Source: Gemmatimonas sp.
Lineage (GTDB): Bacteria; Gemmatimonadota; Gemmatimonadetes; Gemmatimonadales; Gemmatimonadaceae
Length of the DNA: 33,185 bases
Assembly: GCA_011390885.1 (NCBI GenBank)
Contig: JAABRO010000032.1
Location: 1-33,185, forward strand
Direction of reading: 5' to 3'
A program made the position numbers and the translations under genes. Under the pieces are notes generated by a model. That model ran no database searches and was not told the origin of the DNA. It saw nothing but the letters and a program-made list of their open reading frames with translations. Numbering within the stretch: the stretch's first letter is position 1; every line of letters begins with the position of its first letter. Positions 1 to 33,185 of the stretch are shown in pieces.

Positions 1-26
1 GGCGCCGCGGACCGAGTGCGTCCGCG

Positions 27-329
27 GTGCTGGCACGACGGGTGGCGATCGGCGCGGGCGTGGTGGCCGTGGTGTTCTTCGCGTTCGAGGGGGGCGAGTA
101 CGGCACGGGCGACCTGCGGGCGCGCACGAGCCGGCGCGCCGCCCTCGAGCTCGAGGTGCAGCAGCTGCAGGCGACGGTCGATTCGCTGAAGGCGGAGCTG
201 GAGGCGGTGGAGAAGGATCCGGCCACGCTGGAGCGGATCGCGCGCGAGGAGTTCGGCATGGTGAAGGGGGACCGGGAGTTGCTGTACCGGTTTGCCGAAG
301 AAGACGGGGAGGGGGATTCGCTGCGCTGA
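27..329 (+). CDS. Septum formation initiator (FtsB/DivIC-like) protein
   Basis: This 100-residue protein has the layout of the FtsB/DivIC family. A short N-terminal hydrophobic segment (about residues 6-20) would anchor it in the inner membrane. A coiled coil rich in Leu, Glu and Ala follows (about 35-68), and then the conserved tail RIAREEFGMVKGDRELLYRF (about 70-89), which resembles the family signature. Known members link the early and late divisome together with FtsL and FtsQ-type proteins. The GTG at 27 is the first usable start inside the window, but the frame stays open to base 1, so the true start may lie outside. The next features are tRNAs with their own promoter, so the gene probably ends its transcription unit here. 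Family assignment is fairly sure; the exact orthologue is not. Confidence 0.8.
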   Translation: MLARRVAIGAGVVAVVFFAFEGGEYGTGDLRARTSRRAALELEVQQLQATVDSLKAELEAVEKDPATLERIAREEFGMVKGDRELLYRFAEEDGEGDSLR

Positions 330-349
330 CGTTTCGGGGGCGTGTGCCC

Positions 350-378
350 TTGACATCCTGCCATCACCCAGGCATTAT
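350..378 (+). promoter_or_regulatory. Sigma70-type promoter of the tRNA pair
   Basis: A perfect -35 hexamer TTGACA (350-355) is followed by a 17-base spacer and a -10 hexamer CATTAT (373-378, four of six consensus positions, including the key A2 and T6). The predicted transcription start is around 385, just before the mature 5' end of tRNA-fMet at 389. It is the clearest housekeeping promoter in the window. Confidence 0.8.
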
Positions 379-388
379 CCGGGTCTGA

Positions 389-462
<74 letters not shown>

Positions 463-518
463 TGATGGAGCGGCCGGTCCTCGCGGGCCGGCTGTTTCGT
501 TTGTGAGAGGTGCGGTGC

Positions 519-592
519 GGCAGGGTAGCTCAGCTGGTAAGAGCGCACGACTCATAATCGTGAGGTCGAGGGTTCGAGCCCCTCCCCTGCTA
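519..592 (+). tRNA. tRNA-Met (CAU), elongator; tRNA-Ile2 not excluded
   Basis: The acceptor stem GGCAGGG (519-525) pairs with CCCTGCT (585-591), with a G1-U72 wobble. The D stem is GCTC/GAGC (528-531, 541-544). The anticodon stem CACGA/TCGTG encloses the loop CTCATAA with CAU (anticodon 553-555). The T arm is GAGGG-TTCGAGC-CCCTC (568-584), and A73 is at 592. CCA is not encoded. It lies 56 bases after tRNA-fMet and is probably cotranscribed. A CAU anticodon also occurs in tRNA-Ile2, where the C is converted to lysidine. The A4-U69 and G5-C68 pairs differ from the C-G pairs at these positions in E. coli tRNA-Ile2, which favours Met, but the inner anticodon-stem pairs C29-G41 and G30-C40 resemble Ile2. 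Confidence 0.9.
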
Positions 593-625
593 TGTCGGAA
601 GTCGTTGAAAAACAACACGATACGA

Positions 626-660
626 GAACGCCCCTCGGTTGGTCCGAGGGGCGTTCTTCG
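626..660 (+). terminator. Rho-independent-type terminator after the tRNAs
   Basis: A perfect 13-bp inverted repeat GAACGCCCCTCGG (626-638) / CCGAGGGGCGTTC (644-656) encloses a five-base loop, with a short TTCG tail. It lies 33 bases after the second tRNA. It also sits downstream of the minus-strand AI-2E gene ending at 715, so it may serve both directions. The U-tract is weak. Confidence 0.75.
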
Positions 661-714
661 TTCCGGGACATTCCGGGTGCTGCCGGACGTGCGGCATGCC
701 GACCACCTGCGGCG

Positions 715-1845
715 TCACACCTTCCCCAGCTCCCGCGCCGGCACCACGCGCGCGGCTTCGCCGCTCGCCCCCGCCACGACCGCCCAATCGCCGGACACGG
801 GCGAGCCCGGCTCCGGCAGCGGCCCCATCAGCATCGCGTACCGCGCCAGCACCGCCGAACTCTGCATCATGATGCGCAGCGCGATCGTGAGCGGCACCGC
901 GAGGAACATGCCGGGCAGCCCCAGCAGCCAGCCCCAGAACACCAGCGACATGAGCACCACGAGCGGCGACAGGCGCAGGTGGCGCCCGACAATGATCGGG
1001 TCTGCCACGTTGCCCAGCGTGAAGTTGACCGCCAGGTACACCAGCGCCACCGCCGCCGCGCGCGCCGGCCCGAACTGCAGCAGCGCCACGATCACCGCCG
1101 GCACGGCCGCGATCACCGAGCCGATGCTCGGAATGAAGTTCAGCACGAACGCGAGGAAACCCCAGAAGAGCGCGAAGTCGAGCCCCAACAGCCAGGTGAA
1201 CAGGCCGATGCACAGCCCCGTGGCGAGGCTGATCAGCGTCTTGAGCACGAGGTAGCGCTGCACCTGCTTGAGCGCCCGCGCGGCCCCGCCGATGCTGCGG
1301 CTGTGGCTGCCGAAGAGCGCGCGCCACTTGTCGGGAAAGGCCACCGACTCGGCCAGCAGGAACACCACGTACAGCAGGATCAGCAGCCCTACGGTGAGCA
1401 TCGACGTGACGTTGCGCGCGGCCCGCGTCGCGAAGTCGAGCAGTCGTTCCGGTTGCACCAGCGTGGCGTAGTAATCCGGGCCGACGGCAAAGCCGGAGGC
1501 GAGCAGGCGGGCGCGCAGCGCCTCCTCCAGCACCTGGCCGCGCGCCACGTACGACGGCAGCTGCATGCGCAGCTCCACCACCGACTCGAGCACGATCCAC
1601 GCGAAGAACGAGAGCACCGTGGCGTTGAGCACCACCACCGCAAGGATCGCCACGCCGGTGCGCGCGCCCAGCTTGCGCAGCCACTCCAACGCCGGCAAGC
1701 TGACGGCGGCGACGAACGCGGCGAGCAGGAACGGCCCGATGATCGGCGAGGCCGCGCGCACGCCGGTGAGCACGATCACGACGCACGCCGCCAGGAAGGC
1801 CACGCGGGAGATGCGGTCCACGCGCAGGGCACGCGCGATGCTCAT
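715..1845 (-). CDS. AI-2E family transporter (PF01594-type membrane protein)
   Basis: This 376-residue protein is a polytopic membrane protein of the AI-2E/DUF20 family. It has paired N-terminal helices (RVAFLAACVVIVLTG and PIIGPFLLAAFVAAVSLPALEWL), a central soluble stretch with amphipathic helices, and a C-terminal bundle with the family-typical segments LNFIPSIGSVIAAVPAVIVALL and NFTLGNVADPIIVGRHLRLSP. Family members include the autoinducer-2 exporter TqsA and Na+/H+ antiporter-like proteins, so the substrate cannot be read from sequence. The ATG at 1845 is preferred because it overlaps the upstream ATPase stop (ATGA); the open frame before it is only the ATPase gene read in another frame. 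It is the last gene of the three-gene operon. Confidence 0.88.
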   Translation of the reverse strand: MSIARALRVDRISRVAFLAACVVIVLTGVRAASPIIGPFLLAAFVAAVSLPALEWLRKLGARTGVAILAVVVLNATVLSFFAWIVLESVVELRMQLPSYVARGQVLEEALRARLLASGFAVGPDYYATLVQPERLLDFATRAARNVTSMLTVGLLILLYVVFLLAESVAFPDKWRALFGSHSRSIGGAARALKQVQRYLVLKTLISLATGLCIGLFTWLLGLDFALFWGFLAFVLNFIPSIGSVIAAVPAVIVALLQFGPARAAAVALVYLAVNFTLGNVADPIIVGRHLRLSPLVVLMSLVFWGWLLGLPGMFLAVPLTIALRIMMQSSAVLARYAMLMGPLPEPGSPVSGDWAVVAGASGEAARVVPARELGKV

Positions 1846-4553
1846 GCGCGTCCTCGCGGTGCAGCCAGGGGTGGGGCGAGCAGGGAGCGCACCAGCTTGA
1901 ACATCTCCATCACGAGGAGGATCGACAGCGCGGACGCCACCGCGATGCCCCACTCGGACGGCGTCACCGGGCGTACCCCAAGAATAGCCTGCGTCAGGGG
2001 CACGTGCATCGCCAGCAGGTGCAGCCCCTGCGCCGCCGTGACCCCACCCACCAGCACGAGATTGCGGCGCAGCGGCACGCGGAACGCCGAACGGCGCTCC
2101 GAGCGGCAGCTGAACACGTGCACGTTCTGCATGAGGACGAACAGCAGCAGCAGCTCGTTGCGCGCCGTGGCCTCATCCACGCCCGAGGCGAGCAGCCACC
2201 ACCAGATGCCGAACGCGAGGCTGCCCATGGCGAGGCCGCCCAGCACCGTCTGCTGGATCATCAGCGTATCGAAGATCCCCTCGCTCGGCCGGCGGGGGCG
2301 CCGCGACATCGCGTCCTCCTCGCCCGCCTCGAACGCCAGCGAGATGTCCTGGATGCCGTTGGTGACGAGGTTGAGCCAGAGCAACTGCACGGCGAGCAGC
2401 GGCAGCGGCAAACCGAAGGCGAGCGCCAGCAGCAGCAGCAGCACCTCTGCCGCGCCCGACGACACCACCATCAACACCACCTTGCGGATGTTGTCATAGG
2501 CGAAGCGCCCCTCCTCCACGCCGGCCACGATCGAGGCGAAGTCGTCGTCGGTCACGATCAGGGAGGCGGTGTCCTTGGTGACATCCGATCCGGACCCCAT
2601 GGCCACGCCGATGTTGGCCGCCTTGAGCGCCGGCGCGTCGTTCACGCCGTCGCCCGTGACGGCCACGAAATGGCCGAGTCGCCGCAAGGCGTGCACGATG
2701 TGCAGCTTCTGCAGCGGCGCCACGCGCGCGAAGACGCGGCCTCCCGCCACGAGCGCGTCGGCGGCCGTGCCATCGGGCGGGCCGGCGTTGGCGAACTGCG
2801 CACCCGTGACGACCTGCGACGCGTCTGCGGCAATGCCGAGCTCGCGCGCGATCGCGAGCGCGGTGCGCGGATGGTCGCCGGTGACCATGGCCACGCCGAT
2901 GCCGGCGGCTCGGCACTGCGCCACGGCCGCCTTCGCCTCCGGGCGCGCGGGATCGATGAGCGCGACGAGGCCAAGCAGCGTGAGGGCGGGAAGTTCAGGG
3001 GCGTCCGGGTCCACACGGGCCGGCATCCCCTCGGCCACGGCCAGCACGCGGTAGCCCTCGTCGGTGAGCGCATCGGCGAGGGCGGTCACCGCCGTCGCGT
3101 CGAGCGGCACCTCGGCATCGCCCGCGCGCATGGCCTGGCAGCGCGGCAGCAGTGCTTCGAGCGCGCCTTTCGCGACGACGTGCGCGCGTCCCGCGTCTTC
3201 GTGGAACGTGGCCGCGAACGCGTGCTGCGACTCGAACGGAATCGTGGCGGTGATGCTCGCCGCGCGACGCACGGTGTCCGGGTCGAGGCCGGCCTTGTGC
3301 GCGAAGGTGAGCAGGGCGACGTCGACGGCGTCGCCGTCGTGGTGCCACGCTCCCTCCCGCCGCTGCAGCGTGGCGTCGTTGCACAGCACCACGGCGTGCG
3401 CGATCCGGCCGAGTGCCGGGGCATCCTCGACGGAGCGGGGCGCGCCCTCGGCATCGTGCACGCGGCCCGTGGGCGCGTACCCCTCGCCCTCCACCGTGTA
3501 CGCGGTGCCGTCGGGGAGCACCACGCGGCGGAGCGTCTGCCGGTTCACGGTGAGCGTGCCGGTCTTGTCGCTGGCGATGAACGTGCAGCTGCCGAGACCC
3601 TCCACCGCCGTGAGCCGTCGCACGATCACGTGGCGCTTCGCCATGCGCCTCGCCGCGATGGAGAGGGCGACCGTGACGGCCACGGGCATGCCTTCGGGAA
3701 TGGCCGAGACGGCGAGCGCGACGGCCAGCAGGAACACCTCGAGCCACGGCATCCCGCGCCCGATGCCGATGCCGGCGATGAGCACGCACGCCACGAGCAC
3801 CACCACGCTGATCTGTCGCGAGAAGCGCTCGAGTCGCAGCACGAGCGGTGGCTTCGTGCTCTTCGCGCCGCTCACTGCCTCGGCGATGGCGCCCACTTCC
3901 GTGTTGCGCCCCGTCGCGACGACCATGCCGAGCGCGCGCCCGGTCATGATTGTCGCGCCGGCGAAGGCCATGTTGCGACGGTCGGCCAGGGGCGCGTCGA
4001 TGTCGCGGACCGTCACGTCCTTCTCCGAGGCCGCCGACTCGCCCGTGAGCAGCGACTCGTCGGCCGAGAGTGCGGTGGCCTCGAGCAGGCGCAGGTCGGC
4101 CGCCACGCGCTGCCCCGACTCGAGGCGCACGAGGTCGCCGGGCACGAGCTCCGCCGCGTCCACCGACTGGTCGCGTCCGTCGCGCACCACGCGCACTCGC
4201 GTGCTGACAAGGCGCTGCAGGTGCGCGGCGCTCTGTTCCGCGCGCCACTCCTGGAAGGTGCCAAGCGCCGTGTTCGACGCCACGACGAAGAGGATGAAGC
4301 CCGCATCGACCACATCGCGCAGTGCGAGCGCCACGCCGGCTGCGGCGAGCAGGATGTAGATGAGCGGACTGCGCAGCTGGTGCAGCACGACCGCGAGCAG
4401 CGAGGGGGCCGCGCCGATCGGCAGGGTGTTGGGGCCGTAGCGCGTGCGTCGTGCGGCCACCTCACGCGCATCGAGCCCGCGACCGTCGGACGCGACGTCG
4501 AGCATTTCGCGGACCGCGTCGGGCGCCATGGCGTGCCACGGGGCACTCGTCAT
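1842..4553 (-). CDS. P-type cation-transporting ATPase (P2-like)
   Basis: This 903-residue ATPase has all the catalytic marks of the family. There is an N-terminal cation-ATPase domain (about 10-60), the actuator loop TGES (170-173), the M4 motif IPEGMP (285-290), the phosphorylated Asp329 in DKTGTLT, a nucleotide-binding region, and the hinge motif TGDGVNDAP (633-641), followed by C-terminal helices to about residue 890. It would pump cations across the inner membrane using ATP. The ion is uncertain. In M5 and M6 the SERCA calcium ligands are only partly kept: the motif is SSGAAEV where SERCA has Asn768 and Glu771, and NLVTNG where SERCA has NLVTDG. The start at 4553 overlaps the SLC13 stop by four bases (ATGA), and its own stop overlaps the AI-2E start in the same way. 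Confidence 0.92.
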   Translation of the reverse strand: MTSAPWHAMAPDAVREMLDVASDGRGLDAREVAARRTRYGPNTLPIGAAPSLLAVVLHQLRSPLIYILLAAAGVALALRDVVDAGFILFVVASNTALGTFQEWRAEQSAAHLQRLVSTRVRVVRDGRDQSVDAAELVPGDLVRLESGQRVAADLRLLEATALSADESLLTGESAASEKDVTVRDIDAPLADRRNMAFAGATIMTGRALGMVVATGRNTEVGAIAEAVSGAKSTKPPLVLRLERFSRQISVVVLVACVLIAGIGIGRGMPWLEVFLLAVALAVSAIPEGMPVAVTVALSIAARRMAKRHVIVRRLTAVEGLGSCTFIASDKTGTLTVNRQTLRRVVLPDGTAYTVEGEGYAPTGRVHDAEGAPRSVEDAPALGRIAHAVVLCNDATLQRREGAWHHDGDAVDVALLTFAHKAGLDPDTVRRAASITATIPFESQHAFAATFHEDAGRAHVVAKGALEALLPRCQAMRAGDAEVPLDATAVTALADALTDEGYRVLAVAEGMPARVDPDAPELPALTLLGLVALIDPARPEAKAAVAQCRAAGIGVAMVTGDHPRTALAIARELGIAADASQVVTGAQFANAGPPDGTAADALVAGGRVFARVAPLQKLHIVHALRRLGHFVAVTGDGVNDAPALKAANIGVAMGSGSDVTKDTASLIVTDDDFASIVAGVEEGRFAYDNIRKVVLMVVSSGAAEVLLLLLALAFGLPLPLLAVQLLWLNLVTNGIQDISLAFEAGEEDAMSRRPRRPSEGIFDTLMIQQTVLGGLAMGSLAFGIWWWLLASGVDEATARNELLLLFVLMQNVHVFSCRSERRSAFRVPLRRNLVLVGGVTAAQGLHLLAMHVPLTQAILGVRPVTPSEWGIAVASALSILLVMEMFKLVRSLLAPPLAAPRGRA

Positions 4554-5995
4554 GTCCAGCGCTCCACGAGCCAGATCCACCCCACGGCCACGAGCGGGGT
4601 GAGGACGCCAAGCAGCAGCCCCGCCTCGCGCAGGTCGCGGCGGCTGATGCGCTGCGTGGCGAAGGCAATGGCGTTCGGAGGCGAGCTGACAGGCAGGCTC
4701 ATCGCAGCCGACATCGCAAGCGCGAGCGGAATGAGCACGAGACGCGCCTCGCCGCCGGCCAGCGCGAGGGCGAGCGGCGTGAGAATGGTGGCGGCGGCCG
4801 TGTTGCTGATAAAGGTGGAGAGCAGCGTGCCCACGACGGCGAGCAGCATCGCGAGCAACGGGGCAGGGAGTCCGGCCACCGGCAGCCGTCCCACGAGCCA
4901 GTCGGCGAGCCCCGTCTCCGACACGCCCACGCCGAGCGAGAGGCCACCGGCAATGAGCATGAGCACGTCCCATTGCAGCGCGCGCACGTCACGTTCGCGG
5001 ATCACCCCCGCCACGGCGAGCACGGCGATCGGCATCACCGCGACCACGGCGGTGGGCACGCCATGCAGCGATTCGGTGAGCCACGCGAGCACCGTGACGA
5101 GGAAGAGCACGGCCACGAAGACGCTGCGTCCCGTGAAGGGTGTGGGCGTCGGCGCCTCGGCGTCGCGGTGCAGGGCCTCGGGGAGCGCGCGCAGGTACCG
5201 CCACACGAGCCAGCGCCAGGCCGCGGTGGCGAGCAGCAGCGCCGGTGGCAGGCCGTACACCATCCACCGCGCGAAGTCGATCGGCCCGCTTGCGGCAAGC
5301 GCGGCCACGGCAATGGCGTTGGGCGGCGTGCCGATGACCGTGCCCATGCCGCCGATGTTGGCGGCCACCGGAATGCCGAGCAGCAGCGCCGTGGCATAGC
5401 TGTGCTCGGCGGGCGCGGACGCGCCGGGTGCCGCGTCGTCGGCGTGCGAGACCTCGCGGTGCGAGACCTCGTGGTGCGAGACCTCGTGGTGCGCCACGAC
5501 CGGCATGGCGACCACGAGCGCGATCATCATGGCCGTGGTGGCCGTGTTGGACATGAACATGGAGAGGACGAACGTCACGCCCATGACGGCGAGCAGCACG
5601 CGCGGCGGCGCGGTGCCGGCCACGCGCAGGACCCGCTCGGCGAGCCGTCGGTCGAGGCCGGTGCGTGTGGCGGCCGCCGCGAGCACGAGGCCACCAAGGA
5701 ACAGCCACATCACCGGACTCGCCCAGGGCGAGATGAAGCGTTGCCACCGTTCCGGGTCGCCGCCCGCGAACGGTCGGCTCGGGTCACCGAGCAGCGCGAT
5801 CTGCAGGGCGATGACCGCGAGGCTCACGGCGAAGGCAGGAATCGCCCCCGTGATCCACCAGCCGGCCGCGGTGAGCAGGACGAAGAGCGCGTGCCGTGCC
5901 GGTTCGCTCAGCCCCGTATGCTGCGGCAGGTAGGCGACGAGCGCCGCGATGGCAGCCGTTCCGACGGAAAAGATGACGGACCGTGAGACCCGCAT
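4550..5995 (-). CDS. SLC13/DASS family anion:sodium symporter
   Basis: This 481-residue inner-membrane carrier belongs to the divalent anion:Na+ symporter family. It has two inverted-repeat halves, each with the family SNT signature: SNTAT at 149-153 and SNTAA at 397-401. The first site matches the numbering of the Vibrio dicarboxylate carrier VcINDY almost exactly. Matching helix-break motifs GTPPNAIAV (222-230) and VSSPPNAIAF (436-445) follow. Family substrates are C4-dicarboxylates, citrate, sulfate and related anions; the substrate here is unknown. A His-rich insertion at 168-184 is unusual. The ATG at 5995 gives a family-sized protein; a GTG at 6034 would add 13 residues, and neither has a clear ribosome site. 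It is the first gene of the transport operon. Confidence 0.9.
   Translation of the reverse strand: MRVSRSVIFSVGTAAIAALVAYLPQHTGLSEPARHALFVLLTAAGWWITGAIPAFAVSLAVIALQIALLGDPSRPFAGGDPERWQRFISPWASPVMWLFLGGLVLAAAATRTGLDRRLAERVLRVAGTAPPRVLLAVMGVTFVLSMFMSNTATTAMMIALVVAMPVVAHHEVSHHEVSHREVSHADDAAPGASAPAEHSYATALLLGIPVAANIGGMGTVIGTPPNAIAVAALAASGPIDFARWMVYGLPPALLLATAAWRWLVWRYLRALPEALHRDAEAPTPTPFTGRSVFVAVLFLVTVLAWLTESLHGVPTAVVAVMPIAVLAVAGVIRERDVRALQWDVLMLIAGGLSLGVGVSETGLADWLVGRLPVAGLPAPLLAMLLAVVGTLLSTFISNTAAATILTPLALALAGGEARLVLIPLALAMSAAMSLPVSSPPNAIAFATQRISRRDLREAGLLLGVLTPLVAVGWIWLVERWT
5446..5490 (-). repeat. In-frame 15-bp tandem repeat, three copies (His-rich loop)
   Basis: Three adjacent 15-base units (plus strand GCGAGACCTCGTGGT, with one base change in the first copy) lie in frame in the SLC13 gene. 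They encode three repeats of the pentapeptide HEVSH type, between the first SNT segment and the next helix. Length change by slippage would add or remove whole five-residue blocks. Confidence 0.95.
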
Positions 5996-6113
5996 GCCCA
6001 GTGGCAGCGTGACCTCGGACTCGACGCGCGTCACAGCCGCAGGTGGGGCAACGAACAGGGACCGCGATCTGCCATGCCGGAGTCTGCACTGCGCCGAGTG
6101 TCGGGGCAAGCGA

Positions 6114-6144
6114 GCGGACCCGGGTCCGCGACGCTGGGTATATT
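6114..6144 (+). promoter_or_regulatory. 16-bp perfect palindrome over a candidate promoter
   Basis: GCGGACCCGGGTCCGC (6114-6129) is a perfect palindrome between the divergent SLC13 operon and the gene at 6189. Ten bases downstream is a -10-like TATATT (6139-6144), which would start RNA near 6151 and give a leader of about 38 bases to the ATG at 6189. With a 17-base spacer the -35 position falls inside the palindrome and has no TTGACA match. A dimeric regulator at this site is therefore plausible. The operator role is inference. Confidence 0.45.
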
Positions 6145-6188
6145 GCGGAGTTCGCCGACTGCAGACCGATCGACCCGGAGTGCGACTG

Positions 6189-6980
6189 ATGAGGCAACTG
6201 CTGGCCACCTTCCTGCTGCTCGCCGCCACCGTTGCGGGCGCCTCACCGGCCGGCGCGCAGGATGCGCGCATCGTGGTGCGGGTGCTCGATCCCGAGACCA
6301 AGCCGATTCCGTACGCGCTGGTGACGATTCGCGATGGCGTCTCGCGCGTGGCCGACGACTCGGGCATGGTCTACTTCAACGAGGCGCCCAAGGATTCCAT
6401 GCGGCTGGTAGCGCGCCGCATCGGCTACGACCCGTTCGACGGCTGGGTGAATCGCTCCGAGATCACCGGCGAGTACGCCATTGCACTGCGCATCCTGCCG
6501 CGCTCCATCCAGGCGGTGCAGGTGAGCGCGCGCGCGAACACGCCGCTCGGCCGGTCGGGCTTCTACGACCGGGTGCAGCGCGTGCAGCGCGGCGCCTACA
6601 CGGCGCGCATGATCACGCCCGAGGAGCTCGAGATGCGCAACCCCATCAAGCTCACGCAGATGCTGCAGGGCGAAAACCTGGTGCGCGTGCAGCGGTACGA
6701 CATGGGGCGCTCGATGCTGACGGGGCGCGGTGGCACCTGCGCCATGACGATCCTGCTCGATGGCATGCGCATCTCGGGCACCCTCGAGGAGCTGCTCGAG
6801 AACCGCATCAATCCGCCGCCGGTCAGCTCGCTGTCGTCGGTCGATGACGTGATCCAGGTGCAGAGCGTGGCCGCGATCGAGATCTACGCGAGCGTGGCCT
6901 CGATCCCCTCCGAGCTGCAGCGCACGGCGGGCAACGTGCAGTGCGGCCTCGTGGCCGTGTGGACCGGTCGCCGGCGCTGA
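6189..6980 (+). CDS. Secreted protein with carboxypeptidase-regulatory and TonB-plug-like domains
   Basis: This 263-residue protein starts with a signal peptide (cleavage likely after AGA at about residue 23). Residues 26-112 look like a carboxypeptidase-regulatory (transthyretin-like) domain: RVLDPETKPIPYALVTI, a short turn with DDSG, and then RRIGYDPF. Residues 142-260 resemble a TonB-dependent receptor plug (ITPEELEMRNPIKLTQMLQG, ILLDGMRI, VAAIEIYASVASIPSEL, CGLVAVWT). There is no beta-barrel, so it ends where a full receptor would begin its pore. Cys184 and Cys252 could pair. The ATG at 6189 is chosen for its GGAG ribosome site at 6177-6180. Such short plug proteins are, to my knowledge, frequent in Gemmatimonadota; their role is not established. 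Confidence 0.75.
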   Translation: MRQLLATFLLLAATVAGASPAGAQDARIVVRVLDPETKPIPYALVTIRDGVSRVADDSGMVYFNEAPKDSMRLVARRIGYDPFDGWVNRSEITGEYAIALRILPRSIQAVQVSARANTPLGRSGFYDRVQRVQRGAYTARMITPEELEMRNPIKLTQMLQGENLVRVQRYDMGRSMLTGRGGTCAMTILLDGMRISGTLEELLENRINPPPVSSLSSVDDVIQVQSVAAIEIYASVASIPSELQRTAGNVQCGLVAVWTGRRR

Positions 6981-7003
6981 GCGTCGGTGGCTGCGTCGCT
7001 CAG
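6977..7003. repeat. Inverted repeat holding both stop codons of a convergent gene pair
   Basis: CTGAGCG (6977-6983) and CGCTCAG (6997-7003) form a 7-bp stem with a 13-base loop. The TGA of the plus gene (6978-6980) and the TGA of the minus gene (7000-7002) are both inside the stem. It could act as a bidirectional hairpin, but there is no U-tract. Confidence 0.5.
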
Positions 7004-8415
7004 GGGGCGCGCATCACCGGCGTCATCTCGGCGGTGAAGAAGAAGCCGTCATACACGAACGGCCAGCGCGCCACGAACTGCTGGTAGCCGAGCGCCCGCG
7101 AGATCCGTGGCGCGTAGATCCACACATTCTCCACCGTGGGCTCGCGACGCAGGTGCAGGAAGGCGAACGGCTTGCCGGTGGCGAGGAACAGGCCGTCCCA
7201 GCTCTCGGGCAGCGGGCGCACGAGCTCGCGGAACGACGGCGTGGCCGGCGCGTCGAGCGGACCGTACGCGCCGGATCCGGCGAGGAAGCCGATGGAGTAG
7301 ATGGCGTCGCCACCAAGCGTGACGCGCGCCAGCTCGCCGAAGATCGCGCGATCGTGGCCCACCGGCTGCCCCTGCACGGTGAAGAGTTCCAGCGACGAGC
7401 GCAGGTTGTGTGCCGACGTCGTCCACACGATGAGCTTGCGGTCGGGATACGCGGACTGGGCGAGCCACACGAGCGATTCGGTCATCGACGAGTCGCGGAT
7501 GCCGGCGGCCGCGTCAGCGTTGCCGTCGCGCTCTGCCCATGTCACGCGCGCGGCGGCCTCGAGCGCCAGCACGGCGGTGATCCAGAAGCCGGCCTCGCGT
7601 TCGGGCGCCACGTTCACCAGCCGGTTGGTCTCGGCCTTGAGCGCCCGCACGCCGTCGGCGAACAGGTCACGCTCGGCCGCGGTGAACGGATCGCTCGTCG
7701 CGGCCTGCGTGGCGAGTCGCTGCGTGAGCGCGCGAAACGCGGGCCACGACGGCGTGGCTGGGAGCGGTGAGGCATATGTGCCAAGGAACGCCTCGAGGGC
7801 GGCCGTGAATCCCGCGCCGATCCCTCCGGCCGTGGGCCCGGTGAACTGCGGGTCCACGCCGGCCACGATCAACGGGCGGCCCGCAGGCGCGCGCTCGCCC
7901 ACGTACGTGAACAGCGGCTGCAGCGCCTGCGCGGTGCGCCAGGACTCCGACACCGCTGCCTGCAGCGCGGCGGGAGCGTCGGTGCCGGCCTCGATGCGCG
8001 ACCAGGCGTCGCGCATTTCGTAGAATCCCGACTCGAAAACCAGCACGTCGAACCCGAGTTCCTCGTGCAGGTACCGCACCAGACGCGCCTTGGCGCGCAG
8101 GGTGGCACCGTCGCCGCGCGTCTGCTCGCCGAGCATCACGATGCGGGCGTCGCCGATGGCCTCCTGCAGCGGAGCGAGGTCGCTGAAGTCGCGGTCGCTG
8201 AAATCGACGGAGCGGACGGCGGTGCTGTTCGTGTCCAGCCACGCCTGCACCGAGCGCGGGGGCGGCGGTGTGGTCGTGTCGACGCTGGCCGGCGGTGGCG
8301 CGAAGCCGGGAATGTCGGAGAACTGGCAGCCGACGAGGCCACCGACGGTCACGACGGCGGCGAGGGCAGCGAGCAGCAGCGGGCGGGGCCGGACGCGGGC
8401 AGGAGGATGGGACAC
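7000..8415 (-). CDS. Erythromycin-esterase-family lipoprotein
   Basis: This 471-residue protein has a lipoprotein signal with lipobox LVGC (Cys30), so it is probably anchored in an envelope membrane. The rest matches the erythromycin esterase family (PF05139): ARIVMLGEQTRGDG (90-103), LGFDVLVFESGFYEMRD (120-136), RDSSMTESLVWLA (307-319) and WTTSAHN (331-337). Glu97, Glu128 and His336 occupy positions of family active-site residues, but Arg100 stands where EreB has its catalytic His46 (usual motif GE.TH). Macrolide hydrolysis is therefore doubtful, and a different ester or no catalysis is possible. The only start before the signal peptide that I find is the GTG at 8415. It has no Shine-Dalgarno but a -10-like TACTCT six bases upstream, which suggests a leaderless message. 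Confidence 0.82.
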   Translation of the reverse strand: MSHPPARVRPRPLLLAALAAVVTVGGLVGCQFSDIPGFAPPPASVDTTTPPPPRSVQAWLDTNSTAVRSVDFSDRDFSDLAPLQEAIGDARIVMLGEQTRGDGATLRAKARLVRYLHEELGFDVLVFESGFYEMRDAWSRIEAGTDAPAALQAAVSESWRTAQALQPLFTYVGERAPAGRPLIVAGVDPQFTGPTAGGIGAGFTAALEAFLGTYASPLPATPSWPAFRALTQRLATQAATSDPFTAAERDLFADGVRALKAETNRLVNVAPEREAGFWITAVLALEAAARVTWAERDGNADAAAGIRDSSMTESLVWLAQSAYPDRKLIVWTTSAHNLRSSLELFTVQGQPVGHDRAIFGELARVTLGGDAIYSIGFLAGSGAYGPLDAPATPSFRELVRPLPESWDGLFLATGKPFAFLHLRREPTVENVWIYAPRISRALGYQQFVARWPFVYDGFFFTAEMTPVMRAP

Positions 8416-8421
8416 GAGAGA

Positions 8422-8427
8422 AGAGTA
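8422..8427 (-). promoter_or_regulatory. Leaderless-type -10 box for the esterase-family gene
   Basis: On the minus strand TACTCT (TANNNT pattern) ends exactly six bases before the GTG at 8415. That spacing puts transcription start at or next to the start codon. No convincing -35 is seen 16-18 bases upstream. Confidence 0.4.
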
Positions 8428-8486
8428 CCCTGCCGCGTCGAATCGTGCCCCGGCCGTTCGGGGTGGTCGCCACGCGCGCGGCGCGG

Positions 8487-8492
8487 TAGGCT
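8487..8492 (+). promoter_or_regulatory. Leaderless-type -10 box for the LpxR-like gene
   Basis: TAGGCT (TANNNT pattern) ends six bases before the ATG at 8499, with no ribosome-binding site in between. The arrangement mirrors the box of the divergent neighbour. The -35 region (8464-8469, TGGTCG) is weak. Confidence 0.42.
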
Positions 8493-8498
8493 GCACGC

Positions 8499-9557
8499 AT
8501 GCGCCCCCCGTGTCGTCCGTTCGCTGCTGCCGTCGCCTCCGTGGCGATGCGGTGCGTGCTCTCGGGCGCCTCGCTCGCCGCGCTCGCCGGGGTGACGCCC
8601 GCGGGGGCGCAGTCGGCCGGGGACGCGACCGACACGGCGCCGCCAGCCACGCAGGTGGCGCGCATCGTGCGCGTGTCGCTCGACAACGACCTGTTCGCCC
8701 TCCGCGACTCGGCGCTCCCCACCGACCACGACTACACGCACGGCATGGGTGCGGTGGTGCAGTGGGCCGACGCGCCGGCGCGCGTGCGTGGCTGGCTGCG
8801 CGATGTGCCTGGCTGTGCACGCGCGGAGGCGCGTGGTCACGGCTGCCTCATGGCGTCGCTCGGCGCGCAGCAGGCGATCTACACGCCCGCCAGCAACGAG
8901 ACGTTCCGGGTACCCGGCCAACGGCCACATGCCGGTTACCTCGGCCTGATCGCGTCGATCACCCACGTGGTGCCGCACCGACAGCGCACGGTGCGCCTCG
9001 ATGTCGGCACGACCGGGCGCCCCGCGCTGGCCGCTCCGCTGCAACGGGCCATGCACGCCGTCACCGGCAGCACCACCGAGCTGGGCTGGAGCAACCAGCT
9101 CGGCGCCCGGCCGACGCTCGCCGTGCGTTTCGACGAGCAGTGGCAGGCCGACGCGGCGCCGCGATGGGTGCACGTGCGCACGCGCGGGCAGTGGGGCGTG
9201 CAGGCGGGCACGCTGCGCACGGGGGCGGTCGTGGGGGCGGCGGTGCAGGTCGCGCCCAACCGCCGCCGCTTCTGGACGCCGCACGACGGCGCCGAGCCGC
9301 TGCCGCTGGGCCCCTACCTGCTCGGCGGGGTGCGGCAGGAGCTCGTGGCGCGCGACCTGTTCGTGGACGGGCACTTCGGCGATCGCTCGGTCACGTCACG
9401 GCGCGAAACGAGCGTCTGGCAGACGGAAGTCGGGTTCGGGTGGCGCTTCGCGGGCGGGAGCAGCGAATACCGGCATGTGCGGCGCGGCAGGGAGTACGCC
9501 GCCCAGCTCCGGCCGCACAGCTACGGCGCCTTCGTGTTCACCTGGTACCGACCGTAG
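8499..9557 (+). CDS. LpxR-like lipid A 3'-O-deacylase family outer-membrane protein
   Basis: This 352-residue protein has a signal peptide (cleavage after about Ala37, ...TPAGA-Q) followed by a beta-barrel-like body. It carries the LpxR/DUF2219 marks in order: LDNDLFA (61-67, including the Asn-Asp pair), TDHDYTHGMG (75-84), QQAIYTPA (124-131), QRPHAGYLG (141-149, cf. RPYAGW), a His at 186 in AMHAVTG, and LGWSNQL (195-201). In Salmonella LpxR the Asn9-Asp10 pair and His122 are needed to remove the 3'-acyloxyacyl group of lipid A at the outer membrane; Asn63-Asp64 and His186 fit these by motif order. It implies a lipid A-like substrate in this organism. It is divergent from the esterase-family lipoprotein, with 83 bases between the starts. 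Confidence 0.82.
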   Translation: MRPPCRPFAAAVASVAMRCVLSGASLAALAGVTPAGAQSAGDATDTAPPATQVARIVRVSLDNDLFALRDSALPTDHDYTHGMGAVVQWADAPARVRGWLRDVPGCARAEARGHGCLMASLGAQQAIYTPASNETFRVPGQRPHAGYLGLIASITHVVPHRQRTVRLDVGTTGRPALAAPLQRAMHAVTGSTTELGWSNQLGARPTLAVRFDEQWQADAAPRWVHVRTRGQWGVQAGTLRTGAVVGAAVQVAPNRRRFWTPHDGAEPLPLGPYLLGGVRQELVARDLFVDGHFGDRSVTSRRETSVWQTEVGFGWRFAGGSSEYRHVRRGREYAAQLRPHSYGAFVFTWYRP

Positions 9558-9560
9558 CCC

Positions 9561-10433
9561 TCACGGGCAGCGCGGGCGTGTGGGCGCGGCGGGGAGCCGG
9601 CAGCTCGCGCCGGAGCAGGTGCGGCGCGCGCGCGCGATGCGGTCCGCCAGGCGTCCCACGGTGAAGCGCGGGTGCCCGCCGTTGTCCGACACGGTGCGCG
9701 CGGCATCCACCTTCGCGAGCAGCGCACGCCCTGCGGTCACGTTGCGCACCGGCCCGGCGGGCGAGTTGATCTGCAGCATCGCGATGTCGTGCAGCGACCA
9801 GTAGTTGGCCGCCGTCACCCCGCCGTTCTCCACCTCGTACTGGTCGCCCACCGACAGCCGGTTGGCGATGTCGCGCGACGACACCAGGCTCGACATGGCC
9901 CCCGAGCGGCTGCTGTTGGCCACCTGGATGGCAGCGAGGCTGATCAGGAAATGCACGCTCTCGCGCGTGATCGTGCGCGGGACCTCGTTCTCGATGGGCA
10001 GGTAGGTGCGCGCATGCAGGTTGCGCGCCTCGCTGTCGAGCCCCTGTCGGGCCAGCCACATGATGAACGCGTCCGCGGCCGCGTAGTCCCCCTCGGAGGC
10101 GAGCTGCACGGCGTCGGTGTACGCCGCCCGGGCGGAATCGCGGCATCGGCGCCAGACGTCCCACACCTCGGCCATGCCCAGACGCGCGGCGCTGGCGAGT
10201 TCCTGGTCGCGGTCCTGCCGGGCCAGCCGGAGCGCCTCGGTGTACGCGGAGAGCGCCGAATCGGCCGCGCCGCGCAGCGCGGCGTCCTGTCCGGCACGCC
10301 AGGCGCGCTCGCCGTCGGTCGGCTGCGCCGTGGCCGGTGCGGGTACGCCCAGCAGCAGGCCGAGCATGGTGAGCCCGAGGCGCAGGTGACGGGCGGACAG
10401 GAAACGAACGAACGACGAGCGGACAACCGGCAT
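9561..10433 (-). CDS. Secreted TPR-like protein of unknown function
   Basis: This 290-residue protein has a signal peptide (hydrophobic 19-30, cleavage near ATAQ at 37). A helical region follows with TPR-like spacing: ERAWRAGQDAALRGAADSALSAYTEALRLA (42-71), then RDSARAAYTDAVQLASEGDYAAADAFIMWLARQ (98-130). The second half (150-260) has no recognised domain. The C-terminus carries three cysteines (273, 278, 289) in a basic, proline-rich tail. The ATG at 10433 is set by GGAG seven bases upstream. It converges on the LpxR-like gene with three bases between stop codons. A scaffold or binding role in the periplasm is a guess. Confidence 0.68.
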   Translation of the reverse strand: MPVVRSSFVRFLSARHLRLGLTMLGLLLGVPAPATAQPTDGERAWRAGQDAALRGAADSALSAYTEALRLARQDRDQELASAARLGMAEVWDVWRRCRDSARAAYTDAVQLASEGDYAAADAFIMWLARQGLDSEARNLHARTYLPIENEVPRTITRESVHFLISLAAIQVANSSRSGAMSSLVSSRDIANRLSVGDQYEVENGGVTAANYWSLHDIAMLQINSPAGPVRNVTAGRALLAKVDAARTVSDNGGHPRFTVGRLADRIARARRTCSGASCRLPAAPTRPRCP

Positions 10434-10465
10434 CACGACACTCCGGGAATGATGAAGCGGCAGAG

Positions 10466-10486
10466 GGCACGGCCATCGGCCGTGCC
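10466..10486. repeat. Perfect 9-bp hairpin in a divergent intergenic region
   Basis: GGCACGGCC (10466-10474) and GGCCGTGCC (10478-10486) form a perfect stem with a three-base loop. It lies about 33 bases upstream of the TPR-like gene start, in the 260-base gap before the receiver-like gene. It could be a leader hairpin or a protein site. Confidence 0.5.
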
Positions 10487-10693
10487 GTCGCCACACCCGT
10501 CACCTTGAGGAGAACGGATCCCGAACGCAAGGCGTTGTCGGAGCAATCCCGCGCTCCGATGCATTCACCCGGCAGCACCGTTCGCCCCGAGGTGCGTCCG
10601 GCAGGTCGGACGACCGGGCGACGACCTATGGACCCCGCAACCTGTTCGATGTCCCCGCTGCTGCGCCGTGACGCTCGCCACCACTCCTCGGTG

Positions 10694-11044
10694 ATGCCGG
10701 TCCCCTCGGTCCTCGTCGTGGAGCCCGACGCCGTCCTCCGACAGTTCCTGCGCCGGCTGCTCGAACGGCACGGCGTGGACACGCTGCTCGCACCGTCGGC
10801 GGAGCAGGCGCTCGTGGTGCTGGGGCGCGACGAGGGGACGCTTCGCGTGGTCGTGCACGGCGCCACGCTGCTGCACGGCGATGAGGCGCGGCTGGCCGCG
10901 CGCTTCGGGCGGCTGGAGCCGGTGCGTCAAGTCGTCGTGTACGGCGGCGGGGCAGGGAACGGCTCGGCCAACCACCGCGGCGGCCCGTTCGACGGCGAGG
11001 CCCTCGCGCGCGACATCCTGCAGGCGCTCCGGCGGCGATCGTAG
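10694..11044 (+). CDS. Degenerate response-regulator receiver-like protein
   Basis: From the ATG at 10694 the product has 116 residues with receiver-like order: strand SVLVVEPDAVLRQFLRRLLERHG (5-27), helix and strand APSAEQALVVLG (33-44), RVVVHGATLLHG (51-62) and RQVVVYGGG. The key residues are missing. The acidic pair is reduced to EPD (10-12), the phospho-acceptor position holds His55 instead of Asp, and the switch Thr/Ser is not evident. It would be a pseudo-receiver, acting if at all through protein contact. There is no clear ribosome site. ATGs at 10628 and 10649 are in frame and would add N-terminal tails with no family likeness. No histidine kinase is nearby. Confidence 0.55.
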   Translation: MPVPSVLVVEPDAVLRQFLRRLLERHGVDTLLAPSAEQALVVLGRDEGTLRVVVHGATLLHGDEARLAARFGRLEPVRQVVVYGGGAGNGSANHRGGPFDGEALARDILQALRRRS

Positions 11045-11054
11045 CCCGCCGCCT

Positions 11055-11092
11055 GGCGCTCGCCTCGCGGCGCTCGCCTCGCGGCGCTCGCC
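11055..11092. repeat. 14-bp tandem repeat, 2.7 copies, between convergent genes
   Basis: The unit GGCGCTCGCCTCGC is repeated at 11055-11068 and 11069-11082, with a partial third copy at 11083-11092. It fills most of the 49-base gap between two converging genes. The array is flanked by CGTAGC (11040-11045) and GCTACG (11093-11098), an inverted pair containing both stop codons. Confidence 0.9.
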
Positions 11093-11093
11093 G

Positions 11094-11588
11094 CTACGCG
11101 CGCAGCGGGCCCGTGCGCTCGAACGTGTCGAACGCCAGCCCCATGCTGCTGCTGGCGGCGGCGCTGCCGACGCCGTCGTCCGTCATCCCGCCGTTCGACA
11201 TGGTCCCCTGCGTCAGCGCGACGTCGGTGGCCATCGAGGCAAAGGCGGCGGCGTCGAGCGCTCCGCGCACGGCGTCGAGCACGGCGGCCGGCAGGGGCGC
11301 GCCAGGCGCCCGCCGGCTGGCTTCGACGACCAGTCGCAACACGCGCGTCTGCTCGGCGAAGGTGGCGAGCAGCGCGCCGCCGGCCCCCGGCGTTTCGGCG
11401 ATGTCCTGCACCAGCACCTCGAGCGAGCGCGCCAGCGCGCCGTCAGGGGCCGGGGCGGCGGGCTCGGCGCCGGTGGCCGCCCACGCGGGGGCAGGGTCGG
11501 GAAGGGCGAGCGCTTCCTGCACCCGGCGATTGCTCATGGCCATGGCAGCCAGTCGGCGGCGCGCCACGTCGGACGATTCAAAACCCAC
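11094..11588 (-). CDS. Hypothetical protein, Ala-rich
   Basis: The predicted product has 164 residues and I do not recognise it. It is predicted mostly helical, without signal peptide or membrane segment. It has an Ala/Pro-rich stretch (about 30-50), a helix ARSLEVLVQDIAETPGAGGALLATFAEQTRVLRLVVEASRR, and a Met/Gly/Ser-rich C-terminal part (TMSNGGMTDDGVGSAAASSS). The start is taken as the GTG at 11588 because GGAG lies seven bases upstream; an ATG at 11642 is also in frame. Steady GC-rich third positions support coding. Confidence 0.55.
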   Translation of the reverse strand: MGFESSDVARRRLAAMAMSNRRVQEALALPDPAPAWAATGAEPAAPAPDGALARSLEVLVQDIAETPGAGGALLATFAEQTRVLRLVVEASRRAPGAPLPAAVLDAVRGALDAAAFASMATDVALTQGTMSNGGMTDDGVGSAAASSSMGLAFDTFERTGPLRA

Positions 11589-11618
11589 GAAGGATCTCCG
11601 CTGCCGCGAGCCTGCCTC

Positions 11619-11674
11619 TTGACAGGATCGCGTTTGTGACATAAATGCGACGCGCGTGTTGTAAGCGCTTGCGT
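11619..11674 (+). promoter_or_regulatory. Candidate promoter with LacI-type operator-like palindrome
   Basis: A perfect -35 TTGACA (11619-11624) is followed after 17 bases by TAAATG (11642-11647), a moderate -10. From 11659 to 11674 runs TTGTAAGCGCTTGCGT, built round the palindrome AAGCGCTT and close to the TGNAANCGNTTNCA form bound by LacI/GalR-family repressors. The site would cover the first transcribed bases, a classic place for repression. The next gene in this direction starts at 11963, so the leader would be about 310 bases. Confidence 0.45.
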
Positions 11675-11962
11675 TATCATTTGTTGCGTCGGGCGGCCGA
11701 TGACGGCGGCCCGGGTGACTGCAGGGAGCGGGGCGCCGGCCTCAGGGCCGCGTGCCGCCGAAGTGCTCGTCCGGGATCAGCAGTACGCCCCCATCGCAGG
11801 CCGCAGGCCGGAGGGTCCGGCCCGGGTCGGTCCGGTGGGGTCCGGCCGCAGCGTGGGACGATATCGCGTGGGGCGACGGGGCAGGCGCCACCGTCCGTGT
11901 GCCCCGGCGTCGCGTCCGGCGTCGCGGCCGTCAACCTCGCACGCTCGAGGGGCCACCGCGTG
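11675..11962. other. Gene-poor stretch between the operator-like site and the gene at 11963
   Basis: About 290 bases with no gene I can support. A plus-strand frame from the ATG at 11700 runs to a TGA at 11961-11963 that overlaps the ATG at 11963 (TGATG). That would allow coupling, but its 87 residues are Arg/Pro/Gly-rich without protein-like pattern. The other frames look no better. It may be a long leader of the downstream gene. Confidence 0.4.
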
Positions 11963-12919
11963 ATGCACGTCCTTACCGGTCAGTCCGATCGCACCGTCGA
12001 CCAGCGTGACCTGCTGGCCGTGGCCCGCGCGACCCTCGACGAACACTGGGCGGTCTCCGCCGTGCCCGCCGAACGCCGCGCCCTGCTGCTCGAACGCGCC
12101 GACGAGGCGGCCGTGGCCCCCGGCGAGGGACTCGGGGAGCCCATCGCGGACGGCCTCGCCCTGCTGGGGACCGCCTACGAACTGGCGGCGCTCGGACAAC
12201 TCGACCTCGCGCTGGACGCCACGCCCAGCGCTGCCCGCGACCTGGCGCGGGTCGTGCTCACCCTCGGCGCCGCTCGGGCCTACCGATGCGGCGCCGCGTT
12301 GCGTCCGCCCGTCGATGGTGGCGATGCCGCGCTCACCTGGGCGGTCCGACTCGGGGCCCTCGCCATGGTCAGCGGCCAGACCGACGTCTACGCCGACTGG
12401 TGGCAGAAGCGCGAAGGGATCGCCGCCACGGTCGAGCAGTACGCGCAGTCGCTCGACACGCTGCCGTGGGAGCCCTACGCCCGCGGCACCCTCTGGCTGG
12501 CCTGGCTGGGGCTGCTGGGCGCCCCGCTGCGGCTCCCGGTGGGCGAGGAGGAGGACGAACTCGCCCGTTCCGCGCCGCTGCCCCTGGTGGCCACGCGCAC
12601 GCGCCTGGCGGCGTTCCGCGAGCGCCGCGCCGTGCACGTCGGCCCCGGCGAGGGGCCCGTGCTCAACTCGGCCGCGCTGCGCGCCCGCATGGCGGAGTTC
12701 GCCATCCGGCACCTCGCCGATGCCACCGAGCTGCTGACGATCGCCGTACTGCGCCGCACCCTCCCCGATGTCTCGGGGGAGTTCAAGCTGCGCCTGAGCG
12801 CGGCGCGCTCCGCGATGGCCGGAGATCACGGGCAGGACGTCCTGATGGCGTGGTTGCAGGCCGCCGGCGTCACGCTGGCAGGCGGCGTGACCGCGCAGCT
12901 CGAACTGCCAGGATTCTAG
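11963..12919 (+). CDS. Hypothetical protein, mostly helical
   Basis: A 318-residue protein I do not recognise. It has no signal peptide. It begins MHVLTGQSDRTVDQRDLLAVARATLDEHW and continues as Ala/Leu-rich helices with conserved-looking aromatic segments (YADWWQKREGIAATVEQYAQ at about 134-153, and LPWEPYARGTLWLAWLGLLGAPLRLPVG). The C-terminal third (AEFAIRHLADATELLTIAVLRR, HGQDVLMAWLQAAG) could be a ligand- or protein-binding helical domain. AGGGG (11948-11952) serves either the ATG at 11963 (10 bases) or a GTG at 11960 (7 bases). Its 3' end overlaps the convergent gene by 50 bases. Confidence 0.62.
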   Translation: MHVLTGQSDRTVDQRDLLAVARATLDEHWAVSAVPAERRALLLERADEAAVAPGEGLGEPIADGLALLGTAYELAALGQLDLALDATPSAARDLARVVLTLGAARAYRCGAALRPPVDGGDAALTWAVRLGALAMVSGQTDVYADWWQKREGIAATVEQYAQSLDTLPWEPYARGTLWLAWLGLLGAPLRLPVGEEEDELARSAPLPLVATRTRLAAFRERRAVHVGPGEGPVLNSAALRARMAEFAIRHLADATELLTIAVLRRTLPDVSGEFKLRLSAARSAMAGDHGQDVLMAWLQAAGVTLAGGVTAQLELPGF

Positions 12920-13304
12920 TCCGGCCCAGCTTCTCGGCGCCCTTGGCGCGCCACACCCGGAAGACCACGCGACCGGTGGACCCGCACGGGAACGCCACGC
13001 CGCCTTCGCGCGGTCCGACGTGGCCCACCACGGGGCTGCGCTCGTTGAGGCGCGACGCGTCGGTGGCCAGATCGGCCGCTCCGGACTCGATCCGGTACCA
13101 GTGGCTCTCACCGCCGGCCCGCTCCGCCCGCACATAGTAGCGATCGTCAGCCGACCAGAACGCGGTCAGTTCGGCGTCCCGGGCATCTTCCTCCACGAAC
13201 GGGAGCGAAGTCAGGGGCGCGGGTTCGATCGCTCCAACCGGGGCGGGGCAGGCGATGACGAGCATGGCGTCTGGGGTCGAGGCGTAGAATCGTGACCACA
13301 ACAT
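12870..13304 (-). CDS. Hypothetical small protein
   Basis: The 144-residue product is not recognised. The middle (about 40-115) looks like a compact beta-rich fold: AFWSADDRYYVRAERAGGES, HWYRIESG and GRVVFRVWRAKG. The tail is basic (AVRAARSRRLPA). The ATG at 13304 is supported by a good promoter 25-30 bases upstream (-35 TTGCGT, -10 TACAAT); an internal ATG at 13265 is possible. There is no Shine-Dalgarno. The last 50 bases overlap the convergent gene. GC-rich third positions and a sensible promoter support a real gene. Confidence 0.55.
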   Translation of the reverse strand: MLWSRFYASTPDAMLVIACPAPVGAIEPAPLTSLPFVEEDARDAELTAFWSADDRYYVRAERAGGESHWYRIESGAADLATDASRLNERSPVVGHVGPREGGVAFPCGSTGRVVFRVWRAKGAEKLGRTRILAVRAARSRRLPA

Positions 13305-13328
13305 GACGGGTGTCTGCTGCGGGCGGGC

Positions 13329-13357
13329 ATTGTACGACGATCCGAGCGCACACGCAA
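13329..13357 (-). promoter_or_regulatory. Promoter of the small minus-strand gene
   Basis: On the minus strand TTGCGT (13357-13352) is followed by 17 bases and TACAAT (13334-13329, five of six -10 positions). Transcription would start near 13322, about 18 bases before the ATG at 13304. The DnaA-box cluster begins 33 bases upstream of the -35. Confidence 0.6.
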
Positions 13358-13390
13358 TACGAAGTGTCGCGCGTAAGTTGTTGACATTGA

Positions 13391-13526
13391 TGTGGATAGC
13401 GATCTTGGCGAATGTGGATAACCAGCCAAGTCCCGCATTCGCACCACCTCCCGCTCCACTCGGCTGTGGAAAACACGCCCTGTGACATGGGCCGCGATCA
13501 GGGGGCCGGGGGCAAGGTTGTCCACA
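13391..13526. promoter_or_regulatory. Cluster of four DnaA-box-like sites: candidate oriC or DnaA-binding locus
   Basis: Four 9-mers match the DnaA box TTATCCACA. They are at 13391-13399 (minus, CTATCCACA, 8/9), 13413-13421 (minus, perfect TTATCCACA), 13465-13473 (minus, TTTTCCACA, 8/9) and 13518-13526 (plus, TTGTCCACA, 8/9). The first two are 22 bases apart, two helical turns. The stretch 13376-13424 is clearly AT-richer than the surroundings, as an unwinding element would be. The whole gap 13305-13731 (427 bases) holds no gene I can support, only promoters on both sides. No dnaA, dnaN, parA, parB or gidA lies in the window, so origin function is inference. A titration or regulatory site is the alternative. 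Confidence 0.6.
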
Positions 13527-13552
13527 GAACCGCAAATCACGTTTCTTGTCTC

Positions 13553-13561
13553 TGGTAGGTT
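13553..13561 (+). promoter_or_regulatory. Possible extended -10 promoter of the amidoligase operon
   Basis: TGGTAGGTT (13553-13561) fits the extended -10 form TGnTANNNT. No -35 is evident at the usual distance. Transcription from here would give a leader of about 165 bases before the GTG at 13732. This is the best candidate upstream of the operon and only tentative. Confidence 0.3.
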
Positions 13562-13731
13562 TTCCTCATCGTGTTCGGCCGCCGAAATGGGCGCCGCCGG
13601 CCGCTCGGGCGCCGTCGATTTGACCCCACCCCATGGCGCAATCGCGCCGGAATCGACATGATGCCCGCGGTGCGCGCCGACGCGCGCCGCCCCGCCCGTT
13701 TTCCTCCTCGCAGCAGCCGGAGTCCTGCCTC

Positions 13732-14712
13732 GTGACTGAACCGCGCATCGGCCTGATCGTGGGCCGCGAATGGTCCTTTCCTCCCGCCTTCATCGAGGCG
13801 GTCAAGCGTCGCCGCGCCGGCGTGGTCGCCGAGTACGTCACGCTGGACGCGACGGCCATGGCCCAGCCGGTGCCATACACGCTGCTCATCGACCGCATTT
13901 CACACGAGGTCGGCTTCTACCGCACCTACCTCAAGCATGCGGCGATCCAGGGCGTCCGGGTGGTGAACAACCCCTTCATGTGGTCGGCCGACGACAAGTT
14001 CATCGACGCCACGCTGTCCGTGCGGCATGGGGTGGCGCACCCGAAGACCATGGTGCTCCCCAACAAGGACTACATCCCGGGGATCTCCCACACCGAGTCG
14101 CTGCGCAACCTCAACTATCCGCTCAACTGGAAGGGCGTGGCCGAGCACATCGGCTTTCCGTGCGTGCTCAAGGACGCGCACGGCGGTGGCTGGCGCGACG
14201 TGTACATCTGCCAGAGCATGGAGGAGCTGCTCGCCAGCTACAACCAGAGCGGGCTGCTCACCATGGTCGTGCAGGAGTTCATCCAGTGGGAGCAGTACGT
14301 GCGCTGCATGGTGCTCGGCCGTGAGCACGTGCTCGTCATGCCGTACGACCCGCGGGCCCGGAAGTACATCGCCGATCCGGGGTACTTGCCGACCGCGCTG
14401 CACGACCGGATCGCCGCCGACGCGCTCACGCTCTGCCGGGTGCTCGGCTACGACATGAACACGGTGGAGTTCGCCGTCCGGGACGGCATCCCCTACGCGA
14501 TCGACTTCATGAATCCGGCGCCGGACATGGACATCAACTCCCTCACCCCGGCGTACTTCGAGTGGGTGGTGGAGCACATGGCCGACATGGCGATCCGGCT
14601 GGCCACGCTGCCGCCGGGTGCGGAGCGTCCGGAAACGGCGATCCCGCCGCTCGCGGCCGGCACGCCGGCGGCCCCCGCGGTCGTGCCCGTCCCGACCCCC
14701 GCCGCCTCGTGA
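13732..14712 (+). CDS. ATP-grasp ligase (RimK-like fold)
   Basis: This 326-residue protein begins TEPRIGLIVGREWSFPPAFIEAV, a Rossmann-like N-terminal domain. The ATP-grasp core follows: GFPCVLKDAHGGGWRDVYI (141-159, ATP-binding Lys147), QEFIQWEQYVR (181-191), and the metal-binding end NTVEFAV (243-249) and YAIDFMNPAPDMD (255-267). ATP-grasp enzymes join a carboxylate to an amine or thiol through an acyl phosphate. The substrate is unknown. The tail (about 297-326) is Ala/Pro-rich. The GTG at 13732 is preferred over an ATG at 13633 because GGAG lies nine bases before it and homology starts there. It is the first gene of a four-gene operon, and its stop overlaps the next GTG (GTGA). Confidence 0.82.
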   Translation: MTEPRIGLIVGREWSFPPAFIEAVKRRRAGVVAEYVTLDATAMAQPVPYTLLIDRISHEVGFYRTYLKHAAIQGVRVVNNPFMWSADDKFIDATLSVRHGVAHPKTMVLPNKDYIPGISHTESLRNLNYPLNWKGVAEHIGFPCVLKDAHGGGWRDVYICQSMEELLASYNQSGLLTMVVQEFIQWEQYVRCMVLGREHVLVMPYDPRARKYIADPGYLPTALHDRIAADALTLCRVLGYDMNTVEFAVRDGIPYAIDFMNPAPDMDINSLTPAYFEWVVEHMADMAIRLATLPPGAERPETAIPPLAAGTPAAPAVVPVPTPAAS

Positions 14713-16121
14713 GCGGGGGAGGCGCTCCGGGCACGCCCGGTCCGGGCACGCCCGGTCTGGGCGACGACCCGATCGCGGCGGAGGCGATCGCGCGGTACCA
14801 CGACGGCCTCACCGACGACGTGGCGGCCGCGTCCGTGCAGATGCTCGACCGGCGGCTGCGCGACGAGGGGCTCTACTTCGGGGAACGTCCGCTGTGCAGC
14901 GTGCTGCGCCCGCGTTTTCTCACGGGCGCGCAGTACCGGCACGTGGGGCGCGCCTCGCGCCTCGTGGTGTCCGCCATGGAAAAGGTGCGTCAGGTCGCCA
15001 TGGCCGACGCCACCGTGCGCGCGCAGTTCCGCCTGCTCGACTGGGAGGAGCGGCTCATTCATGCCGATCCGCGGCTTCCCGTGGCCAGCCCCGTCTCGCG
15101 CCTCGACGCCTTCTTCGCCCCCGGGGCGCAGGGGCTCAAGTACACGGAGTACAACGCGGAGACGCCCGCCGGCGCGGCCTACAACGATGTCATGGCGCGC
15201 GTCTTCCTCGACCTGCCGGCCATGGGCGCCTTCCGCCGCCAGATGATCGCGCTCCCGGTGCCGGCCGCCGCGGGGCAGGTGCAGGCGCTGCTCGAGTCGT
15301 ACCACGCCTGGCGCGGCGTGCGCGAGGTCCCCACGGTGTGCATCCTCGACTGGCGCGAGGTGCCCACCTACAGCGAGTTCCTGCTGTACCAGCACCACCT
15401 CGAGGCGGCCGGTGTGCCTACCTTCATCGGTGACCCGCGCGACGCCGAGTACGCGAACGGCGTGCTCACGGTGGGGGGCAAGGCGGTCACGCTCATTTAC
15501 AAGCGCGTGCTGATCGACGAACTCGTGGAGCGGTGCGGCGTGGACTCGCCCGTGGTGCGGGCGGTGCAGGACGGGGCGGTGTGCATGGTGAACCCGTTCC
15601 GCTGCAAGCTCTTGCACAAGAAGGCGAGTCTCGCGGTGGTGAGCGACGAGCGCCACCAGGCGCTGTTCACGGGAGAAGAGCGGGCCGCGGTGGCCGCGCA
15701 CGTGCCGTGGACGCGCGTGGTCGAGGAGCGGCACACCACCTACGAAGGGGAGCCGGTCGACCTCGTGCCCTTCATGGCGGCCAACCGGGAGCGCCTCGTG
15801 CTCAAGCCCAACGACGACTACGGCGGCAAGGGCATCGTGCTCGGCTGGACCGTGGACACGACCGCGTGGGACGCGGCAATCCGCACGGCACTGGACCACC
15901 CGTATATCGTTCAGGAGCGCGTGGTGTTGCCGACGGAGGCATTCCCGGCGTGGACCGACGGTGGCCTGCACATCAGCGACCGTATGGTGGACACCGCGCC
16001 ATTCCTCGTGAACGGCGCGATGGTGGACGGCTGTCTGACCCGGATCGGGACGGACCCGTTGTTGAACGTCACGGCTGGCGGGGGCTCGAATGTCCCCACG
16101 TTCCTGGTGGAGGCACGATGA
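14709..16121 (+). CDS. Circularly permuted ATP-grasp-type ligase
   Basis: This 470-residue protein resembles the circularly permuted ATP-grasp family related to glutathionylspermidine synthase. Typical segments are LKYTEYNAETPAGAAYND (143-160), VPTVCILDWREVPTYSEF, VNPFRCKLLHKKASLAVVSDE, LVLKPNDDYGGKGIVLGW (about 362-379, nucleotide-binding loop) and the end TAGGGSNVPTFLVEA. Such enzymes form amide bonds at the cost of ATP. The N-terminus (2-20) is a Gly/Pro-rich leader with a repeated PGTPG motif. The GTG at 14709 overlaps the previous stop (GTGA), indicating coupled translation; its own stop overlaps the next ATG (ATGA). The substrate cannot be read from sequence. Confidence 0.8.
   Translation: MSGGGAPGTPGPGTPGLGDDPIAAEAIARYHDGLTDDVAAASVQMLDRRLRDEGLYFGERPLCSVLRPRFLTGAQYRHVGRASRLVVSAMEKVRQVAMADATVRAQFRLLDWEERLIHADPRLPVASPVSRLDAFFAPGAQGLKYTEYNAETPAGAAYNDVMARVFLDLPAMGAFRRQMIALPVPAAAGQVQALLESYHAWRGVREVPTVCILDWREVPTYSEFLLYQHHLEAAGVPTFIGDPRDAEYANGVLTVGGKAVTLIYKRVLIDELVERCGVDSPVVRAVQDGAVCMVNPFRCKLLHKKASLAVVSDERHQALFTGEERAAVAAHVPWTRVVEERHTTYEGEPVDLVPFMAANRERLVLKPNDDYGGKGIVLGWTVDTTAWDAAIRTALDHPYIVQERVVLPTEAFPAWTDGGLHISDRMVDTAPFLVNGAMVDGCLTRIGTDPLLNVTAGGGSNVPTFLVEAR
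14727..14756 (+). repeat. 15-bp tandem repeat, two copies
   Basis: CCGGGCACGCCCGGT occurs at 14727-14741 and 14742-14756, in frame near the start of the permuted ATP-grasp gene. It encodes the repeated Gly-Thr-Pro-Gly-Pro motif. It is the second in-frame 15-base tandem repeat in this window. Confidence 0.95.
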
Positions 16122-16933
16122 GCGGGACCCCGTACCGGCCGACGATCGGCCTGACCACGCAGACGCTGCACTCCATCGACGGCATCCCGCCGGCGCTCCC
16201 GGAGTCGTGGGTCATGAACCAGCGGTATTTCCTGGCCACGACCATGGTGGGCGGCGTGCCGTGGATGGTGCCGCTCTTCGACGACGACCTGCCCACGCTG
16301 CGGCAGATCTACGAGCGGCTCGATGGCCTGCTCATTCCCGGCGGCGTGGACATGGACCCGCGGCAGTACGGCGAGGCCATTCTCCCGGAGTGCGGCAACC
16401 TCGATCCGTCGCGGGACCGTGTGGAGCTGCAGCTCGTGCGCTGGGCGCTCGAAGACGGAAAGCCCGTGTTCGGCCTCTGCCGCGGCCTGCAGATCATCAA
16501 CGTCGCGCTCGGCGGCACGCTCTGGCAGGACCTCGCCACGCAGCGTCCGGAACTCGCCAAGCACGACTACTTTCCCACCGCGGGCTACGCCCGGCAGCAC
16601 CTCGCGCATCCGGTCACGCTCGAGCCGACGTCGCGGCTCGCCGCGCTGCTCGACGGCCCGGACACCGTGATGGTGAACAGCATGCACCATCAGGGGATCA
16701 AGGAGCTCGGCGAAGGGCTGATCGTCTCGGCGACGGCGCCCGACGGCCTGGTCGAGGCGATCGAACTGCCGGGCGACGCGTTCGCCATCGGCGTGCAGTG
16801 GCACCCGGAAGTGTTCGAGATGACGGACCCGCACACGCGCCACCTCTTCGGCGGCTTCATCGCTGCCGCCACCCGGTACGCCGAGCGCGCGCGTTCGGCG
16901 GCACCATTCGCAGGATCCGCCCAGGAGCATTGA
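16118..16933 (+). CDS. Gamma-glutamyl hydrolase, class I amidotransferase fold (peptidase C26, PuuD-like)
   Basis: The 271-residue protein has the complete triad of the class I glutamine-amidotransferase fold: nucleophile Cys121 in FGLCRGLQIIN, and His229 and Glu231 in GVQWHPEVFE. Family marks DGLLIPGGVDMDPRQYGE (69-86) and VNSMHHQGIKEL (186-197) place it with PuuD-type gamma-glutamyl-GABA hydrolases, which cut a gamma-glutamyl amide from a small amine. No synthetase domain is fused. Here it sits between two ligase genes, so it may trim or recycle the product of the operon. The ATG overlaps the upstream stop by four bases (ATGA), and its stop shares a base with the next start (TGATG). Confidence 0.9.
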   Translation: MSGTPYRPTIGLTTQTLHSIDGIPPALPESWVMNQRYFLATTMVGGVPWMVPLFDDDLPTLRQIYERLDGLLIPGGVDMDPRQYGEAILPECGNLDPSRDRVELQLVRWALEDGKPVFGLCRGLQIINVALGGTLWQDLATQRPELAKHDYFPTAGYARQHLAHPVTLEPTSRLAALLDGPDTVMVNSMHHQGIKELGEGLIVSATAPDGLVEAIELPGDAFAIGVQWHPEVFEMTDPHTRHLFGGFIAAATRYAERARSAAPFAGSAQEH

Positions 16934-18159
16934 TGAAGGCGCCCTCGCTGACCGTCGGCATCGAGGAAGAGTACCAGATCATCGATCCCGTCACGCGTGA
17001 CCTCACGCCCGGGTTCGAGTCGCTCATCCGCTCGGATGATCCGCTGCTCCTCGAGGTGAAGCCGGAGCTGCACCAGTGTCAGGTGGAGATCGGCACCAAG
17101 CCGTGCGCGACGATCGCCGAACTGCGCGAGGAGCTCACGAAGCACCGCAAGGCGGTGATCGGGGCGGCGGCGCAGCACGGGCTGGCGATCGCCTCGGCGG
17201 GCACGCACCCGTTCTCCAACTGGATGAACCAGGAGATGACGCCGAAGGAGCGCTACCTCGGCGTGAAGGCCGAGCTGCAGGATCTGGCGCACCGGCTGCT
17301 CATCTTCGGGACGCACGTGCACGTGGGCATCGAGGACGACGAGTTCCGCATCGACTGCCTGAACGCGGCGCGCTACGTCCTGCCGCACATTCTCTGCCTG
17401 TCCACCAGCTCGCCGTTCTGGTTCGGGCGCAACACGGGGCTGCACAGCTATCGCAGCATCGTGTTCAAGAACTTCCCGCGCACCGGCGTGCCGCGCGTGT
17501 TCAACGGCTGGTCGGAGTACGCCAACGTGGTGGACACGCTGGTGGAGACGCGCAGCATCCCCGACGGATCGAAGATCTGGTGGGATGTGCGGCCGCACCA
17601 CCTGTATCCCACGCTCGAGTTCCGTATCTGCGACGTGAACACGCGCGTGGACGAGGCGATCTGCGTGGCGGCCATGCTGCAGGCGGTCGTGGCGAAGATG
17701 TGGAAGCTGCGCCGCGACAACATGACCTTCCGTGTGTATCCGGCCGACCTGATCGAGGAGAACAAGTGGCGCGCGGTGCGCTGGGGGCTCGGCGGCAAGC
17801 TCATCGACTTCGGCAAGCGCAAGGAACTGCCGGCGCCCGAGGCCATCCGCGAGCTGATCAGCTGGTTCCTCGATGACGTGCTCGACGAGCTCGGCACGCG
17901 CAAGGAAGTGGAGTACGCCTTCGACATCCTGCAGCACGGCTCGAGCGCGCAGCGGCAGCTGGCCACGTACGCGCGCACGGGCGACCTGCGCGCGGTGGTG
18001 GACCAGCTCATCACCGAGACCGCCGAAGGGGTGTGCGACGTGACGCTGGGCCCGCCGCTCGACTCCGTGGATTCGCGGGTCACGGCCGCGCGCCCCGGCA
18101 CGATCGCCATGCCGATCACGCAGCCGACCGGTGCGCCGGCGGAGTCGGTGTCGGACTAG
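16933..18159 (+). CDS. Carboxylate-amine ligase, GCS2 family (YbdK-like)
   Basis: This 408-residue enzyme belongs to the glutamate-cysteine ligase type 2 family of the glutamine-synthetase fold. It has the N-terminal signature TVGIEEEYQIID (7-18), the core strand FGTHVHVGIED (125-135), SSPFWFGRNTGLHSYRS, and the metal-binding segment DVRPHHLYPTLEFRICD. YbdK of E. coli shows weak gamma-glutamylcysteine synthesis in vitro; the physiological substrate of the family is mostly unknown. The start is fixed by AGGAG (16923-16927) and by the TGATG overlap with the hydrolase gene. As last gene of the operon it supplies a third ATP-dependent amide-forming activity. No glutathione synthetase of the usual type is next to it. 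Confidence 0.9.
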   Translation: MKAPSLTVGIEEEYQIIDPVTRDLTPGFESLIRSDDPLLLEVKPELHQCQVEIGTKPCATIAELREELTKHRKAVIGAAAQHGLAIASAGTHPFSNWMNQEMTPKERYLGVKAELQDLAHRLLIFGTHVHVGIEDDEFRIDCLNAARYVLPHILCLSTSSPFWFGRNTGLHSYRSIVFKNFPRTGVPRVFNGWSEYANVVDTLVETRSIPDGSKIWWDVRPHHLYPTLEFRICDVNTRVDEAICVAAMLQAVVAKMWKLRRDNMTFRVYPADLIEENKWRAVRWGLGGKLIDFGKRKELPAPEAIRELISWFLDDVLDELGTRKEVEYAFDILQHGSSAQRQLATYARTGDLRAVVDQLITETAEGVCDVTLGPPLDSVDSRVTAARPGTIAMPITQPTGAPAESVSD

Positions 18160-18205
18160 CCGGGCGTGACCACGCGCGCGGTGCGCCGGCGACTCGGCCG
18201 GTTCG

Positions 18206-20167
18206 CTACCGCGGCTCGAACGACGTGAAGGGCGCGTCGGGAAAGGGCGTGAGCGCGAACGGCAGCAGCAGCGCGCGCGCGACGGACTCGGGGTAGTCGC
18301 GCACATCGTACAGGGTGGGCGTGTCCAGCCGCCCGCGCACCATGCTGCGCAGTGACACGCGAGGCACGCCCTCCGCGCCGCCGAGCGTAACGGCATGGTG
18401 CGTGCTGCGCTGGCCGGTGCGGCGGTGCTGCAGCCCGATCACCAGCGGGTCGCCGGCCTCCGCCCCCACCGTTACCTGCACATCGTATGCGCCCACGCGC
18501 GCGGGCACGCCGGCCCCGTGCGCATGCCGCTGCGCGGCGGCCAGCGCGGCCACCCCCGCGGCCACGCGCGCCTCCACGGCCCGGTGCGGCACGGCGCCGC
18601 GCACGAACACGTCGGCCGCAGTGCCGGCGCGCGGGTCGTTGCTGTAGGCCTGCGCGAGCCGCTCCACGAACCCCGACTCTAGGCGCGCCGCGCGGCCGCT
18701 CAGCTCGAGCACGCGCGCGGCGTAGCGCAGCACCTGACGCGTCTCGATGCGCGCCACGTCGTCGAAGAACCAGGCGCACGACGTGAAGAGCCGCAGTGCG
18801 GCCCGTTCGAGCTCGAGCAGCGCGCGCGCCCGCTCCACGGCCGCCGGCTCGTCGGCGCGATCGGGGTGCAGCGCCGCCCGCACGAACTGCGCGAGCGGTT
18901 CCCCGTCCAGCGCCACGACCGCGCCGTAGGCGTCGCGCACGTCCCACGGATCGGCGGCGAAGAGCGCCGGCGCCTCGAGGGCGAACACCGTGTGCGCCTC
19001 GTTGGCCAGCCAGGTGAGCGCGCGCCGCAGCGGGCCGCGCCAGCGCTGCGAGGTGCCGGCACCGGGATCGAGCTTGCAGCCGCAGTCGCTGCGCCACCGT
19101 TCCACGCCGTGCGCACAGCTCCAGGAGCTTGGCGAGATGAGCTCGGCATCCTCGACCGGCGGCAGCTGTTCGAGCAGCGACGAGAAGTTGTGCACGCGCA
19201 CGTCGGCGCGCGCGGCCATGCGTGCGATGGCGCGCGCCAGCGTGACGTCGCCCCCGCGATGGTGGTGACCGAACGTCTCGCCGTCGGTGGCGAGCACGGT
19301 GGCCATCACCGACGGATCACGGTCCCAGCGCGCCAGACGGTCGGCGAGCGCCGCCGGATCGCGCAGCAGCCCGCCGAACGCCACCTCCCCGGCCAGCGTG
19401 CCGTCGTAGGTGAAGAGCGCGAGCTCGCGGCCGTTGGCCGCCCGCCAGCGCAGCGGACGTCCGCTCGGATCGGCATTGCGCACCTGGTATGGCGAGAGGA
19501 TGGTGAAGCGGATCCCCTCCTCGGCGAGTACCTCGAGCGTCTCCTCGTCCACGGCCGTCTCGGGGAGCCAGAAGCCCTCCGGCTCGCGGCCGAAGCGGCG
19601 GCGGAAGTCGGCGATGCCCCAGCGCACCTCGGTCACCTTGTCGCGGCGCGAGGCGAGCGGGAGGATGATGTGGTGGTACGGCGCGGCGATCGCGTTGCCG
19701 TGTCCGCCGAGCCGAGCGGCGCTGGCGCGGTCGCCGGCGAGCATGGCCTCGTACGTGGCGGGCGCGTGCCGTTCGAGCCACTCGCACAGCGTGGCGCCCA
19801 CGTCGAAGGTGCACCAGGCGTAGCAGTTCACGATGCGCGCGAGGCCGCCTGGCGCATCGGCGGGCGGCGGCGGGCCGAGTTCGCGGCTGAGCGCGGCGAG
19901 CGAGCGGGAGCGCGCATCGCCGCCGAGCGCCACGACGGCCTCGTCGGGGAGCGGGTCGTCGAGCCGGGCCGGTGCGACGCGCACCTCGGTGGCCGCGAGG
20001 CGCGCGTAGCACTCGCGGTCGATGCGCTCGTTCCAGTCGTGGTCGGGGGCCGCCGAGGGCTCCACGTCGACCAGCTCGAGCCAGGGGTCCTCGCGTGGCG
20101 GCTGGTAGCAGTGCGCGTGCAGCACCACCGAGCGCACGAGCCCGGGCGGTGCGTCCTGGGCCGACAC
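18206..20167 (-). CDS. Glycoside hydrolase family 57 protein with DUF3536-like C-terminus
   Basis: The 653-residue protein opens with the GH57 motif VVLHAHCYQPPRE (14-26). The nucleophile Glu203 lies in GFWLPETAVDEETLEVL (198-214), and the acid Asp295 in VLATDGETFGHHH (291-303). The C-terminal half (about 370-653) matches the all-helix plus beta extension seen in GH57/DUF3536 proteins. GH57 enzymes act on alpha-glucans as amylases, 4-alpha-glucanotransferases or branching enzymes; which applies here is open. Because no glgB is present, a branching or debranching role in glycogen metabolism is attractive. The GTG at 20167 starts two bases after the glgA stop; it is the third gene of the operon. 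Confidence 0.85.
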   Translation of the reverse strand: MSAQDAPPGLVRSVVLHAHCYQPPREDPWLELVDVEPSAAPDHDWNERIDRECYARLAATEVRVAPARLDDPLPDEAVVALGGDARSRSLAALSRELGPPPPADAPGGLARIVNCYAWCTFDVGATLCEWLERHAPATYEAMLAGDRASAARLGGHGNAIAAPYHHIILPLASRRDKVTEVRWGIADFRRRFGREPEGFWLPETAVDEETLEVLAEEGIRFTILSPYQVRNADPSGRPLRWRAANGRELALFTYDGTLAGEVAFGGLLRDPAALADRLARWDRDPSVMATVLATDGETFGHHHRGGDVTLARAIARMAARADVRVHNFSSLLEQLPPVEDAELISPSSWSCAHGVERWRSDCGCKLDPGAGTSQRWRGPLRRALTWLANEAHTVFALEAPALFAADPWDVRDAYGAVVALDGEPLAQFVRAALHPDRADEPAAVERARALLELERAALRLFTSCAWFFDDVARIETRQVLRYAARVLELSGRAARLESGFVERLAQAYSNDPRAGTAADVFVRGAVPHRAVEARVAAGVAALAAAQRHAHGAGVPARVGAYDVQVTVGAEAGDPLVIGLQHRRTGQRSTHHAVTLGGAEGVPRVSLRSMVRGRLDTPTLYDVRDYPESVARALLLPFALTPFPDAPFTSFEPR

Positions 20168-20169
20168 CG

Positions 20170-21684
20170 TCAGCGCCGGCTGCGCGCCACGGCGCTCGCG
20201 AGTTCGTACGCCTGCGCGTACCGCTCTTCGGCGCGCTCCCAGCTGAAGTCGCGGCCCATGGCCGTGTACATGCGCCGGGCCCACCCGTCCGCGTCGGCGA
20301 AGCGGGCCAGCGCGCGCGAGATGGCGTGGTCGAAGGCGCCGGGGGTGAACTGGTCGAACAGGAAGCCGGTCACGTCGTCCTCGACCGTGTCGGCGATGCC
20401 GCCCACGCGACGGCCGATCGGGAGCGCGCCGTAGCGCTGCGCGCGCATCTGCGTGAGGCCGCACGGCTCGTACTGCGACGGCATGAGGAACATGTCGGCA
20501 CCGGCCATGAGCCGGTGCTCCACGCGGTCGGTGAAGTTGATCTGCACCCCCACGTGCCGAGGCCGCGCGTCGGCCAGCTGCGTGAGCGCGCGCTCGTAGC
20601 GCGGCTCGCCCTGGCCGAGGAACACGAACTGGGCGTCCATGTTCCAGACGAGGTGCGAGTTGAGGATCAGGTCGAGTCCCTTCTGCGTGACCATGCGGCC
20701 GGTCATGCCGAACAGCGGCGTGCGCTTGCGTTGCGGGAGCCCGAAGGAGCGCTGCAGCGCGGCCTTGCAGCGCGCCTTGGCGCTCGTGTCCTCGCGCGTG
20801 TAGTTGGCGGTGATCTGCGTGTCGCGCGCCGGGTCCCACTCCACCTGGTCGATGCCGTTGGTGATGCCGAGGAATCGGTCGCCGAGCGCCTGGAACATGC
20901 CGTGCAGCCCGAACCCGCCGTCCGGGGTGCGCAGCTCGCGCGCGTGCCCGGGGCTCACGGTCACCACCACGTCGGCGAAGGCGAGCCCGGTCTTGAGGTA
21001 GTTCACGCGGTTGTGCCACTCCGCCATGCGCCAGTTGTACACCTCGGGGGGAATGCCGCAGTCGTGCAGCACGCTCTCCGGGAAGTGCCCCTGGTAGCCC
21101 GCGTTGTGCACCGACAGCACGGTGGGCGTATCGGCGAAGCGCTCGCGCAGCCCGGCGTAGGTGCGCATGTACATGAGCGCCAGCGAGGTGTGCCAGTCGT
21201 GCCCGTGCACGAGCACGGGGCCGGCGATCAGGCGCGTGATGCCGTCGAGCACCGCGCGCGAGAACACGGCGAATCGCCGCGCGTTGTCTTCGTAGTCGCG
21301 GCCGCCCTCGCCGTAGAGCGCGGCGCGATTGAAGTAGGTGGGCGCGTCCACGAACACCACCTTCGGGCCCGGTGCCGCGTTCACTTCACGGAAGAACCGC
21401 ACCTCGGTGGACCGGTACCCGAGGTCCACCCTGATGGGACGGCCGAGCGGCGCGAGGTCGGGCGCATGGTCGCGCACCGACCGGTACAGCGGCACGAACA
21501 CCACGACCGCGCGGCCAGCCTTGGCCTGAAACGTGGCCATCCCGCGCACCGCTTCCGCCAACCCGCCGGTGCGCGCGTACGGCGCGTACTCCGCCGTCAG
21601 GTGCACGATCGTGGGCAGCCCGTCTGGCGACGGGGACACCCCGGGGAAGGACAGGGCGGGCGTGGGCATGGCGACAGCGGTCAT
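20170..21684 (-). CDS. glgA: Glycogen/starch synthase (GT5)
   Basis: The 504-residue enzyme elongates alpha-1,4-glucan from a nucleotide-glucose donor. Its N-terminal part has IVHLTAEYAPYARTGGLAEAVRGM (26-49). The middle has SVHNAGYQGHFP and VTVSPGHARELRTPDGGFGLHG. The C-terminal donor site has PSQYEPCGLTQMRAQRYG and PIGRRVGGIADTVEDDVTGFLFD, all standard GT5 features. Arg38 replaces the Lys of the usual KTGGL motif that contacts ADP-glucose. The protein has a longer N-terminus (about 24 residues) than E. coli GlgA. It starts eight bases after the glgP stop, with GAG just upstream, so the two are cotranscribed. Confidence 0.95.
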   Translation of the reverse strand: MTAVAMPTPALSFPGVSPSPDGLPTIVHLTAEYAPYARTGGLAEAVRGMATFQAKAGRAVVVFVPLYRSVRDHAPDLAPLGRPIRVDLGYRSTEVRFFREVNAAPGPKVVFVDAPTYFNRAALYGEGGRDYEDNARRFAVFSRAVLDGITRLIAGPVLVHGHDWHTSLALMYMRTYAGLRERFADTPTVLSVHNAGYQGHFPESVLHDCGIPPEVYNWRMAEWHNRVNYLKTGLAFADVVVTVSPGHARELRTPDGGFGLHGMFQALGDRFLGITNGIDQVEWDPARDTQITANYTREDTSAKARCKAALQRSFGLPQRKRTPLFGMTGRMVTQKGLDLILNSHLVWNMDAQFVFLGQGEPRYERALTQLADARPRHVGVQINFTDRVEHRLMAGADMFLMPSQYEPCGLTQMRAQRYGALPIGRRVGGIADTVEDDVTGFLFDQFTPGAFDHAISRALARFADADGWARRMYTAMGRDFSWERAEERYAQAYELASAVARSRR

Positions 21685-21692
21685 GCGACTCC

Positions 21693-23876
21693 TCAGGCGA
21701 TCGGCGGGTCGTCCTGGAGCGCGTCCCCGAGGATGGCCGGGGCGTAGTACGCGCGGACGTACTGCTCCACCATGCGGCGGCCGGTGAACTTCGTGCCGGC
21801 CACGCGCATGGCGTTCTTCATCATGGTGAGCCAGCGCAGCGGCAGGTCGTCGTCCCCACGATCGTAGTAGTTGGGCACGACCTGCGTCTCGAGCAGCGTG
21901 TAGAGGCGGTCGGCGGTGCGATCGCCGATGTCGTCGTCGACTTCCGGTTCGATGGACCAGCCGTTGGTGCCATCATAGCCTTCTTCCCACCATCCGTCGA
22001 TGGTCGACAGCTGCGGCACGCCATTGAGCGCGGCCTTCATGCCGCTCGTGCCCGACGCCTCGAGTGGCACGCGCGGCAGGTTGAGCCACAGGTCCACCCC
22101 CTGCACGAGCAGGTGGGCGAGGTGCATCCCGTAGTCCTCGATGAACGCGATGCGTCCCTCGAACTGCGGGTCGCGCGTGAACTGGTACACCTCCTGCAGC
22201 ACCTGCTTGCCAGGGTTGTCCGCCGGGTGGGACTTGCCGGAGAAGACGAACTGCACCGGGCGCGAGCTGTTGGTCACGATGGCGCGCAGGCGGTCCACGT
22301 CGCGGAACAGCAGGTTGGCGCGCTTGTACGTGGCGAAGCGACGGGCGAAACCGATGGTGAGCACGTGCGGGTCGAGCAGCGTGCCGGCGCCCACGAGCTG
22401 CGGGGCCTGCATGGTGCGCCGCGAGTACGCCCGACGCGCTTCCTCGCGCACGAGGCGCATGAGGATGTGCTTGAGCCGCAGGTGCGTGCCCCAGAGCCTC
22501 TCGTCATCGAGCGTGAGCACGCGGTCCCACACCTCGGGGGAACGGTCGTGCCCCCACGTGTGCCCGAGGTGCTCGTCGAGCAGCTGCATGATCGGGTTGG
22601 CCATCCAGGTGGCCAGGTGCACGCCGTTGGTCACGTGGCCGACGGGCACGGTCTCATCGCTGCGGCCGGGCCAGAGCGGGGCGCACAGCGTGCGTGACAC
22701 AACGCCGTGCCGCTCCGACACGCCGTTCACGCGGCTCGACAGGCGGATGCAGGCGGCCGTCATGTGGAAGGTCTCGCGCCCCGCACTCGGGTGATAGCCC
22801 AGCTGCAGCACCCGCTCGCGGCTCACGCCCATCTCCTCCCAGATCGGGCCGGCGCACTCCGCCACCTGCTGCACGCCGAACTGGTCGTGGCCGGCCGGCA
22901 CAGGCGTATGCGTGGTGAAGATGCTCGTGGCCCGCACCTGCGACACCGCCTGGTCGAAGGGCACCCCCTCCACGCACAGCGCGCGCACACGCTCGAGCAG
23001 CATGAAGCCGGCGTGCCCTTCGTTCGCATGCCACGCCGAGGGCGCGATGCCGAGCGCGCGCAGCACGCGCACGCCGCCCACGCCCAGGAGCCACTCCTGA
23101 CGCAGGCGCAGCGCCGGCCCGCCCGCGTACAGCTTCGACAGCAGCGGCCGGTCGTCGACGTGGTTCTCCTCGAGGTCGGAGTCGAGCAGGTACACCGCCA
23201 CGCGCCCCACCATCATGCGCCACACGCGGATGTGCACGTCGCGGCCGAAGGTGTTCACCGTGGTGAGGTACCGCTCCCCGCCAATGCCCGGCACCGGGTG
23301 AATGGGCACCGAGTCGAGGTCGAACGTGTCCGGCGAGTCCTCCTGCCAGCCGTCGGGACGGATGCGCTGGTCGAAGTAGCCGTCGCGGTAGAAGATGCCC
23401 AGCCCCACGAGCGGCACGCCGAGGTCGGAGGCCGACTTGCAGTGGTCCCCGGCGAGCACGCCGAGGCCGCCGGAATAGATCGGCACCGAATCGTGGAAGC
23501 CGAACTCGGCGCAGAAGTACGCGATCGGCCGCTCCCGCAGCTCCGGATAGGTGCGCGCGTACCAGGTGTGCTCGTCGCTCCGTTCGGCGGCCAGCCAGCG
23601 CATGACCCGGTCGTAGCGGGCGCAGAACTCCGGGTTGGCGGCGAGCGCCTCGAGGCGCGACGCAGGCACCTGCTGCAGCAGCACGATCGGGTTGTGCCGC
23701 AGCTGGTGCCACCGCGCCTCGTCGATCTCGCGGAAGAGGTTGCGGGCTTCCCGATTCCAGCTCCAGGCCACGTTGTGCGCGAGCTGGGTGAGCCCGACGA
23801 GGCGCGGGGGAAGCGGGTGCGGGGCAGGAACAGCCGGCGCGTGGGTCGCGAGCGGCGCGGAGATCGTGGCGGACAT
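21693..23876 (-). CDS. glgP: Alpha-glucan phosphorylase (GT35)
   Basis: This 727-residue enzyme releases glucose-1-phosphate from alpha-glucans. The pyridoxal-phosphate lysine is Lys614 in EASGTSGMKAALNG (606-619). Other family segments are PIYSGGLGVLAGDHCKSASDLG (132-153), AWHANEGHAGF (281-291) and IGFARRFATYKRANLL (508-523). Its N-terminal form (LVGLTQLAHNVAWSWNREAR at 26-45) is that of the shorter GT35 subgroup with a DUF3417-like domain, not the E. coli MalP type. It is first in the operon glgP-glgA-GH57, which therefore combines breakdown, synthesis and remodelling of glycogen. No strong ribosome site precedes the ATG at 23876. It is divergent from the thr operon. Confidence 0.95.
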   Translation of the reverse strand: MSATISAPLATHAPAVPAPHPLPPRLVGLTQLAHNVAWSWNREARNLFREIDEARWHQLRHNPIVLLQQVPASRLEALAANPEFCARYDRVMRWLAAERSDEHTWYARTYPELRERPIAYFCAEFGFHDSVPIYSGGLGVLAGDHCKSASDLGVPLVGLGIFYRDGYFDQRIRPDGWQEDSPDTFDLDSVPIHPVPGIGGERYLTTVNTFGRDVHIRVWRMMVGRVAVYLLDSDLEENHVDDRPLLSKLYAGGPALRLRQEWLLGVGGVRVLRALGIAPSAWHANEGHAGFMLLERVRALCVEGVPFDQAVSQVRATSIFTTHTPVPAGHDQFGVQQVAECAGPIWEEMGVSRERVLQLGYHPSAGRETFHMTAACIRLSSRVNGVSERHGVVSRTLCAPLWPGRSDETVPVGHVTNGVHLATWMANPIMQLLDEHLGHTWGHDRSPEVWDRVLTLDDERLWGTHLRLKHILMRLVREEARRAYSRRTMQAPQLVGAGTLLDPHVLTIGFARRFATYKRANLLFRDVDRLRAIVTNSSRPVQFVFSGKSHPADNPGKQVLQEVYQFTRDPQFEGRIAFIEDYGMHLAHLLVQGVDLWLNLPRVPLEASGTSGMKAALNGVPQLSTIDGWWEEGYDGTNGWSIEPEVDDDIGDRTADRLYTLLETQVVPNYYDRGDDDLPLRWLTMMKNAMRVAGTKFTGRRMVEQYVRAYYAPAILGDALQDDPPIA

Positions 23877-23895
23877 GAGCGGTCGTTCGTGTGGA

Positions 23896-23927
23896 GGTCC
23901 GAGGCGCCCGACCGGCGCCTCCTGACC
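23896..23927. repeat. Interrupted inverted repeat between glgP and the thr operon
   Basis: GAGGCGCC (23901-23908) and GGCGCCTC (23914-23921) form a perfect 8-bp stem with a five-base loop. Outer GGTC (23896-23899) and GACC (23924-23927) can extend it. It lies 20-50 bases upstream of the glgP start, in its probable leader or promoter, within the 129-base divergent gap. Confidence 0.55.
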
Positions 23928-23965
23928 ATGTCAGACGATCAAAGCTATCAATTGGGACACGGCAG

Positions 23966-23995
23966 TGGACAGGTGCCCCGAATGCGCGGTATCCT
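23966..23995 (+). promoter_or_regulatory. Promoter of the thr operon
   Basis: TGGACA (23966-23971, five of six -35 positions) and TATCCT (23990-23995, -10) are separated by 18 bases. Transcription would start about 24002, only about four bases before the ATG at 24006, so the message would be nearly leaderless. That leaves no room for an attenuator or T-box leader. Confidence 0.55.
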
Positions 23996-24005
23996 CCCGC
24001 GCATC

Positions 24006-26546
24006 ATGGTCACTGCCCGACGCTCCCGCTCGCGCCCGCCGGTCGTGCACAAGTTCGGCGGGGCCTCCCTCGCCGACGCCGCGGCGGTTCGCCACGCCAT
24101 TTCGCTCGTGCTCGCGCAGCCGCCGGGCCCGGCCGTGGTGGTGTGCTCGGCCATGGCCGGTGTGACCGACGCCCTGCTCGACCTGGGGCGCCGCGCGCTC
24201 GCCGCCGGCCGCGAGCCCGCCGCGCGCGCCGCGCTCGCCGAGCGGGTGGAGGCGCTGCGCAGCCGGCATGACGAGGTGGTCCGCACCATCGTGCCACGCG
24301 GCCCGCTGCGCCAGCGCGTGCTCGGCGATGTGGCCCGCGCGCACGAGGAACTCGCCACCGTGCTCGACGGCGTGGCCTCGCTCCGCGAACTCACGCCGCG
24401 CACCAACGACTTCCTCCTCTCGCGCGGCGAGAAGCTGTCGGCGCTCATGCTCGCCGCCGGTCTCGAGGCGAGCGGCGCGAACGCGCTGTACGTGAAGGCC
24501 ACGTCGGTCATCCTCACCAACGGCGTGCACGGCAACGCCTTTCCGGAACTGCCGGCCACCGAGCGCGCCGCGAAGCAGGTGCTGGGCGCGTTGCTGCGCC
24601 AGGGGGTGATTCCCGTCGTGCCCGGCTTCCTGGGCGCATCGCCCGATGGCACGATCACCACGCTCGGCCGCGGCGGTTCCGACCTCACCGCCACGGTGCT
24701 CGCGCGCGTGCTCAAGGCCGAGAGCGTGCAGCTCTGGAAGGACGTGCCCGGGCTGCTCACCACCGATCCGCGCATCGTGCCCACGGCGCGCGTGATTCCG
24801 CAGCTCAACGTGCGCGAGGCGGCCGAGCTCGCGTACTATGGCGCCAAGGTGCTGCACCCGCGCGCACTCATTCCGCTGGCGCGCACGGCCACGCCGGTGT
24901 TCGTGCGACCGTTCGGCGATCCGGCCAGCACCGGCACCGAGATCTCCTCGCGCCGCACGCTGCAGAAGTACCCGGTGAAGGCGCTCTCCATGGTGCGCAG
25001 CCAGGCGCTCGTCACGGTCACGGGCAACGGCATGCTCGGCGTGCCCGGCATCGCGGCGCGCACCTTCACGGCGCTGCAGCGCACCGGCGTGTCGGTGTCG
25101 TTCATCACGCAGGCCTCGTCGGAGCACGCGATCTCGCTGTGCATTCCCGCGGAGTCGGCGGCCGCGGCGCGCGACGCGCTCGACGCCGAGTTCGCGGCCG
25201 AGCGGCAGCGGCGCGAGATCGAGCGCATCGACGTGCGCACCGACGTCGCGATGGTGGCCGTTGTGGGACTCGGCATGGCCGGCACGCGCGGGCTCGCGGC
25301 GCGCGTGTTCACCGCACTCGGCCGCGCCGGCATCAACATCGTGGCCATCGCGCAGGGCTCGTCGGAGCTCAACATCACCGTCGTGATCGAGGACGCCGCG
25401 GCGGCCGATGCGGTGCGCGCGGTGCACGACGAGTTCCAGCTCGACAAGATCGGCGGCGGCGCGGCGAGCACCTCGGCGCATGTCGATGTGGTGCTCTTCG
25501 GCTTCGGGCAGATCGGGCGCGAGTTCACGCGCCTGCTCGGCCGCGGCAAGGCACGCACGCTGGTGCGTGTGGTGGCCGTGTGCGATCGCAGCGGCTTCGT
25601 GTTCGACGCCGATGGGCTGGGCGCGCGTCGCCTCGCCGCACTCGCCGCGCACAAGGCGTCGGGGCAGCCGCTCGCCGCGGCGGAGGGTGGGCAGAAGCAC
25701 ACCGGCGCGGCCGCGGTGCAGGCGATCGCGCGTCACGCGCTCTCGCACCCGGTGCTGGTGGACGTGACCGCCGACGACACGCTGCCCGCCATCAACGCCG
25801 CACTCGCTGCCGGCTTCGACATCGTGCTCGCCAACAAGCGGCCGCTCGCCGCGCCGCGCGCGGCCGTGGAGGCCATGCACGCCACGGCGCGCAGCACCGG
25901 CCGGCGCATTCTCTACGAGACCACGGTGGGTGCGGGGCTCCCCGTCATGGACACGTACGCCAAGCTCGTGGACGCGGGCGACCGCGTGAAGCGCATCGAG
26001 GGGTGCACGTCGGGCACGCTCGGCTTCCTGCTCACCGAGATCGGGCGCGGGCGGGCGTTCAGCGAGGCGCTGCGCCGCGCGATGGCCAAGGGCTACACGG
26101 AACCCGATCCGCGCGACGACCTCTCGGGCATGGACGTGGCGCGCAAGGCGCTCATTCTGGCGCGCATGCTCGGCTACCGCGGCGACCTCGACGGCGTGGA
26201 GGTGGAATCGCTCGTGCCCGAGGCCGCGCGCAGCATGCCACTCGATCGCTTCCTCGCCGCACTCGAGTCGTTCGACGACGACTGGCGCGCGCGACAGGAC
26301 GCCGCCGAGCGCGCGAACGCGGTGCTGCGGTACGTGCTCACCGTCACGCCGCGCAAGGTGTCGGTGGGGCTGCGCGCCGTGGACCGGTCGCATCCGCTTG
26401 CGGGCCTGCGCGGCACCGACAATCAGGTGGTGTTCACCACGCCGCGCTACGACGAGAATCCGCTCGCGATCACGGGGCCGGGTGCGGGACCGGCGGTCAC
26501 CGCAGCCGGCGTGCTCAACGACGTGCTCAAGCTGGCGGGGGCATGA
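24006..26546 (+). CDS. thrA: Bifunctional aspartokinase / homoserine dehydrogenase
   Basis: The 846-residue fusion carries out the first and third steps of the aspartate-to-threonine pathway. Aspartokinase comes first: VVHKFGGASLAD (13-24), TPRTNDFLLSRGEKLSALML, TLGRGGSDLTATVLAR. Two ACT-type regulatory repeats follow (about 325-480; VTVTGNGMLGVPGIAARTF and VAVVGLGMAGTRGLAARVF), the likely threonine-feedback site. Homoserine dehydrogenase starts near 490 with the NAD(P) motif GFGQIG (499-504), ETTVGAGLPVMDTY, CTSGTLGFLLTEI and KGYTEPDPRDDLSG. The ATG at 24006 is preferred since a promoter -10 lies just upstream; ATGs at 23928 and 23982 are in frame. The stop overlaps a 17-codon ORF leading to thrB. 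Confidence 0.95.
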   Translation: MVTARRSRSRPPVVHKFGGASLADAAAVRHAISLVLAQPPGPAVVVCSAMAGVTDALLDLGRRALAAGREPAARAALAERVEALRSRHDEVVRTIVPRGPLRQRVLGDVARAHEELATVLDGVASLRELTPRTNDFLLSRGEKLSALMLAAGLEASGANALYVKATSVILTNGVHGNAFPELPATERAAKQVLGALLRQGVIPVVPGFLGASPDGTITTLGRGGSDLTATVLARVLKAESVQLWKDVPGLLTTDPRIVPTARVIPQLNVREAAELAYYGAKVLHPRALIPLARTATPVFVRPFGDPASTGTEISSRRTLQKYPVKALSMVRSQALVTVTGNGMLGVPGIAARTFTALQRTGVSVSFITQASSEHAISLCIPAESAAAARDALDAEFAAERQRREIERIDVRTDVAMVAVVGLGMAGTRGLAARVFTALGRAGINIVAIAQGSSELNITVVIEDAAAADAVRAVHDEFQLDKIGGGAASTSAHVDVVLFGFGQIGREFTRLLGRGKARTLVRVVAVCDRSGFVFDADGLGARRLAALAAHKASGQPLAAAEGGQKHTGAAAVQAIARHALSHPVLVDVTADDTLPAINAALAAGFDIVLANKRPLAAPRAAVEAMHATARSTGRRILYETTVGAGLPVMDTYAKLVDAGDRVKRIEGCTSGTLGFLLTEIGRGRAFSEALRRAMAKGYTEPDPRDDLSGMDVARKALILARMLGYRGDLDGVEVESLVPEAARSMPLDRFLAALESFDDDWRARQDAAERANAVLRYVLTVTPRKVSVGLRAVDRSHPLAGLRGTDNQVVFTTPRYDENPLAITGPGAGPAVTAAGVLNDVLKLAGA

Positions 26547-26596
26547 TGGGCATGCTGCTGCAGGCACCGCACGCGCGCACGCGAGGCGCCGCATGA
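26543..26596 (+). CDS. 17-codon minicistron bridging thrA and thrB
   Basis: The reading frame MMGMLLQAPHARTRGAA begins with an ATG that overlaps the thrA stop (ATGA, 26543-26546) and ends with a TGA that overlaps the thrB ATG (ATGA, 26593-26596). A G-rich stretch GGCGGGGG lies just upstream. It exactly fills the 46-base gap so that a ribosome finishing thrA could pass to thrB through it. Whether the peptide itself matters is unknown. Confidence 0.4.
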   Translation: MMGMLLQAPHARTRGAA

Positions 26597-27573
26597 CCGC
26601 GCAGCTCCAGGCCGTCGAGGCGTTCGCGCCCGGCAGCATCGGCAACATCGGGCCGGGCCTCGACGTGCTCGGCTGCGCCGTGACCGGCGCCGGCGACCGC
26701 GTGATCGCGCGCCGCATCGACGGCGACGACCTCGTGCTCGAGGAGCCGGGCCACCCGGCGCTCCCCACCGACCCGGCCAAGCATGCGTGCGCCATCGCCG
26801 CCGACGCCGTGCGCCGTGCCTGCGGCGCGCCGTCGTTCGGCGTGGCGCTGCGCGTGCACAAGGGGCTGCCGCTCGCCGCAGGGCAGGGGGGCAGCGCCGC
26901 CAGCGCCGTGGCCGCCGCCGTCGCGGTGCACGCGCTGCTCGGCGAGCCGCTCGACGCCATGACGCTGCTCGCCTGCTGCCTCGAGGCCGAGAGCGCGGTT
27001 GCGGGGCGTCACCTCGACAACCTCGCGCCCTCGCTGCTCGGCGGCGTGGTCACGGTGCTCGGCACCGACCCGTGCGACGCGGTGCGTGTGCCGGTGCACA
27101 CCGCGCCCTGGTTCGCCATGGCGTATCCGCACATCACCGTGCGCACCGCCGAGGCGCGCAGCGTGCTCCCCGACTTCCTGCCGCGCAGCACCTGCATTGC
27201 GCAGCTCGCGAGCGTGTCGGCCATGGTGACGGCGTTCGCCACCGGCGACATCGCACTGCTCGGCCGCTCGCTGGTGGACCACATCGCCGAGCCGGCGCGC
27301 GCACCGCGCGTGCCCGGCTTTGCCGACGCGCTGGCCGCCGCGCGCGAGGCGGGTGCGGTGGGTGGCTCGTTTTCCGGCAGTGGCCCCACCACGTTTGCCG
27401 TGGCGGCGACGGAAGCGATCGCCGCGCGCGCCGCCGAGGCCATGCGCGCCGTGTATCTCGCCACCGGCGTGGCGTGCGACACGCGCGTGGTCACCATCGA
27501 CGACGCCGGCGCGCGCTGGCACGCCGGCTCGCCCGACTACGCCACGTCCGACCTCCTCGATCCGTCCGCATGA
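26593..27573 (+). CDS. thrB: Homoserine kinase (GHMP family)
   Basis: The 326-residue GHMP kinase phosphorylates homoserine with ATP. Motif 1 is APGSIGNIGPGLDVLG (12-27), and the ATP loop is LPLAAGQGGSAASAVAA (97-113, the GLGSSAA equivalent). The C-terminal motif is GGSFSGSGPTTFAV. Its length fits the family. Position directly after aspartokinase/homoserine dehydrogenase and before threonine synthase confirms the substrate. The ATG at 26593 is fixed by overlap with the minicistron stop, and its own stop overlaps the thrC ATG by four bases (27570-27573). Confidence 0.95.
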   Translation: MTAQLQAVEAFAPGSIGNIGPGLDVLGCAVTGAGDRVIARRIDGDDLVLEEPGHPALPTDPAKHACAIAADAVRRACGAPSFGVALRVHKGLPLAAGQGGSAASAVAAAVAVHALLGEPLDAMTLLACCLEAESAVAGRHLDNLAPSLLGGVVTVLGTDPCDAVRVPVHTAPWFAMAYPHITVRTAEARSVLPDFLPRSTCIAQLASVSAMVTAFATGDIALLGRSLVDHIAEPARAPRVPGFADALAAAREAGAVGGSFSGSGPTTFAVAATEAIAARAAEAMRAVYLATGVACDTRVVTIDDAGARWHAGSPDYATSDLLDPSA

Positions 27574-28973
27574 CCTCGCCCGCTGCGCGTCCCGACTTTC
27601 CCACGTTCCTGCCGCCCGGCAGTGCGTCCGTACAGTGGTGTGCGGCGTGCGGCGCGGAGTGGCCGGAGCGACATGCGGCGCCGCAGTGCGCCACGTGTGG
27701 CGGCCTGCTCGAGGCGCGGCACGCCGCGCCCGCCCACGTCGACGGCACGCCGCTCACCGGCGCGGCGCTGCGCGCGAGCTTCGCGCAGCATTGCTGTGCG
27801 CGACCGCTGGGGCATCCGTCGGGGGTGTGGCGCTTCGCGGAGATCGTGATGCCGTCGGTCGTCGTGCCCGCCGTCTCGGACAACCACGCACGCGATACGA
27901 TCGTGAGCTGGCCCGAGGGCAACACCGCGCTGCTGCAGCGCCGCGCGATTTCGCAGTACGTGGGTGTGGACGCGCTGTGGGTGAAGCACGAAGGCATGAA
28001 CCCCACCGGCTCCTTCAAGGACCGCGGCATGACCGTGGGCACCACGCAGGCGGTGCGCGTGGGCGCGAGCGCGGTGGCGTGCGCGAGCACGGGCAACACC
28101 TCGGCAGCCCTGGCTGCGTACGCGGCGCAGGCCGGCCTCCCCGCGCTCGTGTTCGTGCCCACGGGGCAGGTGGCGCTCGGCAAGCTCACGCAGACGCTCG
28201 CGTACGGCGCGCGCACGCTGCTCGTGCGCGGCGACTTCGACGACTGCCTGCGCCTCGTGCAGGATGCCTCGCGCGAGCTCGGCATCTACCTGCTCAACTC
28301 GATCAACCCGTGGCGGCTCGAGGGACAGAAGACCATCGTGTTCGAGCTGCTGCAGCAGCTGGGCTGGGACGCGCCCGACTGGATCGTGCTGCCCGCCGGC
28401 AACCTCGGCAACACCGCCGCCTTCGGCAAGGCGCTGCGCGAGGCGCACGCGCTGGGCCTCATCGATCGCGTGCCGCGCATTGCGTCGGTGCAGGCGGCGG
28501 GTGCGGCGCCGTTCGCGGCCAGCTTCGCGGACGGCTTCCGCACGCGCACGCGCGTGCAGGCCGAGACGCTGGCCACGGCCATCCGCATCGGCGACCCCGC
28601 GTCGCACGATCGCGCGGTGGACGCGATCACCTTCAGTGACGGGTGCGTGCTGTCGGTGAGCGACGAGGAGATTCTCGCTGCCAAGCGCGTGATCGATGCG
28701 GCCGGCGTGGGGTGCGAGCCGGCCAGCGCCGCGAGCATCGCCGGCGCGCGCGCCCTCGTGCGCGACGGGCGCATGCGCGCGGGGGACCGCGTGGTGGCTG
28801 TGCTCACCGGCCACGTGCTCAAGGACCCCGGCATTCTCGTGCGAATGCACCAGGACGCGGCTTTCCCGTCGGCGCCGCCCAACGCCCCCATCGAAATCGA
28901 CGCGAGCGTGTCGGCCGTGGCCGCCGTGCTGGCCGACGATGCGCGCCGTCGCGCCATGACTGCTCACGACTGA
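27570..28973 (+). CDS. thrC: Threonine synthase
   Basis: The 467-residue PLP enzyme converts O-phosphohomoserine to threonine, the last step of the pathway. A four-Cys zinc-ribbon-like N-terminus (Cys24, Cys27, Cys40, Cys43) precedes a fold-type II catalytic domain. The cofactor lysine is Lys150 in NPTGSFKDRGMTVG, and the phosphate loop is in STGNTSAALAAYAAQAG. Later motifs are LPAGNLGNTAAFGKAL and CEPASAASIAGARAL. Its type resembles the shorter bacterial/archaeal threonine synthases with an N-terminal ribbon. The ATG overlaps the thrB stop (ATGA), and the stop shares a base with the start of a 13-codon ORF (TGATG). Confidence 0.95.
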   Translation: MTSPAARPDFPTFLPPGSASVQWCAACGAEWPERHAAPQCATCGGLLEARHAAPAHVDGTPLTGAALRASFAQHCCARPLGHPSGVWRFAEIVMPSVVVPAVSDNHARDTIVSWPEGNTALLQRRAISQYVGVDALWVKHEGMNPTGSFKDRGMTVGTTQAVRVGASAVACASTGNTSAALAAYAAQAGLPALVFVPTGQVALGKLTQTLAYGARTLLVRGDFDDCLRLVQDASRELGIYLLNSINPWRLEGQKTIVFELLQQLGWDAPDWIVLPAGNLGNTAAFGKALREAHALGLIDRVPRIASVQAAGAAPFAASFADGFRTRTRVQAETLATAIRIGDPASHDRAVDAITFSDGCVLSVSDEEILAAKRVIDAAGVGCEPASAASIAGARALVRDGRMRAGDRVVAVLTGHVLKDPGILVRMHQDAAFPSAPPNAPIEIDASVSAVAAVLADDARRRAMTAHD

Positions 28974-29037
28974 TGCTGCCTCCCGGCCGCCGCACCACGC
29001 TCTCCCTTACCTGATGCTGCCTCCCGGCCGTCGTACC
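28970..29037 (+). repeat. 41-bp-spaced direct repeat duplicating a translation start
   Basis: A 27-base segment at 28970-28996 recurs at 29011-29037 with only two differences, both C-to-T at third codon positions. Each copy contains CTGATG and codes for MLPPGRRT. The first copy opens the 13-codon ORF, and the second opens the SDR-like gene. This looks like a tandem duplication of the gene start followed by divergence of the intervening bases. Confidence 0.93.
28973..29014 (+). CDS. 13-codon minicistron (duplicated start of the SDR-like gene)
   Basis: MLPPGRRTTLSLT starts at the ATG sharing a base with the thrC stop (TGATG, 28971-28975) and stops at a TGA sharing a base with the next ATG (TGATG, 29012-29016). 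Its first eight residues equal those of the downstream protein. It keeps the operon free of untranslated gaps; a function for the peptide is unlikely, but a coupling role is plausible. Confidence 0.4.
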   Translation: MLPPGRRTTLSLT

Positions 29038-29748
29038 CTCATCACCGGCGCGAGCCGTCCGTACGGGGTGGCGCTCGTGCGCGCCTGCCTCGAGCGCGGC
29101 GATCGTGTCATCGCCACCTCGCGCAATCCGGCGCGTGTGCCCGTGCTCGCCGACCTGCGCGCCGAGTTCGGCGGACTCGACCTCGTACCGCTCGACCCGG
29201 CCGACGCCGCATCGGTCGCCGCGGCGATCCCCGTGCTCGAGGAGATCGCGCCGAGTCTCGACCTGTTGCTGCTCGCGCCGCCGGAGCCCGGGCCGCACGA
29301 GAAGCTGGCCGACGCGGAGCGCGATGCGCAGTTCGCGACCATGTCCGGCACCGGACTGGTGGAGCACTACCGGCGATCGGCCGTGGCGCCGGTGCTGCTG
29401 GTGCGCACGCTGCTGCCGTTCCTGGAGCGCGAGCGCGGGGCGCGGGTACTGTTCGTGAGCACGTGGCTGGGCTCGCTCGCGGGCAAGGTGCAGGGGGGCG
29501 ACTACGCCAGCTGCGCGAGCGCGGCAGGGCTGCACATGCTGGTGCGCGCGCTCGCGCACGATGTCGCCGACTTCGGCATCACGTGCGTGATCGGCAATCC
29601 CGGGTGGTACGCCACGAGCCCCGACGGTCCGGCGTTTCGCATCCCGATCAACGAATCCGCGGCGGGGCTGCTCACGGTGACCGACGCGATCTCTCCCGCC
29701 CAGAGTGGCGGGTTCTTCGACTACACTGGCGTGGAGCGAGCATGGTAG
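29014..29748 (+). CDS. Short-chain dehydrogenase/reductase-like protein, atypical active site
   Basis: The 244-residue protein has the SDR Rossmann start TLITGASRPYG (8-18, TGxxxxxG), an Asp-containing DLVPLDPADAAS segment, and the long helix after LLVRTLLPFLERERGARVLFVS (128-149). The catalytic region is altered: Ser149/Ser150 and Tyr164 are in place, but the Lys of YxxxK is Ala168 (YASCA). Oxidoreductase activity is thus doubtful, and NAD(P) binding alone is possible. The usual NNAG motif is LAPPEPGP (88-95). It follows thrC in the same transcription unit, though no link to threonine synthesis is evident. The stop overlaps the ChaN-like start by seven bases. Confidence 0.8.
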   Translation: MLPPGRRTLITGASRPYGVALVRACLERGDRVIATSRNPARVPVLADLRAEFGGLDLVPLDPADAASVAAAIPVLEEIAPSLDLLLLAPPEPGPHEKLADAERDAQFATMSGTGLVEHYRRSAVAPVLLVRTLLPFLERERGARVLFVSTWLGSLAGKVQGGDYASCASAAGLHMLVRALAHDVADFGITCVIGNPGWYATSPDGPAFRIPINESAAGLLTVTDAISPAQSGGFFDYTGVERAW

Positions 29749-30728
29749 CAGGACAGTCAGCGAGGCGCACTCGGCGCGCATTCGTCCTTCTGGGGCTTGG
29801 CGCCTGTGCGAGCGCTAGTGCCGTCGCATCGGCGCACGCGCAGCAGCCGCTCGCGCAACCCGCGCCCGCCACACCGGCCGGCGCGCCCGCCTCGTACGTC
29901 GCGCACCGGGTGGCGAAGGGGAAGTCGTTCACCGACTTCGAGGCCATGCTGCGCGACGTCTCGCAGGCGGACGTGGTGCATCTCGGCGAGCAGCACGACG
30001 ACCGGGGCACGCACGCGCTGCAGCTGGCCGTACTCGAGGGGCTCGCGCGGCGCGGGGTGCCGGTGGTGCTCTCGCTCGAGATGATCGAGCGCGACGCGCA
30101 GGCGCTGCTCGATGCGTACCTGGCCGGCACGGTGCCGGAGAGCGCGTTCCTCGCGGGCTCGCGCCCCTGGCCCAACTACGGTCCCGACTACCGCCCGCTG
30201 GTGGAGTTCGCGAAGGCGAAGGGGTGGCCGGTGGTGGCGTCCAACATTCCGCGTCCGCTCGCGTCGGCGGTGTCGCGCGGTGGACTGGCGGTGTTCGACA
30301 CGCTGAGCGCGGAGCAGCGTCCGTGGGTCGCGTCGGACAACCAGTGCGGCACCGACACGAAGTACGGGCGCAAGTTCATCGGGCTCATGACCGAGATGGC
30401 CGGTCACGGCGGCGGCGGCATGCCGGCCGCGAACATGGACCGCTTCTACGCCGCGCAGTGCGTCAAGGACGAGGTCATGGCCGAGAGCATCGCGCGGGCG
30501 CTCGATGCGCATCCGAACGCGGTGATCGTGCATGCGGCGGGAGGCTTCCACGTGGAGGAAGGGCTCGGCACGGTGGAGCGTGTGGCCCGCCGCGTGAAGG
30601 CGGGGGCGGTGCAGCGGCGTGACGTGCGGCAGGAGGTGGTGATGTTCGTGCCGACCGCAGACCTGGACGCGGTGAAGCCGTCCGAGAACCGGCACCTCGG
30701 GCGGTACGTGGTGTACGTGCATCGATAA
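29742..30728 (+). CDS. ChaN-like (DUF399) exported protein, probable Tat lipoprotein
   Basis: The 328-residue protein carries the ChaN family signature DVVHLGEQHDDRGTHALQL (about 75-93), then VVLSLEMIERDAQALLDAYL, and near the end VIVHAAGGFHVEEGLG. ChaN of Campylobacter binds haem and is an outer-membrane lipoprotein; family roles elsewhere are unproven. The N-terminus has the twin-arginine pattern TRRAFVL (10-16), a hydrophobic stretch and a lipobox-like LGAC (Cys22), suggesting Tat export and lipidation; SPase I cleavage at AHA-Q (about residue 33) is the alternative. GGAG lies five bases before the ATG. It closes the thr-operon chain. Confidence 0.82.
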   Translation: MVAGQSARRTRRAFVLLGLGACASASAVASAHAQQPLAQPAPATPAGAPASYVAHRVAKGKSFTDFEAMLRDVSQADVVHLGEQHDDRGTHALQLAVLEGLARRGVPVVLSLEMIERDAQALLDAYLAGTVPESAFLAGSRPWPNYGPDYRPLVEFAKAKGWPVVASNIPRPLASAVSRGGLAVFDTLSAEQRPWVASDNQCGTDTKYGRKFIGLMTEMAGHGGGGMPAANMDRFYAAQCVKDEVMAESIARALDAHPNAVIVHAAGGFHVEEGLGTVERVARRVKAGAVQRRDVRQEVVMFVPTADLDAVKPSENRHLGRYVVYVHR

Positions 30729-30806
30729 CGTTCGGCGTTGCGGGATCGCGTCCGGCGGCGCAACATGAAGCAGTCAACAGTCCCACCATTCACTCCCCGA
30801 CCTGCC

Positions 30807-31256
30807 ATGCTTTCCTCCTCGTTCGGCGCTCGTTCCTTTGCCCTTGCGGCCACCGCTGCCACTCTCGCCTTGGCGCCTGTCGCTGGCGCGCAGGAAGTGA
30901 GCGGCAAGTGGTCCGCCACCCTCGTGTTCTCCGGCCGCATGGCGGGCGACCTGCGCGTCGAGAAGGCCAAGAAGGACGACGAATCGCAGGCCCGCATCGA
31001 GATCCGCAACGCGGCCATCAACACGCAGATCGCGTGGGACATCGCCGAGGGCGTGTGCGGAGACAACGCGCAGTCCATCGCGCCGCGCGCCAAGTTTCGC
31101 CAGATGCTCACGTCGAACGACGGCAGCGCCAATGTGCGCTCCACGGTCCCGCGCCTGCAGCCCGGCAAGCGGTACTACGTGCGGGTATTCAGCCCGGGCA
31201 ACTCCGGCGACGATCGCAGCGGGATGAGCTGCGTGAACCTGAGCGAGGAGCCGTAA
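30807..31256 (+). CDS. Small secreted protein of unknown function
   Basis: From the ATG at 30807 the product has 149 residues, with a signal peptide (hydrophobic AATAATLALAPVAGAQ, cleavage after AGA). The mature part is beta-rich: VSGKWSATLVFSGRMAGDLRVEKA, ARIEIRNAAINTQIAWDIAEG, and then VCGDNAQSIAPRAKFRQ. The C-terminal motif is RYYVRVFSPGNSGDDRSGMSCVNL. Two cysteines (in VCGDN and SCVNL) may form a disulphide. An ATG at 30765 is also in frame. I recognise no family. It ends 28 bases before a strong terminator. Confidence 0.65.
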   Translation: MLSSSFGARSFALAATAATLALAPVAGAQEVSGKWSATLVFSGRMAGDLRVEKAKKDDESQARIEIRNAAINTQIAWDIAEGVCGDNAQSIAPRAKFRQMLTSNDGSANVRSTVPRLQPGKRYYVRVFSPGNSGDDRSGMSCVNLSEEP

Positions 31257-31284
31257 CCGCGCGCCTCGCGCGTTTGCATCACAC

Positions 31285-31331
31285 AAAGACGACGGGGGCA
31301 TCGCACAGTGCGATGCCCCCGTCGTCTTTTT
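31285..31331. terminator. Strong rho-independent terminator, 21-bp perfect stem
   Basis: Bases 31285-31305 pair perfectly with 31309-31329 around a three-base loop. The stem contains GGGGGC/GCCCCC, and TTTTT (31327-31331) closes the 3' side. It lies 28 bases after the stop of the small secreted protein and between convergent genes. The plus direction has the better U-tract. Confidence 0.93.
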
Positions 31332-31350
31332 GCCCTGAGGGTCAAGCGAT

Positions 31351-31387
31351 CGGGCGGCAGCGCCACGCGAGGTGGCGCTGCCGCCCG
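31351..31387 (-). terminator. GC-rich hairpin just after the SusD stop
   Basis: Bases 31351-31366 and 31372-31387 (CGGGCGGCAGCGCCAC and its complement) form a perfect 16-bp stem with a five-base loop. It lies nine bases downstream of the minus-strand SusD stop codon. There is no U-tract, so it may protect the 3' end or act with the terminator at 31285-31331. Confidence 0.65.
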
Positions 31388-31396
31388 GTGCATGCA

Positions 31397-33040
31397 TCAG
31401 GGCGCCGAGCCTTCGCCGCCGCCACCCGTGGTGTAGTACGGGAGTCGCAGCGTCTCGAGCTCGCGGCCGTGCACGGGCATGTGCAGCGGCGTCCCCGGCA
31501 GGAGGCGACCCCAACCGCGCTGGTCCGCAAAGGCCATCAGTGCGTTGGTCGCGAACGTCTGCATGCGCTTCTCGTACATGATGGCATCCCACAGGTCGCC
31601 GCAGCTGCCATCGTCCTTGCGCGGCACGCAGTCGCCGCCAGCCGGCGGTCCGTCCACCGTGACGGGCCTGAGGCCGGCGGCTACGCGGCTCGGATTGAGT
31701 AGCGGAAGGATCTCGGCGCGTCGGTTGAGGCGGAACAGCGCCTCGATGCGCAGGAACTTCATTTCCTCGGTGGTCATCGAAGCGTAGCGGCCGGTGCTCC
31801 AGAAGTTGAGCGCGGGCGGGTTGCGATGCTTCGTGCCGAGGTAGTTCGAGCGCATGTACGTGCCACGCACCGTGCCCATCGTCTGCGACGTGGGGCGGGC
31901 GATGATCGCCGGCGCGGGCGGATTGGAGTTCGTCGCCACCGTGGCATTCGAGATGCGCCGATCCGGGGTGCCCAGGAGGAACGCATCACGCTGGTCGAGC
32001 GGCGTCTGCAGCCACGCCTGATACGCGCCCGTCGTGTCCGCCGGTCCGATCAGCCGGTTGTTGACGCGGGCGTTCGTCTGGAGCGCCGAGAACTGGATGT
32101 ACGTCGAACGCGTGGCGACGATCGTGTTGTCCGCCTGCTGCTCGAAGTTGGCCGTGATCCCCGAGTCCACGAGACCGATCACCTGCTGCCAGTTCACCGC
32201 GGCGCGCTCCGTCGGGTTGCGCGGGGCGTAGGCGTAGCTGCGGGCGAGGTACGAGTACATGATCTTCACCAGGTCGTCGCGCGAGTACGAGACGCCGTTG
32301 ATCCACGTGACGGGCGTCGAGAAGTCGTTCGCCGCCTTGGCCTCGGCGATCGCCTCGCGCAGGCTGGTGCGCCCCTGTTCGAGCAGCGTGTTGTACGGCT
32401 GCAACGTGTAATCGTAGGAGTCGGGCGAGTCGTTCTCGTTGGCCGGGAACCCCTGGTCGAACATCAGGCCCAGGTAGATGTTGCCCACGCCGATGAGGAA
32501 CTTCGAGAAGATCTTCGCGCGCGGCGTGTCACAGCCTTGCGGGCAGGCCGCCGTGACGTCGCCGAGCCGCAGGTTGCCGCGATCGATCGACTGGATCACG
32601 TCGCGGCCCGTGGAGATCACCCGATAGAGGTTGTACCACGGCTTGCGGTTGAACCAGCCGCCCTGGTTGCGATTGTCGATGGCGACGCGCGGTTCCTGCG
32701 TCACCTGCATCGGTGTCGCGTCGCCCGTGGTGAGCTCGTTGCCGAGTACCGAGAGTTCGAGCGCGGGCTGATTGAGCGGCAGGTTGGTCGCCGTCTCGGT
32801 GCCCATGTCGACGCCGTAGAAGTTGCGCCAGCCCCCCACGAGGGCCGACTCGATGTTCTCGGCATTGGAGAACACGCCCTCGACGGCCGGCGAGTTCTGG
32901 TTCACGACATCGAGTGTTTGGCAGCCGCCCGCGAGCAGCGAGCCGGCGAGCACGGCGCCGGCCACCCGGCGCGCCGTGCGCGGAGCCGGGCGACCGCCCG
33001 GAATGTTGGTGTTGTGCATAAAGAAGTTGGGGGAGCGCAT
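31397..33040 (-). CDS. SusD/RagB-family outer-membrane nutrient-binding lipoprotein
   Basis: The 547-residue protein has a lipoprotein signal (hydrophobic 28-39, lipobox LAGGC). It continues LDVVNQNSPAVEGVFSNAENIESALVGGWRNFY, the standard start of SusD/RagB proteins. Later helices (LIGVGNIYLGLMFDQGFP, VKIMYSYLARSYAYAPRNP, TTEEMKFLRIEALFRLNRR) carry the TPR-like scaffold, and the C-terminus (WDAIMYEKRMQTFATNALMAFADQRGWGRLLPGTPLHMPV) is typical. It would cap a SusC channel and bind a polymer or peptide substrate at the cell surface. The nutrient is unknown. The start at 33040 shares a base with the SusC stop (TGATG); an ATG at 33019 is also possible. Confidence 0.92.
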   Translation of the reverse strand: MRSPNFFMHNTNIPGGRPAPRTARRVAGAVLAGSLLAGGCQTLDVVNQNSPAVEGVFSNAENIESALVGGWRNFYGVDMGTETATNLPLNQPALELSVLGNELTTGDATPMQVTQEPRVAIDNRNQGGWFNRKPWYNLYRVISTGRDVIQSIDRGNLRLGDVTAACPQGCDTPRAKIFSKFLIGVGNIYLGLMFDQGFPANENDSPDSYDYTLQPYNTLLEQGRTSLREAIAEAKAANDFSTPVTWINGVSYSRDDLVKIMYSYLARSYAYAPRNPTERAAVNWQQVIGLVDSGITANFEQQADNTIVATRSTYIQFSALQTNARVNNRLIGPADTTGAYQAWLQTPLDQRDAFLLGTPDRRISNATVATNSNPPAPAIIARPTSQTMGTVRGTYMRSNYLGTKHRNPPALNFWSTGRYASMTTEEMKFLRIEALFRLNRRAEILPLLNPSRVAAGLRPVTVDGPPAGGDCVPRKDDGSCGDLWDAIMYEKRMQTFATNALMAFADQRGWGRLLPGTPLHMPVHGRELETLRLPYYTTGGGGEGSAP

Positions 33041-33185
33041 CAGAAGGTGATCGTGAAGGCGCCGGTCCAGGAGCGGGAGAGCGGGTACACGTTGCTGTCG
33101 TACCGCTCGAGGGCGCTGTTGGAGCCTTCCACGTTCAGGCCCGAGTAGTTCGTGAGCGTAAGGATGTTGCGACCGATGAGGTCGG
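33040..33185 (-). CDS. C-terminal end of a SusC/RagA TonB-dependent receptor (partial)
   Basis: The last 48 residues of a protein that runs off the window end read ...GRNILTLTNYSGLNVEG and finish SRSWTGAFTITF. GRN-L-TLTNYSG-N-E is a familiar end segment of SusC-type receptors, and the terminal Phe is the usual outer-membrane barrel signal. The stop (33040-33042) overlaps the SusD start by one base, so the two are a coupled SusC-SusD pair that imports a substrate with energy from TonB. Confidence 0.88.
   Translation of the reverse strand, partial: DLIGRNILTLTNYSGLNVEGSNSALERYDSNVYPLSRSWTGAFTITF

Follow-up and report, generated by a model that had tools for sequence, protein, structure and literature searches.

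A conserved array of DnaA boxes as a probable regulatory region of a small gene in the Gemmatimonas family

Herein we report an array of four DnaA boxes upstream of a small gene, p131, in a Gemmatimonas genome; the boxes are conserved among relatives, stand in a fixed geometry to the putative -35 element of p131 and are inherited together with this gene. Judged from sequence comparison, the array is probably the upstream part of the p131 promoter, where DnaA would bind and regulate, most likely activate, this gene. The window that we analysed is the whole 33,185-bp stretch of contig JAABRO010000032.1 (assembly GCA_011390885.1), and the coordinates of its relevant features are collected in Table 1.

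Table 1. Positions in the window of the DnaA boxes, the p131 gene and its putative promoter elements.
Feature	Position	Strand	Sequence	Basis and conservation
p131 gene, 131-aa protein (presumed array target)	12870..13265	-		translation and orthologues
p131 -10 element, putative (17-bp spacer)	13329..13334	-	TACAAT	conservation
p131 -35 element, putative	13352..13357	-	TTGCGT	conserved across genera
Motif between box 1 and the p131 -35 element	13373..13385	+	GTAAGTTGTTGAC (TAAGTTGTTGA in most relatives)	alignments
DnaA box 1	13391..13399	-	CTATCCACA	conserved in the window's genus and Gemmatimonas; some members have a weaker copy
DnaA box 2	13413..13421	-	TTATCCACA, perfect	conserved
DnaA box 3	13465..13473	-	TTTTCCACA	conserved, 52 bp from box 2
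DnaA box 4	13518..13526	+	TTGTCCACA	conserved, 53 bp from box 3

The initial annotation of the window had noticed four DnaA-box-like 9-mers at 13391-13526, in an AT-richer gap between divergent promoters, and all four are found exactly there. In fact its estimate of one chance match per 4.7 kb was far too generous, as it assumes an even base composition: because the genome is about 71% GC, such sites are ten times rarer, with 84 sites of at most one mismatch to TTATCCACA in the 4.07-Mb genome, that is one per 48 kb, and the cluster is rarer still, about 3e-7 such clusters being expected per genome under a Poisson model. The window holds five box matches, four of them in the cluster, against a mean of 0.70 in dinucleotide shuffles, none of which reached five; together with the conservation described below, the shuffles rule out a chance origin of the cluster. 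The gap is AT-richer as claimed, with a GC content of 63.5% over 13266-13731 and 48.5% over 13360-13425 compared with 71.4% for the window, and the promoters of the window are truly divergent, minus-strand p131 lying on one side and a plus-strand operon starting at 13732 on the other. The perfect TTATCCACA occurs only three times in the assembly, namely in the array, upstream of dnaA and upstream of recA, where it lies about 125 bp from the gene (G000:C1:112768, or L007:12768). Near the left end of the window, at 389-592, two tRNA-Met (CAT) genes stand in tandem, 56 bp apart.

The boxes are indeed conserved in relatives, for a base-exact spacing of 22, 52 and 53 bp is kept in about 30 genomes of Gemmatimonas and the window's genus, while the spacers diverge. 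At the tblastn loci of the gene on the right-hand side in Gemmatimonas-type genomes the same array is found with the same three distances, and in a few of these loci one box is weaker or the spacing is off by one base. Moreover, when 179 genomes of the family were scanned for boxes 2-4 in their fixed spacing, 30 had a single match each, all of them from the window's genus (4 of 5) or from one sister genus; the reversed control pattern had no match in the same 179. The pairwise identity of 30 non-redundant arrays is 76-92% in the boxes and 41-46% in the spacers, both figures being slightly lowered by one array of the 30 (L051) which our script put on the wrong strand, and therefore the spacing is held while the intervening sequence drifts. 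The variation within boxes is almost confined to positions 1-3, and there are other conserved motifs between the boxes, namely TAAGT, CGTGAT and TCACAAA. The spacings of 22, 52 and 53 bp correspond to roughly 2, 5 and 5 turns of the helix, so that the boxes would all lie on one face.

As for the promoter of p131, the window copy of the putative -35 and -10 elements is a weak match with 8 of 12 sigma-70 consensus bases, and a scan of the window with the sigma-70 consensus did not list it; the two elements were recognized by their conservation. Upstream of them, the TAAGTTGTTGA motif is fixed at 19-21 bp from the -35 element and resembles the IHF consensus in some relatives, the window copy, with one mismatch, being a partial match. 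Box 1 and the -35 element could both be located in 28 promoters, and there the distance between them is 38 bp (17 promoters), 37 bp (10) or 36 bp (1), whereas the distance from the ATG to the -35 element ranges from 79 to 141 bp, and thus the array is fixed to the promoter and not to the reading frame. This is the arrangement expected of a DnaA-regulated promoter, in which the boxes keep a fixed place relative to the core promoter, here a putative one. With the start site placed 7 bp past the -10 element, the centres of the boxes would lie at about -73, -95, -147 and -200.

The array and p131 also go together in their distribution. p131 is present at every array locus examined, and outside the two genera p131 and the array are both absent from the loci of the right-hand gene. 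With a protein profile, homologues of p131 are found in seven genera, of which five are further genera whose distant homologues are detected by the profile only, and all five have DnaA boxes upstream. For these distant homologues, eleven upstream regions of 450 bp contain 28 boxes with at most one mismatch, compared with 0.7 in dinucleotide shuffles; two of the eleven, those of L296 and of the first copy in L293, have a single such box, and the L296 region has several TTGTGCACA. Another genome found later with a wider profile (G146) has three boxes upstream of p131 in the layout of its genus. Altogether the number and the layout of the boxes vary between genera.

The p131 protein has no match in Pfam, where the query was a longer open frame containing p131, nor in NCBIfam, nor a significant one in the PDB. 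Its predicted structure is confident for the N-terminal half, a beta domain, and poor for the remainder, and Foldseek returned no significant match for it. A viral protease fragment was considered as a structural neighbour and rejected, as its best VIA-align Z of 5.2 is within the range of common arrangements.

That the array is locked to the p131 promoter through seven genera points first to transcription control, and sites located upstream of the -35 element on one helical face suit an activator, so that activation seems more probable than repression. DnaA would bind to the four boxes, aligned along one helical face between about -73 and -200, the bound DnaA would regulate and most likely activate the transcription of p131, and the output of p131 would thereby be tied to the amount or the nucleotide state of DnaA and hence to the replication cycle, which would give p131 a role in the cell cycle. 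More speculatively, p131 could serve Gemmatimonadaceae as a cell-cycle effector specific to this lineage, or as a regulator that feeds back on initiation. In this view DnaA would switch it through what is the only canonical cluster of the complete genome G026, where one site would serve both as a sensor of the initiator and as a titration site; we consider this possible and rather doubtful.

The main rival is that the array is a datA-like, DARS-like or titration site, whose main function would be to store DnaA or to alter its nucleotide state, with p131 as a mere neighbour. Such a site is comparable to the array in several features, the comparison being one of features and not of sequence: like DARS1, DARS2 and datA of Escherichia coli, the array is a non-coding cluster of boxes away from oriC with a fixed spacing and a similar relative position between genomes, and its possible IHF-like motif may correspond to the site for IHF that datA and DARS2 have next to their boxes. 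In G026 it is the only cluster of TTNTCCACA boxes in the whole chromosome. Its distance from dnaA, as a fraction of the chromosome, is alike in three complete genomes (G026 0.352, G096 0.386, G095 0.360), as has been reported for the relative distances of datA and DARS in E. coli (PMC4585315), and its three boxes in one direction with one opposite recall the orientation pattern of the DARS core, whose boxes have a fixed spacing too (PMC5742627). However, a role in storage or titration alone does not explain why the array stays fixed to the -35 element of p131 across seven genera despite the variable distance to the gene; the number and spacing of the boxes change from genus to genus, the conserved position of the array may reflect ordinary synteny, and the resemblance to IHF sites is partial in the window. 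As the main function of the array this reading is unlikely, and both roles can coexist.

A different target for the array is much less probable, namely that it controls the plus-strand operon at 13732-18159 rather than p131. This operon encodes a RimK-like ATP-grasp protein, a circularly permuted ATP-grasp-like protein, a peptidase of family C26 and a carboxylate-amine ligase of the YbdK type, and its first gene is conserved into Chloroflexota with about 65% identity. The array does sit upstream of the operon in the window and in most relatives, but in two genomes (L201 and L203) there is no such operon next to the array, towards which a different gene is directed, and the array and p131 are nevertheless kept. 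The distance from the array to the operon varies by about 100 bp as well, and outside the two genera no boxes precede the homologues of the operon genes.

The possibility that the array is the chromosomal origin, which the initial annotation had proposed as one of two candidates, the other being a DnaA-titration site, has faded almost completely. As in a bacterial oriC, several DnaA boxes, here four, lie beside an AT-richer stretch, and the array is the densest canonical cluster of boxes. No comparable cluster was found around dnaA, either in G026, G095 and G096 or in the genome of the window. When the surroundings of dnaA and the gap between dnaA and dnaN were searched for canonical boxes, just one perfect box turned up, upstream of dnaA, and sampled stretches around the skew origin of G026 (L140, L180-L187, L159) contain no TTNTNCACA cluster. 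Unlike an origin, however, the array lies away from both dnaA and the GC-skew origin. The window's own assembly consists of 62 unordered contigs; dnaA is located on a different contig from the array, where it precedes dnaN, has yidC and mnmE nearby and is itself preceded by a single perfect box. The distance between the array and dnaA amounts to 35-39% of the chromosome in the three complete relatives. For example in G026 (4,636,964 bp), where dnaA is at 449 and the array at 1.63 Mb, negative values of the GC3 skew prevail between 2.3 Mb and the end of the record as well as over the first 20 kb, and positive ones between 0.1 and about 2.1 Mb, so that the skew turns from negative to positive near dnaA (0-60 kb) and back near 2.2 Mb; both flanks of the array have a positive skew, which places it inside a replichore. 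In G095 the switch is likewise near dnaA (3.69 Mb), far from the array, which again lies inside a replichore, and in G096 the skew is weak but compatible. In two further genomes, G148 and G020, the skew around the p131 array is too noisy to place an origin. The bias of gene orientation seen earlier in the window roughly holds, with about 71% minus-strand coding bases to the left of the cluster and about 60% plus-strand to the right, but it carries no replication signal, since the GC skew of the window has no clear switch at the cluster. Altogether, an oriC at the array was rejected on the position of dnaA and the skew in complete relatives. What is well supported in the initial reading is the DnaA site, by its base-exact spacing, its variation at positions 1-3 and the domain IV signature of DnaA given below.

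Two other groups of boxes were considered. The only other four-box cluster, of 138 bp (C1:119561-119698, or L007:19561-19698), lies inside a short-chain dehydrogenase gene; three other genomes of the genus have all or part of it at identical offsets, and it is absent in G026. As a rival oriC it was rejected for its place within this gene, for offsets that are conserved only in the window's genus and for having no clear skew switch. A pair of boxes at C15:44998-45016 is no cluster of comparable weight.

Finally, it is hardly credible that the 9-mers are bound by a protein other than DnaA, to which the further motifs between the boxes might point, because the 9-mer is the exact DnaA consensus and varies almost nowhere but in positions 1-3, the DnaA of the group carries the domain IV signature GGRDHSTVIHS, and in each of the ten dnaA loci examined from the two genera a perfect copy of the box is conserved upstream of dnaA, so that this 9-mer seems to be used here too. 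A second DnaA-related gene was seen on another contig (G000:C60; L005:7558-9543, plus strand). Its product of 661 aa contains two Bac_DnaA AAA+ domains in tandem and no match to DnaA domain IV, and the gene adjoins a gene for an Arf-like GTPase and a DUF4388/TPR gene. Tandem Bac_DnaA matches recur in many genomes of the family, and in the three complete genomes the gene is about 60-110 kb from the array.

If DnaA does control p131 as we propose, the closest known counterpart is sda, a small checkpoint gene of Bacillus subtilis: DnaA activates it from upstream boxes, and DnaA-ATP is strongly preferred there (PMC4447404, PMC8203912). In both cases a cluster of DnaA boxes lies upstream of a small gene far from the origin, and DnaA acts as a transcription factor, presumably so for p131. 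The two differ in that p131 matches no family of Pfam or NCBIfam, and in that the p131 array belongs to another phylum and has four boxes with a fixed 22/52/53 spacing in two genera.

Our literature search found no study of the replication origin or of DnaA control in Gemmatimonadota, a large and little-studied phylum. For this group the array shows that a cluster of boxes alone does not mark oriC, as its best cluster lies far from the skew origin. Moreover, our results suggest that the replication initiator switches p131, a gene that several genera of the Gemmatimonas family possess. The array can thus serve as a test locus for DnaA as a transcription factor beyond the usual model bacteria, and p131 is a concrete gene through which the status of replication may feed into the physiology of these bacteria.
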